A stretch of DNA of 64,000 nucleotides. Origin: Eubacteriales bacterium (lineage in GTDB: Bacteria; Bacillota; Clostridia; Tissierellales; GPF-1). This document shows positions 1 to 64,000 of this stretch, in pieces. The position numbers and the translations under genes are program-made. Below the pieces are notes generated by a model that ran no database searches, was not told where the DNA came from, and saw only the letters and a program-made list of their open reading frames with translations. The stretch's first letter is position 1; every line of letters begins with the position of its first letter. Location: positions 1 to 64,000 of the forward strand of contig DAOUQF010000019.1 in assembly GCA_030625815.1 (NCBI GenBank). Reading direction: 5' to 3'.

Positions 1-64
1 TTTCATACTTCTTCATTGACCAAAAGGTCAAATTCGAGGCTGTCATGTTCAGTTTTCAAAGATC
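1..64 (-). promoter_or_regulatory. rRNA operon leader (start of transcript before an rRNA gene)
   Basis: On the minus strand, 64-47 reads GATCTTTGAAAACTGAAC, the boxA-like leader found just before rRNA genes in many Firmicutes. It is followed by a short hairpin at 31-16 (TTGACC, loop TTTT, GGTCAA) that could belong to the rRNA processing stem. No rRNA body is inside the window, so the rRNA gene (most likely 16S) must begin beyond base 1. The identification rests on the leader motif and the tandem promoters upstream of it. Confidence 0.7.
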
Positions 65-90
65 ATTGCCGCCGCATTGGCGACTTGACT

Positions 91-119
91 AGTGTAACAG
101 ATCTGGAAGATACTGTCAA
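91..119 (-). promoter_or_regulatory. rRNA promoter, proximal (P3)
   Basis: The minus strand has -35 TTGACA (119-114), a 17-base spacer and -10 TACACT (96-91). It is the closest of three promoters to the rRNA leader. The sequence after the -10 (CAAGTCGCCAA...GCGG) closely matches the sequence after the middle promoter. Confidence 0.8.
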
Positions 120-167
120 CACTCTCTTTTATTTCCGCCTCGCGTTTCCGCTTTTGGCGACTTGTTT

Positions 168-196
168 AGTCTAGCACCCGACCTTAATCTTGTCAA
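168..196 (-). promoter_or_regulatory. rRNA promoter, middle (P2)
   Basis: The minus strand has -35 TTGACA (196-191), a 17-base spacer and -10 TAGACT (173-168). Near-consensus elements at ideal spacing, repeated in tandem, are typical of rRNA operons in Firmicutes. Confidence 0.8.
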
Positions 197-274
197 GCGC
201 TTTTTTCGCTCTATTCCGCTTGTTATCCGGCTTAGAGCATTATTTAGCGGCCAAGTTTCCCTGACCGCTTGTTT

Positions 275-303
275 ATAATACCAAAGGAACCCGATGCTGT
301 CAA
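275..303 (-). promoter_or_regulatory. rRNA promoter, distal (P1)
   Basis: The minus strand has -35 TTGACA (303-298), a 17-base spacer and -10 TATTAT (280-275). It lies just downstream of the GH18 gene's stop codon and points toward the left edge with the two other promoters. Confidence 0.7.
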
Positions 304-335
304 CCAGAAAAAAGAAGTTCTTATTTTCTGACGAT

Positions 336-1973
336 TCATTTCCCCATGGATAAGAATCCATAAAGATTATTCCAAGTCGAATCAGTTTCGAAGCCCTTTC
401 TCCAGGCACCGAATCCGGCCAATTGATATTCGTGGATCAATTGAACGCGCTGATACATGGACAAGGCATCTTCCAACCAAATTTGATAGGTTCCATCTTC
501 ATCTTCATAGCTCACTTTGAATTGCCTTGCACCGGGATCCCATACGGGAGTCAATTCTCTTTCATCGATAATGGATTGAACCCCGTTTAAAGTCAATGCC
601 TTTGAGCGAGCTTTGCCCGTTCCCGTTAAAGGTTCTTGCCAACGCCGAACATAAAGTGGAATGCCCAAAACCAATTGCTCGGCTGGAACTTCCTCCAGCA
701 TCATCTGAATGCTTTCTTCCGTCCAAGGCAGGCTCGCAACGGGTCCGCTCTCTCCGCCTCCGGCGTAGTATTCATCATAGGCCATCAAAAAGATATAGTC
801 CAATGCATTTGCCAATTCTCGTCGATCATAGCATAACGACCAATTTGGGCTTCCGCCGGGGCGTGTAACATCCATGGATAAAAACAGGTCCGCCTCCCTC
901 GTCATTATAAACAACTCGCGAACGAATTGAGACAAATAGTCTCGATCCTCTTCATAAATGTTTTCAAAATCCAGGTTGATTCCTTCCAATCGATACGCCT
1001 TCGCCAATCGAATGATCTCTTCTTCAACCGCGAGCCGCTGTTTAGGATTTCGCAGCATTTCCTTGGTCCAGTCAGGATCAAAGGCATTTTTAAAGAGTCC
1101 CCAAATTGCGTACCCCTGTTGTGCCGCCCATTTTCGATAGGTCTCGTTACCCATGTCAAGAATGCTGAAATTCCCCTCTTTCTTTTGCAATGAAAACCAG
1201 GTAGGAGATAGGACATTGAGGCCAATGCCCGGTTCTAACTTATAGGTTAGGGCCGTGTTCTCTGAAAAATAGTCCCAAGCCAAAAGAATCGGTTCGTAAA
1301 ATTCCTTGTTCGCCCGTTGGATCGGATCGATGTTTTCATATAAACTCACTTGTTTTTTTTGCAAATAACCTTCTCTTCCGCTTGCTGTAACCACAAAAAT
1401 CCAATCCTCTTTGTCGAGGAGGGTTCTTTCATAGACAAAAACGCGGCTCATGGGCGTTAAAATGTCTACCACGGAAGCCAAGGAAGAAGGCGCCGTTCTC
1501 AATCGAAGGGTTCCATTCACATGGTACTCCGCGTAGGATACTGAACCGCTTTGCAGCGTGGCGCCCAATTTGACCGCGCTCCAATTGATCGGTGTGCCCA
1601 AGGCATCCTGCACGATCTTCGCAGAAAGATAAAACTCGCCGTTGGAAAGAAATCCCGCGTTCTGCCCATAGGGTTCTCGGTTGATCAACACTTGATCCGA
1701 TTCAATGGTCAACATGGTTTGACGATCCACAGAAAAAATATGAACCCCTTCCCCTTCCTGAAAACTGACCAGTCCAGGAATGGATCGTATTTGAGATTGA
1801 GAGACATACAACTCCCCACTTTGAAGTATGGTCTCAGCGTCAGGAATCAACTCCCCGTCAATCCTCAGTTGGAATTCTTCTATTTCTTCCGGCTGATCGA
1901 AATAACGAATCCCAAAAAGAAGTCCGCTTAAAACAATTGCGACAACTATGATTATGATGCTCCATCGTTTCAT
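336..1973 (-). CDS. Membrane-anchored glycoside hydrolase family 18 protein
   Basis: A 545-residue protein likely to cleave an N-acetylglucosamine-containing cell-wall polymer outside the membrane, in the manner of YaaH/YdhD-type GH18 proteins. Residues 5-22 are one N-terminal membrane anchor. Residues about 35-140 resemble the copper-amine-oxidase-like N-terminal domain, about 147-215 resemble a bacterial SH3 domain (LRLRTAPSS), and 240-545 are the GH18 barrel. The GH18 signature is LEGINLDFEN (329-338) with the probable catalytic acid Glu337. The ATG has a strong GGAGGAGG site. The next feature downstream is the rRNA promoter array, with only a weak hairpin between. The substrate is inferred from the family. 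Confidence 0.82.
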   Translation of the reverse strand: MKRWSIIIIVVAIVLSGLLFGIRYFDQPEEIEEFQLRIDGELIPDAETILQSGELYVSQSQIRSIPGLVSFQEGEGVHIFSVDRQTMLTIESDQVLINREPYGQNAGFLSNGEFYLSAKIVQDALGTPINWSAVKLGATLQSGSVSYAEYHVNGTLRLRTAPSSLASVVDILTPMSRVFVYERTLLDKEDWIFVVTASGREGYLQKKQVSLYENIDPIQRANKEFYEPILLAWDYFSENTALTYKLEPGIGLNVLSPTWFSLQKKEGNFSILDMGNETYRKWAAQQGYAIWGLFKNAFDPDWTKEMLRNPKQRLAVEEEIIRLAKAYRLEGINLDFENIYEEDRDYLSQFVRELFIMTREADLFLSMDVTRPGGSPNWSLCYDRRELANALDYIFLMAYDEYYAGGGESGPVASLPWTEESIQMMLEEVPAEQLVLGIPLYVRRWQEPLTGTGKARSKALTLNGVQSIIDERELTPVWDPGARQFKVSYEDEDGTYQIWLEDALSMYQRVQLIHEYQLAGFGAWRKGFETDSTWNNLYGFLSMGK

Positions 1974-2033
1974 GACCTTCCTCCTCCATGTATTTTCATT
2001 ATACCGAATTCCAGGTATTTCAATATGAACTCT

Positions 2034-3170
2034 TTATGAATCTTGTCCCAAGCGTGCCAGTAATTGCTTTGCAGCAGCCTGCTCGGGGTTCAATTGAAGA
2101 ACCTTTCGAAGGTCTGAAATTCCATCTCGCACTTGATTCAACGCGAGATAAATCTGTGCACGAACCAAATAAGCCTCCGGCCATTCCCGTGCTGCGCCGA
2201 TGGTTTTTTGGATCGACCCCATGGCTTCCTGATATTGTTCCAAGAGGTATTGCGTCTGCGCAATTTCAAAAAGAATCATCGGTTCGTCTTCTTTCAAGAA
2301 TTCCGAACGCTGCATATGACTCATGGCTTTTTCCAATTGATTCACGCCGCGATAGCAGATCCCCAATAAGAGTTCAGCTTGCCACCATTCCTTATCACGA
2401 CCGACAAGGTTTTCCAATATATGAATGGCTTCTTCAAATTGACCAGTCTGCGTATAAGCCACCGCCTCCTCGTACAATGCATAAGGGTTAATGGCTTGCA
2501 GGGTTTCCCTGACCTCTAGCTTGACTTCATCCAGAGTTTCCTGCGCGGCGATCACTTCCAAAAATCGTTGAAATTGATGCTGCGCTGCCTGATACTGATT
2601 GGTGTATGCATAGTAGTGGCCCAACTTATAATGCGCCGCATAAATTTCCGGGGCTTCTTCAATCAATCGCAGATATTCTTTGGCGGCCAACTCGTAAAGA
2701 AAAGCCCCTGCGCGTGAGGCACCCTCTTTGATTCGTTTTTCCGCAAATCGTTCGACGCTCACTGCAAATGAAAATTGCAGTTCATGATTCTGCGGATATA
2801 AAAATGTTAAGGTTCGAAGCAGGACCATTGCATTGTTCGGCATCTCCAAATCAAAGAACTCCTGCGCCTTTTTCTCCAAAGCCGCACGGATCTGATGTCC
2901 CGTCAGTTCTTCCAACAATTGATGATAGGTCTGATAATGAGGAAAAGTTTCGTCAATCCCCATCACCATGGCCAAATCGACAATCAGGTTCTCCAATTGG
3001 ATTTCCGTTCCAACATCGGATTTTACCCACCCCGCCATTGTCTCTGTTCGAATTGGCAATGGCAATAAAGCGGGAACGACACCTTCCGATTGCGGGATTG
3101 CAATCGGTTCTTTCAATTCGATAAATACCCATTCGTCCATTCTTTGTTTCAATATTTCGGATAAATTCAT
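2034..3170 (-). CDS. Tetratricopeptide repeat protein
   Basis: A 378-residue, apparently soluble protein. Residues 1-80 are not repeat-like. From about residue 90 to the end it is built of helical tetratricopeptide-type repeats, with recurring motifs such as LAQLHYxL and YxEA; the last units (EPMILFEIAQTQYLLEQ, then PEAYLVRAQIYLAL) are the clearest. Such repeats usually form protein-binding surfaces. Its ATG overlaps the stop of the upstream membrane-protein gene (ATGA), so the two are translationally coupled. No specific function can be given. Confidence 0.7.
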   Translation of the reverse strand: MNLSEILKQRMDEWVFIELKEPIAIPQSEGVVPALLPLPIRTETMAGWVKSDVGTEIQLENLIVDLAMVMGIDETFPHYQTYHQLLEELTGHQIRAALEKKAQEFFDLEMPNNAMVLLRTLTFLYPQNHELQFSFAVSVERFAEKRIKEGASRAGAFLYELAAKEYLRLIEEAPEIYAAHYKLGHYYAYTNQYQAAQHQFQRFLEVIAAQETLDEVKLEVRETLQAINPYALYEEAVAYTQTGQFEEAIHILENLVGRDKEWWQAELLLGICYRGVNQLEKAMSHMQRSEFLKEDEPMILFEIAQTQYLLEQYQEAMGSIQKTIGAAREWPEAYLVRAQIYLALNQVRDGISDLRKVLQLNPEQAAAKQLLARLGQDS

Positions 3171-3907
3171 ACAATCATCCTTCTTTCAAATTCTCGTTTT
3201 CTTCTAGAGGATTTGTCTAGAATTTGATAAACCAGCCCTCGATAAACCATCCATAGAAAAAAGATCGCCTGTCCAAACCCCAAAATGAGAATATTCGAAA
3301 AGCCGCGAACCGTTGAGGCAAATGGCGCGATTGTCAACAAATTCAAATCCAAGGTACCGGCAATTCCGTAAAAGACAACTTGCCAAACAGCCATCATGAC
3401 AGTCCAGATCAAAATGTTTTCCTTTTGAAAATGGAAAATTCGTCCAAAAACGCCGGTAAAACTTTCATGGCGCAGATAGATGGTTTCCGGCAAGGGACTC
3501 AGCGCCAAATACATGATCAAAGGAATAATCGGAATGCCCGCGAATGAAAATCGGTAGAGAAAGGCGTTCCCTGCAAAGGTAAATAGAATCCACAAAAGAA
3601 ATCGAACGCCCAAAACCTTATAGAAAAATGCCATCATGCCATCCTTAAAGGTATGAAAACCAACGCGACGACTCCGTATAACACTGAGCACCAGATAGTA
3701 TAAAACCGACAGCAAGACTGCCTGCCATAGGGAAAACAGCAGTCCTGAAAACATGCTCCCCCCCGCAAATAATAACGGCGTGACCAAGATATAAGCCGCA
3801 AGAATTCCCCAGCTTAAGGCCACACCCATCATTAGGTTTCCCGACCTATCGATAAATTGTTTGCCGGCCTGCTTAAAAACGTATAACCAATCGGTTAAAT
3901 TGAACAT
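3167..3907 (-). CDS. Multi-pass membrane protein of unknown function
   Basis: About 246 residues with five or six hydrophobic segments and a basic C-terminal tail (SSRRKREFERR). I do not recognise a family. A longer reading is possible, but the ATG at 3907 (or 3910) sits right after a GAGGAGGAAT site and gives the natural start. This start lies inside the 3' end of the upstream radical SAM gene (about 35 bases of overlap), and the stop overlaps the downstream TPR gene by four bases. The three genes therefore look like one coupled unit. Confidence 0.65.
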   Translation of the reverse strand: MFNLTDWLYVFKQAGKQFIDRSGNLMMGVALSWGILAAYILVTPLLFAGGSMFSGLLFSLWQAVLLSVLYYLVLSVIRSRRVGFHTFKDGMMAFFYKVLGVRFLLWILFTFAGNAFLYRFSFAGIPIIPLIMYLALSPLPETIYLRHESFTGVFGRIFHFQKENILIWTVMMAVWQVVFYGIAGTLDLNLLTIAPFASTVRGFSNILILGFGQAIFFLWMVYRGLVYQILDKSSRRKREFERRMIV

Positions 3908-5642
3908 CATATTCCTCCTCTGTGTATTGATAGACTTCACTAGGCTGCACCAACAAAGGCGTACGCTTCCGCAAAAAAACCAAAGAAAGCGAATCGTCTC
4001 CATTTTCTTGAATCAAGGAGCCAATCTTTGTAAAAGATCCGATTGAAAAATCGGGATACCGCTTTTTCCTTTCCGATTTTTCCAGGTGTTTTTCTTCAGC
4101 CAAAAAGCGATCGGCCAATTCGTTTTTCTGATTTTTTTTCCCTTTTGTTGCCGAATGATCCTTCCGAAAGGGTTCTCCCAAGGCATAGAGAGAATCAAAA
4201 ACAAGCCGCTCCATCCATTCTTCCCTTTCTGCCGTTGAAAGCTGCCAGCCGTCCGCGAACTCAGACAAACGTTGATAAAGATCCCGCTTCCGATGCTGTC
4301 TCAGATGATATTCGTTTGCAACCCAGAAGCGTGAAAACTCTTCGAAGAAGTCAAAGGGAGAGGCATATTGTTCACAGGCAAATATCAAACTTAAAGAAAA
4401 TCCCTGAGAGTTATGATACTTGTCCACCAAATCCTCAATCCACTTGAGCCGCTGCACATCTCGATAAGGCAGCCAAGGCGTCCATAGGACCTCATAGGGC
4501 ACGTCCTCCGCGCAAACAAGCCCGTACTCAGAATTGCGCAACCGCAATTCCGAACCCTTCAGCAGTTTTAAAAAGCCCAATTGAATCACATGGGCACGAA
4601 GAGAAAAAACATCGTTAAAGGATACTCGGAAAGAAGCAAAGTCCTCGAAAGGAAGTCCGGCTATCAAATCAACATGAAGGTGAATATTCTCTTCAGTACG
4701 CAATTCTCCAATAACTTGCCGATACCGATCAATTTCCCTCGCACGATGAATGGCTTGAGAGGTTTCTTTATTGGTGGTTTGAATGCCGATTTCCAATTGA
4801 ATCATACCCTCCGGCAGGGTTTGCAATTCGCTGATAAATTCATCGGTCAGCCGATCCGGACTGCATTCAAAATGGAAGTTGGTGATCCCATTGTGATGCT
4901 CCTTCAAATAAGAAATCAAAGCGAGGGCTCGCTCTGGATCCGCATTGAATGTACGATCGATAAATTTAACCTGTTTGACATTCTTTTCGAGAAATCGATC
5001 CATATGGGAAAACACCTGATTCAAGGGACGAACCCGCACCCGATTGCCGTCTTGCGCCGATAGGCAAAAGGCGCATCGGTACGGACAACCCCGGGAGCTT
5101 TCGTAATAGAAGATCTTGCCGGGGCTTGTCAGATCGTCATCGCTATATCCAAAAGCCAGACTTTCCATTTCGGTCGGCGGGCCCATGGTAGAACGAAGGA
5201 TTTCATTTCCACACCGATACGTGAGGGAGGGAATTAGATGAAATTCATTCGAAGAAAACCGGTGTTCCAGCAATAATGAAAAGACCGTTTCCCCCTCGCC
5301 CCGCACAATGAAATCGATATAGGGCGCATTCTCTAAAACAGACTCTTCTTCAAAGGAAACCTCCGGTCCTCCTAAAAACAGTATTAAATTTGAATCGATT
5401 TGCTTCAAGCGCTTACAGATTAAATCGATAAAACTCATATTCCAAATATAGCAAGAAAAGCCATAGGCTTCACTAGGATTTCGCAACAATTCAGAAACAA
5501 CAACGTCAATGGGTTGATTGATGGAATATTCCTGATGGTCGACCATGTGTTCCGAAAATTCAGATCCGCGCTGAAGCAAATACCGTCCAGCCAAACCAGT
5601 GTGTACATACTTTGCATTTACTGAAACGAGTGATACTTTCAT
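3873..5642 (-). CDS. B12-binding-domain radical SAM protein (DUF4080-type)
   Basis: A 589-residue radical SAM enzyme. The first about 130 residues look like the Rossmann-type cobalamin-binding domain (GGPEVSFE, VRGEGE). The radical SAM core begins with C186xxxC190xxC193 (SSRGCPYRCAFC), which binds the [4Fe-4S] cluster that cleaves SAM. The C-terminal 200 residues match the DUF4080 arrangement as I remember it. The canonical DxHxxG cobalamin ligand is not evident near the N terminus, so cobalamin binding is uncertain. The ATG at 5642 is preferred to an in-frame TTG at 5657 because GGAGGTAGGAG precedes it. Substrate unknown. Confidence 0.8.
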   Translation of the reverse strand: MKVSLVSVNAKYVHTGLAGRYLLQRGSEFSEHMVDHQEYSINQPIDVVVSELLRNPSEAYGFSCYIWNMSFIDLICKRLKQIDSNLILFLGGPEVSFEEESVLENAPYIDFIVRGEGETVFSLLLEHRFSSNEFHLIPSLTYRCGNEILRSTMGPPTEMESLAFGYSDDDLTSPGKIFYYESSRGCPYRCAFCLSAQDGNRVRVRPLNQVFSHMDRFLEKNVKQVKFIDRTFNADPERALALISYLKEHHNGITNFHFECSPDRLTDEFISELQTLPEGMIQLEIGIQTTNKETSQAIHRAREIDRYRQVIGELRTEENIHLHVDLIAGLPFEDFASFRVSFNDVFSLRAHVIQLGFLKLLKGSELRLRNSEYGLVCAEDVPYEVLWTPWLPYRDVQRLKWIEDLVDKYHNSQGFSLSLIFACEQYASPFDFFEEFSRFWVANEYHLRQHRKRDLYQRLSEFADGWQLSTAEREEWMERLVFDSLYALGEPFRKDHSATKGKKNQKNELADRFLAEEKHLEKSERKKRYPDFSIGSFTKIGSLIQENGDDSLSLVFLRKRTPLLVQPSEVYQYTEEEYDVQFNRLVIRF

Positions 5643-5667
5643 CTCTCCTACCTCCAATTCGAATCCT

Positions 5668-5676
5668 ATTATAACA
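5668..5676 (-). promoter_or_regulatory. Extended -10 promoter of the radical SAM unit
   Basis: The minus strand reads TGTTATAAT, an extended -10 element, about 25 bases before the radical SAM start codon. No good -35 is visible. Confidence 0.5.
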
Positions 5677-5699
5677 CATGTATCAATACCGGTAGAATG

Positions 5700-5708
5700 T
5701 GGTATAAT
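5700..5708 (+). promoter_or_regulatory. Extended -10 promoter of the hypothetical gene
   Basis: TGGTATAAT is an extended -10 element 26 bases before the start at 5735, divergent from the radical SAM promoter. No convincing -35 is present. Confidence 0.5.
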
Positions 5709-5734
5709 AAAACCGAAAATAAGGAGGTGGGCTT

Positions 5735-6220
5735 ATGGCATATATGACCGCGCGACAGATCCGTCACCAAATGAACCTTGATCGGCTCCGAGAATTGGGC
5801 TGTAAAGTGAAGAGTATCCAAGGAATCATGTTTTTTGTTAAATTTGAATCCAAAGAGCTCAAAATCAGTTATCTCTACCATATTACGAAAAGCAATAAAT
5901 ATTTCTTGGAACGCATCAAACCCTATGTCGTTGTTGCAGGGGAATTCGGCACGGAAGAGGATGTCGTCAAGGCGATCAGCATCGATCTTGAACAATTCCA
6001 AAATGCGTCTCAAAGTACTCATTTTAATGAATTTATTGCAATTGATACCTCAATTTCCGATACGGTGGCTCGTTTTGAAGATCTTTTCCTGTATTACAAT
6101 CTCGAACAGGAAAATATCGACTTGCTCAAGCAAGAGATCGAACGAATCAATAATTTATTGATTGAAATCAAGAATCGAAGCGAACGGATTTTTTATAAAA
6201 AGGATCCCAATAATCTTTGA
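5735..6220 (+). CDS. Hypothetical protein with C-terminal coiled coil
   Basis: A 161-residue protein that I do not recognise. It has a clear AAGGAGGTGGG ribosome binding site, its own promoter and a strong terminator, so it is very likely expressed. The N-terminal two thirds look like a small alpha/beta domain (VKFESKELKISYLY, PYVVVAGEFG). The C-terminal 40 residues are charged and heptad-like (LLKQEIERINNLLIEIKNR), suggesting a short coiled coil. There are no membrane segments or catalytic motifs. It is one of the few plus-strand genes here. Confidence 0.6.
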   Translation: MAYMTARQIRHQMNLDRLRELGCKVKSIQGIMFFVKFESKELKISYLYHITKSNKYFLERIKPYVVVAGEFGTEEDVVKAISIDLEQFQNASQSTHFNEFIAIDTSISDTVARFEDLFLYYNLEQENIDLLKQEIERINNLLIEIKNRSERIFYKKDPNNL

Positions 6221-6222
6221 AA

Positions 6223-6252
6223 CAAAAAAAGCGATGATTATCGCTTTTTTTT
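6223..6252. terminator. Bidirectional terminator
   Basis: The stem GCGAT-GATT-ATCGC (6231-6244) is flanked by an A-run on the left and a T-run on the right, so it can end transcription of both the plus-strand hypothetical gene and the convergent minus-strand gene. Confidence 0.8.
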
Positions 6253-7086
6253 ATACCGAAAATGATAGATTCGCAAGACTCCCTTTGCTTCAATCTCCAT
6301 ATGGGTTTGCGTCTCTTCTCTGTTCAGGATCTGCAAGGGTCCCAACCACGCATGCGTGCATTCTTCATGACTTCTGCATTGACGCAATTCTGAATTGCTA
6401 ATGCCTGTCCGCTCTCTTCTTTGCAGCCGATCCATTGAAATTCGCCACTGATTCACCTCGGCTGGCGAGAAATCAACTTCTTTTCCCCAAACATTTTCAA
6501 GTTCTTCCGGCAATGAGAAAGCCTCTTTGCCAACAATCGTCTGGATCCAATTCACACGACTTCTTTCCACCTGCACCACTTTCCTTCGATGTTCCATCTC
6601 TTCCCAATCCTTGGGCAGATAGTGGGTCAAAACCCAATCTGATTCGATGGATTTGATCCATTCCAGGGCAGCTTCGATCGATGGGAGCGCCCATTCTCCT
6701 TGGTTTTGCAAATCGTAAAAACTGCGCAGCCAAATATAGTCCTGAAAAAGGAATGAAACGGAAATTTGCAATGACCCGTAAAGACGGAAAAATTCTTCCT
6801 GAAGAATCGACCAATGATAATTTCGAATCACCAGCCCCAGGAGCAAACCGCCCCGTATTCGAAAGGGAATTTCAGAATGGGTTTTGATGCTGTCCAACAG
6901 TGAATCGGCTAGGCAAGGGCGATAAAAGAAGCAGGTTTTCATTTCTTCTCTCAGCCAATCATAGTCCACCCGCCAGATGCTTTTTTCCTCTTCTCTCATG
7001 GAGCGCATGATTAATTCTATGGCTTCGGTCTCAAAGCATTTATGGGATAATTTATAGATGTTGCAATTTCTCTTCTCTTGATTCAT
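6238..7086 (-). CDS. Hypothetical protein
   Basis: About 282 residues, rich in Trp, Glu and Arg, with no clear membrane segments. I do not recognise the family. Visible features are a Cys-rich stretch near the C terminus (LRQCRSHEECTHAWLG) and a basic tail ending KKKR. The ATG at 7086, preceded by GGTGAGG, is preferred to an in-frame GTG at 7098. A TATACT -10 lies at 7109-7104. It sits downstream of the arginine deiminase genes but is separated from them by a hairpin terminator, so a shared role is not implied. Confidence 0.55.
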   Translation of the reverse strand: MNQEKRNCNIYKLSHKCFETEAIELIMRSMREEEKSIWRVDYDWLREEMKTCFFYRPCLADSLLDSIKTHSEIPFRIRGGLLLGLVIRNYHWSILQEEFFRLYGSLQISVSFLFQDYIWLRSFYDLQNQGEWALPSIEAALEWIKSIESDWVLTHYLPKDWEEMEHRRKVVQVERSRVNWIQTIVGKEAFSLPEELENVWGKEVDFSPAEVNQWRISMDRLQRRERTGISNSELRQCRSHEECTHAWLGPLQILNREETQTHMEIEAKGVLRIYHFRYKKKR

Positions 7087-7110
7087 TTTCCTCACCACGT
7101 TTCAGTATAG

Positions 7111-7134
7111 CACAAAGGCGCTCAATGAGCGCCT
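7111..7134 (-). terminator. Terminator of the arcAB operon
   Basis: The stem AGGCGCTC / GAGCGCCT (8 bp, loop of three) is followed on the minus strand by TTTGTG. It lies 32 bases past the arcB stop. The T-run is short, so termination may be partial. Confidence 0.6.
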
Positions 7135-7165
7135 AAAGTTTGTTTTGCATTTCGGGTCTTCCCCT

Positions 7166-8158
7166 CTATCCCAGGGTAGCTACCATGACTGCTTTGATTG
7201 TATGGAGTCGGTTTTCCGCTTCATCAAAGACAACCGATTGCTTACTTTCAAAGACTTCATCGGTAACCTCCATGGCATCTAAACCAAAGGTCTCAAACGT
7301 TTCCTCGCCAATTTCTGTTTGTCGGTCATGGAAGGCAGGCAGGCAATGCATAAAGATGGCTTCTTGGTCTGCAAGATCCATCATTGCCCGATTGACTTGA
7401 TAGGCCTGCAATTTTTCAATTCTTTCTTTCCAAACCTCTTTTGATTCACCCATCGATACCCATACATCGGTATAGACAACATCGGCGTCTTTTACCGCGA
7501 TTTCCAATTTATCCGAAAGGGTGATGCTGGCGCCGGTTTCTTCTGCGATCTCTCGACATTTTGCCACCAACGCTTCTTCCGGGAACAAATCAGCCGGTGC
7601 GCAGATTCGAAAATCCATTCCCATTTTTACTGCACCAATCATCAGGGAATTCGCCATATTGTTTCGGCCGTCCCCCGTATAGACAAATTTGATTCCCTTC
7701 AACCGACCCTTGTGCTCTTGAATCGTTAAAAAGTCGGCCAAAATTTGAGTGGGATGATATTCCGTTGTCAAACCGTTCCAAACCACAACACCCGCATGCT
7801 CCGCAAGGGCATTTACCTTTTCCTGTCCATATCCGCGATACTCAATTCCATCATAGAAACGCCCCAGAACACGCGCGGTATCCGCGATGGATTCCTTCTT
7901 GCCGATTTGACTGCCGGTCGGTCCCAAATAGGTAACATGAGCTCCCTGATCGTATGCAGCAACCTCAAAAGAACAGCGCGTTCGGGTTGAAGCTTTTTCA
8001 AAAATCAGGGCAATGTTTTTTCCCATCAATTGTTTCGACTCGTTTCCCAATCGTTTTGCGCGTTTCAGATCTCGAGACAGATCCAGCAAATACTGGATTT
8101 CTGTTGGCGTATAATCCAATAAAGTTAAAAAATGACGACCTCGTAAATTTTGTGGCAT
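7166..8158 (-). CDS. arcB: Ornithine carbamoyltransferase, catabolic
   Basis: The 330-residue cytoplasmic enzyme converts citrulline and phosphate to ornithine and carbamoyl phosphate in the arginine deiminase pathway. The carbamoyl-phosphate motif STRTR ([13 protein letters not shown], near residue 57) and the ornithine-site motif HCLPAFHD near residue 270 are intact, and length matches the family. It follows arcA by 14 bases. The sequence alone would also fit a biosynthetic ArgF; its position behind arcA favours a catabolic role. No carbamate kinase gene (arcC) follows. Confidence 0.93.
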
Positions 8159-8172
8159 TGGGTTTCCTCCTT

Positions 8173-9396
8173 TTATTCACGAACCAAGGGCATGCTCATG
8201 CAACGCGGACCGCCTCGTCCTCTCGAAAGCTCCGATGAGGGGATCACATGCAAATGCAAGCCATAGGATTCTAATACAGCATTGGTCATATAGTTGCGCT
8301 CATAAACCACCAACTCCCCCGGAGCGATGGCAAGGGTATTGGACCCATCATTCCATTGCTCGCGCGCCGCATGAACAACATCACCGCCGGCGCATCGAAT
8401 CAGAGTTACCGCCTGGCCGAGGGATCTTGATAGGATGGTTTCCAAATCTTCATGAATCTCTCGAATCTCCAGCTCTTTTTTTGATCCTGTTTTCTTTTGC
8501 AATTCATATACCGTCAATGGACCTTCTATTTCCGGATGGATCGTGAACTTGTCAACATCGACTTGGGTGAATACCGTGTCCAAATGCATAAAGGCTCTGG
8601 AGCGCGGAATTTCAAAAGCAAGCACCCGTTTAAAATCATTTTGCGCCTGAAACAGATTTTTTGTCAACCTTTCAATGGAGCGCGCATCGGTTCGCTGCGA
8701 AATGCCAAAGGCAAGGGTTTCATGATTTAAAATCAGTTCATCGCCTCCCTCCAAGGAGGTTTTTTCATTTCGGTTAAACCAAAATGGTGGATTATGTTGC
8801 GATAACCGCGGATGATGTCGAAAGATGATCTGTGCAAAGATGGTCTCTCGACGCCTTGTTTTGGTATGCATCCGATTCAAAGAAATTCCATTTCCAATGG
8901 TTGCAAAGGGATCCCGGGTGAAATACAGATTCGGCAACGGCTCCATTAAAAATGGCTGGCGCATTTCCACATAATCATGCAAGGTTTTTTTTCGGTACGC
9001 GGGCACTTCCAATTTTTGAATTCCCGCCATCATTCCGTGGATCATTTCCCGCAATTTCATGGACAAAAAATGATTCATCAATTCATTGCGCAAAACCGGA
9101 TCGTAGATCCCAGCCTCCAGAATAAATTGCTCGACAAAGCTGGGAAGCAATTTGGGTTGAGCCAAGAAGGTTTCTTCCACAAGATCAACGAGATACAAGA
9201 CTTCAACACCCTGCTTCTTCAAAACCTGCGCAAAATAATCATGTTCCTTTTGCGCTACTTTTAAGTATGGGATATCGTCAAACAACAATCGCTCCATTGA
9301 ATCCGGCGTTAAATTTTCCAATTCTCGACCAGGTCGATGCAAAAGCACCGTTTTTAGTTTTCCTATTTCACTGAATACATGCAATGGTTCATCCAT
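8173..9396 (-). CDS. arcA: Arginine deiminase
   Basis: The 407-residue enzyme hydrolyses arginine to citrulline and ammonia, the first step of fermentative arginine use. It shows the guanidino-group modifying fold motifs [25 protein letters not shown] and the C-terminal [10 protein letters not shown] with the catalytic Cys. Upstream in-frame codons to 9537 would only add non-conserved sequence across the promoter; the ATG at 9396 has GAGGTGATCAA before it and matches the family's start. arcB follows 14 bases later. The genes upstream and downstream do not belong to the pathway. Confidence 0.95.
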
Positions 9397-9420
9397 TTGA
9401 TCACCTCGTTTTCTATGGTC

Positions 9421-9449
9421 ATTATAGAAAAACGATTGCTTTGAGTCAA
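9421..9449 (-). promoter_or_regulatory. arcAB promoter
   Basis: The minus strand has TTGACT (9449-9444), a 17-base spacer and TATAAT (9426-9421), 25 bases before arcA. Just upstream (9461-9490) is an AT-rich region with the palindrome GCATATATATGC and a second TGCATATTAATACATGAAT-like copy, where an ArgR or Crp/Fnr-type regulator could bind. The regulator is a guess. Confidence 0.75.
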
Positions 9450-9565
9450 ACGGAGGTATTGCATATATATGCGATTCATGTATTAATATGCAGTGACGAT
9501 TGCAAATTCGCTTCGCTACTCTGTGAAAAACTGACAATTACTTGCCGAATCGCAGGTTTTATTCA

Positions 9566-9605
9566 GAAAAAAAAATAAATATAAGAGGCTGTTTCAGCCT
9601 CTTAT
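9566..9605 (-). terminator. Terminator of argS
   Basis: An 11-bp stem ATAAGAGGCTG / CAGCCTCTTAT (loop AAA) is followed on the minus strand by an almost pure T-run. It begins a few bases after the argS stop. Confidence 0.9.
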
Positions 9606-9608
9606 CTC

Positions 9609-11306
9609 TTACATTCTTTCGGGTGCTTTGATGCCCAACAAATCAAGTCCCGTCGCCAAAACAGTTTTCACTGCCAGAACAAGGGCCAATCGAGATCCCT
9701 TCAAGGCTTGATCTTCAACAAGAATCGGGCAGTCATGATAGAACTTATTGAATCGCTGCGCAACCAAGATAATCTTTCTTGTAACTAACGAGGGCTCATT
9801 TCGAAGCATTGCTTGCTCCACAACGTCCGGGAACTCAGCAAGTTCTTGAATGACATCCAAGGAAGCCGCATCCAGCAAGAGCGAATAATCGATTTGAGCT
9901 GCATATCCATCCAAACCGGATTTTCGGATAACACTGCATGCGCGAGCATGGGTGTACTGCACGTATGGTCCTGTTTCTCCTTCAAAGCTCAGCATTCTGT
10001 CCCAATTGAAAACGATGTCGCGATTTTTGTTGTTGCTGAGATCATTGAAAACCACCGCACCAATGCCGACCGCTTTCGCCACCTCTTCCTTATCGTCGAG
10101 ATCTGGATTTCGTTCATCAATAATCGAACGAACCTTCCCAATCGACTGGCTGAGCAAATCATCAAGGAGAATAACATTTCCCTTTCTCGTCTGCAATTTC
10201 CCCTGCTCGGTGCTGACACGGCCAAAGGACTCATGCATCAAATCTCCTGCCCAGTCATATCCCATCAACTCAATGACCTTAAACCATTGCTGAAAATGCA
10301 GGTCTTGTGCGTAATCCGTGATATAGATGCATTTCTCAAAATCAAACTTTTTCTTTCGATACAAGGCAGCCGTAATGTCACGGGTTGCATAAATCGTTGC
10401 GCCATCCCGCTTCAAAATAATGCATGGCGGCATTTCTTCGCCCAAATCAACCACATAAGCGCCATCGGATTCAACCAATAGGTTTTTCTCCTTAATCTCT
10501 GCGACAACGGGCTCCATTTTGTCGTTATAGAAGCTTTCACCGGTAAAATGATCAAAGGATACACCCAAGATATCATAGATGCGATTAAATTCCACAAGGC
10601 TCAGATCCACAAACCATTTCCATAAGCGCTGCGCTTCTTCGTCGCCATCTTCCAAAGACTTAAACCACGCCCGGCCTTCTTCTTCGTATTCCGGATGCTC
10701 ATCCAATTCCGCATGGATTTTGACATAAAGGTCCAATAAAGCCTTGATTGGTTCTTTTTCAAGGGCCTTGTCGTCTCCCCAATGTTTATATGCTGCAATC
10801 AGCATGCCGAATTGCTTGCCCCAATCCCCAAGATGATTGATACCGATTGGATGATATCCCTCAAATCCATAAATCTTATAGAGGGCGTTTCCAATAACAG
10901 TTGACCGCAAATGTCCGACATGAAACGGTTTTGCGATATTGGGCGCTGAAAAGTCGATGATGATATTTTTCCCTTGACCCAAATCTTTCGAGCCGTATGC
11001 GGCCCCCTTTTCCATAACCGCTTCCAGCACATTCTTCACAACCCCCGCCTTATCCAGGGTGAAATTCAAATAGCCTCCTACGGCGTCTACCTTCGCAATG
11101 GGTGCTTCCACTTCAAAATCTTTCAATAAATCTTGCGCAATCATTGGCGGTGCTTTTCGAAAGGTCTTCGCCAGACGAAAACAAGGAAATGCATAGTCGC
11201 CCATTTCCCGATCCTTGGGAACTTCCAGAATCGCTTCAATTTCCTCTGCAGATAAAAAATCAATCTTCGCTGATAATTGTTTCGCAACTTCTACTTTATA
11301 ATCCAT
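9609..11306 (-). CDS. argS: Arginyl-tRNA synthetase
   Basis: The 565-residue class I synthetase charges tRNA-Arg. It has the N-terminal Add-1 domain, the HIGH-type motif HVGHLRST near residue 130, the tRNA-contacting anticodon-binding region (GPYVQYTHAR) and the usual C-terminal ending LLGIKAPERM. It is preceded by a T-box leader, and arcA follows after a strong terminator and its own promoter. Placing argS beside the arginine-degrading genes may link charging and catabolism, but the two units are transcribed separately. Confidence 0.96.
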   Translation of the reverse strand: MDYKVEVAKQLSAKIDFLSAEEIEAILEVPKDREMGDYAFPCFRLAKTFRKAPPMIAQDLLKDFEVEAPIAKVDAVGGYLNFTLDKAGVVKNVLEAVMEKGAAYGSKDLGQGKNIIIDFSAPNIAKPFHVGHLRSTVIGNALYKIYGFEGYHPIGINHLGDWGKQFGMLIAAYKHWGDDKALEKEPIKALLDLYVKIHAELDEHPEYEEEGRAWFKSLEDGDEEAQRLWKWFVDLSLVEFNRIYDILGVSFDHFTGESFYNDKMEPVVAEIKEKNLLVESDGAYVVDLGEEMPPCIILKRDGATIYATRDITAALYRKKKFDFEKCIYITDYAQDLHFQQWFKVIELMGYDWAGDLMHESFGRVSTEQGKLQTRKGNVILLDDLLSQSIGKVRSIIDERNPDLDDKEEVAKAVGIGAVVFNDLSNNKNRDIVFNWDRMLSFEGETGPYVQYTHARACSVIRKSGLDGYAAQIDYSLLLDAASLDVIQELAEFPDVVEQAMLRNEPSLVTRKIILVAQRFNKFYHDCPILVEDQALKGSRLALVLAVKTVLATGLDLLGIKAPERM

Positions 11307-11321
11307 TTTTCCCTCCTGAAA

Positions 11322-11530
11322 ATAAAAAAAGCGAAGCTCGTCTCGTTAGAGACGACTTCGCCGTGGTACCACTCTAGTTGGGATTTCTCCCCGCTTTATT
11401 AGATAACGGTTCACACCGGGAGCAAGGCTCCATCTCCGAGGCTCGTTTCAAGATCTGTTCCCCATAGAGCTCTCACTACCCTCTACTCGCTTCCGTTCCC
11501 AAAATCTCTACTCTTCTCATCACCAATTTA
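11322..11530 (-). promoter_or_regulatory. T-box leader of argS (specifier AGA)
   Basis: The leader ends in the T-box sequence AGAGTGGTACCACGG (11375-11361) and an intrinsic terminator (11361-11322: GCGAAG...CTTCGC then T-run). Following the GAA-N-codon pattern seen in all three T-boxes of this window, the specifier is AGA (11456-11454), an arginine codon. Uncharged tRNA-Arg should favour the antiterminator and raise argS expression. Confidence 0.88.
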
Positions 11531-11545
11531 TTTGAATTTTTATTG

Positions 11546-11574
11546 AGTATATCATGAGTTCATTCAATTTGCAA
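11546..11574 (-). promoter_or_regulatory. argS promoter
   Basis: The minus strand has TTGCAA (11574-11569), 17 bases, then TATACT (11551-11546). The -35 lies next to the mutS2 stop codon, so the promoter overlaps that junction. Confidence 0.7.
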
Positions 11575-11577
11575 GCA

Positions 11578-13923
11578 CTAGCGGAATTCCGCGATTGTTA
11601 CGCCATTCCCGCCTTCGCCCATTTCACCCCGCCGATATTTCTTGATATGGGGATGAGTGCCCAGCCATTCACGCACGCCTCGCATCAAAACGCCGCTGCC
11701 CAATCCATGAATAATTGTGACAATGGATAGATTGGCCAACAAGGCGTCATCCACATACTTGTCCAGCGCTTCCAAAGCCTCTTCCCAACTTAAGCCGCGT
11801 AGATCCAGAGTGGATTTCACCTGTCTCGAAATCATGGGCTTCGCACCCAATGCTCGGATAGGTTCGGGTTGTTGCTTGACCTGCTCCAGATTTTTCTTCT
11901 TGAGCTTCATTTTCATGGCGCCTACCTGAACCAGCACATAGCGTTTCTTTTCGTTGATTTCCAGAACAACGCCGGTTTGCCCAAGGGATGTAATCCGAAC
12001 CTGGTCATCCACTTTGAGTTCCTTGACGGGATTTTGAGCCTTGCGAAGCACAATTCGATCCTCTTCCCCTTTTAGAGATTCCAATTGTTCATCAAATTTT
12101 CGTTCAATGGCTTGCCCGGCAAAATGATCGGAATCTTGCCAAGAATCCCGTTGCTTTCGCGCCTCGTTCAACAGTTCTTCCGCTGTGCGTTTCGCCTGCA
12201 GCAAAAGCCGTTTTGCCTCTTGTCTCGCCTTTTTGCTTTCCTTTTCTCGAATCGCGTAGAGCTTTTGTTTTTCCTTTTCCAATTCTTTTTGCTGGCTCTC
12301 CATTTGAATGCGCAGCTCTCGTTGACGCGCGCTTTCTTGCTCGGCGATTTTCCGTTCCCTTTGCAAATCTGTCAGGATCTGTTCGAATTCAACATTCGAA
12401 TGATCCATCAAACCCTTTGCTTTTTCAATCACAGAATCGCTCATTCCGAGTTTTCCTGCAATTTCAAAGGCATTGGATTTTCCCGGAATCCCCATGATCA
12501 ATCGATAGGTTGGAGAAAGGGTGTCCACGTCAAATTCCATGGATGCATTGACTATCCCCTCCGTCGCCAGGGCATATTCTTTTAATTCACTATAGTGGGT
12601 GGTGCAAGCGCATAGGACTTTTCTTTCCAATAGAAAGGAAAGTATGGATCTCGCCAAGGCCGCCCCCTCCATGGGGTCCGTTCCAGCACCGAGTTCATCC
12701 AGCAATACCATGCTCTTGTCTTTCAGATTTTCCATAATTTGAACAATGTTGACCATATGGGCCGAAAAGGTGCTCAGGTTTTGTTCGATGCTTTGCTCAT
12801 CGCCCAAATCCACATAGAGTTCCTCCAAAAATGGCACTTCGCTCTCTTCTTCAACAGGGATTGGTATCCCGCTCAAGGACATCAGCACCAATAATCCAAT
12901 GGTCTTTAATGTGACCGTTTTCCCGCCTGTATTGGGTCCGGTAATCAAAATCATCGGTTTGGGCGTGCCAAAACCAATAGTAACGGGCACAACATCCTCT
13001 TTTGGCAACATGGGATGCCTTGCCTGTTTCAGCAAAAGAACCGATTTGTCTTTTATAATCGGTTTGGTTGCACGCATGTCCAAGCCATAGGAAGCGATGG
13101 CGAAGATCAGGTCCAATTGAATAAACTCCATTTGATTGGTGCGCATCAGCTCAGAAATCCCTTGCACCTTTCCGCTGAAGGCTCTCAGGATGCGTTCGAT
13201 TTCTTTTCGTTCCTCCATTTCCAGAGAACGGATTTCGTTATTGATTTCAACGATCTCCATCGGTTCGACAAAGATCGTTGCGCCGCTAGAGGATTGATCA
13301 TGAATAATTCCTTGAAACTTGCTTCTATATTCCGATTTGACAGGGATCACAAAGCGATCATTTCTGAGGGTAATCAAATGTTCCTGAAAGACCTTGTCAT
13401 TGGATTTGCGAGAAAGGATTGCATTGAGCCGCTGCCGAATCGAATCGCGCTTGACTCGAATATTGCGCCGGATTTGCTTTAACGCAGCACTCGCGTCATC
13501 GGCTATCTCCTCTTCGCTAACAATTGCAAGATCGATTTCAGACGCCAAACGAGTATGGGTGCCAATGGTTTCAAAATAGTCGCTCAGAGGAAGCGTGATT
13601 TCATCTCCAAAGTTTTTTAAATCCCGCGCGACACGAAGATTTCTCGCCACGGTCAAAAGGTCGCCCGGATGCAGCATGCCGCCTTTTTCTGCATGGGAAA
13701 CAATCCCAACGATATCGCCATATCCCCGCAGGGGCGCATACCCCTTTCTCATAATCCATTCCATCGCTGATTCCGACTCGCCAAGGGCGCGATTCACCTT
13801 GTGAATGCTATCTTTCGGATGAAGCCGGCGCACTTGCTCGCGTCCCATGTCATGGGCGCATTTCAATTCAATTGTCGCCAGCACTTTATTGAGTTCAAGA
13901 CGTTGAATCGCCTTTTGATTCAC
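11578..13923 (-). CDS. mutS2: Endonuclease MutS2
   Basis: About 781 residues. MutS2 is a MutS-type ATPase with a C-terminal Smr nuclease domain, linked in Firmicutes to suppressing recombination and to splitting collided ribosomes. Walker A GPNTGGKT is near residue 330, a long charged coiled coil follows (about 510-625), and the Smr motifs LDLRG and HGLGSG lie near the end. The GTG at 13923 overlaps the U32 gene's stop (TAGTG) and has GGGGGGTGA before it; an ATG at 13938 lacks a site at proper distance. Length and domains are complete. Confidence 0.93.
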   Translation of the reverse strand: MNQKAIQRLELNKVLATIELKCAHDMGREQVRRLHPKDSIHKVNRALGESESAMEWIMRKGYAPLRGYGDIVGIVSHAEKGGMLHPGDLLTVARNLRVARDLKNFGDEITLPLSDYFETIGTHTRLASEIDLAIVSEEEIADDASAALKQIRRNIRVKRDSIRQRLNAILSRKSNDKVFQEHLITLRNDRFVIPVKSEYRSKFQGIIHDQSSSGATIFVEPMEIVEINNEIRSLEMEERKEIERILRAFSGKVQGISELMRTNQMEFIQLDLIFAIASYGLDMRATKPIIKDKSVLLLKQARHPMLPKEDVVPVTIGFGTPKPMILITGPNTGGKTVTLKTIGLLVLMSLSGIPIPVEEESEVPFLEELYVDLGDEQSIEQNLSTFSAHMVNIVQIMENLKDKSMVLLDELGAGTDPMEGAALARSILSFLLERKVLCACTTHYSELKEYALATEGIVNASMEFDVDTLSPTYRLIMGIPGKSNAFEIAGKLGMSDSVIEKAKGLMDHSNVEFEQILTDLQRERKIAEQESARQRELRIQMESQQKELEKEKQKLYAIREKESKKARQEAKRLLLQAKRTAEELLNEARKQRDSWQDSDHFAGQAIERKFDEQLESLKGEEDRIVLRKAQNPVKELKVDDQVRITSLGQTGVVLEINEKKRYVLVQVGAMKMKLKKKNLEQVKQQPEPIRALGAKPMISRQVKSTLDLRGLSWEEALEALDKYVDDALLANLSIVTIIHGLGSGVLMRGVREWLGTHPHIKKYRRGEMGEGGNGVTIAEFR

Positions 13924-16223
13924 TACTTCACCCCCCATTTGATCAAGCGTTGATCACCTGGAAGTTCTTGATTATCCAACCATTTATTCAGGTCTTCTCT
14001 ACTTTCGCTGCTGCTTTTCTCCATCCATTCTTCCAAAGTTTCAATCGGATCGCTCGCATCCCAAAATTGAAAACGCAAATTTTGAATTCCCGCCCGCTTC
14101 AATTCCGAGAAGAAACCGAGGTTTGAAATGGGCTGTGACGACAAGAGATAAGAGAATTTCCCCTTTCGAACAACGGGGTACGATCGTTCTTCCTGATCCT
14201 TCAAGTGATAGATGCGGCTGCAGGATTCGCAGCTGTTGCCCGTGCAAATGCCCATCGCCTTCATGGGACAATGGCGCATGGCCATTAGTGGAATCCGTCC
14301 ATATCCCACGACTTCAAAGTCTCCTTCTTTTTCATGGGAAAGGTTTCTAATCTGATCGATTGATAATTCCGGTGACAAGTGAATGGTCTCCATCCCCAGG
14401 TCTTGAAGTCGATGGACACTCCACCGATTCATGGGAAAGAGATTGATTCCCGAAGCTCCAAAAGAAAGATCCGATTGATTCCAATCATTTTGTTCAACTT
14501 GATTTTCCCCTTCCGGCAGGGTCTGTCCGTAAAGGCTTGTCCAACCAACTGGCACACCGCAGGCGCGCGCTTTTGCAACCCATGGTTCATTTTCAAGTTC
14601 CGGCAAGATCCAGATCTGATGATACCTCTTTGGATTGATCCGTTCGCCGATATTGGCGCCATAAACAGCTGCGGTATATTTCAGCGTGTCGACGCCGTGA
14701 TTTCCCAGAGAAACCGGCAACTCAGGCGTGTCGCCTGAATGATTCACCTGTTGAAGCTCATCCCACAATTGCGTGGTCATACTCCTTCTCAACTCATTCA
14801 CCATGCGAGCCGGCACATACGCCAGCTCCGGAAGAGTCATCTCCAAGGAATTCCAATAAAACGGAGTTCCGCCCATTTTATTCAGTTGCTTCTCAATTTC
14901 TTCTTGACTGCTTCCCCTTGAACGGGCAGCCTCAATCAATTCTTCACTTTCAAAATTCCATATTTTTCCATTGCACTTTACTACTATATGAAGTTTTTTA
15001 CCTATTTCAACAACAACCTGTCCATCGATTCCAAGCCAAGGCTCAATTTTTTTCTGATTCCAATCCAAAGATTTTTCCAATGCATGATTTTTCGTCAAAA
15101 AGACATCGCCGCCAATCAGCGGTTTGGCTTGAAAGCGAATCAGGATTTGCGCCTCACCCATGGATTCGCTCCATGAGATGTTTTGACCAACCCAGTTGCC
15201 CTCGCGATCCTGATAGCGAATCCCATCGCCCGATACAAAAGAATGTGCGGACTCAATCAAAGCCTTCCCATTGGAATAGCGTTTTACACTGCCGATCAAT
15301 ACCCCTTGATGATTCGGCTGCCCTTTGCTGCCGATCTCTGTAATCAAGGCGTCATTCAAAAGTCCCTTTGTGAATCCGCGATAATAGAGGGACTTCATCT
15401 CTTCTATGCGAACTGGCAAGGATTCCCTTTCTCCGTCAATGGCTTCCCGATATGCGCGAATCACTCCCGCGACATAGGCTGGCCGTTTGCTGCGGCCTTC
15501 AATCTTCAAGGAATGAACGCCGCATTGAATCAAATGATCAATCTCCTCAATTCCACAAAGATCCTGAAGACTCAGCCATGGTGCCTCGAGTCCTTCAGCT
15601 TCCTCGCATTGATAATTCAATCTGCAGGGTTGCGCGCATCTGCCGCGATTTCCGCTTCGACCTCCCCGTGAACTACTGAGCAAGCATTGCCCAGAAGCCG
15701 ATACGCAAAGGGCGCCATGAACAAAAACTTCCAGTTCAATCCCTTCAATCATTGCGCATTTTTCAATTTCTTCAATGGGGGTCTCTCTCGCAATCACCAC
15801 TCTCGAAAAGCCAAGGGCCTTTGCCTTTCTCACTCCAGTCGCGTTGTAGATGGAAAATTGCGTGCTGGCATGACATTCAAAGGATGGATAGGCCGCTTGC
15901 ATATAGGTCAAAACCCCAAGATCCTGCAAAATAACCGCATCGGCTCCAGCGAGCACGATTTTTTCCATCGTTTCTTCCAATAACGGCCATTCGTCATCTC
16001 GAATCAAGGTGTTGACCGCTACATATATTTTTACATTTCTCAGATGCGCGAATTCAACATAATCGGGCAAATCCGCCAACAGGATATTGTCTGCTCCCAT
16101 TCGCGCATTAAAGCTTTCCACTCCAAGATAAACGGCGTTAGCGCCATAGCGAATAGCCGCGTAGAAAGCATCCGGCGTCCCTGCGGGCGCCAATAGTTCA
16201 ATAAATCCGTTTCTTTTTTTCAT
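13923..16223 (-). CDS. U32 family peptidase / RlhA-like protein with DUF3656
   Basis: A 766-residue protein. The N-terminal half carries the U32 signature: ELLAPAG at the start, YLGVESFNAR, HASTQFS, and the Cys-containing RGGRSGNRGRCAQPCR cluster near residues 185-200. The C-terminal half matches the longer U32 members with DUF3656. Members of this family hydroxylate or otherwise modify RNA (RlhA on 23S rRNA, TrhP on tRNA) rather than act as proteases, using Cys-ligated iron-sulphur chemistry. It lies between zapA and mutS2. The exact RNA target is not visible. Confidence 0.85.
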   Translation of the reverse strand: MKKRNGFIELLAPAGTPDAFYAAIRYGANAVYLGVESFNARMGADNILLADLPDYVEFAHLRNVKIYVAVNTLIRDDEWPLLEETMEKIVLAGADAVILQDLGVLTYMQAAYPSFECHASTQFSIYNATGVRKAKALGFSRVVIARETPIEEIEKCAMIEGIELEVFVHGALCVSASGQCLLSSSRGGRSGNRGRCAQPCRLNYQCEEAEGLEAPWLSLQDLCGIEEIDHLIQCGVHSLKIEGRSKRPAYVAGVIRAYREAIDGERESLPVRIEEMKSLYYRGFTKGLLNDALITEIGSKGQPNHQGVLIGSVKRYSNGKALIESAHSFVSGDGIRYQDREGNWVGQNISWSESMGEAQILIRFQAKPLIGGDVFLTKNHALEKSLDWNQKKIEPWLGIDGQVVVEIGKKLHIVVKCNGKIWNFESEELIEAARSRGSSQEEIEKQLNKMGGTPFYWNSLEMTLPELAYVPARMVNELRRSMTTQLWDELQQVNHSGDTPELPVSLGNHGVDTLKYTAAVYGANIGERINPKRYHQIWILPELENEPWVAKARACGVPVGWTSLYGQTLPEGENQVEQNDWNQSDLSFGASGINLFPMNRWSVHRLQDLGMETIHLSPELSIDQIRNLSHEKEGDFEVVGYGRIPLMAMRHCPMKAMGICTGNSCESCSRIYHLKDQEERSYPVVRKGKFSYLLSSQPISNLGFFSELKRAGIQNLRFQFWDASDPIETLEEWMEKSSSESREDLNKWLDNQELPGDQRLIKWGVK

Positions 16224-16235
16224 TTCATCACCATA

Positions 16236-16260
16236 AAAAAAACCGCGACAGGAAGTCGTG
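16236..16260 (-). terminator. Terminator after zapA
   Basis: A hairpin CCACGAC / GTCGCGG with one mismatch, followed on the minus strand by eight T residues. It lies between zapA and the U32 gene, so the latter is reached by read-through or has an unseen promoter. Confidence 0.7.
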
Positions 16261-16261
16261 G

Positions 16262-16672
16262 CTATTTTCCCAACTCTTCATTTTTTTTTCGTGCCTGCAC
16301 CAATTCAATTTGTGTGTGAAACAGTTTGTTTTGCAATTCATGAATGGTGTTCTCTGCTTTAAGCAAAGCATCGTTTTTTGCACAGATTCTATCTTTTAAT
16401 TCTTTCAGCACGATAGGTTCCACCATTTCGCTTGGCTCCGTTACATCCGCAGATGCCATTTGCCGTTGCAATCCTGATAATTCGTTTTCAACCTCAAATA
16501 CCGACAGCAGCATTGCCATGCGGTCATTGATCCGATGGCTTGCAGCAAGTTTTTCTTCAATCCGATTAACGGTTTGCCCCGCGATCTGATTAAGCACCTC
16601 CTGCGGTTCATCACCAACTACGGAATAATTCACTCCATTGATGGTCAACATCACGCGATTTTTTTCTGACAT
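16262..16672 (-). CDS. zapA: Cell division protein ZapA
   Basis: A 136-residue cytoplasmic protein. ZapA binds and bundles FtsZ at the division ring. The N-terminal globular domain (VMLTINGVNYSVVGDEP) and the helical segment with NDRMAMLLS match the family, and residues 90-136 form the usual coiled coil. AGGAGGGATTGCC precedes the ATG. In Firmicutes zapA is commonly found between pheT and mutS2, as here. Confidence 0.88.
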   Translation of the reverse strand: MSEKNRVMLTINGVNYSVVGDEPQEVLNQIAGQTVNRIEEKLAASHRINDRMAMLLSVFEVENELSGLQRQMASADVTEPSEMVEPIVLKELKDRICAKNDALLKAENTIHELQNKLFHTQIELVQARKKNEELGK

Positions 16673-16692
16673 GGCAATCCCTCCTTTTTCTC

Positions 16693-16701
16693 ATTATAGC
16701 A
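16693..16701 (-). promoter_or_regulatory. zapA promoter, extended -10
   Basis: The minus strand reads TGCTATAAT (16701-16693), an extended -10 that would compensate for the poor -35. It begins right after the pheT terminator. Confidence 0.65.
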
Positions 16702-16705
16702 TAAG

Positions 16706-16736
16706 TCAAAAAAAAAAGGACTGCATATGCAGTCCT
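16706..16736 (-). terminator. Terminator of pheST
   Basis: The perfect inverted repeat AGGACTGCATATGCAGTCCT (16736-16717) is followed on the minus strand by ten T residues. Confidence 0.92.
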
Positions 16737-19134
16737 ATCTTAATTTTGCTTCAAAATCCTTTTCCAGACGCTGTAAAATTTTATTTTGCACTTTCACAAC
16801 TTCCTCGTCAGTCAAGGTTCGATCCGATGCTCGATATGCAATGGAGTAAGCCAAGCTTTTCCAGCCTTCCGGAACCGGTGCGCCCATGTAGACATCGAAT
16901 AGTTTCGTTGCCACCACCAATTTTCCGCCTGATTCTTTCATCGCCTTTTCAAGGGATTTAGACGGCAGCGCTACGGGTACCAGCAAGGCCAAATCCCGGG
17001 TGATTGCCGGATATTTTGGCAATGGCTGATAGGTCTTTTTGTCCTCGGCCAACTTGTGGAATGCTTGTAAATTCAATTCAGCGGCAAAGATAGATTGATC
17101 AAGATCAAAATTTTCCGCAACGATTGGATGAATCTGTCCCATTCGTCCCACCGTTTGACCATCGATAAGAATCCGCGCGCATTGTCCAGGATGGAAACTA
17201 GGATCGGCAGTCTCGGGTTCGTATTCCACATTTGACAAGTTCAACCCAAATAACAAGGCTTCCACACTGCCCTTGAAGGAAAAGAAATCCGTGTTTTCGC
17301 TGACTTCTGCAATGACCATCAACATTTTTTCAATCGGCAGTTCCGTAACGGGGATTGATTTCGGAATAAAAACATTTCCCAATTCAAAAGCAGCCATTTC
17401 TTTTACGCCGTGATTCATATTTCGGGAAACCACTTTCAGCATATTCCCCAGAAGCGTCGTTCGCATGATGCTAAAGTCTTCTCCAAGAGGATTCATCAAT
17501 CGAATCAATTGACGCTTTGGACTCGCTTTAGGTATCCGCAATTGATCGTAAACCTTCTCGCTGATAAAGGAATAGGTCATAATCTCATTGTATCCCAATC
17601 CCCGCATAACCTCTTTTGCCCGATCTTCCCGAACACGCGCTTCACTGTAGCGTCCTTGTCGAACCTCCATGCGAAGCGGTGCCGCCTCGATATTATGGAA
17701 TCCGTAAATCCGGCCAACCTCTTCAATCAAATCAGCCTCAATTTTGATATCGCCTCGATGGCTTGGCACTTGAACATCGATTACATCGCCCTTGCAGGTC
17801 GCATCAAAACCAAGTCGTTCCAAGGAGTCCAATTGATCGGCAAGAGGGATCGATACGCCCAGAAGCGCTGCAGCGCGTTCCAACCGCATGCTAACCGTCT
17901 CGGCTTGATAAGCAACCGGATAGGCGTCAACCACGCCATTCACTACGATTCCCGCTCCCAGTTCTTCCAATAAAGCACAGGCGCGCTGGCATGCATAAGC
18001 CACCATTTCAACATCCAGATCTTTTTCGAATCGATTGGAGGCTTCTGTACGCATTCCCAAAGCCTTGGCCCCAAGACGCACGGTTTTTCCATCAAAATTC
18101 GCCGATTCAATTAAAATAGTCGTTGTCGTCTCCGAGATTTCAGAGTTTCCACCGCCCATAATTCCAGCTAGAGCAATCGGTTTGATCTGATCCGCGATCA
18201 CCAACGCATTTTCGTCAAGGTTTCGCTCTGTACCATCCAAGGTCATCAGGGTTTCTCCTGGTTGCGCCCGGCGTACACGAATCTCTTTGCCGGTTACCTT
18301 TTCGACGTCGAAGGCATGCAGGGGTTGCCCCGTCTCCAGCATCACATAGTTAGTTATATCGACGACATTATTGATGGGACGAATGCCTGCCTTCATCAAA
18401 CGGATCTGCATCCAGACGGGAGAGGTTTCGATCTTGATTTCCTTTACCACGCGACCCATATATCGCTTGCAAAGGTCGGCGGCTTCAATCGTAACCGTAT
18501 TGAGATATTCGTGAATATCTCCGTCGCATTGCTTTGCTTCAGCTTCTGGAATCAGGATCGATGTCGACAAGGTCGCAGCCGTTTCTCTCGCCATGCCGAT
18601 CATGCTTAGGCAATCCGGACGATTATTGGTAATTTCAAAATCTATCACATCGTCGTAGAGCTTCAATGCGTCTCGAATATCGTCGCCCAAGGTATACTCA
18701 TCCTTCAGGATGAAAATTCCGTCCTTTGCCTCTTTTGGAATGACAGAATCTCCAAATCCCATCTCTTCAAGAGAACACATCATTCCTTCCGAAACCTCGC
18801 CTCGAAGCTTGCCCTTTTTAATCTTGAAATTTCCAGGCAAGACAGCGCCCACAGTCGCAAGGGGAATGACATCACCTTCAGCGATGTTTTTCGCTCCAGT
18901 TACGATTTGCAGGGGTTCTTCTCCACCTATATCAACCTTGGTAACAACCAATTTGTCAGCATCAGGATGAGGTTCGATGGAAATAATCTTCCCTACCACA
19001 ATCCCCGTGCATTTAAACCCATATTTTTCGATGGAATCGGCATGAGAGCCGGACATCGTCAAGCGATCGGAAATCATTTTGCCCGATTGCTCAATTTCTA
19101 CATATTCTGATAACCATTCAATGGATACTAACAT
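16735..19134 (-). CDS. pheT: Phenylalanyl-tRNA synthetase beta subunit
   Basis: The 799-residue beta subunit of the alpha2-beta2 enzyme that charges tRNA-Phe. The N-terminal EMAP/OB tRNA-binding domain is clear (VVGKIISIEPHPDADKL near residue 45), followed by the B3/B4 editing domain, the B5 domain and the C-terminal ferredoxin-like anticodon domain ending YRASDRTLTDEEV. It begins 12 bases after pheS and ends in a strong terminator. Confidence 0.97.
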   Translation of the reverse strand: MLVSIEWLSEYVEIEQSGKMISDRLTMSGSHADSIEKYGFKCTGIVVGKIISIEPHPDADKLVVTKVDIGGEEPLQIVTGAKNIAEGDVIPLATVGAVLPGNFKIKKGKLRGEVSEGMMCSLEEMGFGDSVIPKEAKDGIFILKDEYTLGDDIRDALKLYDDVIDFEITNNRPDCLSMIGMARETAATLSTSILIPEAEAKQCDGDIHEYLNTVTIEAADLCKRYMGRVVKEIKIETSPVWMQIRLMKAGIRPINNVVDITNYVMLETGQPLHAFDVEKVTGKEIRVRRAQPGETLMTLDGTERNLDENALVIADQIKPIALAGIMGGGNSEISETTTTILIESANFDGKTVRLGAKALGMRTEASNRFEKDLDVEMVAYACQRACALLEELGAGIVVNGVVDAYPVAYQAETVSMRLERAAALLGVSIPLADQLDSLERLGFDATCKGDVIDVQVPSHRGDIKIEADLIEEVGRIYGFHNIEAAPLRMEVRQGRYSEARVREDRAKEVMRGLGYNEIMTYSFISEKVYDQLRIPKASPKRQLIRLMNPLGEDFSIMRTTLLGNMLKVVSRNMNHGVKEMAAFELGNVFIPKSIPVTELPIEKMLMVIAEVSENTDFFSFKGSVEALLFGLNLSNVEYEPETADPSFHPGQCARILIDGQTVGRMGQIHPIVAENFDLDQSIFAAELNLQAFHKLAEDKKTYQPLPKYPAITRDLALLVPVALPSKSLEKAMKESGGKLVVATKLFDVYMGAPVPEGWKSLAYSIAYRASDRTLTDEEVVKVQNKILQRLEKDFEAKLR

Positions 19135-19146
19135 CGTTTCCCCTCC

Positions 19147-20169
19147 TTAGAACTGATCAATAAACCGCATATCATTTTCAAACAGCAAACGGATATTGGA
19201 AATCCCGTACTTCACCATGGTGATTCGATCGACACCCAATCCAAATGCAAATCCGGTATACTTCTCTGAATCAATTCCACAATTTTCCAACACCTTAGGA
19301 TGAACCATGCCACAACCCAATAGTTCCATGCTCCAGCCCGTGTAATGACAAGCCTCGCAGCCCTCTCCCCGACATTTCAGGCAAGAGACATCCACTTCGG
19401 CACTCGGCTCAGTGAATGGGAAGTGATGCGGACGGAATCTCGTTTTGATATCGTCTCCAAAGAGTTCATGAACAAAGGTTTCAATGGTGTCGATCAGGTT
19501 TGCCATAGTGACGCCCTCACCCACTACCAAACATTCCATCTGATGGAACATCGGTGAATGCGTATCGTCTACATCATCGAAACGGAATGTTCGTCCCGCG
19601 GTTACCATGCGAATCGGCGGTTCCACGTCCTTCATGGCACGAATTTGAACCGGCGATGTCTGTGTCCGAAGCAAAAGTTCGGGATTGATATAAAAGGTGT
19701 CGGACATATCTCGAGACGGATGGCTTTCCGGCGCATTCAACGCATCAAAATTGTTATAGACGGTTTCAATCTCAGGTCCCTCTACGACATCGTAGCCCAT
19801 GCGGCTAAACAGGGCTTCCAACTCTTCTTTGACTTGCATCAATGGATGATGATGACCAACCTTTTTTTGCACGCCATCCATAGTGACGTCGATCCGTTCT
19901 TCCAAGAGTTGTTTTTCCAAAGCCAATTGTTTCAGGCTTACCTTGCGTTCCTCTATGGCTTGACTCAAAGCCTCGCGCACTTGATTCGCCACCTCGCCGA
20001 CAATCGGTCTTTCCTCCTTCGGCAATTTTCCCATCTGGCGCAAAACCTGCGTAAGTTCTCCTTTTTTCCCTAAAAATTGCACACGGATTGTATCGAGCGA
20101 TTTCAAATCGGCAGATGCGTCAATGCTTTGCAATCCATTCTTTTGAATCTTCAATAATTGTTCTTTCAT
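19147..20169 (-). CDS. pheS: Phenylalanyl-tRNA synthetase alpha subunit
   Basis: The 340-residue catalytic subunit with an N-terminal coiled coil and class II motifs. Motif 2 region TAGRTFRFDDVD and motif 3 GFAFGLGVDRITM near residue 310 are intact. The zinc-ligand-like pairs CLKC and CEAC near residue 270 are normal for many bacterial PheS. A T-box leader precedes it. Confidence 0.97.
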   Translation of the reverse strand: MKEQLLKIQKNGLQSIDASADLKSLDTIRVQFLGKKGELTQVLRQMGKLPKEERPIVGEVANQVREALSQAIEERKVSLKQLALEKQLLEERIDVTMDGVQKKVGHHHPLMQVKEELEALFSRMGYDVVEGPEIETVYNNFDALNAPESHPSRDMSDTFYINPELLLRTQTSPVQIRAMKDVEPPIRMVTAGRTFRFDDVDDTHSPMFHQMECLVVGEGVTMANLIDTIETFVHELFGDDIKTRFRPHHFPFTEPSAEVDVSCLKCRGEGCEACHYTGWSMELLGCGMVHPKVLENCGIDSEKYTGFAFGLGVDRITMVKYGISNIRLLFENDMRFIDQF

Positions 20170-20195
20170 GTTCGTTCGCCCCTTCCCTTCAAAAT

Positions 20196-20420
20196 AAAAA
20201 AAAGGAACACTTCGTCAGGGACGAAGTGTTCCGCGGTACCACCCTAATTGTCTTGCGACCTCTCATCTGATAACGGCTAAACCGATCCAACTTACTGATT
20301 TCAGTCGGATAGCTCAAAAGTGAAATTCCGGTTTTCGCCCGTTATCTTTCAGCCTTCGATAACTCTCTGTAATGCGACCGTACTATGCTTTCTCATTGCT
20401 TTTTTATTCTATTCGTGACT
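20196..20420 (-). promoter_or_regulatory. T-box leader of pheST (specifier TTC)
   Basis: The T-box AGGGTGGTACCGCGG lies at 20245-20231 and the terminator GGAACACTTCGTC / GACGAAGTGTTCC plus T-run at 20232-20196. The specifier by the GAA-N-codon pattern is TTC (20334-20332), a Phe codon, matching the downstream genes. Confidence 0.93.
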
Positions 20421-20421
20421 G

Positions 20422-20450
20422 ATTATATCATGTGTGTCAAGAAACTTCAA
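20422..20450 (-). promoter_or_regulatory. pheST promoter
   Basis: The minus strand has TTGAAG (20450-20445), 17 bases, then TATAAT (20427-20422). It overlaps the 3' end of the upstream methyltransferase gene. Confidence 0.7.
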
Positions 20451-21222
20451 TCATTTGATCGGATTGAATGGCATACATCAGAATTCCAGCTGCAATCCCT
20501 GCATTGAGGGATTCAGCCTGGCCCGTCATGGGAATTTGAACCCGCAAATCCGCTGCCTCAATCCATTCTTGACGAATCCCATTGGCTTCATTTCCGATAA
20601 TGAGCGCCACTTGATTCTGAAAACAAATATCGGTCAATGACTTCGAACTTTGCAAGGAACTCGCGATGCATTGATAGCCCTTGGCTTGCGCCCCGTCAAG
20701 CGAGTCGGATTCCCAAGGATGCAACCGCAGGGAAAAAACACCGCCCATGGATGAACGAATCACCTTGCTGTCATAGCAATCCACAGAACCTTTGGTTAAA
20801 AAAACGTCTTGAAACCCAAAGGCTTCAGCAGTGCGCAGAATCGTTCCCATATTCCCCGGATCTTGAATCCGGTCAAGAATAAGAATTCTTCCGCTCCACT
20901 CCCCTTGGCTTTCAATGCGTTCAGGCATGGAAACGATCGCTAGAATCCCTTGTCCATGCACTGTTTCACTAAGTCTTTTCCAGATTTTTTCGTCGGCCAG
21001 ATAAATAGGCGCTTGAATGCGCTCGAGAATTTCCGTTCGCTGCGGTTCTTCCTGGAATTGTTCCGTTACGATAACAGCTTCAATATTCTGGTCGGCGGCT
21101 TCAGCGGCCGCCACCAAACGAAGTCCTTCCACAATAAACTTGCACTCTCGTTGCCGATATTTTTTCAATTTTAATTTGATCCATCGCTTCGCTTGTTCTT
21201 GAGACAATCGAATGACTTCCAC
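20437..21222 (-). CDS. TrmH/SpoU family RNA 2'-O-methyltransferase
   Basis: The 261-residue enzyme transfers methyl from SAM to a ribose 2'-OH in rRNA or tRNA. The N-terminal about 100 residues form the substrate-binding domain. The SPOUT knot motifs are LDRIQDPGNMGTILRTAEAFG (motif 1), IIGNEANGI (motif 2) and IPMTGQAESLNAGIAAGIL (motif 3). It overlaps the ktrA stop by one base and lies just upstream of pheS, where Bacillus has ysgA. The exact target nucleotide cannot be read from the sequence. Confidence 0.9.
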   Translation of the reverse strand: MEVIRLSQEQAKRWIKLKLKKYRQRECKFIVEGLRLVAAAEAADQNIEAVIVTEQFQEEPQRTEILERIQAPIYLADEKIWKRLSETVHGQGILAIVSMPERIESQGEWSGRILILDRIQDPGNMGTILRTAEAFGFQDVFLTKGSVDCYDSKVIRSSMGGVFSLRLHPWESDSLDGAQAKGYQCIASSLQSSKSLTDICFQNQVALIIGNEANGIRQEWIEAADLRVQIPMTGQAESLNAGIAAGILMYAIQSDQMIEVS

Positions 21223-21878
21223 TAACGTTGTCCTTCTTTTTCCAATTGAATCAATTCTTGATTGTTTCCAATTACGACTAAAATATCTTCACGATCAATT
21301 ACCTCGTCTGCCGCGGGAGAAATGTTGATATTGTCATTGTGCTTGATTGCAATGACATTGATTCCGTATCGGGTAGGCAGCTGAAGTTCAACCAAGGTCT
21401 TCCCTTCCCACTCCTTCAAAGCGCTAACCTCTACGATCCCATAATCAGGAGCAAATTCTATATAATCCAAGAGATTGGACGAAACCAGGTTCCTCGCAAT
21501 ACGAACACCCATATCCCGTTCCGGATGAACGATGCGGTCCGCGCCAAGCTTTTCCAATACCTTCCCGTGATTTTCGTTCTGCGCCTTGGCAATCACCATG
21601 CTGACGCCCAATTCCTTGACAATCAGGGTCGTCATAATGGAGGCCTCCAGATTGGTGCCCAAGGCAACTGCCGCTACGTCAAAATTACCGATCCCAATGG
21701 CCTTCAAGGTTGTTTCATCCAAGGCATCCGCTTGAACCGCGTGGGTCACATAGGGAGAGATCTCCTGAATTTTTTCAGGGTTTTTATCAATAACCATAAC
21801 ATCATATCCCAAATCAAAAAGTGTTTTTGCAAGACTTGATCCAAATCGACCGCATCCTATTACAACAAATTGTTTCAT
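21222..21878 (-). CDS. ktrA: Potassium uptake regulatory subunit KtrA
   Basis: The 218-residue cytoplasmic RCK protein gates the KtrB channel. The Rossmann motif GCGRFGSSLA is at residues 8-17, with an acidic residue (DK) after the second strand typical of nucleotide-binding RCK domains, and a TrkA-C domain from about residue 140. It follows ktrB by nine bases. TrkA of Gram-negatives is twice as long, so KtrA fits better. Confidence 0.92.
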   Translation of the reverse strand: MKQFVVIGCGRFGSSLAKTLFDLGYDVMVIDKNPEKIQEISPYVTHAVQADALDETTLKAIGIGNFDVAAVALGTNLEASIMTTLIVKELGVSMVIAKAQNENHGKVLEKLGADRIVHPERDMGVRIARNLVSSNLLDYIEFAPDYGIVEVSALKEWEGKTLVELQLPTRYGINVIAIKHNDNINISPAADEVIDREDILVVIGNNQELIQLEKEGQR

Positions 21879-21887
21879 TTATGCCTC

Positions 21888-23255
21888 CTACCCAACATTG
21901 ATATTTTCTTCCGCAAAACGATAAATCCCTTTACTCTTCTTTGTCTGCTCCGCCAAGGCAAAAGCGATCGTTAGAGGACCCAATCGTCCAAAAAACATAT
22001 TTCCTACAATCAACAATCGTCCAAACACGGTCAAGTCCGCTGTGATCCCGCGACTTAATCCAACCGTCGCATACGCGGATACCGTTTCAAAAAGGATATC
22101 CAAAAAGTCGGCATGTTCTGTTATCGCCAATAACAAAGTGCTGGCAATACAGACAGTAAGACCGAGCGTAAAGATTGTAATGGCTTTGTTGATGGCTCGT
22201 TTCGGGATTCTTTTCTTATAGAGCTCCACATCTTCCTTGCCCTTTATATTGGATAGAATCGTTAAATAAACCACGCCAATCGTTGTAGTCTTTATTCCCC
22301 CCGCCGTAGAACCGGGAGATCCGCCAATAAACATCAGCAGGATGATGAAAAACGTCGACGCATCGCGCAGACTGCCCATGGGTATACTGTTGAAGCCAGC
22401 GGTTCTCGGAACAACCGATTGAAAAATCGCTGAAAGGATCTTCTCCGTTCCTGACATAGCACCCAGGGTTTCCGGATTTGTAAACTCAACCAGATAGATA
22501 AATATAAAACCGACTACCAATAGGCCGCTGGTAATGACTAGGGTTAATTTTGTATGTATGCTCAATCGCGACATGGGTTTTTTCATTCGAATATTCTGGA
22601 AAAGATTGATGAAAACAGAAAATCCGATTCCCCCGATCACGACCAAAATACTCATCGTCATAATCACCAAAAAGCTTCCCGCATAACTCTCCATGCTATT
22701 GCCGATCAAATCAAATCCCGCATTGCAAAAAGAGGAAACTGAATGGAAGATCGCAAACCAAATTCCCTTCCAGAACCCAAAATCAGGCACAAACCGAAAG
22801 GACAGGATCAAGGCGCCAACCGCCTCAATAAAAAAGGTGGAATACAGGACATATTTCGTCAATTTTACGACGCCGGACAGGGTTAAATTGTTCAGTTCTT
22901 CCTGCAAAATCAATCGGTTTTTCAGAGTGATCTTGCGACCCAGCACCAAGGCTACCAAGGTTGCCATAGTCATAAAACCCAACCCGCCAATCTGAATCAG
23001 CACCAGTATGATCAATTTCCCAAAAAAAGTCCAATGTGCTGCCGTATTCACGACAACAAGCCCCGTTACGCAGACTGCCGAAGCAGAGGTAAAAAGGGCG
23101 TCGATAAAACCAACGCTATTCCCATCAATAGAAGCGATGGGTAAATTCAGAAGCGTTGTTCCCACTAAAATCAATAAAAAGAAACCAATCGCCAGAAAGC
23201 GAGCTGGCCGTGCGCTAATCTCATCGAGACGACTTCGAATATCGATTGTCATCAT
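21888..23255 (-). CDS. ktrB: Potassium uptake channel subunit KtrB (TrkH/KtrB family)
   Basis: The 455-residue polytopic membrane protein forms the K+ pathway. It contains the four pore-loop repeats of this superfamily, visible as SAVCVTGLVV, SSFCNAGFDLIG, RTAGFNSIPMG and the last near ATVGLSRGIT. Gly residues in these loops act as the selectivity filter. ktrB precedes ktrA in one unit with its own promoter. Confidence 0.93.
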   Translation of the reverse strand: MMTIDIRSRLDEISARPARFLAIGFFLLILVGTTLLNLPIASIDGNSVGFIDALFTSASAVCVTGLVVVNTAAHWTFFGKLIILVLIQIGGLGFMTMATLVALVLGRKITLKNRLILQEELNNLTLSGVVKLTKYVLYSTFFIEAVGALILSFRFVPDFGFWKGIWFAIFHSVSSFCNAGFDLIGNSMESYAGSFLVIMTMSILVVIGGIGFSVFINLFQNIRMKKPMSRLSIHTKLTLVITSGLLVVGFIFIYLVEFTNPETLGAMSGTEKILSAIFQSVVPRTAGFNSIPMGSLRDASTFFIILLMFIGGSPGSTAGGIKTTTIGVVYLTILSNIKGKEDVELYKKRIPKRAINKAITIFTLGLTVCIASTLLLAITEHADFLDILFETVSAYATVGLSRGITADLTVFGRLLIVGNMFFGRLGPLTIAFALAEQTKKSKGIYRFAEENINVG

Positions 23256-23289
23256 CTCCCGTCTGTCAAATTCTTCATGCTTTGCATAT

Positions 23290-23318
23290 ATTGTAATTCA
23301 AAGGCGAAAACAAGTCAA
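23290..23318 (-). promoter_or_regulatory. ktrBA promoter
   Basis: The minus strand has TTGACT (23318-23313), 17 bases, then TACAAT (23295-23290). The 5' leader is only about 30 bases, too short for a c-di-AMP riboswitch. Confidence 0.8.
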
Positions 23319-23346
23319 AAAAATAAGTTCCCAGAGGGAACTTATT
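23315..23346 (-). terminator. Terminator of infC-rpmI-rplT
   Basis: An 11-bp stem AATAAGTTCCC / GGGAACTTATT (loop of three) is followed by T residues on the minus strand; it overlaps the rplT stop. Confidence 0.9.
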
Positions 23347-23698
23347 GTACACTTTCCTTGGCAAGATTAACCAATGCTGTAAAACCTGCAGGATCATGAA
23401 TTGCCATTTCTGACAACATTTTGCGGTTTACTTCGATCTCTGATTTTTTCAAACCATTGATAAAGCGGCTGTATGACATTCCATTCAAACGGGCTGCCGC
23501 ATTGATTCGGGCAATCCAAAGCTTTCGGAAATCACGTTTCTTTAATTTACGTCCGATATAAGCGAAGCGCATTGAGCGCATAACCGCTTGGTTCGCTGGA
23601 CGGAACGAACGACTTGCTGAGCCATAATAGCCTTTTGCTAATTTTAATACTTTCTTATGCTTCTTTCGTGCGTTCATCGCACCTTTAACTCTAGCCAT
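23342..23698 (-). CDS. rplT: Ribosomal protein L20
   Basis: 118 residues, the full family length. It begins [16 protein letters not shown] and carries the basic N-terminal extension that helps early 50S assembly. It is last in the conserved infC-rpmI-rplT operon. In Firmicutes L20 represses this operon through the leader. Confidence 0.98.
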
Positions 23699-23721
23699 CT
23701 TAAATCCTCCTATCGATCAAC

Positions 23722-23916
23722 TTAGTACGGTAGCATTTGTTTCAGTTTTTTTTCATCACTTGGGCAAGCAATTTTCCCTTGTCTCAACTGACGCTTTCGC
23801 TTCGGAGATTTAGACTTGAATAAGTGACTTGTAAAATTGCTGTGTCGTTTGAATTTACCAGTTCCAGTTTTTTTAAATCGCTTTGCAGCTCCGCGATGAG
23901 ATTTCATTTTAGGCAT
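23722..23916 (-). CDS. rpmI: Ribosomal protein L35
   Basis: A 64-residue, highly basic 50S protein beginning [14 protein letters not shown], the standard length and start. It lies between infC and rplT. Confidence 0.98.
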
Positions 23917-23934
23917 GATAAAGCCTCCTCTCGA

Positions 23935-24441
23935 TTATTTTTTAGGTGTCAGAAACATTACCATGTTTCGGCCTTCCATACGTGGCAGTTTTTCTACTTC
24001 GCCATATTCAGCAATCATCGTGACAAATGTTTTCAACACTTCACGACCAATATTAGTATGACCCAATTCTCGTCCTCTAAAACGGACGGTTACTTTTACC
24101 TTGTTCTCTGCTTTCAAGAATTTGATCGCATTGCTCGCCTTTACTTGCAAGTCGTGGGAATCAATCCTTGGTGTCATACGAACTTCTTTAATATTAATGG
24201 TTTTCTGGTTTTTCTTCGCTTCCTTTTCTCGCTTCGACTGCTCATATCGGTATTTGCCATAATCCAAGATTTTGCATACCGGTGGCTTTGCGTTGGGAGA
24301 AACCATCACCAAATCCAATTTTTTCTCTTGTGCAATCCGCAATGCTTCTTTAGTGGGTATAACGCCCAACTGTTCCCCATCACTATCGACTACACGGACT
24401 TCGCGCGCGCGAATTTTTTCATTAATATAGAGTTCTTTGAT
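23935..24441 (-). CDS. infC: Translation initiation factor IF-3 (ATC start)
   Basis: About 168 residues. IF-3 binds the 30S subunit, prevents early 50S joining and checks start codons. The family start (KELYINEKIRAREVR) directly follows an ATC codon at 24441, eight bases after AGGAGG. An in-frame GTG at 24450 lies inside that Shine-Dalgarno itself and is implausible. Rare AUU/AUC starts are typical of infC and allow IF-3 to repress itself. The N- and C-domains are complete. Confidence 0.93.
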   Translation of the reverse strand: MKELYINEKIRAREVRVVDSDGEQLGVIPTKEALRIAQEKKLDLVMVSPNAKPPVCKILDYGKYRYEQSKREKEAKKNQKTINIKEVRMTPRIDSHDLQVKASNAIKFLKAENKVKVTVRFRGRELGHTNIGREVLKTFVTMIAEYGEVEKLPRMEGRNMVMFLTPKK

Positions 24442-24454
24442 ACAAAACACCTCC

Positions 24455-24574
24455 TAAAAAAAATAGCGGATAGGCTCACCTATCCGCATCAAAACTCAAT
24501 TTTGAGTGATAACCTTATAAGCTTTCGCCATAAGGTGAGAAGCGGACCTCCTACTTTCCTTATACAACATTATT
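24455..24574 (-). promoter_or_regulatory. infC leader with attenuator (L20-type leader)
   Basis: About 115 bases of leader between the promoter and infC. It contains hairpins ACCTTAT...ATAAGGT and CTCAAAATTGAG, then the strong terminator GCGGATAGG / CCTATCCGC (24487-24466) with an eight-T run (24463-24456) immediately before the ribosome binding site. This matches the design of the L20-controlled leader in Firmicutes, where L20 favours termination. The exact class is my inference. Confidence 0.8.
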
Positions 24575-24603
24575 AGTATACATGGTGGTGATCACTTTGT
24601 CAA
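24575..24603 (-). promoter_or_regulatory. infC operon promoter
   Basis: The minus strand has TTGACA (24603-24598), 17 bases, then TATACT (24580-24575). Confidence 0.85.
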
Positions 24604-24691
24604 ACACAGATAACGATCCCGCCCTACTGGATTTTAGTTTATCAAATCATCCAGTCTTTGTACAGCTTTTTGTAAACCGCAGTTTTTGCAA

Positions 24692-24722
24692 GAAAAAAAC
24701 GAGGAATACTTCTTCCTCGTTT
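24692..24722 (-). terminator. Terminator of the tRNA cluster
   Basis: The stem AAACGAGGAA / TTCCTCGTTT (loop of six) is followed by T residues on the minus strand, five bases after the tRNA-Cys CCA end. Confidence 0.88.
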
Positions 24723-24727
24723 AGATT

Positions 24728-24801
24728 TGGAGGCGCCACCCAGATTCGAACTGGGGGTAAAGGATTTGCAGTCCTCTGCCTTACCACTTGGCCATGGCGC
24801 C
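24728..24801 (-). tRNA. tRNA-Cys (GCA)
   Basis: Folds as a 74-base tRNA on the minus strand with acceptor GGCGCC/GGCGCC, the T-arm GTTCGAATC and encoded CCA (24730-24728). The anticodon GCA is at 24769-24767, giving cysteine. Discriminator base is U, as expected for tRNA-Cys. Confidence 0.97.
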
Positions 24802-24806
24802 TTATT

Positions 24807-24881
24807 TGGAGCGAAAGACGAGATTCGAACTCGCGACCTTCGCCTTGGCAAGGCGAAGCTCTACCACTGAGCTACTTTCGC
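24807..24881 (-). tRNA. tRNA-Gly (GCC)
   Basis: A 75-base tRNA on the minus strand with acceptor GCGAAAG, D-arm GCTCAGTGGTAGAGC, T-arm GTTCGAATC and encoded CCA. The anticodon GCC is at 24849-24847. It lies between the Phe and Cys genes. Confidence 0.97.
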
Positions 24882-24887
24882 AAATAT

Positions 24888-24963
24888 TGGTGCCCAGAGG
24901 CGGAATCGAACCACCGACACGGGGATTTTCAGTCCCCTGCTCTACCGACTGAGCTATCTGGGC
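24888..24963 (-). tRNA. tRNA-Phe (GAA)
   Basis: A 76-base tRNA on the minus strand with acceptor GCCCAGA, T-arm GTTCGATTC and encoded CCA (24890-24888). The anticodon GAA is at 24930-24928. It is first in the cluster, directly after the promoter. Confidence 0.97.
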
Positions 24964-24979
24964 TAACTGCGACTTCTAT

Positions 24980-25008
24980 ATATTACAATATCACTCGGTA
25001 AAAGTCAA
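24980..25008 (-). promoter_or_regulatory. tRNA cluster promoter
   Basis: The minus strand has TTGACT (25008-25003), 17 bases, then TAATAT (24985-24980), about 16 bases before tRNA-Phe. Confidence 0.75.
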
Positions 25009-25055
25009 CGGGTCGCAGTAAAGTTCCATTATTAAAAATTATCTGAATTCCAGGA

Positions 25056-25937
25056 TTACCCATTCACTTCCTGGATTAAGCCCAATAGATCCTCTCGGCT
25101 AAAATGATAGTCCGTATTGCAGAAATGACAATGCATTTCTGTTGAGTCATCCTCCTCCAGCAGGGTTTTCAATTCCTCCTCGCCCAAAGCAAGCAAGGCC
25201 TGTTCCATTCTCTCCCTCGAACAGTCGCACTCCCAAAACACCGGCATTTCATCCATAAAATCCAATTCAAAAGAAGGCAGTAAAACTGCCAGTCGTTCTT
25301 TCGGGTCGGCTGACTCCTGCGCCGCCTTTGTAAATGACGGCATGGAAGCTACATCCTTTTCCAGTTGAACCAAGACCTTTTCAGGGATATCAGGCATCGT
25401 TTGAATGACAATCCCCCCGGCTATTTCCACTTCCCCGTCTTTGTTGAATAAAACGCCAAGATTCACAACGCTGGGCTGTTGTTCGCTCGTTGCGAAATAA
25501 TAGGTGAAGTCTTCAGCGATTTCACCGGAAATCAGGTTCGATCGTCCGATATAGGGTTCCTTTAATCCGAAATCGCGAATAATAATCATCTGTCCTTCTC
25601 TGCCGACATAACCGCCCACATCCAGCTTCCCATTTGATTTTAAGGGCAATTCGATTTCAGGATGATCCACGGTAGCCTTAATGCCGCCTGTCGATGAGGC
25701 AACCAGAATAAGCCTTCCTGCAGGACCATTCCCTTGGACCTGGATGGTTATCTTGTCGCGAAGATTTTTCATCATGCTGGCCATAATCGCAGAGATGGCA
25801 GCCGTTCTTCCCAAGGCAGCCGTTGCAGTCTCGCTCAGTTGATGAATCTCTTTCATTTCTTTTGTCAATTCAGTGGTGTCCGCCAAAAAAAAACGGAAGT
25901 TTTGTCCGCGATCCATCCCACGTAAAATTCGATTCAT
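25056..25937 (-). CDS. hslO: Redox-regulated chaperone Hsp33
   Basis: About 293 residues. Hsp33 holds unfolded proteins during oxidative stress and is switched by a zinc-bound Cys cluster. The four Cys are present near the C terminus as ECDCSRER and CHFCNTDY. The ATG at 25937 after AAAGGAG is preferred to the upstream reading from 25964. It overlaps the methyltransferase stop by four bases (ATGA). No clear terminator follows; the tRNA promoter lies 48 bases downstream. Confidence 0.95.
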   Translation of the reverse strand: MNRILRGMDRGQNFRFFLADTTELTKEMKEIHQLSETATAALGRTAAISAIMASMMKNLRDKITIQVQGNGPAGRLILVASSTGGIKATVDHPEIELPLKSNGKLDVGGYVGREGQMIIIRDFGLKEPYIGRSNLISGEIAEDFTYYFATSEQQPSVVNLGVLFNKDGEVEIAGGIVIQTMPDIPEKVLVQLEKDVASMPSFTKAAQESADPKERLAVLLPSFELDFMDEMPVFWECDCSRERMEQALLALGEEELKTLLEEDDSTEMHCHFCNTDYHFSREDLLGLIQEVNG

Positions 25938-26686
25938 GATTGTGCTCCTTTCATTGCTCGCCATTGAACCCGCTCACTTTTGTCCGTGACCGGATTTTTT
26001 GAAAACCCATCAAAGGATTGAACCGTTGAAAACCCGGCTTTATTCAAGGCTAACTCAATTTCTTTCATGGAATATCCCCGCTGCCGATGAAATTCATCAA
26101 ATCGTACATAGCATTCCTCGATTTGAGCAAAAAAAGTGATCTCATAGGAAATCTCACTCTTTTTGGGATCCCATTGATTCTTCCATACATAATAAACATC
26201 GTCTTGATCGACGACAAAGGTTTCATTGCCGTACAGCTCTTCCATTCGATACAGCGTCACAACGTCAAAGAGAAAGACGCCGCCAGGTTTCAATTGATCG
26301 AAAACCCGCTGAAAAACCCGCAACAAATCTCCGTCTTCCAACAAGTAATTGATGCTGTCACAAGAACAAACCGCGAAATCATATTTTTTTGCAAACCGAA
26401 AATCCACCATATCCTGTTGATAAAAGCGAACATCGCGAATCGACAAATTTTTCTCGCGGGCAATCATCAACATGTCTTCCGACCGATCGAAGGCGTCCAA
26501 GTGACAATTTTTGCGAATCAATTGTTCCGTCATATTCCCGGTTCCCGAAGCCAATTCCAAGCCCTCTACAGGACATGCTTGAATCTCGGTAAGCAACTCC
26601 CAAAGGTAGTTGGCCCACCCCTCATAATCCACGTCTCGATTCATCAAACGATCATAATAATCTGCCAAGTTTTCATAACTGCTCAT
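25934..26686 (-). CDS. Class I SAM-dependent methyltransferase
   Basis: 250 residues beginning MSSYENLADYYDRLM. The SAM-binding motif I is LELASGTGNMTEQL near residue 45, an acidic motif II is AFDRSEDML, and motif III-like residues PGGVFLFD lie near residue 145. It is likely cytosolic. The substrate is unknown. The ATG at 26686 follows GGAGGAAATC; an in-frame TTG at 26698 is inside that site. It is coupled to hslO downstream. Confidence 0.85.
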   Translation of the reverse strand: MSSYENLADYYDRLMNRDVDYEGWANYLWELLTEIQACPVEGLELASGTGNMTEQLIRKNCHLDAFDRSEDMLMIAREKNLSIRDVRFYQQDMVDFRFAKKYDFAVCSCDSINYLLEDGDLLRVFQRVFDQLKPGGVFLFDVVTLYRMEELYGNETFVVDQDDVYYVWKNQWDPKKSEISYEITFFAQIEECYVRFDEFHRQRGYSMKEIELALNKAGFSTVQSFDGFSKNPVTDKSERVQWRAMKGAQS

Positions 26687-26698
26687 GATTTCCTCCAA

Positions 26699-26724
26699 AG
26701 AAAAAAGAAGAGCGAACTCTTCTT
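26699..26724 (-). terminator. Terminator of hpt
   Basis: The stem AAAAGAAGAG / CTCTTCTTTT (loop TTCG) is followed by further T residues on the minus strand, between hpt and the methyltransferase. Confidence 0.82.
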
Positions 26725-27261
26725 TTACGCTTCCTCATCTTGGATAAAAGAAAAAATATACGGAACGTTCCGAAAGTAATCTCCATAATTCAAGCCATAA
26801 CCGACAATAAAGAGATCCGGAATCACAAATCCGCAATAATCCGGTAGAATTTTTACGATTCTACGTTCCGGTTTATCCAATAATACACAGGATTTCAACG
26901 AGGCTGGGTTTGCCTCTTGAAGATGCTTTAAGATAACCGACATAGTCAATCCAGAGTCTACGATATCATCGACGACCAATACATGGCGTCCCTGAATGTC
27001 AACAGACAAATCCGTCACGATCTTGACCTCGCCCGTGGAAGCTTCTCCATGTCCATAACTCGAAGTCGTCATAAACTCAATCTGCACATCGCCTTCGATG
27101 GCGCGAATCAAATCCGCCGCAAAAATAAAACTCCCTTTGAGCAGCGAGATGACCAATAATTTCTCACCCAAATAGTCTTTATGTATTTCCTGGCCCAATC
27201 GCTGAACCTCTTTTTGAATTTCCTCATGGGAAAATATGATTTTTCGTTTGCTTGTATCCAC
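26725..27261 (-). CDS. hpt: Hypoxanthine phosphoribosyltransferase
   Basis: The 178-residue purine salvage enzyme makes IMP or GMP from hypoxanthine or guanine plus PRPP. The PRPP-binding motif VVDDIVDSGLTM is near residue 97, and KGSFIFAADL is the N-terminal phosphate loop. The start codon is GTG with GGGGGTG four bases upstream. An extended -10 TGGTACAAT (27294-27286) lies before it. Confidence 0.95.
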   Translation of the reverse strand: MDTSKRKIIFSHEEIQKEVQRLGQEIHKDYLGEKLLVISLLKGSFIFAADLIRAIEGDVQIEFMTTSSYGHGEASTGEVKIVTDLSVDIQGRHVLVVDDIVDSGLTMSVILKHLQEANPASLKSCVLLDKPERRIVKILPDYCGFVIPDLFIVGYGLNYGDYFRNVPYIFSFIQDEEA

Positions 27262-27301
27262 AGCGCACCCCCATAATTTTCACTTATTGTACCACAATTA
27301 T

Positions 27302-27460
27302 TCAAGAAAATCTATCCTCGTCCCGATCGCGCCCAACCAGACGTTCCATCTTGCGATTCATTTTTTTCAGCTCAACAAGAATGCGATTCAAGGTATATTG
27401 CAAACTGACCAGGATCACGAAGAAGATTACCCCGATGACCATTTGGAATTGAAAGTCCAT
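27302..27460 (-). CDS. Small membrane protein
   Basis: 52 residues from the ATG at 27460, which has GGAGGGACT before it. One N-terminal membrane helix (VIGVIFFVILVSLQYTL) is followed by a charged amphipathic tail (LVELKKMNRKMERLVG). It follows the polysaccharide deacetylase gene by eight bases and looks co-transcribed. Function unknown. Confidence 0.65.
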   Translation of the reverse strand: MDFQFQMVIGVIFFVILVSLQYTLNRILVELKKMNRKMERLVGRDRDEDRFS

Positions 27461-27468
27461 AGTCCCTC

Positions 27469-28632
27469 CTATTCGAACGAGTAGGTATATACGCGATCGA
27501 CCCACTCTTCTCCTTTTCGATATTCTTCTCCAAGCAGCTCAAATTTTTCAACCGGGACCGTAATCACCTCAACCACACCATCACTGATATACCGTTGGGA
27601 CGGATGTTTGTCGAAGTTTGCGAGCCAGTTATAAAGACCGACATTATCGACATTCATCTCGCTTCCTCTCACGCGATGAATGGAATAGGGATCAAAATCC
27701 TGATGATACGGCGATTTATCCGGATCCCATCCGACATTCAAAATCGCAATATTTTCATATTCCGTTCCCTCGTAGGATCCATCAATCAAGGCCAATCTCG
27801 CCGAATCCTCTTTGGGTCTGTGACCATATGGCAATGCAAGGGTCGTTATGGACCCGGGAGCGATTATAGACTCCAAGAACGCAACGTTCTTTCCGAGGCT
27901 CTCAGCTACGGCTTGCGAATCATTGTATTTCTCTTCCGTGTAATCATCATGCCCCCAAGAATGATTGCCAATTTCATAGCCGTTGTCCAAGAGAAACTGA
28001 AGCTTCTTCCCGATCAATTCCTCTTGTCGAAATGGCCGTGATCCATACACATAAAAACTGGCTTGGGGATCAAAATCCTTGTGCTCAAGCCGAAACGCTT
28101 CTAAAATTCCAACCGCGCAATCCGGATCGAGTTCCCACCCGTTTTCCGTTTCAAGGTAACGAAAATTATTTTCATTGCCATCGTCGAAAGTAAGGACAAA
28201 AGGAGTCATCCCCGCCGGAAGATCCATCTCTCCCCGCACATAATCCTTCAGGGACACCGGACGATAGTTCTTTTCATACAGGGTTTCCAAGTCTCGGCGA
28301 AAATTCTCCGGTGTTCGCGTCCAGGTCTTTTCTTCTTCACCGATATTATGATACATCAGAACCATAACTTTGCCGACCTCATTTGGTTTAACCGACAAGT
28401 CGATGGTTTGCTTGATCTCCTCTATGGTCGGCTCCTTCGGTTCTTCTACTAAAATAGGCTCAGGCTCTACCTGCTCAATCTCATCACCCTTCGACTCGGC
28501 AGTCTCGGGCGATTCAATGGCAACCGGATTCCCTTGCGCTTCTTCCTGCTGTGTTTCCATCGATGAACTGCACCCTGTAAGCAAGAGTGCTGCGATCAAA
28601 GTTCCGCTCCATATTATTTTCTGTTTTTTCAT
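27469..28632 (-). CDS. Polysaccharide deacetylase lipoprotein
   Basis: 387 residues. The signal peptide ends in the lipobox LLTGC (Cys21), so it is a lipid-anchored surface protein. An acidic linker (about 25-75) leads to a NodB-type deacetylase domain with FDDG (metal ligands) and HSWGH (H-x3-H). Such enzymes remove acetyl groups from peptidoglycan or other sugars; the substrate is not known. A -10 TATGAT with TGG before it lies at 28664-28659, divergent from the DUF4364 gene. Confidence 0.87.
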   Translation of the reverse strand: MKKQKIIWSGTLIAALLLTGCSSSMETQQEEAQGNPVAIESPETAESKGDEIEQVEPEPILVEEPKEPTIEEIKQTIDLSVKPNEVGKVMVLMYHNIGEEEKTWTRTPENFRRDLETLYEKNYRPVSLKDYVRGEMDLPAGMTPFVLTFDDGNENNFRYLETENGWELDPDCAVGILEAFRLEHKDFDPQASFYVYGSRPFRQEELIGKKLQFLLDNGYEIGNHSWGHDDYTEEKYNDSQAVAESLGKNVAFLESIIAPGSITTLALPYGHRPKEDSARLALIDGSYEGTEYENIAILNVGWDPDKSPYHQDFDPYSIHRVRGSEMNVDNVGLYNWLANFDKHPSQRYISDGVVEVITVPVEKFELLGEEYRKGEEWVDRVYTYSFE

Positions 28633-28706
28633 GATTCCTTCCCCCTTTTAACCCTTTCATCATACCAAATGGATCGGAAGAAATCTACCCGATTTAAAGG
28701 TTTCTA

Positions 28707-28715
28707 TGGTATAAT
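28707..28715 (+). promoter_or_regulatory. Extended -10 promoter of the DUF4364 gene
   Basis: TGGTATAAT, 28 bases before the start codon, with no clear -35. Confidence 0.55.
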
Positions 28716-28743
28716 GAATCATTATTCTTATGGAGTTGATCAG

Positions 28744-29289
28744 ATGTTTGAAAGCACCAATGAGCTTGCTCAAAACAAATTAATATTATTGTATTCGATG
28801 AAAGTACTGGAGATCCCGATTCCCAATTCAGAGTTTGTTCAATTTATATTGGAAAATCTATCCCTGAATTATTTTATGATTCAACAATATCTCAGCGAAT
28901 TGGCCGGAGCTGCCTTTATCGAAATCTGTCCCATTCATGAAGACTATTCCGGTTATGTCTTAACGAAACTTGGCGAAGACACCCTCTTGTTTTTTGAAGA
29001 TCGCATTCCAGAAGCCGTTCGCCATCAATTGACCGAAAACGCCTTGGTCAAAAAGAACGAGCGCGTAAAAGCCCGACAGGTAACTGGACATTACTACAAA
29101 AAAAATGACACGGAATATATTGTTACCATGAAAGTCATAGAGAAAGAGACCCTGCTTTTCAGCCAAACATTAAATGTGGTCTCACAACAGCAAGCCAAAT
29201 TAATCTGTAAGAATTGGAATCTGGAATCTGGATCCATTTTTAATCAAATTCTCGGATTATTGACAAAAGAAAACAACACGGCCGAGTAA
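28744..29289 (+). CDS. DUF4364 family protein
   Basis: 181 residues. It matches the clostridial DUF4364 family, which has a winged-helix-like N-terminal half. Residues 1-85 look like a helical DNA-binding fold (NLSLNYFMIQQYLSELAGAAFIE), followed by a beta-rich part. The ATG at 28744 has GGAG ten bases upstream; earlier in-frame starts cross the promoter. Possible transcription regulator, but no target is known. It is alone on the plus strand between minus-strand genes. Confidence 0.72.
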   Translation: MFESTNELAQNKLILLYSMKVLEIPIPNSEFVQFILENLSLNYFMIQQYLSELAGAAFIEICPIHEDYSGYVLTKLGEDTLLFFEDRIPEAVRHQLTENALVKKNERVKARQVTGHYYKKNDTEYIVTMKVIEKETLLFSQTLNVVSQQQAKLICKNWNLESGSIFNQILGLLTKENNTAE

Positions 29290-29305
29290 TTCGCCGTGTT
29301 GTTTT
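29270..29305. terminator. Bidirectional terminator
   Basis: The 13-bp stem AAAACAACACGGC / GCCGTGTTGTTTT serves both the plus-strand DUF4364 gene (T-rich run after it) and valS on the minus strand. Confidence 0.85.
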
Positions 29306-29308
29306 CTT

Positions 29309-31933
29309 TTAGAATTTTGCCAATCGTTCCAAAACCGACTGCATCATATCTTCGTATTTTGCTTTTTTCTGCCGCTCTGCTTCCACAACCTCGTCCGGTG
29401 CTTTATCAGTGAATCGCGTATTGTTCAGCTTTCCATTGACACGCTTCAATTCACCTTCCAGTTTCGTCTTTTCCTTTTCAAGCCGCTCGATTTCCTTTTT
29501 GAAATCAACCAATTCAGCCAATGGCAAATAGAATCGCGCCTTTTCAATAACAGCGGAAACCGCTTCTTCCTCCATTTGTTCCGAAGTTCCAAGAATCACC
29601 ACTTCAGAGGCTGAAGCGAGGGTTTTCAAGAACCCTTGATTCTCCATCAAAGTCGTCCTTGCCCACTCGTCTTTGGAATCGATAAAGACCTTGGCTTTTT
29701 TTGATGGGATCACGTTCAATTCAGATCGCGTATTTCGAATCGTCCGAATCGCTTCGATCATATATTCCATGGTCTCGATCGCCTCTCGATCAGGCTCCTC
29801 TTCTCGAACCGGCCAGTCAGCAAGAATCAACGCTGTTTTTTGATCCGGCAAATGAGACCAGATTTCCTCTGTGATAAAAGGCATAAATGGATGAAGGAGT
29901 TTTAGCATATCGGATAAAACATCCAACAATGTAGTCAAGGCAGCATTCTTGCTTTCCTGATCATCGCCATAGAGTCTTGGCTTCACCAATTCAATATACC
30001 AGTCGCAATAGAGTTCCCAAATGCAATCGTAAATTTCTTGCGCAGCCATTCCCAATTCAAATTTTTCCATTAGCGCCGTCATGGTTTTTGCAGTTTCCTG
30101 TACACGGGAACGCATCCAGCGATCTTCCACCGCGTTGGATTCCGTCCGCACAAAGTCATCCGTCAGATTCATCATGACAAAACGCGTTGCATTCCATAGC
30201 TTATTGGCAAAATTGCGATTTGCCTCCACGCGCTCATAGTAGAAGCGCATATCATTTCCCGATGAGTTGCCCATTACCAATGAAAACCGCAAGGCGTCCG
30301 CGCCGTATTGATCGATTACTTCCAAGGGATCGATGCCATTGCCCAAGGTCTTGCTCATCTTTCGGCCTTCGGAATCACGAACCAACCCGTGGATCAAAAC
30401 ATGTTTAAATGGATTTTCTCCCATATTCTCCATACCGGAGAATACCATTCGAACCACCCAGAAAAAGATGATGTCATATCCCGTTACCAGCACATCCGTT
30501 GGATAAAAGTATTCCAATTCCTTTGTATTCTCAGGCCATCCCAAAGTCGAGAAGGGCCAAAGGGCTGAAGAGAACCAAGTATCCAGCGTATCGGGATCGC
30601 GTCTCAGGTTGTCACTGCCGCATTTGCTGCAAGTATTCGGCTTTTCACGGGAAATAATCACTTCGCCGCAATCATCGCAATAGTACACCGGCAATCGATG
30701 GCCCCACCATAATTGACGGGAAATGCACCAATCTCGAATATTTTCCAGCCAGTGCAGATAGACCTTGCTAAAACGTTCCGGAACGAATTTAAGGTCGCCG
30801 GATTTCAAGGCCTCAATGGCCGGTTTTGCCAAAGGCTCCATCTTGACGAACCATTGCTTGGAAACAATGGGCTCAACCGTTGTTTTACAGCGCTCACAAT
30901 GACCGACACTATGGCTGTGATCTTCGATCTCAACCAAGTACCCTTGCTCCTCTAAATCCCGCACGATCGCTTTTCTGGCTTCATAGCGATCCATTCCAGC
31001 GTAAATACCACCCGCTTCGTTGATCTTGGCTTCATCATCCATGATGCGTAAAACTTCCAGATTATGGCGCGCTCCCACCTCAAAATCGTTGGGATCATGG
31101 GCTGGCGTGATCTTCACGGCACCCGTTCCAAATTCTTTGTCGACATAGGTATCGGCAACCAATGGAATTTCCTTATTGACCAATGGCAAGATCAAAGACT
31201 TGCCAACAAGATCTTGATAGCGCTCGTCATCCGGATGTACCGCCACCGCCGTATCGCCCAGCATGGTTTCCGGACGCGTAGTCGCAATCACCAGGTACTC
31301 GTCAGAATCCTTGAATGGATACTTGATATGCCAGAAATGTCCAGCCTCTTCAATATGCTCGACCTCGGCATCGGAAATCGCGGTGCCGCAGTTCGGACAC
31401 CAATTGATGATGCGATCTCCCTGATAGATCAGATCCTTTTCATACAAGCGGATAAACACCTCTTCAACCGCCTTGCTCAATCCCTCGTCCAGGGTGAATC
31501 GCTCTCGTTCCCAATCGCAGGAAACCCCGAGTTTTTTCAATTGATTTCGAATATTGCCGCCATATTCATGGGTCCATTCCCAGGCCTCTTCCAAGAAACC
31601 GTCGCGTCCCACTTCATCCTTTGATCGACCTTCCGAACGCAGCTTTTCAACGACTTTTGATTCCGTTGAAATGCTGGCATGATCCATTCCCGGCATCCAC
31701 AGCGCTTCATAGCCTTGCATGCGCTTCCATCGAATCAAGATATCCTGCAAGGTATTGTCAATGGCATGACCCATATGCAATTTCCCCGTTACGTTTGGAG
31801 GGGGCATCATAATGGTATAGGGTTTTTTCTCAGGATTCACTTCTGCGTGAAAGTAATTTTCTTTTTCCCATAAGGCATAAATGCGATCCTCAAATGCCTT
31901 GGGGTCATAGGTCTTGTTTAACTTATTCTCCAT
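29309..31933 (-). CDS. valS: Valyl-tRNA synthetase
   Basis: The 874-residue class I synthetase charges tRNA-Val and edits Thr-tRNA. Motifs are [13 protein letters not shown] near residue 47, the zinc-like CPNCG in the editing region, and KMSKTLGN near residue 525. A C-terminal coiled coil (about 810-874) is normal for bacterial ValRS. The start follows GAGGAGGAAAAT. Expression is controlled by a T-box leader. Confidence 0.97.
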
Positions 31934-31948
31934 ATTTTCCTCCTCAAT

Positions 31949-32190
31949 AAAAAAACCCGTCCTAATAAAAGGACGGGAATATTCCGCGGTACCACCTTCG
32001 TTTTTGCTCCATAGGGAACAAACACTCGATCATTGATAACGAAATGAACCGGCACTGCCTACTGCATTCAGCAATGCAACTCCGAAGCGACCTTCAATCC
32101 TTAGGGCTTTACAGGTTCTTTCAGCAAATGAACCCGCTCTCTACAAAGATAAGGGATTTACTCCTCTTCATCAAAGTCAACTATTCCATC
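31949..32190 (-). promoter_or_regulatory. T-box leader of valS (specifier GTC)
   Basis: The T-box AAGGTGGTACCGCGG lies at 31998-31984 and the terminator CCCGTCC / GGACGGG with T-run at 31977-31949. The GAA-N-codon pattern gives the specifier GTC (32091-32089), a Val codon. The 326-base gap before valS is filled by this leader and its promoter. Confidence 0.93.
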
Positions 32191-32192
32191 TG

Positions 32193-32222
32193 ATTATACC
32201 GTGTTTAAAAAACATTTGTCAA
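32193..32222 (-). promoter_or_regulatory. valS promoter
   Basis: The minus strand has TTGACA (32222-32217), 18 bases, then TATAAT (32198-32193). Confidence 0.8.
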
Positions 32223-32243
32223 CTAAAAAGCAAGGGGTAATCC

Positions 32244-32275
32244 GCAAAAAAACAACCCGTCATCTGACGGGCTGT
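32244..32275 (-). terminator. Terminator after the threonine dehydrogenase gene
   Basis: The stem AACAGCCCGTCA / TGACGGGTTGTT followed by a T-run; it overlaps the gene's stop codon. Confidence 0.8.
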
Positions 32276-33213
32276 TTCAATTTCAATTCCAATACAAGTA
32301 GCATTTCCCTTGTCATTCGCATTAAATCGTATTCCGGATTCCAATCCCATTCCGCTCGTGCCGCTGAATCGTCCAATGAATTTGGCCATGAGTCGGCAAT
32401 CCGCTGCAGGTTTTGATCCACATCATAGTGCATTTTAAACTCCGGTAGAATCGACTGAATGGCCGTAGCCACATCTTCCGGCGCAAAACTCATTGCCGTA
32501 ATGTTAAAGGCATTGCGATGAATCAAACGAGTTGGATCGGCTTCCATCAATTGCACAATGGCATTCAACGCATCCGGCATATACATCATGTCCATCTTGG
32601 TGCCCTTGGCGATAGGCGAGGTGTATTCCCCATGTAGAAGCGCATCGTAAAAGATATGAACCGCATAATCCGTCGTTCCGCCTCCCGGCAAAGATTCATG
32701 GGAAATCAATCCCGGATAGCGCACCCCTCTCGTATCTACGCCAAACTTGCGATAGAAGTAATCACACAACAATTCTCCAGATACTTTGGTCACTCCATAC
32801 ATCGTCGTAGGCCGCTGCAGGGTGTCTTGCGGCGTCAGGTCCGGCGGTGTGCCGATTCCGAAAGCTGCGATTGAGCTCGGTGTAAAGACCTTTAATTTTG
32901 CCTCCTTCGCGACAGTCAGCACATTGAGCAGACCATTCATATTGACATCCCACGCAAGCAAAGGTTTTCCTTCCGCCGTCGCGGAAAGCAGCGCAGCAAG
33001 ATGAATGACGCTGTCGATCTGATGCTTGTGCACCAATCGCATCATCTCTTCTCCATTCAGGACGTCCAGCTTTTCATATCGTGCATCTAATTCAGTTTCT
33101 TTTTGTAGCCCCGTTGCCAATACATGATCGAAGCCATACTCCTGTTGCAGTCTTTTTGTCAAAGCTGTACCAACTTGCCCCAAAGCGCCTGTAATCAGAA
33201 TTTTCTTCATCAT
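32260..33213 (-). CDS. L-threonine 3-dehydrogenase, short-chain (epimerase-like) type
   Basis: About 317 residues. It oxidises L-threonine to 2-amino-3-ketobutyrate with NAD in the SDR-type threonine dehydrogenases. The NAD motif GALGQVG is at residues 8-14, the catalytic YxxxK is YGVTK, and the family hallmark PGLISHESLPGGGTTDYAV is present. The sequence resembles UDP-galactose epimerases, but that hallmark separates it. The ATG at 33213 follows GGGGGTAAC; a second ATG is next to it. No KBL partner is nearby. Confidence 0.85.
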   Translation of the reverse strand: MMKKILITGALGQVGTALTKRLQQEYGFDHVLATGLQKETELDARYEKLDVLNGEEMMRLVHKHQIDSVIHLAALLSATAEGKPLLAWDVNMNGLLNVLTVAKEAKLKVFTPSSIAAFGIGTPPDLTPQDTLQRPTTMYGVTKVSGELLCDYFYRKFGVDTRGVRYPGLISHESLPGGGTTDYAVHIFYDALLHGEYTSPIAKGTKMDMMYMPDALNAIVQLMEADPTRLIHRNAFNITAMSFAPEDVATAIQSILPEFKMHYDVDQNLQRIADSWPNSLDDSAARAEWDWNPEYDLMRMTREMLLVLELKLKQPVR

Positions 33214-33241
33214 GTTACCCCCTTTATGATCTCCTACTTTC

Positions 33242-33270
33242 AATATAATGCAGGAGACAAGCGACTGCAA
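33242..33270 (-). promoter_or_regulatory. Threonine dehydrogenase promoter
   Basis: The minus strand has TTGCAG (33270-33265), 17 bases, then TATATT (33247-33242). Confidence 0.65.
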
Positions 33271-33332
33271 AGAAATTGCAAAATCTTAACTCGGCATCTT
33301 CTCTATAAGAACAGTCGCGTTTCCAGAATGGA

Positions 33333-34181
33333 CTAGTCCAATTCGCTGAAACCTTCTCCCAGAATTTCATGGGCTTTTTTCGTTGTAATAAAGGCACTGC
33401 GATCGATTTGCTTGATGAATTTTCTCAATTGAACAAACTCTCGTTTCCCGACAACGGTCAACAAGACTTCCTTTTGTTCCTTTGTATACCCGCCCGTTGC
33501 CTGATAAACCGTTACGCCGCGTTCCATGGTGTCCATGACATAGGTTTGAATGGCTTCGCTCTCTCTGCTGATAATCATCACCTCGACACAGGTATTGAAT
33601 CCTTCAATCATTCCATCAATCACGGTTCCATTCAAGATCAAGCCGATAAATGCGTACATAAATACCTCGATCCCAAACACATACCCTGCCGCAAGAACAA
33701 TAAAAAAGTCTGCGATAAACAAACCCACGCCAATGGAGAGCTTGAAATATTTGTTCAGGATTTTCGCAATAATATCGGTTCCGCCCGTAGAAGCGTTTTG
33801 ATTGAACACGATGGCAATTCCAGCGCCGGAAACCAGCACGCCCATCACAAGCACCAAAAACAAATCATCAGAGAAGGGCTGCTGCATCGGATGCAGAATC
33901 TCCATGATTCCTAGGAAAAAAGAAATGGCCAGGCTGGAGTAAATGGTTTTCCCACCAAATCCCACTCCGATAAACCAAAAACCGACAATGAATAAAATTC
34001 CATTCATCATAAGACTGAGAACCCCGATATTTGCATCTGGGAAAAAAGCTTTTAAAACAATGGCGAATCCGCTGACTCCCCCCACTGCCAAATTGCTTGG
34101 CACCAAAAAAAAGTAAACGCCCGCAGCCACCATAAAAGCGCCAAGCGTAATTAGCGCATATTCCATCACGCGATTTTTCAT
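33333..34181 (-). CDS. yitT: YitT family membrane protein (DUF2179)
   Basis: 282 residues with five or six membrane helices (about 10-200) and a cytoplasmic C-terminal DUF2179 domain (about 205-282) with the pattern ERGVTVYQATGGYTKEQKEVL. The family motif NQNASTGGTDIIA is present. Function in the family is not established. It overlaps the lspA-like gene by four bases and is the last gene of the cobalamin operon. Confidence 0.88.
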   Translation of the reverse strand: MKNRVMEYALITLGAFMVAAGVYFFLVPSNLAVGGVSGFAIVLKAFFPDANIGVLSLMMNGILFIVGFWFIGVGFGGKTIYSSLAISFFLGIMEILHPMQQPFSDDLFLVLVMGVLVSGAGIAIVFNQNASTGGTDIIAKILNKYFKLSIGVGLFIADFFIVLAAGYVFGIEVFMYAFIGLILNGTVIDGMIEGFNTCVEVMIISRESEAIQTYVMDTMERGVTVYQATGGYTKEQKEVLLTVVGKREFVQLRKFIKQIDRSAFITTKKAHEILGEGFSELD

Positions 34182-34615
34182 TTGTTCATTCCTCCAATTA
34201 TCATGATTGCACTCCCGATGATCAGGTAAAGATCCGCAAGATTGACAACAATTTTCAGGCGTCGCAAATGAATAAAATCGGTTACTTTCCCTCGAAAGAT
34301 CCGATCGATTCCATTTCCAACTCCGCCTGCGTAAAGAATAATCAATCCAGTCTTCTCCATTGTACCGAATCCTGTGTCAAAAAAACAGAGAAGGAAACAT
34401 GAAAATCCCGTAATAATTAGCCCGTGAATCCAAGCGATGATTCGAGGTCCAATTTTTTCAAAAGAATTTAATAAAAATCCATAATTCTCGCGATACTGAA
34501 ATCCTATGCCCGGCAAAAAGGAAATCGAAGCTTTCAGTCGGTAATTCTGACTGCGCGCCGCCCGCTTCGTCCCTTGATCCAAGGCAATTAAAACGAAAAA
34601 AAAGATCGAAAACAT
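34178..34615 (-). CDS. lspA: Signal peptidase II-like membrane protein
   Basis: 145 residues with four membrane helices. LspA cuts prolipoprotein signal peptides. Both catalytic Asp motifs are visible: GGVGNGIDR near residue 103 and NLADLYLIIG near 130, as is RENYGFLL for the family's N-x-G segment. It diverges strongly from typical LspA elsewhere. The ATG at 34615 overlaps the cblS stop (TGATG). Its position behind cobalamin genes is unusual, so it may be a second, specialised copy. Confidence 0.68.
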   Translation of the reverse strand: MFSIFFFVLIALDQGTKRAARSQNYRLKASISFLPGIGFQYRENYGFLLNSFEKIGPRIIAWIHGLIITGFSCFLLCFFDTGFGTMEKTGLIILYAGGVGNGIDRIFRGKVTDFIHLRRLKIVVNLADLYLIIGSAIMIIGGMNK

Positions 34616-35331
34616 CACGCTTCGATCCTTCCAAGCCATCGTATGGGAATCCCGTCTTCCCTTTCTGTCAACGTGCCTCGCACGACTGCAACAGCGGCTG
34701 TTGCAGGTCCTGCCGAGCGGTTGTATCTTGCCATCTCAGAAGAAACCGACACCTTCCAGCCCATCTCTTGGTAGCGCTTCACTTCCGTTGCATATCCATT
34801 GGAGCCAAGGGGCACGACCTCTATGCAGGAATGAAGCTGAGCCAAGTCTTTAATTGTCTCCAAGGTAAGAAGTTTGTCTTGATTGAGAATGACCTCATCG
34901 CCCACCGAGGGTTCTCCCACCAGATAGATTTGATCCCCCGCTTGGAATTTTGGCGGAACAAAATCTCCCTCTAGCTTTGCGAGCAGGGTCATCCCGCCAC
35001 CGGTTTGCTGAACCGCAAAGTTTTCCTCGGAACTGCCGTTAACGGGAAGTTCCGGAATGCCGGCTTCCTCTAGGGCTTGTCGAATGCCCCTAAGGATTCC
35101 TTTGCCCGTCGGTTCAAAAGAAGCAGAAACCAGATTCACCAAGCAAACAGGCTTCGCCTGAATGGAGGCGCACTCCTTGAGACATAAAATCGCGGTATAG
35201 TATCCAACAACCTCCGGCTCAACCCGCACATGATCCAAGGGCAAATTTCCAATCCCGCCATAGGAATCACAAGCAATGACCAGGGTTTCGTCTCGGCTGA
35301 ATTTTCTCAAAGTCAAATCTCGATATTTCAA
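34615..35331 (-). CDS. cblS: Probable alpha-ribazole kinase CblS
   Basis: About 238 residues, related to AIR-synthase/PurM-fold proteins. It matches what I recall of CblS, which phosphorylates alpha-ribazole for salvage in the lower-ligand branch of cobalamin synthesis. Visible motifs are ACDSYGGIGN near the start, SFEPTGKGILRG and SSEENF. The start is TTG at 35331, overlapping the cobS stop (TTGA), with GGGGG nine bases upstream; the ATG at 35370 lies inside cobS. The neighbours cobS and cobU act in the same branch. No cobT or CblT transporter gene is present in the window. Confidence 0.7.
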   Translation of the reverse strand: MKYRDLTLRKFSRDETLVIACDSYGGIGNLPLDHVRVEPEVVGYYTAILCLKECASIQAKPVCLVNLVSASFEPTGKGILRGIRQALEEAGIPELPVNGSSEENFAVQQTGGGMTLLAKLEGDFVPPKFQAGDQIYLVGEPSVGDEVILNQDKLLTLETIKDLAQLHSCIEVVPLGSNGYATEVKRYQEMGWKVSVSSEMARYNRSAGPATAAVAVVRGTLTEREDGIPIRWLGRIEA

Positions 35332-36056
35332 AACAGATATCCCCCTTGAATAAATAATAAAAACAACCATTGGGTCGTCTCAATTGTAAACCCAATCCCA
35401 TCTCCCGTTATTCCGCCAATCCTTTTAAGAAAGGGACGAAACTTCGCCAGATAAAGCAAGGCGATCACGCCATAGGCCACAAGACTTGCCGGCATCACCC
35501 AAGCAATGCTTGCTAGAATGACAAGGGCAAAAACAGCCGTTCGCTTCCCGCAATAATCGATCATGGGTTTCCCCAACCCAGTCTCCTTGGCTGCTGGGTG
35601 AATACTAATCACCAGCAATCCCATGACTCGTCCAACGATGGGAAACAAAAACAAGCTCAGCAGGGTGGCGTTGTATGCCCCCATTGCAGCAACCCCAGCA
35701 ACAAATATCAGTCCAACAACCGCAAAACTGCCAACATTGCTGTCCGACATGGCTTGAAAAATCTTTTCTTTATCACCGCCGCAATTCATGCCATCCCAAA
35801 GGTCTGCTACCCCATCGAGATGAATTCCCCCACAGAGGAGATAGTATCCCATCAGGATGAGAATCATCCGCACACCGCCCGAATCGATTCCAACTGCATT
35901 CAATCCCGCCGCGATGCCGACCATGACAATTCCAATCACCAGCCCGACAATGGGAAAAAACGGAGCAGTTTTTGGAAGCGTATCAAAGTCGCCCTTTTGA
36001 ATCGACACAGGCAGGCGTGTCATAAAGGCAAAAATTGCACGTAACTTAGCAGGCAT
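35328..36056 (-). CDS. cobS: Adenosylcobinamide-GDP ribazoletransferase
   Basis: The 242-residue membrane enzyme joins adenosylcobinamide-GDP with alpha-ribazole (phosphate) to make cobalamin. It has several membrane helices and the acidic family motif CGGIHLDGVADLWDG near residue 70. The ATG at 36056 after AAGGGAG is preferred; an upstream reading would run into cobU. It overlaps the end of cobU by 11 bases. Confidence 0.93.
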   Translation of the reverse strand: MPAKLRAIFAFMTRLPVSIQKGDFDTLPKTAPFFPIVGLVIGIVMVGIAAGLNAVGIDSGGVRMILILMGYYLLCGGIHLDGVADLWDGMNCGGDKEKIFQAMSDSNVGSFAVVGLIFVAGVAAMGAYNATLLSLFLFPIVGRVMGLLVISIHPAAKETGLGKPMIDYCGKRTAVFALVILASIAWVMPASLVAYGVIALLYLAKFRPFLKRIGGITGDGIGFTIETTQWLFLLFIQGGYLF

Positions 36057-36618
36057 TGGCTTGTTCTCCCTTAATGCATAACGGTATGCCAGACACGCAA
36101 AGATACACCTCGTCTGCTCGCTCTGCCAAATATTGATTGACTCGACCCGCGATATCCCGGAAATAATTCCCCAAGCGATAGGATGGAACCAAACCCAGAC
36201 CCACTTCATTGGTCACAATCACAAGATCTTTTTCGTCCACAATGGCTTGATCGATTAATTGCTTGATTTGAGCAAGGATCTTTTTCTCCAAGGAATTGAT
36301 TTCTTCCATGGTGCATGCATCATAATCGATTTCAGCATCCATCATATGATTTGTCACCAGAATCGTAATGCAATCCAAGAGAAACAAGTTAGAATCTTGC
36401 CAAATTTCTTGATTTCTTACTTGATAGAAATTTCGATCCCGTTCCAGTGTTTTCCATGCCTGGGGACGAGACTTCTGATGATGTTGAATTCGATCTTTCA
36501 TCGCATCATCGATTGGCAAAGCTGTTGCGATATAGGTAACCTGCTCCGAACGGTTTGCCAATTTTTCCGCATATCGGCTTTTTCCACTGCGGGCGCCACC
36601 CGTCACTAATTGAATCAT
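36046..36618 (-). CDS. cobU: Adenosylcobinamide kinase / guanylyltransferase
   Basis: The 190-residue bifunctional enzyme phosphorylates adenosylcobinamide and adds GMP. The P-loop GGARSGKS is at residues 7-14, followed by the VTYIAT segment and the NEVGLGLVPSYRLG region of the family. Starts eight bases after btuD. Confidence 0.94.
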   Translation of the reverse strand: MIQLVTGGARSGKSRYAEKLANRSEQVTYIATALPIDDAMKDRIQHHQKSRPQAWKTLERDRNFYQVRNQEIWQDSNLFLLDCITILVTNHMMDAEIDYDACTMEEINSLEKKILAQIKQLIDQAIVDEKDLVIVTNEVGLGLVPSYRLGNYFRDIAGRVNQYLAERADEVYLCVSGIPLCIKGEQANAC

Positions 36619-36626
36619 ATGCCCTC

Positions 36627-37394
36627 CTAAAAGATGGGAAACAGATACGGTTTTCCATTTTTCTGTACAATTTCAATATTGATTCCATAGGCTTCCTTGA
36701 TTAGACGCGGAACTACCACTTCAGAAGGCCGCCCCTTTGCAAGGGCTGTGCCCCGATTCATCAACAGCAAGCGATCGCTGAATTCTGCCGCTAAATTGAT
36801 CTCATGCAAAACGGAAAGAATGGTCATCCCCTGTTCCTTCTGCAGTTTTTGGCAGAGACGCAAGACCTCGTATTGATACCGCAAGTCCAGATGAGCGATA
36901 GGCTCATCCAAGATCAACACCTCCGGTTCTTGAGCGATTGCCCGTGCAATCAACACCCGCTGCTGCTCCCCGCCGCTGAGCTCGCGAAAGCTTTTTTTTG
37001 AAAACTCTTCGGTATGAGTTAAATCAAGAGCGGTTTGCACCGCTTTTTCATCGGCTTCGCTCCACCGATTCCAGCGGCCTTGATACGGGTATCGACCCAT
37101 TTCAATAATCTCTCGCACGGTAAAGCCAAAGGGAATCTCGTTCTTTTGATAAACCACGGCCACGCGGCGAGCCAACGCCTTTCGATCCCATCCCTGCAAG
37201 GATTTCCCTTCAAAGCGGATTTCACCCTGATTTCGCTCCAGAATTCGAAGCAAAACCGCAATCAAGGTCGATTTGCCGCATCCATTCGGTCCCAAAATCG
37301 TTAGCCATTCTCCCTCATGCAGAGAAAAACTCAGATTCGAAATAATGGGTTTTTGGCCATATGAAAAAGCCAATTGATTCACTTCGTATTTCAT
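36627..37394 (-). CDS. btuD: ABC transporter ATPase, B12/siderophore type
   Basis: The 255-residue ATPase energises uptake of corrinoids. Walker A GPNGCGKST is near residue 36, the signature LSGGEQQRV near 135 and Walker B VLILDEP near 157. The FepC/BtuD group also serves iron siderophores; the B12 riboswitch and cobalamin neighbours favour corrinoid import. Confidence 0.87.
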   Translation of the reverse strand: MKYEVNQLAFSYGQKPIISNLSFSLHEGEWLTILGPNGCGKSTLIAVLLRILERNQGEIRFEGKSLQGWDRKALARRVAVVYQKNEIPFGFTVREIIEMGRYPYQGRWNRWSEADEKAVQTALDLTHTEEFSKKSFRELSGGEQQRVLIARAIAQEPEVLILDEPIAHLDLRYQYEVLRLCQKLQKEQGMTILSVLHEINLAAEFSDRLLLMNRGTALAKGRPSEVVVPRLIKEAYGINIEIVQKNGKPYLFPIF

Positions 37395-37397
37395 CGT

Positions 37398-38426
37398 CTA
37401 CTCCCTTCCCTGCTTGGTTCGGTACAAAAGAATCATAAAAAACGGAGCACCCAAGATCGCAGTGACAACCCCGACTGGAATTTCCGTATTAGGCAAAATA
37501 CTGCGTGCAATGGTATCGCAAAGCAAGAGAAACCCCCCGCCCCCTACGGTTGCGTAAATCAGCAAATAACGGTGATCCGGACCCACGATCATTCTGAAAA
37601 AATGGGGAACAATCAATCCGACAAATCCAATGATTCCACTCATGGAAACGGCCACCGCCGCCAAGATCGACGAGAGGATCAAGATTTTCCGTTTCACATT
37701 TTGCGCATGTACCCCCAAACTATAGGCTTGCGCATCCCCCAACAAGAGTACATTCAGATCTTTAGCCCAAAAACTCATGACTAAAATTCCAATGCCGAGA
37801 ATCGGCGTAGCCAGTTTCAATCCTTGCCAGCTGGCTCCGTTAAAACTTCCCAATGTCCAATTGTAGATCATCGCAATCTCTTCATGATGAAAAATCATCA
37901 ACAAAGAAATAATCGCAGAAAGAAAAGAACTCATAATGATACCGCTCAACAGCAAAGAAATTGTAGAGATTTTATTGCCCGTTTTCGCCAAAAAATAAAC
38001 CGCGAGAGTTGTCGATATTGCCCCCAAAAAAGCGAATGCGGTGACTCCGAAATAACCAAAAACCTGCAATTGCGGAAGTAAAAGGGCGAGGGTTGCCCCC
38101 AAAGCGGCTCCGGAGGATGTCCCCAATAAATAGGGGTCCGCCATGGGATTCTTGAAAACAGCTTGATAGGATGTGCCCACCAGAGACAAAAGCATGCCCA
38201 CCATGACTGCCATCAATATCCGTGGAATCCGCAGGTTCAAGACAATGAATCGGGTATGCCCATCAATAGATTCTCGACCAAACACGCCATCCGCCATGAT
38301 CTGAACCACCTCTCGCCATGGAATTTTGATCGCGCCAAATCCCACCGCGAAAACAATTAAGATGAACACTCCGACAATCAAGGCCATAAGCCCTAAGATT
38401 TTTTGCGTTTTCGTTTTTAAAACCAT
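37398..38426 (-). CDS. btuC: ABC transporter permease, B12/siderophore type
   Basis: 342 residues with about ten membrane helices of the FecCD/BtuC family. Recognisable segments are NPMADPYLLGTSSGA and the C-terminal VVTAILGAPFF with GFVGLIVPH. It starts six bases after btuF and precedes btuD by three. Confidence 0.88.
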   Translation of the reverse strand: MVLKTKTQKILGLMALIVGVFILIVFAVGFGAIKIPWREVVQIMADGVFGRESIDGHTRFIVLNLRIPRILMAVMVGMLLSLVGTSYQAVFKNPMADPYLLGTSSGAALGATLALLLPQLQVFGYFGVTAFAFLGAISTTLAVYFLAKTGNKISTISLLLSGIIMSSFLSAIISLLMIFHHEEIAMIYNWTLGSFNGASWQGLKLATPILGIGILVMSFWAKDLNVLLLGDAQAYSLGVHAQNVKRKILILSSILAAVAVSMSGIIGFVGLIVPHFFRMIVGPDHRYLLIYATVGGGGFLLLCDTIARSILPNTEIPVGVVTAILGAPFFMILLYRTKQGRE

Positions 38427-38432
38427 AAGTCC

Positions 38433-39671
38433 CTACTCGATCAAGGATCGATCGAGTTCAGGATGAAATCGCTCAAGCAATTCCGGAATCCCGAGATCAA
38501 TGATCCGAAGCGCTGGACGGCTAAAGACATTTTCATCGATTTCGATCAAACGATCCTCTTGTACGGCCTGCAGTACAGCATAATTCTCGCTGGTTCGCAT
38601 CGTATCTAAATTATACCCACCGCCCAAAATGTATTCAGGATCCTGTTCAACCAATCTCTCCAGGGAATATTTCCATCCAGTAGCATCGGCCGCAACATTG
38701 TTCAAGCCAGCCGTTTGCAAGACATCATTGATAAACGTATCACTTGTAGCTGTGTATTCTCCCCATTGTCCCGTACCAATTACATAATAAACGCTGGGTT
38801 GTTGTGCGCTTTGCACCAAAATTCTTGTTCGCTGTACCCGTTGCTCAATGCTGATTGCAACGGCTCTTGCCTCTGTTTCATTGCCGGTAATCACTCCCAA
38901 TTGCTTGACAAGGGCAACCATTCCGTCAATTGTAGCTGGCGTTTCCACAGCCACGACATCGATTCCCGCCTTCGTCAATTGAACCAAGACTTCCGGTTTG
39001 AAATGAGTCTGGGCAATCAAAACTTCCGGCGCCGCCGCAACAATAACTTCAATGCTGGGATCATATAAACTTCCCGCTGCGGGAATTTCTGCCACCTCAG
39101 CCGGATAATCACAATAGGTTGATCGCGTTTGGATGCGTTCCCCCGCGCCAATGGAGAAAAGAAGCTCCGTTACACTTGGCGCTGTAGAAGAAATCGTTTC
39201 TGCCGGTTTTGCGCAATCATACACAAAGCCAAAACTTTCAAACTTCACGGGATATTGGCTGTCCGCGCGTTTTTCAATCTCGATTTTTTCCAGGTCTTGA
39301 TTCCATTGCACGTCATAGTTCAAAACCTCAAAAAAGAATGCCATGGGAATGAAAATTTCATTGCCGTTTTTGATTGGCGCTGAATCGATTTTTACTTCGA
39401 TCTCATTCACGCCTACGGTTCGAGATCCCAATTCAAAATGGAATTTTGTCGTCTCATCATGAATTGCAATGATTTTTCCAACTATCTCAGCCTCATAACC
39501 AAGGGCTTCGATATCGCTGACAGCGATTAAGCTTCGATCATCAATCACTAAAATATGATATTCCGCTGCCGCATCCTTGGACGCGATGGATTCAGTGGCT
39601 GCAAATCCTGCACCCATTGATCCCAAAACCATGGCCAATACAATCAAAATGCTAATCATTCTTTTATTCAT
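38433..39671 (-). CDS. btuF: Corrinoid-binding protein with N-terminal copper-amine-oxidase-like domain
   Basis: 412 residues. A Sec signal peptide (about 1-25, ending GFAA) has no lipobox Cys. Residues about 35-135 match the copper-amine-oxidase-like N-terminal domain (IFIPMAFFFEVLNYDVQW). Residues about 150-405 are a periplasmic-binding-protein type III fold of the BtuF/FepB group (STAPSVTELLFSIGAG, STYCDYPAEV). Normal Gram-positive binding proteins of this group are lipoproteins, so this fusion is odd. It overlaps cobD by four bases (ATGA). Confidence 0.85.
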   Translation of the reverse strand: MNKRMISILIVLAMVLGSMGAGFAATESIASKDAAAEYHILVIDDRSLIAVSDIEALGYEAEIVGKIIAIHDETTKFHFELGSRTVGVNEIEVKIDSAPIKNGNEIFIPMAFFFEVLNYDVQWNQDLEKIEIEKRADSQYPVKFESFGFVYDCAKPAETISSTAPSVTELLFSIGAGERIQTRSTYCDYPAEVAEIPAAGSLYDPSIEVIVAAAPEVLIAQTHFKPEVLVQLTKAGIDVVAVETPATIDGMVALVKQLGVITGNETEARAVAISIEQRVQRTRILVQSAQQPSVYYVIGTGQWGEYTATSDTFINDVLQTAGLNNVAADATGWKYSLERLVEQDPEYILGGGYNLDTMRTSENYAVLQAVQEDRLIEIDENVFSRPALRIIDLGIPELLERFHPELDRSLIE

Positions 39672-40711
39672 TTTAATCCTCCTCTTAGATGTTCAATTAA
39701 TTTGATTCCTTCTCGATGATCTCGTATGGTAAATCGTCCGAAACTCGGACCTAACTCTTGAAAATCTGTACAAATCCGAAAATATATGCCCTCTTCCTTC
39801 ATTCTTTCCCGTAGCGCATTCAGCTCAAAGGGAAACTTGATCAATACAAAATTCGCATGCCCAGGATAGACAATCCATGACGGCTCCATTTCTAAAGACT
39901 GCAAAAATTGCAACTTTTCGTTTCGAACCCATTCCCGAACCTCTCTTTGATAAGCGTCGGCTCGAATCAAATGAGGAATGCTGGCCAGAGCAAACTGATT
40001 CAGCGTCCAAGGTTCTTTTTCATTCACCATTCGATCAATCAGTTGTTTTGATCCGCATCCATACCCGACGCGCAACCCGGCAAGGGCATAAAATTTGGTC
40101 ATGGAGCGAAGCACCAAGATCTGATGCTTGTTGATATACGGCAAAAAGCTGGGAAGCTCGCTGAATTCCCAAAAGGACTCATCCACCAGCATTTCACAAT
40201 CCCCCACCGCTTGAAGAATGTCTTCAATCCGGCTTATTCCCGTTCCTGTAGGATTGTTTGGATGGCAAAGAACAACGACTTCCACCTCGGGACGATCCAG
40301 CAAAGTTGCCTCCAACCTCGGAATTGACAATTCGAAGTCCTCTTCTTCCATGGTCGCAAATATTGAAACATCAGCGCCGGCCAACCGAAAAGCGCGTTCG
40401 TATTCATTGAAGGTTGGACCAATGATCAAAACATTTTTTCCTCGACACAGGCGCGCATAGAGGTAAATCAATTCAACCGCACCATTTCCCAAGATGACTT
40501 CATCCCGTGACAATTCAAGCGCTTCCGCCAAATCTTCCCTTGCGTGAAGTCCGTCGATCTCCGGATAATACGGTAGCTGATCGACTTGATCGTTCAGAAT
40601 CCGTCTCAAGCCTTGTGGAAATCCCAGCGGATGCACATTCACACTGAAATCAATCATTTTTTTGTGTTCTCTGTGATGATCGCCCCCATGTGGATTTAAC
40701 CCCATATCCAT
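39668..40711 (-). CDS. cobD: Threonine-phosphate decarboxylase CobD
   Basis: About 347 residues. This PLP enzyme of the aminotransferase class II fold makes (R)-1-amino-2-propanol phosphate, the linker to the nucleotide loop. It begins with the family's NPHGGD, has the PLP Lys in RSMTKFYALAGLRVGY and the aspartate segment HPNNPTG. A histidinol-phosphate aminotransferase is the near alternative, but the HGG start and position next to cbiB decide it. The ATG at 40711 overlaps cbiB by 16 bases. Confidence 0.9.
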   Translation of the reverse strand: MDMGLNPHGGDHHREHKKMIDFSVNVHPLGFPQGLRRILNDQVDQLPYYPEIDGLHAREDLAEALELSRDEVILGNGAVELIYLYARLCRGKNVLIIGPTFNEYERAFRLAGADVSIFATMEEEDFELSIPRLEATLLDRPEVEVVVLCHPNNPTGTGISRIEDILQAVGDCEMLVDESFWEFSELPSFLPYINKHQILVLRSMTKFYALAGLRVGYGCGSKQLIDRMVNEKEPWTLNQFALASIPHLIRADAYQREVREWVRNEKLQFLQSLEMEPSWIVYPGHANFVLIKFPFELNALRERMKEEGIYFRICTDFQELGPSFGRFTIRDHREGIKLIEHLRGGLK

Positions 40712-41634
40712 CGTCCCCCTTCCACCAATCCCACCAACAGCAATTGCGTAATCCAAATATTGAGTTTAATTCGATGGAGCAAGGGCCATGTTGGATCCAA
40801 AAGTCCCTGTCCGATCCAGGGCCGCTCCACTCTTTCTCCAAAATAGAGGGCGGGCCCCCCCAATCGACAGCCATAAACGCCCGCCATACTGGCCTCGGCA
40901 TATGCTGAATTAGGACTGTCGTGCAGATGCCGGTCTCTTTTCAAAACACGCCATCCTCGGGCAAAATTCCCACCCGTTACACTCCCTGCCAGAAGAATCA
41001 ATCCAGCGCTCACTCGCGCCGGCAGCCAATTCACCAGATCGTCAAGGCGAGCGGAAGCTGTGCCGAAATCCATATAACGCTCATTTCGATATCCCACCAT
41101 GGAATCCAAGGTATTGATGGTCTTATAAAAAACCATGCCTACCAAAGGACTTCCAAAAATCATGCCTAGATAGTAAAAACAAATGGGTGAAATCACCCCA
41201 TCCACAATATTCTCAGCCATCGTCTCGATGGTTGCCCGCAAAACATCCGATTCTGTCAGTCTATCGGTATCTCGACTGACAAAATTTCCAATCATCTTTC
41301 GCGCTCCTGCAATCCCCTCTTCTTGAAAGATTCGATTGATCTGATCACCGACTTCCACCAGGCTTTTTGTTGCCAGCAACCATCCGCACAGTATCGATTC
41401 CAGAATCCATCCCCCAGGAATCCGATTGATGGCAAAATGGATAAGCAGCGCAAGAAAACAGGTGGTTGCAAGCACGGAAACCAGAAAACATCCGCCTCGC
41501 ACCTTGTGCAATCCCTCGCCATACCAGCGAGCCTCCCACCAGGAAATGATACAGCCGATCCCAATAACAGGATGAGGAAGTTTCAAGGGATCCCCAAAAA
41601 CCGCATCCGTAACAAGCATGATCCACGCCCCCAT
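40696..41634 (-). CDS. cbiB: Adenosylcobinamide-phosphate synthase CbiB
   Basis: 312 residues. This membrane enzyme attaches aminopropanol (phosphate) to adenosylcobyric acid. Family motifs are DAVFGDP near the start, ENIVDGVISP near residue 140, and HDSPNSAYAEA near 235. The ATG at 41634 overlaps the cobQ stop (TAATG) and matches the family's length; an earlier reading would cover the end of cobQ. Confidence 0.94.
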   Translation of the reverse strand: MGAWIMLVTDAVFGDPLKLPHPVIGIGCIISWWEARWYGEGLHKVRGGCFLVSVLATTCFLALLIHFAINRIPGGWILESILCGWLLATKSLVEVGDQINRIFQEEGIAGARKMIGNFVSRDTDRLTESDVLRATIETMAENIVDGVISPICFYYLGMIFGSPLVGMVFYKTINTLDSMVGYRNERYMDFGTASARLDDLVNWLPARVSAGLILLAGSVTGGNFARGWRVLKRDRHLHDSPNSAYAEASMAGVYGCRLGGPALYFGERVERPWIGQGLLDPTWPLLHRIKLNIWITQLLLVGLVEGGRWIWG

Positions 41635-43085
41635 TACAGGGTCCCGCTCTCGTCCAAGATTTCGCGAATTCTCGGCCAATCCAAGTTCGTTTCCAAGTGC
41701 AAAGCCCATCGATTATAGGACTCTTCTTTCTTGCTTTGATACGCCCAGTCGCCAGATTGAGCGCCCATCTCTTCCAAAAACCACGCGCGAAAGTTTTCAT
41801 TCTCGAATAGCCCATGAAGATAGGTGCCCATGACGCGGGCTTCTTTTATGCCTAAACAATCCCCCGCTTCGTTTTTCATCCAGTAATTATTCTCAAAAAT
41901 CGGGTTGGTAACCCCTTGATGAATCTCATAGCCGAGCAGGCGATCATCCTTCCATATCAGATTCGATTTTTGTGTTGTTTTAAGGCTTTCCATTCGCGTA
42001 CGAACACTCAACAATCCGAGACCCGCTTCGCAGGTCGCTTCACCCTCGATGCCGGATGGATCCTCCAATTGAGTTCCCAAAATCTGATAGCCGCCGCAGA
42101 CGCCCAAAATCGGCAGATCTCCTTTACTCGCCTTGTACAATGCATCGGCGCATCCCGTTTCTTTCAGCCAATTCAAATCGTGCAAGGTATGCTTGCTTCC
42201 CGGCAGGATCAAGGCATCCATGGATGCGATTTCTGCCGGCGTTTTCACATAATGCAAGGTGATGTTGTCTTCCATTTCCAAGGGAGTAAAGTCCGACAAA
42301 TTCGAGGCATGGGGGTATTGCACCACGCCAACAGCCGGCAATCCCACCTCTTTCACCTTGGGATCAATCCGAGACGTTACACTGTCTTCATCGTCAATCA
42401 ATAGATCCTCCATATAGGGAACCACACCCAAACATGGAATCGACAAATACGGTTTGACCATCTCAAGCCCCGGCATCAGCAGGGTTTGATCACCTCGGAA
42501 CTTGTTGATGATATATCCCTTGACTCTCGATTGTTCTTCCGGCGACAGCAATACCATGGTTCCCACCAATTGCGCAAAAACGCCTCCTCGATCAATATCC
42601 GCAACCAAAATCACGGGAGCATCCACCATTTCGGCAAACCCCATATTCACCAGATCATTTTTCCGCAAATTAATTTCTGCCGGCGAGCCTGCCCCCTCGA
42701 TTACAATGGCGTCATACCGGCTTGCCAACCGATCAAACGAACGCTTCGCGACCTGTTTCAAACCCGGTTTCATCCATTCATATTCGAGAGCCGGATAATG
42801 TCCCTTTGCACGCCCCTCTACAATGACTTGCGCCCCCAAACTGCGATTGGGTTTCAAAAGAATAGGATTCATATCCACATGAGGTGCAATCCCCGCAGCT
42901 TCCGCTTGAACCGCCTGCGCCCGGCCCATCTCCAAACCCTCGTTTGTAACCCAGGCATTAAGTGCCATATTCTGAGATTTATAAGGAGCAACGTTCACCC
43001 CTTCGTTTTTCAACAGACGGCAGAAACCAGCGACCAATAAACTCTTGCCGACAGATGAACCCGTTCCTTGAATCATTAATTTCAT
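41634..43085 (-). CDS. cobQ: Cobyric acid synthase
   Basis: The 483-residue glutamine-dependent amidase (CobQ/CbiP) makes adenosylcobyric acid. The N-terminal ATPase domain starts MKLMIQGTGSSVGKS with the P-loop; the C-terminal glutamine amidotransferase domain has the nucleophile in ILGVCGGYQILG near residue 330 and the His in YLHGLFE. The ATG at 43085 follows GGAGGTGG. It is the first gene after the B12 riboswitch. Confidence 0.96.
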   Translation of the reverse strand: MKLMIQGTGSSVGKSLLVAGFCRLLKNEGVNVAPYKSQNMALNAWVTNEGLEMGRAQAVQAEAAGIAPHVDMNPILLKPNRSLGAQVIVEGRAKGHYPALEYEWMKPGLKQVAKRSFDRLASRYDAIVIEGAGSPAEINLRKNDLVNMGFAEMVDAPVILVADIDRGGVFAQLVGTMVLLSPEEQSRVKGYIINKFRGDQTLLMPGLEMVKPYLSIPCLGVVPYMEDLLIDDEDSVTSRIDPKVKEVGLPAVGVVQYPHASNLSDFTPLEMEDNITLHYVKTPAEIASMDALILPGSKHTLHDLNWLKETGCADALYKASKGDLPILGVCGGYQILGTQLEDPSGIEGEATCEAGLGLLSVRTRMESLKTTQKSNLIWKDDRLLGYEIHQGVTNPIFENNYWMKNEAGDCLGIKEARVMGTYLHGLFENENFRAWFLEEMGAQSGDWAYQSKKEESYNRWALHLETNLDWPRIREILDESGTL

Positions 43086-43099
43086 CCATTCCACCTCCA

Positions 43100-43343
43100 A
43101 TAAAAAGAACCGCATCCACAAGGAATACGGTTTGTCAATTTCAACAATCCTTCACCTTCCCTCCGAAGATTGATAGTTCGAATATGGCAGGTTTCCTGAC
43201 TTCCGATCTTCCTCCCCCTCCCTTCCCGCTTTCGCAGTGGATTTGAGGGTTTGTCTCGGTTACAGTAGCGGGGGCTGTGTAGGCATTCCACCTACTTCCC
43301 TTTTAACGCTTGCGCGCACCATAGTCCTATGAACTTCCCTCTA
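43100..43343 (-). promoter_or_regulatory. Cobalamin riboswitch with terminator
   Basis: The minus strand shows GGTGGAATGCCTACACAGCC, CCCGCTACTGTAA and the B12 box AAGTCAGGAAACCTGCC (43202-43186). About 55 bases later is a terminator hairpin AACCGTATTCC / GGATGCGGTT (43132-43108) with CTTTTTATT. High cobalamin should favour termination before cobQ and lower expression of the operon. Confidence 0.95.
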
Positions 43344-43372
43344 ATTATAACGATGATTTCTCTTGGGAGCAA
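43344..43372 (-). promoter_or_regulatory. Cobalamin operon promoter
   Basis: The minus strand has TTGCTC (43372-43367), 17 bases, then TATAAT (43349-43344). Confidence 0.65.
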
Positions 43373-43444
43373 TTCATTTTTTTGTGCTGAATGGAGAAAA
43401 AAACGTTCTCTTTTCATTAGCTTCGTATTTTTCTGAAAAAACCG

Positions 43445-43473
43445 TTGACTTTCCTTCAGAAACTCAGTAGAAT
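43445..43473 (+). promoter_or_regulatory. metNIQ promoter
   Basis: TTGACT (43445-43450), 17 bases, then TAGAAT (43468-43473), leading into the SAM riboswitch. Confidence 0.82.
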
Positions 43474-43494
43474 AAGTCTCAATTGAATTAGAAA

Positions 43495-43643
43495 CTTATC
43501 AAGAGCGGTGGAGGGACTGGCCCTATGAAACCCGGCAACCAGTATCATAACGATACACGGTGCTAAATCCTGCGGAGAAAATCCGGAAGATGAGAAAATC
43601 TAGTATTTTTAAGATCTCTTTCGGCTGAAAGAGATCTTTTTTT
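43495..43643 (+). promoter_or_regulatory. SAM-I riboswitch (S-box) with terminator
   Basis: The CTTATCAAGAGCGGTGGAGG start, the GGCCCTATGAAACCCGGCAACC core and the closing AGATGAG define the S-box aptamer (43495-43596). The terminator AAGATCTCTTTC / GAAAGAGATCTT with T-run follows at 43611-43643. High SAM should shut off metNIQ. Confidence 0.97.
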
Positions 43644-43656
43644 ATGAGGAGGAATC

Positions 43657-44661
43657 ATGATACAGCTTAAGTCACTCACCAAAACCTTTCCCAATCCCGA
43701 TGGAAAAATCATGGCTGTGGATCAAGTCGCGCTAACGATCAACACCGGAGAAATATTTGGAATCATTGGATTAAGCGGTGCAGGGAAGTCAACCCTGGTT
43801 CGCCTGATCAATCGATTGGAAGAAGCCGATTCGGGAGAAATCTGGATCGACGACACCGAACTCCGTCAATTAAGCATAAACCAATTGAATCTGGAGCGAA
43901 AAGAAATCGGCATGATTTTTCAACACTTCAATCTCCTGCAATCCAGAACCGTGGAAGAAAATGTCGCCCTCCCCTTGGAATTGGCGGGGATGAAGAAAAA
44001 TCAGATCACAGCACGCGTCCAAGAGACCCTGGATCTGGTCGGTCTTGCTGATAAGGCAAAGGTACACCCAGCACAGCTTAGCGGCGGCCAAAAGCAACGG
44101 GTGGCCATTGCGAGGGCCATCGCGAACCGTCCCAAGATTTTATTGTGCGACGAAGCCACATCCGCCTTGGATCCACAAACAACCAAGTCCATTTTGACTT
44201 TAATCAAAGAGTTGAAAAAGACCTTGAATCTTACGGTGATACTGATTACCCACGAAATGGAAGTCATTCGAGAAATTTGCGAACGAGTCGCCGTGATGGA
44301 AAATGGCGCCGTCATCGAATGCGATGCCGTCGAAACGGTATTCAGCCATCCCAAAACCAAGTTGACTCGCTCCTTCGTCACTTCTTTGCGGCCTGATCGA
44401 AAGAGCGTGGCTACAAAAGATTCAACTTCCTATCGCTTGAAATTGACCTTTCTCGGAGATTCCATTCGAGAACCTTTGCTGAGCAGAACCATTCGGAAAT
44501 ATAACGTTGAAATCAATATTTTGGCTGCGGAAATCAATCAACTCGCCACCGTTCCTGTAGGGAATCTATTGATCGAAGTTTCCGGCAGCAAAAAAGAAAT
44601 AGAATCCTGTATCCATAAGTTTCAACAACAGGAAATTCAAGTGGAGGTGGTTTCGGCATGA
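43657..44661 (+). CDS. metN: Methionine ABC transporter ATPase
   Basis: 334 residues. MetN powers import of methionine. Walker A GLSGAGKST, signature LSGGQKQRV and Walker B ILLCDEATSALD are present. The C-terminal NIL ligand-sensing domain (about 260-334) allows feedback by methionine. The ATG follows GAGGAGGAATC. It overlaps metI by four bases. Confidence 0.95.
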   Translation: MIQLKSLTKTFPNPDGKIMAVDQVALTINTGEIFGIIGLSGAGKSTLVRLINRLEEADSGEIWIDDTELRQLSINQLNLERKEIGMIFQHFNLLQSRTVEENVALPLELAGMKKNQITARVQETLDLVGLADKAKVHPAQLSGGQKQRVAIARAIANRPKILLCDEATSALDPQTTKSILTLIKELKKTLNLTVILITHEMEVIREICERVAVMENGAVIECDAVETVFSHPKTKLTRSFVTSLRPDRKSVATKDSTSYRLKLTFLGDSIREPLLSRTIRKYNVEINILAAEINQLATVPVGNLLIEVSGSKKEIESCIHKFQQQEIQVEVVSA

Positions 44662-45311
44662 TCGATTTTCAATTGTTTCTTACACCAACCCTGGAAACCA
44701 TCTACATGGTATTCCTTTCAACCATTTTTGCCGTACTGATCGGTCTGCCGGCAGGCGTTCTTTTGGTCGTCAGCGAAGGGAACCACGTGGCTCCCAATCC
44801 AACGCTTCATCGGATTCTGGGATTGCTCGTCAATATCAGTCGATCCATTCCCTTTATCATCCTGATGATCCTGCTTTTCCCCCTTTCTCGTTTGATTGTG
44901 GGAACCACCATCGGAACGACCGCAACGGTCATTCCCTTGTCCATCGCAGCTGCGCCCTTTGTTGCGCGGGTGGTCGAATCGTCCCTGAAAGAGGTGAACG
45001 CCGGCGTCATTGAAGCCTGTCGATCTCAAGGGGCGTCCACCATGCAAATGATTACGAAGGTTCTGTTGCCCGAAGCACTGCCGGGACTTGTTTTGGGCAT
45101 CACCATGACCATTATCAACCTGATTGGATACTCAGCCATGGCAGGCGCCATCGGCGGCGGCGGACTTGGGGATCTCGCCATTCGCTTTGGATTTTATCGC
45201 TACGAGCTTGGCATCCTGATCATCGCCGTACTAATCATTATTCTCTTGGTTCAATTGATGCAATACGCGGGCAATTCGCTTGCGAATGCAATATATAAAA
45301 AACGTTCATAA
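44658..45311 (+). CDS. metI: Methionine ABC transporter permease
   Basis: 217 residues with five membrane helices; MetI family. The EAA-type loop ESSLKEVNAGVIEACRSQGAS contacts MetN. Starts in the metN stop (ATGA) and ends 11 bases before metQ. Confidence 0.95.
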   Translation: MIDFQLFLTPTLETIYMVFLSTIFAVLIGLPAGVLLVVSEGNHVAPNPTLHRILGLLVNISRSIPFIILMILLFPLSRLIVGTTIGTTATVIPLSIAAAPFVARVVESSLKEVNAGVIEACRSQGASTMQMITKVLLPEALPGLVLGITMTIINLIGYSAMAGAIGGGGLGDLAIRFGFYRYELGILIIAVLIIILLVQLMQYAGNSLANAIYKKRS

Positions 45312-45322
45312 GGAGGTACAAA

Positions 45323-46126
45323 ATGAAAAAAGCATTGCAACTCTTACTCTTGGTGGCCGGCACAATGATGCTTTTCGGTTGTCAAAGTACGTCCGATTCG
45401 TCACAAGTATTGCGCGTGGGCGCGACCCCGGTTCCCCATGTGGAACTGCTCAATCAAGTCAAAGAATCTCTGGCAGCCGAGGGGATCGAATTGGAAATTA
45501 TCGAATTCACTGATTATGTAAAACCGAATCTCTCCCTCAACGACGGTGAGATTGATGTGAACTTTTTCCAGCATCTTCCCTATCTGGAGGACTTCAACGA
45601 AGAACGAGGCCTCAATCTAGTATCCGTTGCCGGAATTCACGTTGAGCCTATGGGACTCTATTCGGAAAGCTTGACATCTTTTGAGGAACTGCCCGATGGC
45701 GCAGTTATCTCCATTCCCAACGATGCGGTCAATGGCGGCCGTGCCCTGCTGATCCTTCAGAGCGCCGGACTGATCACCCTTGACCCCTCCGCAGGCTTGG
45801 AAGCAACAGAATCCGATATCGCGGAGAATCCTAAAAATGTAAAAATCCAAGCCATTGAGGCAGCGCAATTGCCGCGCACCCTAGTGGATGTAGATGCCGC
45901 AGTCATCAATGGAAACTACGCCATCGAAGCGGGCTTCAATCCCATTGAAGACGCCCTATTGCTGGAGGATGGAAATTCTCCTTACGTTAATATCTTGACG
46001 ACGCGAGAAGACAATGCAAATGATCCGAAGGTTCAAGCCTTAATCAAAACTCTTCAAACGGACGAGATCAAATCCTTTATAGAGGAAACCTATGCGGGCG
46101 CCGTCGTTGCAAGCTTCACGAACTAA
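45323..46126 (+). CDS. metQ: Methionine-binding lipoprotein
   Basis: The 267-residue NLPA/MetQ protein delivers methionine to MetNI. The signal peptide ends in the lipobox MLFGC, so it is lipid-anchored outside the membrane. Family segments include VGATPVPHVELL and VNFFQHLPYLEDFN. A strong AAGGAGGT site precedes the ATG. Confidence 0.95.
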   Translation: MKKALQLLLLVAGTMMLFGCQSTSDSSQVLRVGATPVPHVELLNQVKESLAAEGIELEIIEFTDYVKPNLSLNDGEIDVNFFQHLPYLEDFNEERGLNLVSVAGIHVEPMGLYSESLTSFEELPDGAVISIPNDAVNGGRALLILQSAGLITLDPSAGLEATESDIAENPKNVKIQAIEAAQLPRTLVDVDAAVINGNYAIEAGFNPIEDALLLEDGNSPYVNILTTREDNANDPKVQALIKTLQTDEIKSFIEETYAGAVVASFTN

Positions 46127-46130
46127 AAGA

Positions 46131-46164
46131 AACCGGTAAAGCGAAATCGCTTTACCGGTTTTTT
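46131..46164. terminator. Bidirectional terminator of metNIQ and the ndk operon
   Basis: A 14-bp perfect stem AACCGGTAAAGCGA / TCGCTTTACCGGTT with T residues to the right (plus) and A residues to the left (minus). Confidence 0.92.
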
Positions 46165-46576
46165 AATCTTCATCCAAATTGGGAAACCAAATGGAAATCT
46201 CTCGAGCCGCCGTGCCTACGCTATCGGAGGCATGCACAATATTTCTTGTTGTGCTGCTGGCATAAGTCCCTCGAATGGTTCCTGGCAAGGCGCAACTCGG
46301 ATCTTTATCTCCATGAATACGGCGAACCAAATCCACGACCTTCTCTCCCTCTACGACCAAGACAAAAATTTGCCCCTCCATAAAGTAATTGATCAAGTCT
46401 TCAAAAAAGGACTTTCCGCGATGCACATCATAATGATATTCCACAATTTCTCGTTCTGGCTTAATCAACTTTCCCGCAACAATATGAAAGCCTTTCCGCT
46501 CATACCGACTGATAATATCTCCAATCAAGCCGCGAGACACCCCATCAGGTTTGATAATGACCAATGATCTTTCCAT
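46163..46576 (-). CDS. ndk: Nucleoside diphosphate kinase
   Basis: 137 residues. It transfers the gamma phosphate between nucleoside di- and triphosphates through a phospho-His. The start MERSLVIIKPDGVSRGL and active-site NIVHASDSVGTAAREI (His near 115) are conserved. Last gene of the galU-to-ndk unit, with the terminator overlapping its stop. Confidence 0.95.
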   Translation of the reverse strand: MERSLVIIKPDGVSRGLIGDIISRYERKGFHIVAGKLIKPEREIVEYHYDVHRGKSFFEDLINYFMEGQIFVLVVEGEKVVDLVRRIHGDKDPSCALPGTIRGTYASSTTRNIVHASDSVGTAAREISIWFPNLDED

Positions 46577-46608
46577 GCCAAACTCCCTTCCAACTGGTTT
46601 TCTTGATT

Positions 46609-46947
46609 TTATCTAAATCCGAATAGAAATGCAAGAATCAATAGCAGAATCACGCCAATGCTCTCGTTTTTATACCACGGAGATCGTGGAAACAAGAGCA
46701 ACTTCACGGTGTCTATCTGCTTTTTCTTTTCTTCAATCCGTCTTATCCCGTATTCTGGATCCTCTTTTGAAACCTGTGCCTTCACCCAGGACTGCAACCC
46801 GTTTTTAAAAGCCAAATAAAAAACAAAAAAGATCAGCAGCAAGAAAGGCATAGCGATTCCCAAATGATTCATCCAAAACAAGATCGCTGCAAAGCCCAGC
46901 AATCCTGCAAGCAGAATGCGATAATATAACTTCGTCCACTTCTCCAT
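46609..46947 (-). CDS. Small integral membrane protein
   Basis: 112 residues from the ATG at 46947 after CAGGAGAATAGG. Two membrane helices near the N terminus (AGLLGFAAILFW and a Phe-rich second helix), a charged loop (EDPEYGIRRIEEKKKQ) and a third helix at the C terminus. I do not recognise the family. Its start overlaps the end of pmbA. Confidence 0.6.
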   Translation of the reverse strand: MEKWTKLYYRILLAGLLGFAAILFWMNHLGIAMPFLLLIFFVFYLAFKNGLQSWVKAQVSKEDPEYGIRRIEEKKKQIDTVKLLLFPRSPWYKNESIGVILLLILAFLFGFR

Positions 46948-46948
46948 C

Positions 46949-48289
46949 CTATTCTCCTGCAACACTGAGCGTCTTCAACCAAATGGACGGCGCACCGAAA
47001 TGCCCCCCCGAAGGGATACCAAACCAAAGGTCCGCGCCCACTTCCTGTATTTCCTGAAGCAATTGAAACCAATTTCCGGCAATCGTAATCTGATGAATCG
47101 CATGACCCTTCAATCCATCCTTGATCAAGAACCCGGAAGCCGCCAATGAGAAATCACCCGATACCGGATTCAATCCGGAATGCAGCCCCTGCACTTCCGT
47201 AATCAAGACACCTTGTTTCATTTCTTCCATCATGGTTGCCTTGCTTCTTTCTCCAGGCTCCAGATAGAAATTCGAAGTTGAGATTCCCATGGATCCCTTA
47301 TAGGAAGATTTATGCGCATTGCCCGTGGACTCGATTCCCGCTTTATGAGCGGTTTTCAAGTTATGCAAGTAAGTCGTCAAAATCCCCCGATCCACCACCT
47401 TCTTCTTTTGGGTTTTTACCCCCTCCGAATCAAATGGCTGCTTTAAGAATCCAACAGCGCCCGTCGGATCATCCACCAAGGTAATCAATTTGGACGCGAC
47501 CTGTTCATTCAATTTCCCCTTCATTCTGGACAATCCTTTTTGTACCGCATCCGCTGAAAAAATCGATCCAAAACTCTCCAGAAAATCAACTACGACGCGA
47601 TTTTCCAGGATTGCCTCGTAGGATCCCGACGAAATCCGTTTCGGATGAAGAATCGAAATCGCTTCCGCAGCGGCTTCTTTTGCAATCGTTTCGGGATTCA
47701 ATTCGTGAAAATCTCGCGAGAGTTGAAAAGCAAAGGCTGTTTGTCGATCATTTTCCTCTTCCGCTGTCAAATAGGAATAAGCCATAAAGTATCGATCCTG
47801 CTCAGAACAGGCCAGTCCATGGCTGTTCAGCAATTGATATTCACTCTCCTGCTCAGCAAAAAAGCTATTGGTCACCTTGTGAATGCGGGGATCGAACTGA
47901 AGAGCAGCCCTTTCCAAATCCATGGCAAATTGAATTTTTTCCGCCTCGGTGCCCTTATTTTCTTTCCGTAAATCGGACTCCATTCCCTGTCCCGTACCCG
48001 GATACAAGAATTCCGGATCAGTCGAATCTATGGCTTCGGCATTTTCGATCAACGCCTCAACCAATTCTTCAATCAACTCCGCGTCCAATAACTCCGTATA
48101 GACAGAACCCATCTTGCCCTTCACTTTTCCACGGAAGGCATAGCCGCCGTCTTCCGAGATCTGGTATTTTTCCAACTCCGACTCATAGACATTGATGCTG
48201 AAGTTCTTGGAACGCTGCATCATCATCTCGACTTCTTCAATGCCTTGTTTCTTTGCTTCGATTAGGAAGGCTTCCCAAAACCGCTTCAT
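46949..48289 (-). CDS. pmbA: Metalloprotease subunit PmbA/TldE
   Basis: 446 residues of the TldD/PmbA family. TldE is the non-metal-binding partner of TldD; together they trim peptides such as unfolded or antibiotic peptides. The C-terminal repeat region (SNFYLEPGERS, GLNPVSGDFS) is typical. No HExxxH is present, as expected. It overlaps tldD by four bases (ATGA). Confidence 0.9.
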   Translation of the reverse strand: MKRFWEAFLIEAKKQGIEEVEMMMQRSKNFSINVYESELEKYQISEDGGYAFRGKVKGKMGSVYTELLDAELIEELVEALIENAEAIDSTDPEFLYPGTGQGMESDLRKENKGTEAEKIQFAMDLERAALQFDPRIHKVTNSFFAEQESEYQLLNSHGLACSEQDRYFMAYSYLTAEEENDRQTAFAFQLSRDFHELNPETIAKEAAAEAISILHPKRISSGSYEAILENRVVVDFLESFGSIFSADAVQKGLSRMKGKLNEQVASKLITLVDDPTGAVGFLKQPFDSEGVKTQKKKVVDRGILTTYLHNLKTAHKAGIESTGNAHKSSYKGSMGISTSNFYLEPGERSKATMMEEMKQGVLITEVQGLHSGLNPVSGDFSLAASGFLIKDGLKGHAIHQITIAGNWFQLLQEIQEVGADLWFGIPSGGHFGAPSIWLKTLSVAGE

Positions 48290-49686
48290 GCTTCCTCCCC
48301 CTTTCGGCCACCGACTGTAATGCTTGAAACACGAATCATCGGCTGTCCGACATTGGTGGGAATAGAGCCGCTGCTAGAGCCGCACATTCCCTGGCCGTGA
48401 GCCAAGTTGTCCGATACAAAATCGATCTGATTCAAGATATCCGATCCCTTTCCAATTAGGGTAGCGCCGCGTACCGGGCGATCAATTTTCCCGTCTTTGA
48501 CCAAATACCCTTCCATTACGGAAAAGTTGAATTCTCCCGTAATGGGGTTCACAGAACCTCCGCCCATATATTTCGCGTAAAGTCCGTTTTCCGTCGCCGC
48601 AAATATGGAATCAACGGAATCAGTTCCAGCGGCAATATAGGTATTGCTCATGCGGGAGGTTGGGGCATACTTATAAGATTCCCGTCGAGCGGAACCCGTT
48701 GCTTCCATTCCCATGCGTTTCCCGTTTAAATGATCGATCATATAGCTCTTCAAAACCCCTCGCTCGATAAGCACGCGTTTGCGTTGCAATTCGCCTTCAT
48801 CGTCGTATACGCTGCTGCCCCAGGCATTCTCAATGGTTCCGTCGTCAATCGCCGTTACCTTATCCGATGCGATTCTTTCCCCTAAGCGATTGGAAAAGAT
48901 GGAATTGTTCTTTGCAACGGAAGTCGCCTCAAGGCCATGGCCACATGCTTCATGAAAAATCACTCCGCCGAATCCATTGTCGATGATCACAGGAAAGGTT
49001 CCTGCGGGACACGGTTCCGCTTTTGCCATGGTTACCGCGACTCGTGCCGATTCTTCAGCTACAGCCTTCACATCCAAATTCCGTACAAATTCATAGCCTT
49101 GAGCGGCACCGGGTGAAAATCCACCCGTCTGCATTTCTCCCTGATATTCCGCCACGCTGCTGATAGAGAAACGTGTTCGCGTTCGCTGATCTTCAATCCA
49201 GGTTCCTTGACTGTTTGCAATCAAGATATCTTGCACCGCATCCGCGTAGCGAACCGAAACCTGTGTAATAATGGAATCGTATCCGGACGCATATTGATGC
49301 GCTTCCTTCATTCGCTCAATCCGATTTTTCATATGAATCGATCCAGGGGAAATGATGATTCCATGGGGTGTCAAATCTTCGTTTTGCAGGTTCCATGGCT
49401 TCACAATCCGCTTGTTCGGCTCCTGCACGGCAGCAGCCAAGGTTTTAGCCAAGCGAATCAGGCTCTCTTCCCTTAGATCAGTGGTGTACCCGTATAGGCT
49501 TTGCGTCCCGAAAATAATTCGAAGACCCAATCCGGAATCCAATCCGCTCTGTACGGTCTCAACAGCACCGCCAATCATTAAAACGCCATTGACTCGCTTT
49601 TTCTCAACAAAAATTTCCGAAAAGTCAGCGCCGGTTTCAAGCGCGGTTTCCAATACCCTCTGTGCTGTTATTTGACTGATCAACAT
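48286..49686 (-). CDS. tldD: Metalloprotease TldD
   Basis: About 466 residues. The catalytic subunit, with the zinc motif HEACGHGLEA (HExxxH) near residue 245 and the C-terminal GSGSIPTNVGQP region. The ATG at 49686 follows GGAGGGACAATC; the earlier reading lies within the CYTH gene. Works with pmbA downstream. Confidence 0.92.
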   Translation of the reverse strand: MLISQITAQRVLETALETGADFSEIFVEKKRVNGVLMIGGAVETVQSGLDSGLGLRIIFGTQSLYGYTTDLREESLIRLAKTLAAAVQEPNKRIVKPWNLQNEDLTPHGIIISPGSIHMKNRIERMKEAHQYASGYDSIITQVSVRYADAVQDILIANSQGTWIEDQRTRTRFSISSVAEYQGEMQTGGFSPGAAQGYEFVRNLDVKAVAEESARVAVTMAKAEPCPAGTFPVIIDNGFGGVIFHEACGHGLEATSVAKNNSIFSNRLGERIASDKVTAIDDGTIENAWGSSVYDDEGELQRKRVLIERGVLKSYMIDHLNGKRMGMEATGSARRESYKYAPTSRMSNTYIAAGTDSVDSIFAATENGLYAKYMGGGSVNPITGEFNFSVMEGYLVKDGKIDRPVRGATLIGKGSDILNQIDFVSDNLAHGQGMCGSSSGSIPTNVGQPMIRVSSITVGGRKGEEA

Positions 49687-50227
49687 GATTGTCCCTCCAT
49701 TCTTTTCGTAAATCACTAATGGATTTGGTAGAAACCAACTCCCTTGGAATCTCCAACAATTGCAAGGCGCGTTCCAAGTCTTCTTCCGACTGCACTTCTA
49801 TTTCCAAATAAGGATATGGATAGGTTTTTTCATCCCATTGATCCATCTCAAAGTCAATTCCCTGCCATCGATAAGATTTTCGATGCTTCTCGCCTCGATA
49901 GCGAAGGGGATGCCCCAATAGATCAAGTATTTCAATAACAACTGCTGGATCGCTTACTTGAGAAGTCAGCTCCTCATAGACGCGCAATCCCTCTGCAGAT
50001 TCTTTCATCTTTAGGGTCAATTCATAAGACGATTCGTCCGTGATTCGGCTACGGGTAGCGCGCAATCGCAGGTAGCCCAGCTCCCCCTCCGGTGTATCCA
50101 AGGCCGCAGCCTGAAACACCCAATTGATTTGATCCTCATCTTTGACCATGACCGCACCCGCTTGAATCAGACGCTCTTCCACGGCCTTTAAATCTATATC
50201 GAGCACCTTGACTTCTCTTTCCTTCAT
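49637..50227 (-). CDS. CYTH-domain enzyme
   Basis: 196 residues. CYTH proteins hydrolyse triphosphates such as thiamine triphosphate or tripolyphosphate, or cyclise ATP. The signature ExExK is seen as EREVKVLD at residues 3-10; basic and acidic residues along the tunnel strands follow (YLRLRATR, YELTLKMKE, FEMDQWD). Some clostridial members are class IV cyclases; the sequence does not decide. The start overlaps the phosphoesterase stop by four bases (ATGA) and the end overlaps tldD. Confidence 0.85.
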   Translation of the reverse strand: MKEREVKVLDIDLKAVEERLIQAGAVMVKDEDQINWVFQAAALDTPEGELGYLRLRATRSRITDESSYELTLKMKESAEGLRVYEELTSQVSDPAVVIEILDLLGHPLRYRGEKHRKSYRWQGIDFEMDQWDEKTYPYPYLEIEVQSEEDLERALQLLEIPRELVSTKSISDLRKEWRDNHVDQSNNSTEGIGNRA

Positions 50228-50919
50228 CCTTCGATCTCCTTTATCAACCGCGGAACAAATTGCAAGTAATCGGAGGCTACACAGTAAAAGCTTGTATTCC
50301 CCCACTTTCCCTCTCGAACGAATCGATGACCCTCGGCATGCAAATGACCATAAATGCAAATCTCAGTCCCGTTTTCCACAATCCTTCGTCCAAACTCATT
50401 CAGCTCTCCATGAAAGGAAAAGGGCGGATAATGAAGCATGGCGATCCTGGTTTTAGAAGCCTTCACTTGCTCCATAGAAAGGGAGAGGCGCTGCAATTCC
50501 CGTTTGACAATCTTTTCATCGTGTTCATCAAATTGTTGCGAGTCGGCTGAGGTCCAGCCTCTCGTTCCATAGATCCCCACCGAATCTGTTTTAAATGACG
50601 TGTTATGAATAAAGTGAATGCTCTTCAACTCCAATTGATTCATTTTTGTCAAAGATTCCCACCAATAATCATGATTCCCTTTCCCGATGCACTTGATCCC
50701 AGGCAATTCATCGAGAAGTTTGAGATGATCGACGGCTTCCCGCAGATGCATGGCCCAAGACAGATCCCCCGGAAGCAAGATCAGATCATCATCTCCGATC
50801 AGCTGTTTCCAATTTTCAATAATTCTTTCTTCATGATGATCCCAATTTTTCCCAAATACGGACATCGGTTTTTCCGATCGGATATCAAAATGAAGATCAG
50901 AAATTCCAAATATCTTCAA
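50224..50919 (-). CDS. Metallophosphoesterase
   Basis: 231 residues of the calcineurin-like fold. The motifs DLHF (residue 8 area), GDLSW, GNHDYW and the C-terminal YGHLHAEGH supply the metal ligands. Substrate unknown. It follows the SbcC-like gene by nine bases. Confidence 0.9.
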   Translation of the reverse strand: MKIFGISDLHFDIRSEKPMSVFGKNWDHHEERIIENWKQLIGDDDLILLPGDLSWAMHLREAVDHLKLLDELPGIKCIGKGNHDYWWESLTKMNQLELKSIHFIHNTSFKTDSVGIYGTRGWTSADSQQFDEHDEKIVKRELQRLSLSMEQVKASKTRIAMLHYPPFSFHGELNEFGRRIVENGTEICIYGHLHAEGHRFVREGKWGNTSFYCVASDYLQFVPRLIKEIEG

Positions 50920-50928
50920 ACGTACCTC

Positions 50929-52983
50929 CTATAATTGAATCAGATGCGGATTCATATCCAATTCATGCATCAGATCCAATTCATGTTCTTGACTTGTAAA
51001 GAAAATCACCTGCTTATGCTTGGCATATTCCGACAATAACCGCAATGCCTGCACATGTCTTTCTCGATCAAATTGCGAAAAAGGCTCATCGAGGAATAGC
51101 GGTGTTTTTGCATCGCCAGACAGGGAATGAATCGAAAGGCGCAGGGCGAAATAAACCAATTCAATGGTTGCGGCGCTTACCTCGTCGACAGGAACAACCC
51201 GCTCCAAATCCCCTTCTACCAAACGGATCTCGAAATCACGTCCAATTCTGACTTCCTGATATTTGCCATTGGTGAGAAAACCCAAGGTCTCTCCCATATT
51301 AGTGGTTAATTCCGGAGAAAACTGTTCCTGCACTTCCCCCGCAATTCTTTCCAGTCCGTCGATGGCAGCCAAGAGCCCTTTTCTTTTCAGGTGCAAGCGC
51401 TCCGCCTGTTCTCGGAGAACCTCCAATTCCTCTTCCACATGCGCCAAGGATCGATCTTCTTCCTTCGACGCAATCATGCCCTTCAGCCATTCAATCTCCA
51501 ATTCATTTTCTTTTCTTTGCTGTCGATTCGTCTTGCATTCCTCCGCGATGATCAGGGATGAACGCAAATTCAAATCCATAGGGATTTCAGGCAATCGACG
51601 CAATTCTTCCTCCAAGAGATTCCCATTCTTCTCTTTCCATTGCACTTCAAAAACTTCATCCAAATGAGACAAGTCTCTCTCAATTTCCACAAGCCTCGCC
51701 TTGTCGGCTACTCTTGCTTTGTATTCTTGCAATTGCGCGCAATTGGCTTTTTGACAATGGGCATACAGCCTTGCCAGCATCCTTTCGTAGTCCCTTCGAT
51801 CCGCAATGGACAGAAAGGAATCGACATTGTCCGATGCTTTTTTCACAGATTGCCGCTGACTTAAATTCGTCCAGACGAAGATCAGAATGGAAGCGATAAA
51901 AACACCCAAACTACCGTAAACACCTATGGAAAAAGACGAAAAATAAAAGAAAAGAACGGCAATTAAGGAGATGATTCCTGGCAGCAATGGCCATCGAACC
52001 CATTCCGCATCCGGTTCTTCTTCCTGTAATTGTCCTCCTCGCATTCGATCCTTCAGATAACGGATTTGGCTTTCCAATTCCATAATTTCTTCCGACTGGG
52101 AATCATCAAAATCACGATATTGTGCTACCTTTTCGTGCTCTATTTCCAGTTGCTGAATTCTTTCCTTGGTTTCTTCCAGCTCCGCCAAATCTTTTTCCAA
52201 GGCTGCCCGTTTGCAATATTCTTCCTCAATTTCCAATTGTCGAAAGACTTGATCCAAGTCTCGATTCATCTCTTCCAGCTTTCGGCGAATCACAAACCAG
52301 TCACGCATCTCTGCATGACTTCGAAGCAGCGCCAATCGTTCATCTTCCAGGTTGGATAATTCCGCTACCAACTTCCCCAAAACCGAGGTTTTTTGTCGAT
52401 TGGGCGATCCCACTTTTTCCAATTGATCCTGCAAGTGAGCCATTGCATTTTTCACCGATACATCTTCCGAAAAATCTTGAGCAATGCTGACAAAGTTATC
52501 TCGTACTTCCGAGGCAAAATCATCCTCCGGTTTCACCAACCGTTGTTGAATATAAACGGTGTTTTGAAACATAAGCCCCGACATTTTAAACAAGGCCTCG
52601 CCTGGCACAATGGTTCGATAGGTTCCGTTGTAGGGAAATTGATCGGTGATCTCTTCTCCGTCGGAGAGGCGAACCACAGAGACGGATTCATCCCCTTTGA
52701 TAAAATTGCGGTTGAGCCGATAGGCGTCTCCTTGAACTTCATACTGCACGGATCCTCGATATTCTTGATGATCCCACGGCCGAAACCGATCGTAGGAAGG
52801 CGTATATCGCTTTGTCTTGGTATAGGGATTATAAAACCCATAGAACATTCCCTGAAGAAACCCTTGCACGGTTGATTTTCCAGCTTCATTCGGTCCAAAA
52901 ACACAATTGAATCCCGAAGAAAAATCCCAGTGATTCTGATGAAATTTTCCAAAACTCTGCATATCTAATCGTGTGATTTTCAT
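50929..52983 (-). CDS. sbcC: SbcC/YhaN-like SMC-type ATPase with membrane hairpin
   Basis: 684 residues, much shorter than E. coli SbcC (over 1000). Head halves are at both ends: Walker A GPNEAGKST near residue 35 and Walker B FLDEPFSQFD near 640. The middle is a broken coiled coil (about 185-320 and 375-560) with two hydrophobic helices at about 331-371 (LLPGIISLIAVLFFYF and GVFIASILIFVW), so it may sit on the membrane. It pairs with the nuclease gene sbcD upstream, overlapping it by four bases. The membrane hairpin resembles the YhaN group as I recall it. Confidence 0.83.
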   Translation of the reverse strand: MKITRLDMQSFGKFHQNHWDFSSGFNCVFGPNEAGKSTVQGFLQGMFYGFYNPYTKTKRYTPSYDRFRPWDHQEYRGSVQYEVQGDAYRLNRNFIKGDESVSVVRLSDGEEITDQFPYNGTYRTIVPGEALFKMSGLMFQNTVYIQQRLVKPEDDFASEVRDNFVSIAQDFSEDVSVKNAMAHLQDQLEKVGSPNRQKTSVLGKLVAELSNLEDERLALLRSHAEMRDWFVIRRKLEEMNRDLDQVFRQLEIEEEYCKRAALEKDLAELEETKERIQQLEIEHEKVAQYRDFDDSQSEEIMELESQIRYLKDRMRGGQLQEEEPDAEWVRWPLLPGIISLIAVLFFYFSSFSIGVYGSLGVFIASILIFVWTNLSQRQSVKKASDNVDSFLSIADRRDYERMLARLYAHCQKANCAQLQEYKARVADKARLVEIERDLSHLDEVFEVQWKEKNGNLLEEELRRLPEIPMDLNLRSSLIIAEECKTNRQQRKENELEIEWLKGMIASKEEDRSLAHVEEELEVLREQAERLHLKRKGLLAAIDGLERIAGEVQEQFSPELTTNMGETLGFLTNGKYQEVRIGRDFEIRLVEGDLERVVPVDEVSAATIELVYFALRLSIHSLSGDAKTPLFLDEPFSQFDRERHVQALRLLSEYAKHKQVIFFTSQEHELDLMHELDMNPHLIQL

Positions 52984-54077
52984 CGATTCTTTCCTTTCAA
53001 CAATGCTTCAAGTCCAATATACAACGCCTCTTTTTGAACGGCTTCATCGAGCTCCGATGATTGAATATGCCGGATATATCGTCCAACAGCGGAATCGCCA
53101 TAGATTTGCTCTAATCTTTCAATATTCAAATCGGGTTTCGTTTTGTCCTGAATGGTCAAATCATAAAATTCAGGCTGAAGCAAAGCCTTCAGCTGATTCG
53201 AGGCGGATTCAAATTGACCCTCCCAATACCCCTCAATGGCGATCTTGAAAAAATCTTGATTGGGTTGCAGCTCAGCCGTTTGATTGCGAATTTTTGTCGC
53301 CAGGGAAAGAACCGTATCCGTTGCCGCGGCTTCAATCTGAATCGCGACAAATTTGCGGCTGCTTTCCGGAACAAATTCAACTTCAGTTTTCAAGTCCGTC
53401 ATGCGAACATCCATATATCCATGCTCGCCATACTCGCCAAAATCCAAGGGCTCGGGACTCCCCGCATAGGCGCCGGTGAACTTTTGAAAGATCTCAGGAC
53501 GATGAATATGACCCAAGGCGATATAATCAAAGCCGCGCTCCTGAATGTCCTTCGTGGATATATTGGCATACGAAGACCCCTCATGATCAAGATCCCCGTG
53601 ATGCAAAAGAAGATTTCTGGTGTCGGCAACAGGCCTCGGCACCGCGCACGGTTCAAAATCTTCTTTGCGATCCCAGCTCTTGCCCCAAATGGTCAGGTCC
53701 TTATCCTCCAACTCAAGCTTCTCGAATTGCTGCGAAGAAAACACATGCACATTTTTCGGCCATTTCACCCAGTGATAGACACTCTTTTCTCCCAAAGGAT
53801 CATGATTGCCCGCAATCAAATAAACCGAAAGCGGAGCCAGGCTCGCGAAGAGTTCGGAAATGCCCAACAAGTCTTGAAGACTGCAATAATGGCTGTCAAA
53901 AAGATCCCCTGCAATCAGAATGAAATCAACCTCTTCATCCTTTGCCCTTCCGCAGATGCGCGCAAATGTTCCCCATGTCTCGTTTCGCCTGGATTCCGCA
54001 TGATCATGGCATAAGCAATGGGCAGAATAACACTTTCCGATATGGATGTCTGCCAAATGAAAAAATCGTATCTCCAT
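52980..54077 (-). CDS. sbcD: DNA repair exonuclease SbcD/YhaO-like
   Basis: 365 residues. The Mre11/SbcD nuclease of a double-strand break repair complex. Phosphoesterase motifs are LADIHIGK, AGDLFDS, GNHDPLG and ALGHIHRPE. The C-terminal cap (about 250-365) binds DNA. It starts nine bases after truA. Confidence 0.9.
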   Translation of the reverse strand: MEIRFFHLADIHIGKCYSAHCLCHDHAESRRNETWGTFARICGRAKDEEVDFILIAGDLFDSHYCSLQDLLGISELFASLAPLSVYLIAGNHDPLGEKSVYHWVKWPKNVHVFSSQQFEKLELEDKDLTIWGKSWDRKEDFEPCAVPRPVADTRNLLLHHGDLDHEGSSYANISTKDIQERGFDYIALGHIHRPEIFQKFTGAYAGSPEPLDFGEYGEHGYMDVRMTDLKTEVEFVPESSRKFVAIQIEAAATDTVLSLATKIRNQTAELQPNQDFFKIAIEGYWEGQFESASNQLKALLQPEFYDLTIQDKTKPDLNIERLEQIYGDSAVGRYIRHIQSSELDEAVQKEALYIGLEALLKGKNR

Positions 54078-54086
54078 GAGCTCCTC

Positions 54087-54824
54087 CTAGTAGATTACAC
54101 GCTCCAAACACAATCCCTTTGCCGGGGCAATCGCTCTTGTATTGGCTCGTGATTTTTCCTCAAGAATTTCTTTTACCGCCTTCGGTTTCACGACGCCCTG
54201 AGCAACCTGAATCAAAAGTCCCATCATCAAGCGCACCTGCTGTCGCAAAAAACCATTTCCCAAAAAATCAATTTGAATTTCGTTTGATAAGGCTGTAATG
54301 GTAATCGATTCAATTGTTCGAACCGTTGATTTCGTCTTTGATTTCATGGCCGTAAATGACTGGAAATCATGCTCGCCAATTAAAAAACTGGCGGCGCGAC
54401 GCATTGCCTCCAAATTCAAGGGATCTTCAATCCGTATCATTTCTTTTCTCTCAAACACATTCCCCGCCGGAGAAACCGAAATTCGATATCGGTAGATCTT
54501 TTGTTTAGCATTAAATCTGGCGTGGAACCGATCATCCGTTTTCTCCATGGACAATACCTGAATATCCTCCGGCAGATAATGATTAATCTCTCCCAAAGAC
54601 TTGGGATCAATCCGATTTTTCGGCAGTTCCACAGAAGCGATTTGCGCCTTCGCGTGGACCCCGGCATCGGTTCTTCCTGAACCGTCAATCAAGATGGGAC
54701 GCTCAAATAATTTCGATAGAACCGCTTCGATTTTTCCTTGAATGGTCAGATCCGTATTGCCCAATCTTTGCCATCCTTGATATCTTGTGCCATCATAGGC
54801 AATGGTCATTTTAAATGTTGTCAT
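54087..54824 (-). CDS. truA: tRNA pseudouridine synthase A
   Basis: 245 residues. TruA makes pseudouridine at tRNA positions 38-40. The catalytic Asp lies in SGRTDAGVHA near residue 53, and YDGTRYQGWQ near residue 11 is typical. The start overlaps the end of galU by 14 bases. Confidence 0.95.
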   Translation of the reverse strand: MTTFKMTIAYDGTRYQGWQRLGNTDLTIQGKIEAVLSKLFERPILIDGSGRTDAGVHAKAQIASVELPKNRIDPKSLGEINHYLPEDIQVLSMEKTDDRFHARFNAKQKIYRYRISVSPAGNVFERKEMIRIEDPLNLEAMRRAASFLIGEHDFQSFTAMKSKTKSTVRTIESITITALSNEIQIDFLGNGFLRQQVRLMMGLLIQVAQGVVKPKAVKEILEEKSRANTRAIAPAKGLCLERVIY

Positions 54825-55695
54825 TTTTTTCTCCTTGTAATAAGTTTTTTAAATAGTTGTGGAAAGCTTCGCCGATTTCCGGATTTTTCAAAGCAAACTC
54901 AACGGTTGCTTCCAAATATCCAAGTTTGTCGCCGGCATCATATCGCCTTCCCTCGAAATCATAAGCCAAGACACGGTTTCGTTCACAGAGCTTTTTGATT
55001 CCATCAGTCAATTGAATTTCATTTCCTGCTCCCGGCTCTGTTTCTTCCAGGTAGGAAAAAATTTCCGGCGTTAAAACATATCGGCCTAGGATCGCAACAT
55101 TGGATGGTGCGTTTTCCCTGGCTGGCTTTTCCACCATGTCCTTTACTTCATAGGTTCGAGTTCCAATTTCTTCTCCATCGACAATGCCGTATTTGGATAC
55201 CTGATCCCAAGCGACACTTTGCACCCCGACCACGCTGCAATGATGCTGATCGTAGGTATCGATCAATTGTTTCAAACACGGGGTTTGATTCTCAACAATA
55301 TCATCTCCCAAAAGCACTGCAAAGGGTTCATTGCCGACAAAGGTTTTCGCGTGAAGAATCGCATGACCCAAGCCTAAGGCTTCCTTTTGTCTGATAAAAT
55401 GAATGTTTACCATCTCGCTAATCTCTCGAACCATGGCAAGGGCTTCTGCTTTTTGATTTTTTTCCAATGTCAGCTCCAACTCCACGGAGCGATCAAAATG
55501 ATTGATGATGGACGTCTTGTCGCGCCCGACAATAATCAAAATATCTTCTATGCCTGAATTCAATGCCTCTTCTACAATATATTGAATCGTTGGTTTATCG
55601 ACGATCGGCAACATCTCTTTTGGTAGTGCTTTCGTAGCAGGCAGGAACCGTGTGCCGAATCCAGCCGCAGGAATTACCGCTTTTCTGATTTTCAT
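54811..55695 (-). CDS. galU: UTP--glucose-1-phosphate uridylyltransferase
   Basis: 294 residues. It makes UDP-glucose for wall or exopolysaccharide synthesis. The N-terminal nucleotidyl motif AVIPAAGFGTRFLPATKALPKEMLP (abridged here to its ends AVIP and LPKE) and VEKP lie in the expected places. The ATG at 55695 follows GAGGAGCAG. It opens the long operon that ends at ndk. Confidence 0.94.
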   Translation of the reverse strand: MKIRKAVIPAAGFGTRFLPATKALPKEMLPIVDKPTIQYIVEEALNSGIEDILIIVGRDKTSIINHFDRSVELELTLEKNQKAEALAMVREISEMVNIHFIRQKEALGLGHAILHAKTFVGNEPFAVLLGDDIVENQTPCLKQLIDTYDQHHCSVVGVQSVAWDQVSKYGIVDGEEIGTRTYEVKDMVEKPARENAPSNVAILGRYVLTPEIFSYLEETEPGAGNEIQLTDGIKKLCERNRVLAYDFEGRRYDAGDKLGYLEATVEFALKNPEIGEAFHNYLKNLLQGEKNDNI

Positions 55696-55728
55696 TCTTC
55701 TGCTCCTCTCCATTTGGTTCTATTCTTT

Positions 55729-55734
55729 ATTATA
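55729..55734 (-). promoter_or_regulatory. Candidate galU operon -10
   Basis: The minus strand reads TATAAT (55734-55729), 34 bases before galU. No convincing -35 is seen at 17 bases. Confidence 0.4.
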
Positions 55735-55751
55735 AACGATATGGCATCGGG

Positions 55752-55783
55752 ATAAAAGAAAAGAAGCGTGAATTTCACGCTTC
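55752..55783 (-). terminator. Terminator after the FAD-linked oxidase gene
   Basis: A 10-bp stem GAAGCGTGAA / TTCACGCTTC followed by TTTTCTTTT on the minus strand; it overlaps the stop codon. Confidence 0.85.
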
Positions 55784-57476
55784 ATTCCCGTAATCCTAGG
55801 GTTCCTCCCGGATTCATAATATGATGGGGATCAAAATGTTCTTTTACCGTTTCCAGTAATTCCATAATTTCAGATCCCTGATGGCGTTCCATCCACGGGC
55901 CAAAGCTTTTCCCAATGCCGTGGTGATGACTCAAAGCGGCTCCAGATTCGACAATGCGATCGAGGATCCCGGCTTGCAATTTCAAGTATTCCTCCTCATC
56001 CATTTTCCCGATAAAAATCCAATACAGATTCGCACCCTGGGGATAGACATGAGACATATGCGTCATGCAGACCGTTTGCGGCCGTTCTTTGATGAAGTCT
56101 CGCACTTCTTTATGGACCCTTGACATGGATTCCCACGTCACCGCAGCCTCCATGGTGTCGATATAAATTCCATAATCCTGCAAAGCATCCCGCAAATACG
56201 GATCGCGAAACCGCCCTTTTTCCCAACTTTTGACCGGAATCCCCGTCAAATAAAGTCCCCCATGTTTCTTGCTGATTGCATGAACGCGACGCTTTATGTT
56301 TTTGCAAAACCGCCTTTCTCCATCTGTAAAACCGAGAAACAGACATCTTTCCATGGGTTTAAATCCACGCACCGACATCAATCGATCCAAAATGGTGTCC
56401 TCGATTTGATAGAGCTTCATCATCAGATCCGTCTCTTCCGGATCCGAGAGACGAAAGACGGAAGGAATGCCAAACTCCCCTTGCGTAATTTCACGAGCCG
56501 CCGCCTGTGCCTCTTCCCAAGTTGGAAAGATATAACTGAATCGCAAATGGTTTTCCGGCATCCAATGAAAAACCCTCAAGGTGACCTGGGTTAAGATGCC
56601 GAAAGCGCCTTCACTCCCAATCATGATCTGATCAATATCGGGTCCCGTCGCTTTCGCCGGATATTCTTTAGTCCGGATCAATCCCGTTGGGGTGACATAT
56701 TCCTGAGCAATCACCAGGTCTTCAATCTTTCCGTAATAACTGGAGTTCTGGCCGGCACCACGGGTAACAACCCAGCCTCCAACACCGGAATATTCAAAGG
56801 ACTGAGGAAAATGGCCGCAGGTATAAGCTCGCGAGGCGCCGAAACGCTCCGGTGCCCGCCGCAATGCCTCTTCCAATTCCGGTCCCTGAATTCCCGACTG
56901 TACGGTGATCGTTTGATTCTTTTCGTTAAAGCCAATCACCCGATTGAACCGTGGCGCCAAATCCAAGCTAATCCCGCCCTGCACCGCCTCTGTGCCTCGT
57001 GTTACCGAGGATCCGCCGGCGCGGCAATAGATGGGGATTTTCTCTTGATGGCAAAAGGCAACGATGACTTGAATTTCCTTTGCCTCGGAGGGCCACAGAA
57101 CAAGATCCGGGATATTGTGCAAGACTCCTCTTCGAAGACGGATGCAATCCCACATGGTCTTTCCATAGGAGGTTTTCACCCGAGTGAATCCATCTTGATG
57201 AACCCGATCCTCACCCAAGAGATCAAGAAAGAATTGAACCTGATGCACCGTCAGCTCAATGGGTAATTCCGCGGGAATCACTTCCTCCGCATCTGAACTT
57301 TTCTTTTGGAAGTCTTCATCAGTCAACTGGAAAACTTCTTTCATCGTGCGATACAAACCCTCATTAGGCTCTTTAAAACCGTTAGGATCGCCCCATTTCA
57401 ATGCAGCCCGAAAACTGTTCTTTTTCGGAGGCTGATTCTCCCAATCCGGATGAAATCCTTTATACGCTTTGCTCAT
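55782..57476 (-). CDS. FAD-linked oxidase, alkyl-DHAP-synthase-like
   Basis: 564 residues of the FAD PCMH fold. It resembles alkyl-dihydroxyacetonephosphate synthase (AGPS) and E. coli YgcU: FAD-binding RAGGSSVTRGTE near residue 150, then the AGPS-like GHFPQSFEYSGVGGWVVTR near 240 and the C-terminal triple His HHHGIGK near 525. In AGPS that His loop is part of the active site. Its start overlaps the end of the kinase gene by 17 bases. Function here is not known: AGPS chemistry or oxidation of a phosphorylated polyol are both possible. Confidence 0.85.
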   Translation of the reverse strand: MSKAYKGFHPDWENQPPKKNSFRAALKWGDPNGFKEPNEGLYRTMKEVFQLTDEDFQKKSSDAEEVIPAELPIELTVHQVQFFLDLLGEDRVHQDGFTRVKTSYGKTMWDCIRLRRGVLHNIPDLVLWPSEAKEIQVIVAFCHQEKIPIYCRAGGSSVTRGTEAVQGGISLDLAPRFNRVIGFNEKNQTITVQSGIQGPELEEALRRAPERFGASRAYTCGHFPQSFEYSGVGGWVVTRGAGQNSSYYGKIEDLVIAQEYVTPTGLIRTKEYPAKATGPDIDQIMIGSEGAFGILTQVTLRVFHWMPENHLRFSYIFPTWEEAQAAAREITQGEFGIPSVFRLSDPEETDLMMKLYQIEDTILDRLMSVRGFKPMERCLFLGFTDGERRFCKNIKRRVHAISKKHGGLYLTGIPVKSWEKGRFRDPYLRDALQDYGIYIDTMEAAVTWESMSRVHKEVRDFIKERPQTVCMTHMSHVYPQGANLYWIFIGKMDEEEYLKLQAGILDRIVESGAALSHHHGIGKSFGPWMERHQGSEIMELLETVKEHFDPHHIMNPGGTLGLRE

Positions 57477-59025
57477 CGTTAATCTCCTTCATGATTTGTC
57501 TCAATTCTTTATAAAGGGGTTTCAATCGTTTATAGATATTTTGATAAATCCTTTGATAAAGCAATCGATAAATCTTTGCCTCCTTGGGATCCGGTTCAAA
57601 CCAATCCGTTTTTTGAACCATTTGAGCAATGGCTTCCTCGAAGGTTTTATAGACCCCAAGTCCTACAAAGCCTGATATGGCGGCACCCAAGCCAGATGTT
57701 TCATGGGTTTGCACGCGATAAACAGGAAGATTAAATAAATTTGCAGTGATCTGACAAATGGCATCACTCTGGGATCCGCCGCCGGAAATAGCGACAGAGG
57801 TAAAAGAATGCCCCAATTTCTTTTCAATTTGTTCCGCGCCTTCCAATAAGGCATAGCCGATCCCCTCAATAATTGCACGATAAATATGAATGCGCGTATG
57901 CTGATCATTGAACCCCAAAATCGAACCCCTCGCTTCCGGTTTCTTGACGCCCGCTCCCCACAGGGGTTGCAAGATTAAGCCGTCCGAGCCGGCCGGGACC
58001 GCAGCCAATCGTTTGTTCAAGAGAGATTCCGGCGTCACACCCAACTCTTTCGCCTCTTGGGTTTCCACTTCAGCAAATTCACGCTCAAACCAGGAGATCA
58101 TCCAATACCCCTTGTAAACCTGAATCTCCGGATTAAACTGACCGGGAATCATCGCAGCAAAGGGAGGAATAAATCGCAGGGGCTCGAAATAGCGCTTTGT
58201 GGTGGTTTGAATGCTTGCTTGAGATCCCAGAGAGATACTGGCCGTCGTATCATCCATGCATCCGGAACCAATGGTCTCGCAGCCCTTGTCCGATGCGGAT
58301 GCAATAACCGGCAAGCCAACGGGCATGGTTGTTTCCAGCGCTGCAGCCTCTGTTATTTCGCCAATCTTTTGTCCTGGCTCAATCAGCTCAGGAAGCATCT
58401 CCTTGGGAATTTGAAAGATCTGTCCCTTAATGGAGAATCGCGGCTCCCATTTTCTGGTTTTATGATTAAAGGGCACCTTCCCCGCCTGTGCCGCATCACT
58501 ATCCCGATAGCGACCCGTCAATCTATACAACAGGTATCCAGACAGCAACAGGACTCGATGGGTTTGTTCCCAGATCTCCGGTTCCATTTTTTTCACCCAA
58601 TGCGCTGGACAATTCCGATTGTATAAGATCGCCGTTTCCCGCATCCCCGTCAGCCGAAGCGCCAAAGCCTGGGTCTTATTGAAAGGCAAGGGTTCCTTCA
58701 ATTTTCTTTGATCCATCCAAATTACAGCGGGACGCAGCGGTCGCCCCCGGTGATCCAGAAAGACAGCAGTGTCTCTCTGAGTCGTCAGGGTTACGGCTTC
58801 GATCTTTGCAAAGTTTTCCGGGGACTGTTTCTGAAGACCCCGCGTTACTTCGCATAGATTTTCCCAATATTGATCCGCGTCCTGTTCCGCCCAATCCAGT
58901 TGCGGCGAAGTGTACGGCTGAAAACTTTGTTTGACCTTGTCCAGCAATTCTCCTTTTTGATTGAAGAGCATGGCGCGAACACTTTGCGTTCCGCAATCAA
59001 TTGACAATACCACCTTGGATTCCAT
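57460..59025 (-). CDS. FGGY-family carbohydrate kinase (YgcE-like)
   Basis: 521 residues. Phosphorylates a sugar or polyol with ATP. The N-terminal phosphate motif SIDCGTQSVRAMLFN and WMDQR segment, and the C-terminal ATP-binding VAISGGGSQSDAICQI, mark the family. The sugar cannot be told from the sequence. It overlaps the FAD enzyme gene downstream, so the two are likely partners, recalling the neighbouring ygcE and ygcU of E. coli. Confidence 0.88.
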   Translation of the reverse strand: MESKVVLSIDCGTQSVRAMLFNQKGELLDKVKQSFQPYTSPQLDWAEQDADQYWENLCEVTRGLQKQSPENFAKIEAVTLTTQRDTAVFLDHRGRPLRPAVIWMDQRKLKEPLPFNKTQALALRLTGMRETAILYNRNCPAHWVKKMEPEIWEQTHRVLLLSGYLLYRLTGRYRDSDAAQAGKVPFNHKTRKWEPRFSIKGQIFQIPKEMLPELIEPGQKIGEITEAAALETTMPVGLPVIASASDKGCETIGSGCMDDTTASISLGSQASIQTTTKRYFEPLRFIPPFAAMIPGQFNPEIQVYKGYWMISWFEREFAEVETQEAKELGVTPESLLNKRLAAVPAGSDGLILQPLWGAGVKKPEARGSILGFNDQHTRIHIYRAIIEGIGYALLEGAEQIEKKLGHSFTSVAISGGGSQSDAICQITANLFNLPVYRVQTHETSGLGAAISGFVGLGVYKTFEEAIAQMVQKTDWFEPDPKEAKIYRLLYQRIYQNIYKRLKPLYKELRQIMKEINDEQSV

Positions 59026-59054
59026 ATTTCCCTCCTATTGGTAAATTCATCCTT

Positions 59055-59085
59055 ATTATATCACTTCTCCCTAAATTGGAGTCAA
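59055..59085 (-). promoter_or_regulatory. Promoter and possible operator of the kinase/oxidase unit
   Basis: The minus strand has TTGACT (59085-59080), 19 bases, then TATAAT (59060-59055) with TGA before it (extended -10). The spacer holds CTCC-N7-GGAG (59067-59081), a small inverted repeat placed where a GntR-type repressor could bind. Confidence 0.6.
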
Positions 59086-59122
59086 GGGCTTCCCCGCCTC
59101 CGCTGATCATCCGATAAAAGAC

Positions 59123-59145
59123 AAAAAAACCGACTTTCGTCGGTT
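59123..59145 (-). terminator. Terminator of the GntR gene
   Basis: The stem AACCGAC / GTCGGTT (loop GAAA) is followed by T residues on the minus strand. Confidence 0.88.
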
Positions 59146-59851
59146 AAATGGAAAAATCATATTCACTCATGGGGATCACAAAAGAAACATAGGAAATGGG
59201 CCATTCCTTTTCTTTGACATAAATCCATCGCTCCAAACATAAGATCTGACTGTTTTCCGCGAGCTCCAATCGTTCACACTCCACATTTGATGCAGTCTTC
59301 GGGGTCATGATTTGTTCGATTCGATCAATCTTATTGCCCCATTGCTGCAATAAAAACCGTGATATGGATTCATGGGGATTCACATCCTCCAGACAGATTC
59401 CCTTCGCCGCAAAGATAGACTCTTCAATCGCAAGGGGACGTCCTTCGACAACACGCAGGCGTAGAATCCGCATGGAGTCCTCCAATTGAGGCATGCGAGT
59501 CCGCTTCGCTACTTCGAGCATTTGAGTTCCGACAGCTTGATCCAACACCAGATTGGTTTCTTCCAATCCCCGAACCCGCAGGGCATACCGCAAGCTGATC
59601 AGGGGTTCAAATCCAATGGAAAACTGAGTCTTCGCTACAAAGGTTCCCTTCCCTCTTCGCTTGATCAGATATCCCTCTTGCACCAAAATTCCAATCGCTT
59701 TTCGCACCGTATCTCGTCCCAGATGATAGGATTCCATCAGCTCCAATTCCGTCGGTATCTGATCCTTTTCTTGCCAGATCCCAGATTTGATTTGATCCAG
59801 CAGCTCGTTTTTCAACTGGATATAAAGGGGTCTCTCATCTAATGGATTCAT
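59144..59851 (-). CDS. GntR-family transcription regulator with UTRA domain
   Basis: 235 residues. N-terminal winged helix-turn-helix (about 5-75; QIPTELELMESYHLGRDTVRKAI) and a C-terminal UTRA ligand-binding domain (about 95-230). Such HutC-type regulators sense small molecules and repress nearby genes. It overlaps the P1 peptidase by four bases and lies just upstream of the kinase/oxidase unit, its likely target. The effector is unknown. Confidence 0.9.
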   Translation of the reverse strand: MNPLDERPLYIQLKNELLDQIKSGIWQEKDQIPTELELMESYHLGRDTVRKAIGILVQEGYLIKRRGKGTFVAKTQFSIGFEPLISLRYALRVRGLEETNLVLDQAVGTQMLEVAKRTRMPQLEDSMRILRLRVVEGRPLAIEESIFAAKGICLEDVNPHESISRFLLQQWGNKIDRIEQIMTPKTASNVECERLELAENSQILCLERWIYVKEKEWPISYVSFVIPMSEYDFSI

Positions 59852-60747
59852 GCTTTCCCCCTAGCCGCAGGAAACCCGGGAATCGAATCGGCTTGCTCGA
59901 CCGCATCGATCACCGCGGAAGCCACAACCTGTTCCGTCAATTTGCATAGGGAATAGAAATCAACGGAAACCTGCGCAGTCGACAAAGCAAAGAGGGTGTC
60001 CCCGTCATAGGGGGTGTGACAAGGCCGAATGGCTCTCGCATACCCATTATGTCCCACGGACGCCAGCTTGTTCGCTTGTGCTTTGGTGATGACAGCATTG
60101 GTTAGAATCACGCCAATCGTTGTATTGCTTCCCAAAAACGGCTTTTGATCCGGTTGTGGATTCTCGTGGGATTGCACCCCCGCAATCCGGTTCCCGGAAT
60201 TGGAATAAATCTCTCCGAAACTATTGACCGCAATACCGGCCGCGACATACAGTTCCTCTTTCTGAAAGATCGAAAAGCCGAACCCGGATTTCATCGCAAG
60301 GTTCATCCCCTTCTCCTTGCCAACGGTCGCGCCTGTTCCTGCACCGAAATTTCCTCGAAGTGGACTCGTTTCTTTCGCATTGACACAGGCTTGATAGCCC
60401 ATCTTTGCCGTCGGCCGCACTGTTGCTAAGCCCACCGCCAGATCAAAAAGCACGGCAGCCGAAACGATCGGCACCTTCGCGACTCCCGTTTCAAAACCGA
60501 TCCCCTGTTCTTCCAGATACTGCATCACACCCGATGCCGCATCCAAGCCAAAGGCGCTTCCTCCAGACAGCAAAACTCCGTGCAAGCGTTCCACCGTCAT
60601 GCGCGGATCCAACAAGGCAGTTTCTCTTGTACCCGGTGCGCCGCCTCGAACATCAACTCCGGCAATGGCGCCTTCCGGACAGAGAAATACGGTACAACCC
60701 GTTTTCGCCGTCTGATCCTCGGCATGTCCAATCAAAAATCCTTTCAT
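59848..60747 (-). CDS. P1 family (DmpA-like) peptidase
   Basis: 299 residues. P1/DmpA peptidases are self-cleaving N-terminal nucleophile hydrolases. The start MKGFLIGHAED, GVDVRGGAPGTRE, LSGGSAFGLDAASG and the NTTIGVILTNAVI region of the self-cleavage site match the family. The ATG at 60747 has GGGGG at eight bases; an ATG at 60762 is also possible. Its physiological substrate is not known; aminopeptidases and beta-peptidases are in the family. Confidence 0.85.
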   Translation of the reverse strand: MKGFLIGHAEDQTAKTGCTVFLCPEGAIAGVDVRGGAPGTRETALLDPRMTVERLHGVLLSGGSAFGLDAASGVMQYLEEQGIGFETGVAKVPIVSAAVLFDLAVGLATVRPTAKMGYQACVNAKETSPLRGNFGAGTGATVGKEKGMNLAMKSGFGFSIFQKEELYVAAGIAVNSFGEIYSNSGNRIAGVQSHENPQPDQKPFLGSNTTIGVILTNAVITKAQANKLASVGHNGYARAIRPCHTPYDGDTLFALSTAQVSVDFYSLCKLTEQVVASAVIDAVEQADSIPGFPAARGKA

Positions 60748-60752
60748 CCAAA

Positions 60753-61637
60753 CTACCCCCATCTTTCCTCAAAGGCTGCAACCATGCTTAATCCGCTGAG
60801 CTGACGACAAGCATATACGACATTTCTCAAAAGCACGGCTGAAGTTACAACTCCAATCCCTCGGGGGACCGGTGTAACAGCGGCAACTCGATTTTCAATG
60901 CTTGAATAGTCCACATCGCCGCACATGGATCCATCCGCTCGCTTGTTGATTCCGATATCAATGACAACACTATGGCTATCGAAGGACGACGCGGTAAACA
61001 ATTCAGGTCGTCCAACAGCCGTTACAACAATATCCGCGCGCCTCATCACATCGGCAAGTTTTTTTGTCTTGGAATGACAAACTGTGACCGTTGCACTGCG
61101 ATCCAGCAAGAGCATGGCCAAGGGTTTCCCCACAACGAGGGAACGATTGACAATCACAATCCCCTGTCCTTCCAACGGTATCTTATAAAAATCCAGCATT
61201 TCCATCACGGCAGCCGGCGTGCCTGGCAAACGGCCGCGGCTCTTTCCAATAATAATTTTCCCGAGATTGTCGGGATTCATATAGTCAACGTCCTTACAAT
61301 GATCCAAAAAGCAGCTGATTTTTTCATTGGAAATATGAGCAGGCAGGGGTCGAAAGATCATCACCCCATGAATTTCCTGATTCTCATTAAACAATTGAAT
61401 CTGATGAATCAATTCCTCTTCTGTAATGGTTTCGGGTAGCGAGACATCATCCGCTTGAATTCCAATTCTTTCGCACTGACGCATCAAACTCTGCTTGTAA
61501 TAGGTGTCATCGGAAGCCGTGCCGATCTGCACCATTGCAACCCTTGGAATATACCCATATTCCCGCAATAAAGAAATTCTCGCTTTCGCCTTTTTGTAAA
61601 TCGCATCTGCTACTGGTTTTCCCAATAATACCTTCAT
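60753..61637 (-). CDS. folD: FolD-like methylene-tetrahydrofolate dehydrogenase, cyclohydrolase residues altered
   Basis: 294 residues, the normal FolD length. The NAD(P) domain is recognisable (VVGKPLAMLL, VIDIGIN) and folate-binding residues KDVD are kept. By hand alignment with E. coli FolD the catalytic Lys (Y-x3-K) is Leu50 and the QLPLP Gln is Phe95 (FRPLP); TPVPGGVGPMT reads TPVPRGIGVVT. This suggests a dehydrogenase with lost or weak cyclohydrolase activity. The ATG at 61637 follows CAGGAGGG. Confidence 0.82.
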   Translation of the reverse strand: MKVLLGKPVADAIYKKAKARISLLREYGYIPRVAMVQIGTASDDTYYKQSLMRQCERIGIQADDVSLPETITEEELIHQIQLFNENQEIHGVMIFRPLPAHISNEKISCFLDHCKDVDYMNPDNLGKIIIGKSRGRLPGTPAAVMEMLDFYKIPLEGQGIVIVNRSLVVGKPLAMLLLDRSATVTVCHSKTKKLADVMRRADIVVTAVGRPELFTASSFDSHSVVIDIGINKRADGSMCGDVDYSSIENRVAAVTPVPRGIGVVTSAVLLRNVVYACRQLSGLSMVAAFEERWG

Positions 61638-61656
61638 CCCGACCCTCCTGTAACAA

Positions 61657-61681
61657 ATCAAAAAGCGGAGTCTCCCCCGCT
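61657..61681 (-). terminator. Hairpin between ybjQ and folD, weak terminator
   Basis: The stem AGCGGGG / CTCCGCT with loop GAGA is followed by five T residues on the minus strand. It could partly end transcription ahead of folD. Confidence 0.55.
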
Positions 61682-61995
61682 CACTTCAGCTTTACAGCTG
61701 TTCCATATGCCAAAATTTCAGCGGCTCCTTGCATCACTGCCGATGTCGTATATCGTACGTTCACAATCCCATCCGCTCCCAGAGCGTTGGCCTCTTCCAC
61801 CATCTGCAGGGTGGCGAATTGACGCGCTTCCGTCAGCATTTCTGAGTACTCTTTCATCTCGCCGCCTACAATCTGTCGAAGCCCTGACATCAAATCCTTT
61901 CCGATGTGTTTGGCTCGAATTGTACTTCCGCGTACAAGACCCAACGATTCAACAATCTCTTTTCCTTGAATGGTTTCAGTATTTACGATGATCAT
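61681..61995 (-). CDS. YbjQ/UPF0145 family protein
   Basis: 104 residues, soluble. The UPF0145 (YbjQ) fold is a small alpha/beta protein that assembles into rings; function unknown. Motifs are TIQGKEIVESLGLVRGSTI and NALGADGIVNVRY. The ATG at 61995 follows AGGAGAATG at proper spacing; a nearer in-frame ATG at 62001 is too close to the site. It overlaps the upstream small gene by 20 bases. Confidence 0.83.
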   Translation of the reverse strand: MIIVNTETIQGKEIVESLGLVRGSTIRAKHIGKDLMSGLRQIVGGEMKEYSEMLTEARQFATLQMVEEANALGADGIVNVRYTTSAVMQGAAEILAYGTAVKLK

Positions 61996-62182
61996 CGTCA
62001 TTCTCCTTTCTGTGATCCCGAATGCGTTCAAATATCAGGAGTCCCAACAATAAAACAACAACGACGCCCATCCCGCGCATAAAGCCTAGAACCAAAGCAT
62101 CCGTTGGATCTCCCCAAAAAATAACAACCAAAACAAAAATAATATAGGCAATTGCCAATCCGATGGCAAGAAATTGTTTCAT
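61976..62182 (-). CDS. Small membrane protein
   Basis: 68 residues with two membrane helices (LAIAYIIFVLVVIFW and GVVVVLLLGLLIF) and a charged tail (RIRDHRKENDDDH). GGAGGTGGTGAA precedes the ATG. Overlap with ybjQ suggests coupled expression. No family recognised. Confidence 0.68.
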   Translation of the reverse strand: MKQFLAIGLAIAYIIFVLVVIFWGDPTDALVLGFMRGMGVVVVLLLGLLIFERIRDHRKENDDDHRKY

Positions 62183-62199
62183 TTCACCACCTCCATTTT

Positions 62200-62228
62200 C
62201 ATTTTATCATTTTTCTTATCAAATGCAA
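62200..62228 (-). promoter_or_regulatory. Promoter of the small membrane protein and ybjQ
   Basis: The minus strand has TTGCAT (62228-62223), 17 bases, then TAAAAT (62205-62200), in the 50-base gap after the flippase gene. Confidence 0.6.
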
Positions 62229-62232
62229 AGAT

Positions 62233-63747
62233 TTAGCGGCCGATCATTTCCCGAATTTCATCTTTTCGAATCCCGCCAAAAAACACGATGCCGACGAAAT
62301 AAATAACCGCTCCCGTTCCGATGGAAAGCAAAGTGTTTCCGGAAAATCGATTGACGAAATAGGTGCCGATCCCCATTACGATGGAAGCGCTCATTGGCGC
62401 ATATAGAATTCGCTTGTCAAATTTAATCTGTGTAAAGTGCTTGACGGCACGATAATTCATGGTTGAAATATAGAGATATGCAGCCAAAGTCGCGATGCTC
62501 GCGCCCATGGCAGGCTCCCAAGCGATCAAAAAGTAACTGAAAAAGAGCTTGATCGCAGAACCGATCATTAAATTTTTTGTCGCAATTCTTGGGCGTCCGA
62601 TCCCCTGAAGGGAATAACTCATCAATTGAGCAACAATCATAAAAATCAAACATATCGCATAGGCGCGCAAGACATATCCGCTGCCCGCAAAGGTAGGAAA
62701 CAGCAAGACCATAATTTCTTCCGGAATCACAACAAATCCCGCAAAACACGGGAATCCGATCAAAAAGCCCAAGCGCAGGCTCAGATTGATTTTTCGGTTT
62801 GCTTCCTTCATATCATTCTTTGCCATCGCCTTTGAAACAGCCGGGATCAAACTGACGGCCAAGGCGAGCGTAAAGGTAAGAGGCAATCCGTTCACGGTAA
62901 CCGCACTGCTCAACCAAGCATACATCCGATCCACCGCTTCCGGCGCATATCCCCCCGCGACCGCTCGCGGCTTGATCAAAAGGGAATCGAACAAGGGCAT
63001 CAAGGGTACGATAACGGAATTGACAGTGATCGGCAAGGTAAAAGCAATCAATTCCTTAGCCAATTCCCACGCCGTCTTATCCTGCGGATGATGATCCGCT
63101 TCAATAGCAGTCATAATTCCGCCGCGGTTCCGCAAATAATACAGCACGATTACGCCAAAGCCGATTACGCCTCCAGCCGCCGCGCCAAAAGAAGCGCCCC
63201 CAGCCGCTTTCGCTACACTTGACCCTGCGAAAAAAACAGCTAGTCCAAGACCAAACGCAAGCCGCGCCGCTGATTCGAAAACCTGGGAAACCGAGGTAGC
63301 CTGCATCAATTGCATGCCCTGAAAATACCCTCGAAAAGAAGTCATTATCGATACAAAAATGGGTCCCACCGCGACAGCGATATAAGCGTAATAAACCGAG
63401 TCACCCCAAATTTTCATAGCGACCGGAGTAAATAAAAGCATCAAGAGGGTAATGACGGCACTCAATGCCAACATTACCACTAGGGAAACATGAAAAACCC
63501 GATGCGCTTCCCGCATTTTCCCAACCGAGCGTTTTTCTGCAACCAATTTTGAAATGGAGGAGGCAAAGCCCGTAGCGGAGACCGCAATCATCAACACATA
63601 GAATTGCTGCGGATAGCTGTAGATGCCTGATCCTTCCGGACCCAAGATCACACTGAGGCGCATCTTTAGAATTAACCCCATAATCTTTGAAAAAATCCCT
63701 GCAAGGGACAAAAATAAAGCGCCCTTTAAAAATGTTCTTTCGCTCAT
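62233..63747 (-). CDS. SpoVB/MurJ-type polysaccharide flippase
   Basis: 504 residues with about 14 membrane helices, MVF/MATE superfamily. Such proteins move lipid-linked wall precursors across the membrane. The N-terminal FLSLAGIFSKIMGLILK and the internal GIYSYPQQFYVLM follow the SpoVB/YtgP pattern. It is not proof of sporulation, as homologues occur in non-sporulating Firmicutes. The start overlaps the PAP2 gene by four bases (ATGA). Confidence 0.88.
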   Translation of the reverse strand: MSERTFLKGALFLSLAGIFSKIMGLILKMRLSVILGPEGSGIYSYPQQFYVLMIAVSATGFASSISKLVAEKRSVGKMREAHRVFHVSLVVMLALSAVITLLMLLFTPVAMKIWGDSVYYAYIAVAVGPIFVSIMTSFRGYFQGMQLMQATSVSQVFESAARLAFGLGLAVFFAGSSVAKAAGGASFGAAAGGVIGFGVIVLYYLRNRGGIMTAIEADHHPQDKTAWELAKELIAFTLPITVNSVIVPLMPLFDSLLIKPRAVAGGYAPEAVDRMYAWLSSAVTVNGLPLTFTLALAVSLIPAVSKAMAKNDMKEANRKINLSLRLGFLIGFPCFAGFVVIPEEIMVLLFPTFAGSGYVLRAYAICLIFMIVAQLMSYSLQGIGRPRIATKNLMIGSAIKLFFSYFLIAWEPAMGASIATLAAYLYISTMNYRAVKHFTQIKFDKRILYAPMSASIVMGIGTYFVNRFSGNTLLSIGTGAVIYFVGIVFFGGIRKDEIREMIGR

Positions 63748-64000
63748 GCTGTCACGACTCCTTTAATTAATTCAACGATCAAACCAGCCAGAATGCCAAG
63801 GCTGATACCCGCAAAAATATCCGATACATAATGCTCACGCAAGACAATTCGAGAAATGGACACCAAAAGACTTGCCGCGATCCAAAGAATTGCCCATTTA
63901 GAATGGTTGATAAGTAAAACCGTGCACTCCGCCGCTAAAACAGCGACATGCCGTGACGGGAAGCTCCCAGCTTCCTGATCAATGCAAAAAGTCGTCCGTG
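63744..64000 (-). CDS. PAP2 family phosphatase, partial (runs off right edge)
   Basis: The C-terminal 84 residues only; the 5' part lies past base 64000. The PAP2 motifs SFPSRHVAV and SRIVLREHYVSDIFAG are visible, matching motifs 2 and 3 of lipid phosphatases. Hydrophobic helices flank them. It probably removes phosphate from undecaprenyl or phosphatidic lipids at the membrane and is coupled to the downstream flippase. Confidence 0.88.
   Translation of the reverse strand, partial: RTTFCIDQEAGSFPSRHVAVLAAECTVLLINHSKWAILWIAASLLVSISRIVLREHYVSDIFAGISLGILAGLIVELIKGVVTA

Follow-up and report, generated by a model that had tools for sequence, protein, structure and literature searches.

Gene order and protein features at the locus

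The window (the whole 64,000-nt stretch of DNA that was analysed, positions 1 to 64,000 of contig DAOUQF010000019.1, from a bacterium of the order Tissierellales) carries an apparent operon on the minus strand in which a nuclease gene and an ATPase gene are coupled. The first gene is TruA-like (54824–54087). It is followed by a gene for a 365-aa SbcD/Mre11-like nuclease of the SbcF/YhaO type (54077–52980), preceded by an AGGAGG ribosome-binding site rated as good, and then by a gene for a 684-aa Rad50/SbcC-like ATPase of the SbcE/YhaN type (52983–50929). The two reading frames share 4 nt (ATGA overlap). Next comes a second, small calcineurin-like phosphoesterase (231 aa, 50919–50224), and further downstream lie a CYTH-domain protein (50251–49637, start codon uncertain) and two PmbA/TldD genes, all on the minus strand.

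Relatives were examined at 121 loci, made up of the window, 40 relatives from the order and 80 named loci. Three ATPase fragments (L100, L119 and L141) were left out, giving 118 full-length ATPases of 498–940 aa; these are not independent, because at least four contigs enter twice (L078/L059, L083/L056, L084/L047 and L085/L061) and because all of the proteins are related. A partner nuclease was found at all but three of the 121 loci (no match at L103, L111 and L156). In each of the 118 loci with a partner it is encoded on the ATPase strand, in 111 it lies within 60 bp of the ATPase gene, and the commonest spacing is a 4-nt overlap (48/118).

The small phosphoesterase gene adjoins the ATPase gene in 41/41 order loci versus 18/80 named loci, and a CYTH-domain gene is found two to four genes away in 32/41 versus 14/80. 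No PDB sequence relative of the small phosphoesterase was found at E ≤ 0.01. Its candidacy as a third subunit was rejected: genome G017, which is without the nuclease–ATPase pair, still has it, so it is regarded as linked to the pair and not as an obligate partner. In the G017 region (L181:3911–6019) two further ORFs lie beside the retained phosphoesterase gene; their products presumably resemble NfeD and an SPFH/stomatin protein, and homologues of both stand at positions +2 and +3 in L062 and L063.

The window nuclease has intact motifs DIH (residue 10), GDLFD (57), GNHD (90) and GHIH (189). Its model (pLDDT 91.5) has P. furiosus Mre11 as best fold match (3dsd, E 1.4e-15), and the C-terminal helices at residues 319–363 are possibly the Rad50-binding part. 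Against the NCBIfam SbcD model TIGR00619 the protein scores 68.4 bits, below the cut-off of 77.65. Among the 118 partners GDxx[DE] is missing from 23, GN[HC][DE] from 17 and GHxH from 11 (the partner at L088 being truncated by a contig end), and because some partners are without one or more motifs, nuclease activity may not be universal in the family.

On profile and model comparisons the window ATPase is assigned a Rad50-type head. The nearest solved family is Rad50 both by profile (3aux, E 1e-21) and by fold (7zr1, Foldseek E 1.7e-16), and VIA-align against 3qku (Rad50 with the Mre11 Rad50-binding domain) gave Z 25.5 and rmsd 7.2 over 333 aligned residues. The protein matches Pfam AAA_23 at 50.9 bits (cut-off 27) and AAA_27 at 45.4 bits (cut-off 22); the latter match covers only positions 1–55 of the 206 in the model, and AAA_27 is not specific, since the SbcC of the same genome scores 29.0 and a control search also matches E. 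coli. No match to the NCBIfam SbcC model TIGR00618 was obtained at E ≤ 0.1.

Walker A (GPNEAGKS, residues 30–37, 52873–52896, minus strand) lies at the N-terminal end of the ATPase, and G30, N32, E33, G35, K36 and T38 of this region are invariant in 118/118 full-length proteins. Walker B (PLFLDEPFSQFD, residues 628–639, 51067–51102, minus strand) lies at the C-terminal end; its D632 is present in every one of the 118, and the residue that follows (633) is D in 88, E in 29 and S in one, the window protein having E (DE). The ABC signature position is EVSAATIE in the window (residues 601–608, 51160–51183, minus strand). Residue 605 is Gly in 111/118 and Ala in 4/118, and the window genus thus has S-A-A-T in place of the S-x-G-T of most relatives, with Walker A and Walker B intact; because the signature Gly is Ala there, ATP-driven head engagement may differ in this genus. 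Between the motifs, the AlphaFold2 model predicts an outgoing coiled-coil arm (residues 201–315, 52039–52383, minus strand) and a returning arm (residues 392–570, 51274–51810, minus strand). The arm geometry of this model is unreliable, because pLDDT falls below 50 at residues 172–175, 316–331 and 377–391 and the pTM is 0.48.

The hydrophobic hairpin at the arm apex

Between the two arms, at residues 333–378 (51850–51987, minus strand), lies a hydrophobic helical hairpin that hydropathy and the model predict to be a membrane anchor. Kyte-Doolittle averages over 19 residues peak at 337–355 (2.22) and 357–375 (1.71), AlphaFold2 places helices at 333–348 and 353–378, and no CxxC occurs anywhere in the 684 residues. 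A peak of 2.22 was reached in 451 of 20,000 whole-protein shuffles, so that in the window protein taken alone the hairpin is weak evidence; it is made firm by its conservation across relatives.

A hydrophobic peak of at least 1.6 is found at mid-protein in 117 of the 118 full-length ATPases (the exception, L072, reaches 1.51), it is the global hydropathy maximum in all 118, and in 113 a second peak of at least 1.2 lies within 70 aa of the first. The hairpin centre falls at 0.513 ± 0.018 of protein length (range 0.442–0.587). One relative, L145, has a mid-protein CxxC (CLLC). In six zinc-hook SbcCs, among them the SbcC of the window's own genome, the region from 0.4 to 0.6 of length peaks at only 0.35–1.12 and carries a CxxC (CPVC or CAVC), the hook being placed at 0.49–0.51 of length; because these positions coincide, the hairpin stands where the zinc hook stands, on arms of one kind. 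On the biological insertion scale, the sums are −0.5 and 2.1 for the window hairpin segments versus 8.4–19.0 at the apex of the six SbcCs.

The earlier note had described an SbcD partner for a short SbcC-like ATPase with Walker motifs at its ends and two membrane helices at about residues 331–371 in place of the zinc hook, and had called for a CxxC to be looked for. The partner is an Mre11-like nuclease whose gene overlaps that of the ATPase, the Walker motifs are where they were said to be, and the search for a CxxC agreed with its reading of the apex; of the two helices, the hydrophobic hairpin itself is borne out at about 333–378, and insertion in the membrane is a prediction.

The hairpin is probably a membrane anchor, as judged from hydropathy, flanking charges and the model. 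Outside the hairpin the flanks hold on average 4.25 and 4.13 Lys/Arg and 2.35 and 2.26 Asp/Glu per 15 residues, and they are net positive in 104/118 ATPases. In those 104 such charges point to both arms lying in the cytoplasm; this is not clearly so in the window genus, which shows no positive-inside trend (in the window, one basic and four acidic residues before the hairpin, three and two after it). The second window helix is only moderately hydrophobic, which also counts against an anchor. An alternative given a small share of the probability is that the hairpin stays out of the membrane and forms a hydrophobic dimerisation tip, the arm tips of a soluble protein burying their helices against each other. 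Such a tip would suit the exact coincidence with the hook position, the very short loop between the two helices (median 3 residues) and the flanks of the window genus; it fits less well with the low-charge runs of 31–60 residues in 41 order proteins and with best-segment insertion scores near or below zero (median −1.4), both more typical of membrane helices, or with the net basic flanks of most of the family.

Relation to SbcEF and to soluble Mre11-Rad50 complexes

The locus quite probably encodes a complex of the SbcF–SbcE (YhaO–YhaN) type, that is, a relative of Mre11-Rad50 with a membrane hairpin at the arm tip. Orthology with B. subtilis YhaN is putative, being drawn from scores against AAA_27 and Rad50, from the hairpin and from the presence of a partner gene. 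B. subtilis SbcE–SbcF likewise consists of an SMC/SbcC-like, AAA_27-type ATPase and the product of an SbcD-like partner gene. B. subtilis SbcE, as reportedly described by Krishnamurthy et al. in 2010, has a unique central transmembrane domain in place of the hook, so that a membrane segment at the apex, the key point of the earlier note, would be already known. B. subtilis YhaN is longer than the 684-aa window ATPase. The surroundings differ from those of B. subtilis yhaN in that no yhaM/prsA-type neighbours were recognised here and the second phosphoesterase gene follows instead. A resemblance to the YhaN and YhaO families, which the earlier note had named for comparison, is supported in type of ATPase, in partner and in the predicted apical transmembrane segment. 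The view in the earlier note of a membrane-fixed complex as unusual did not hold, the hairpin being near-universal among the relatives examined and reportedly having a precedent in B. subtilis. The hairpin type is apparently already known and widespread in related bacteria, and the window pair is apparently a short, deeply conserved member of it.

The window pair has in common with SbcCD and Mre11-Rad50 the head fold, the coiled-coil arms and an Mre11-type nuclease in which a capping domain and C-terminal helices are present; it differs in the absence of the zinc-hook CxxC and in the hydrophobic hairpin at the apex. A tree of the heads separated 43 hairpin proteins (the window protein, two of the same genus, a random 32 of the remaining 115, and eight from the wider Bacillota) from the six zinc-hook SbcCs with support of 0.93. 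A full AAA_27 domain is present in L161, from a 6.8-Mb Bacillota genome, with the hairpin at 0.48–0.51 of length; this counterpart is only distantly similar to the window ATPase, which counts against YhaN orthology. The ATPase of L162, from another large Bacillota genome, also has a hairpin.

The published prototype is the B. subtilis SMC-like protein SbcE (YhaN), in a paper whose title names double-strand break repair and competence. In the background papers (PMC6452273, PMC12748557, PMC3896406, PMC3921577, PMC4205851, PMC7031210, PMC5059476, PMC1322226), SbcEF is implicated in double-strand break repair with a poorly characterised role, YhaO and YhaN are listed under lexA/SOS and as peroxide-induced in B. 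pumilus, and interactions of B. subtilis SbcE with SsbA, YabT and SpoIIE are reported. SbcEF also appears there among the factors dispensable for surviving nicking in B. subtilis, which was counted against the SbcEF reading. No paper on a bacterial Rad50/SbcCD with a transmembrane segment and zinc hook was found among the open-access papers searched.

Across the order, a hairpin-type ATPase was found by sequence in 57/60 Tissierellales genomes, the genome of the window included; 41 of these 57 were read. The three genomes without the pair are G017 and G030, which are well assembled and have SbcCD, and G059, which is 71% complete. Canonical SbcC (E ≤ 1e-27, the next match being at 5e-12) is present in 24/60 genomes and canonical SbcD in the same 24 (E ≤ 1e-34). 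A further Mre11-Rad50-like set, with the Rad50 split and linked to recA, is present in 27/60 (E ≤ 1e-40). SbcC and the split set were found together in 0/60 genomes (Fisher p 1e-9, kinship ignored). The genome of the window has a canonical SbcCD (SbcC of 879 aa with CPVC at 443) and gave no strong match to the split set. From its presence in 57/60 genomes, against two soluble systems that alternate, the hairpin pair emerges as the constant element of the order.

The proposal that the hairpin pair is the sole Mre11-Rad50 complex in 35/60 genomes was rejected; 27 of the 35 carry the split set. Of the eight genomes left, G010, G026 and G044 carry a full-length Rad50-like ATPase of 805–808 aa with neither hook nor hairpin, G020 showed only a fragment, and G012, G040, G045 and G054 are 89, 85, 82 and 77% complete. 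In G013 (partial) and G023 the hookless type occurs alongside the split set.

The recA linkage of the split set was read in eight fetched regions. In seven (L182:1719–5074, L183:3131–5563 onward, L184, L185, L186, L188 and L189) the set was seen in pieces next to recA, the eighth being truncated by a contig end. It comprises an SbcD-like phosphoesterase (322–333 aa), a Rad50 N-half of 387–484 aa that is found in 27/60 genomes and ends about 20 residues past the CxxC, a small coiled-coil ORF in 6/7 regions, and a separate ORF of about 220 aa for the C-half with Walker B. The split set differs from the window pair in that its ATPase is divided between two genes, with the break just past the CxxC and no hydrophobic apex seen. 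At four other loci (L190:1795–5354, L191:2608–6139, L192:2779–6338 and L193:2671–6190) an ATPase of 804–808 aa with neither CxxC nor hydrophobic apex stands beside a phosphoesterase of 367–381 aa. As these four full-length Rad50-like proteins are without a hydrophobic apex, loss of the hook alone does not give a hairpin.

Action against incoming DNA, as the earlier note had suggested, is not supported. A defence role is unlikely, and the specific reading of the pair as a device against phages or plasmids, for instance a membrane-fixed Lamassu-like SMC system acting on entering DNA, is given a very low probability. The ATPase shares with Lamassu LmuB an SMC-like head and short arms, one PADLOC LmuB model matches it weakly over its full length (E 5e-14, 50.4 bits), and LmuB structures are among its Foldseek matches; Rad50, however, outscores LmuB by fold, the partner is an Mre11-like phosphoesterase, and a scan of three proteins gave no match to an LmuA or LmuC model. 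The recurrent neighbours across the 121 loci are ordinary genes, and the near-universal presence of the pair in the order is unlike that of patchy defence genes. Matches were found on 4 of 72,556 plasmids, and no viral contig with a relative was confirmed in a search sensitive to close relatives only. Least probable of all is that the pair began as a usual SbcCD, shed the hook and then diverged, duplicating the work of the real SbcCD that the same genome does carry, since the hairpin pair is kept more widely in the order than SbcCD (57 versus 24 of 60), neither Walker A nor the Asp of Walker B varies among the 118 proteins, the hairpin is itself conserved, and the four hookless proteins show no hairpin arising from hook loss.

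Proposed action and significance

For the preferred SbcEF-type complex the following action is proposed. Two ATPases would dimerise through their heads with ATP and engage over DNA, with two nucleases at the base of the arms. The hairpins would insert in the cytoplasmic membrane and fix the arm tips there, with the heads reaching about 16 nm into the cytoplasm (about 108 arm residues x 1.5 Å). The membrane would replace the zinc hook, holding the arm tips and gathering complexes. In repair, such a complex may hold DNA ends and shorten them at the membrane or close to it, and where a species is competent the same end processing may serve incoming DNA destined for recombination.

Should the hairpin indeed anchor the protein, an Mre11-Rad50 machine with membrane-fixed tips would be a natural experiment on the purpose of the zinc hook, and the short members (498–684 aa) would suit structural work. 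The main interest lies in the order-wide pattern, which is possibly new, and in the split Rad50. The near-universality of the membrane version in the order, beside soluble systems that are swapped, suggests that it has a job of its own. Tentatively, and with the balance somewhat against so strong a form of the idea, the membrane-hairpin complex may be the constant one in Tissierellales and the soluble one interchangeable, the former having a job that no soluble Mre11-Rad50 can take over; if this is true, that job could be, for example, end processing at the membrane in DNA uptake, septation or replication-fork rescue.
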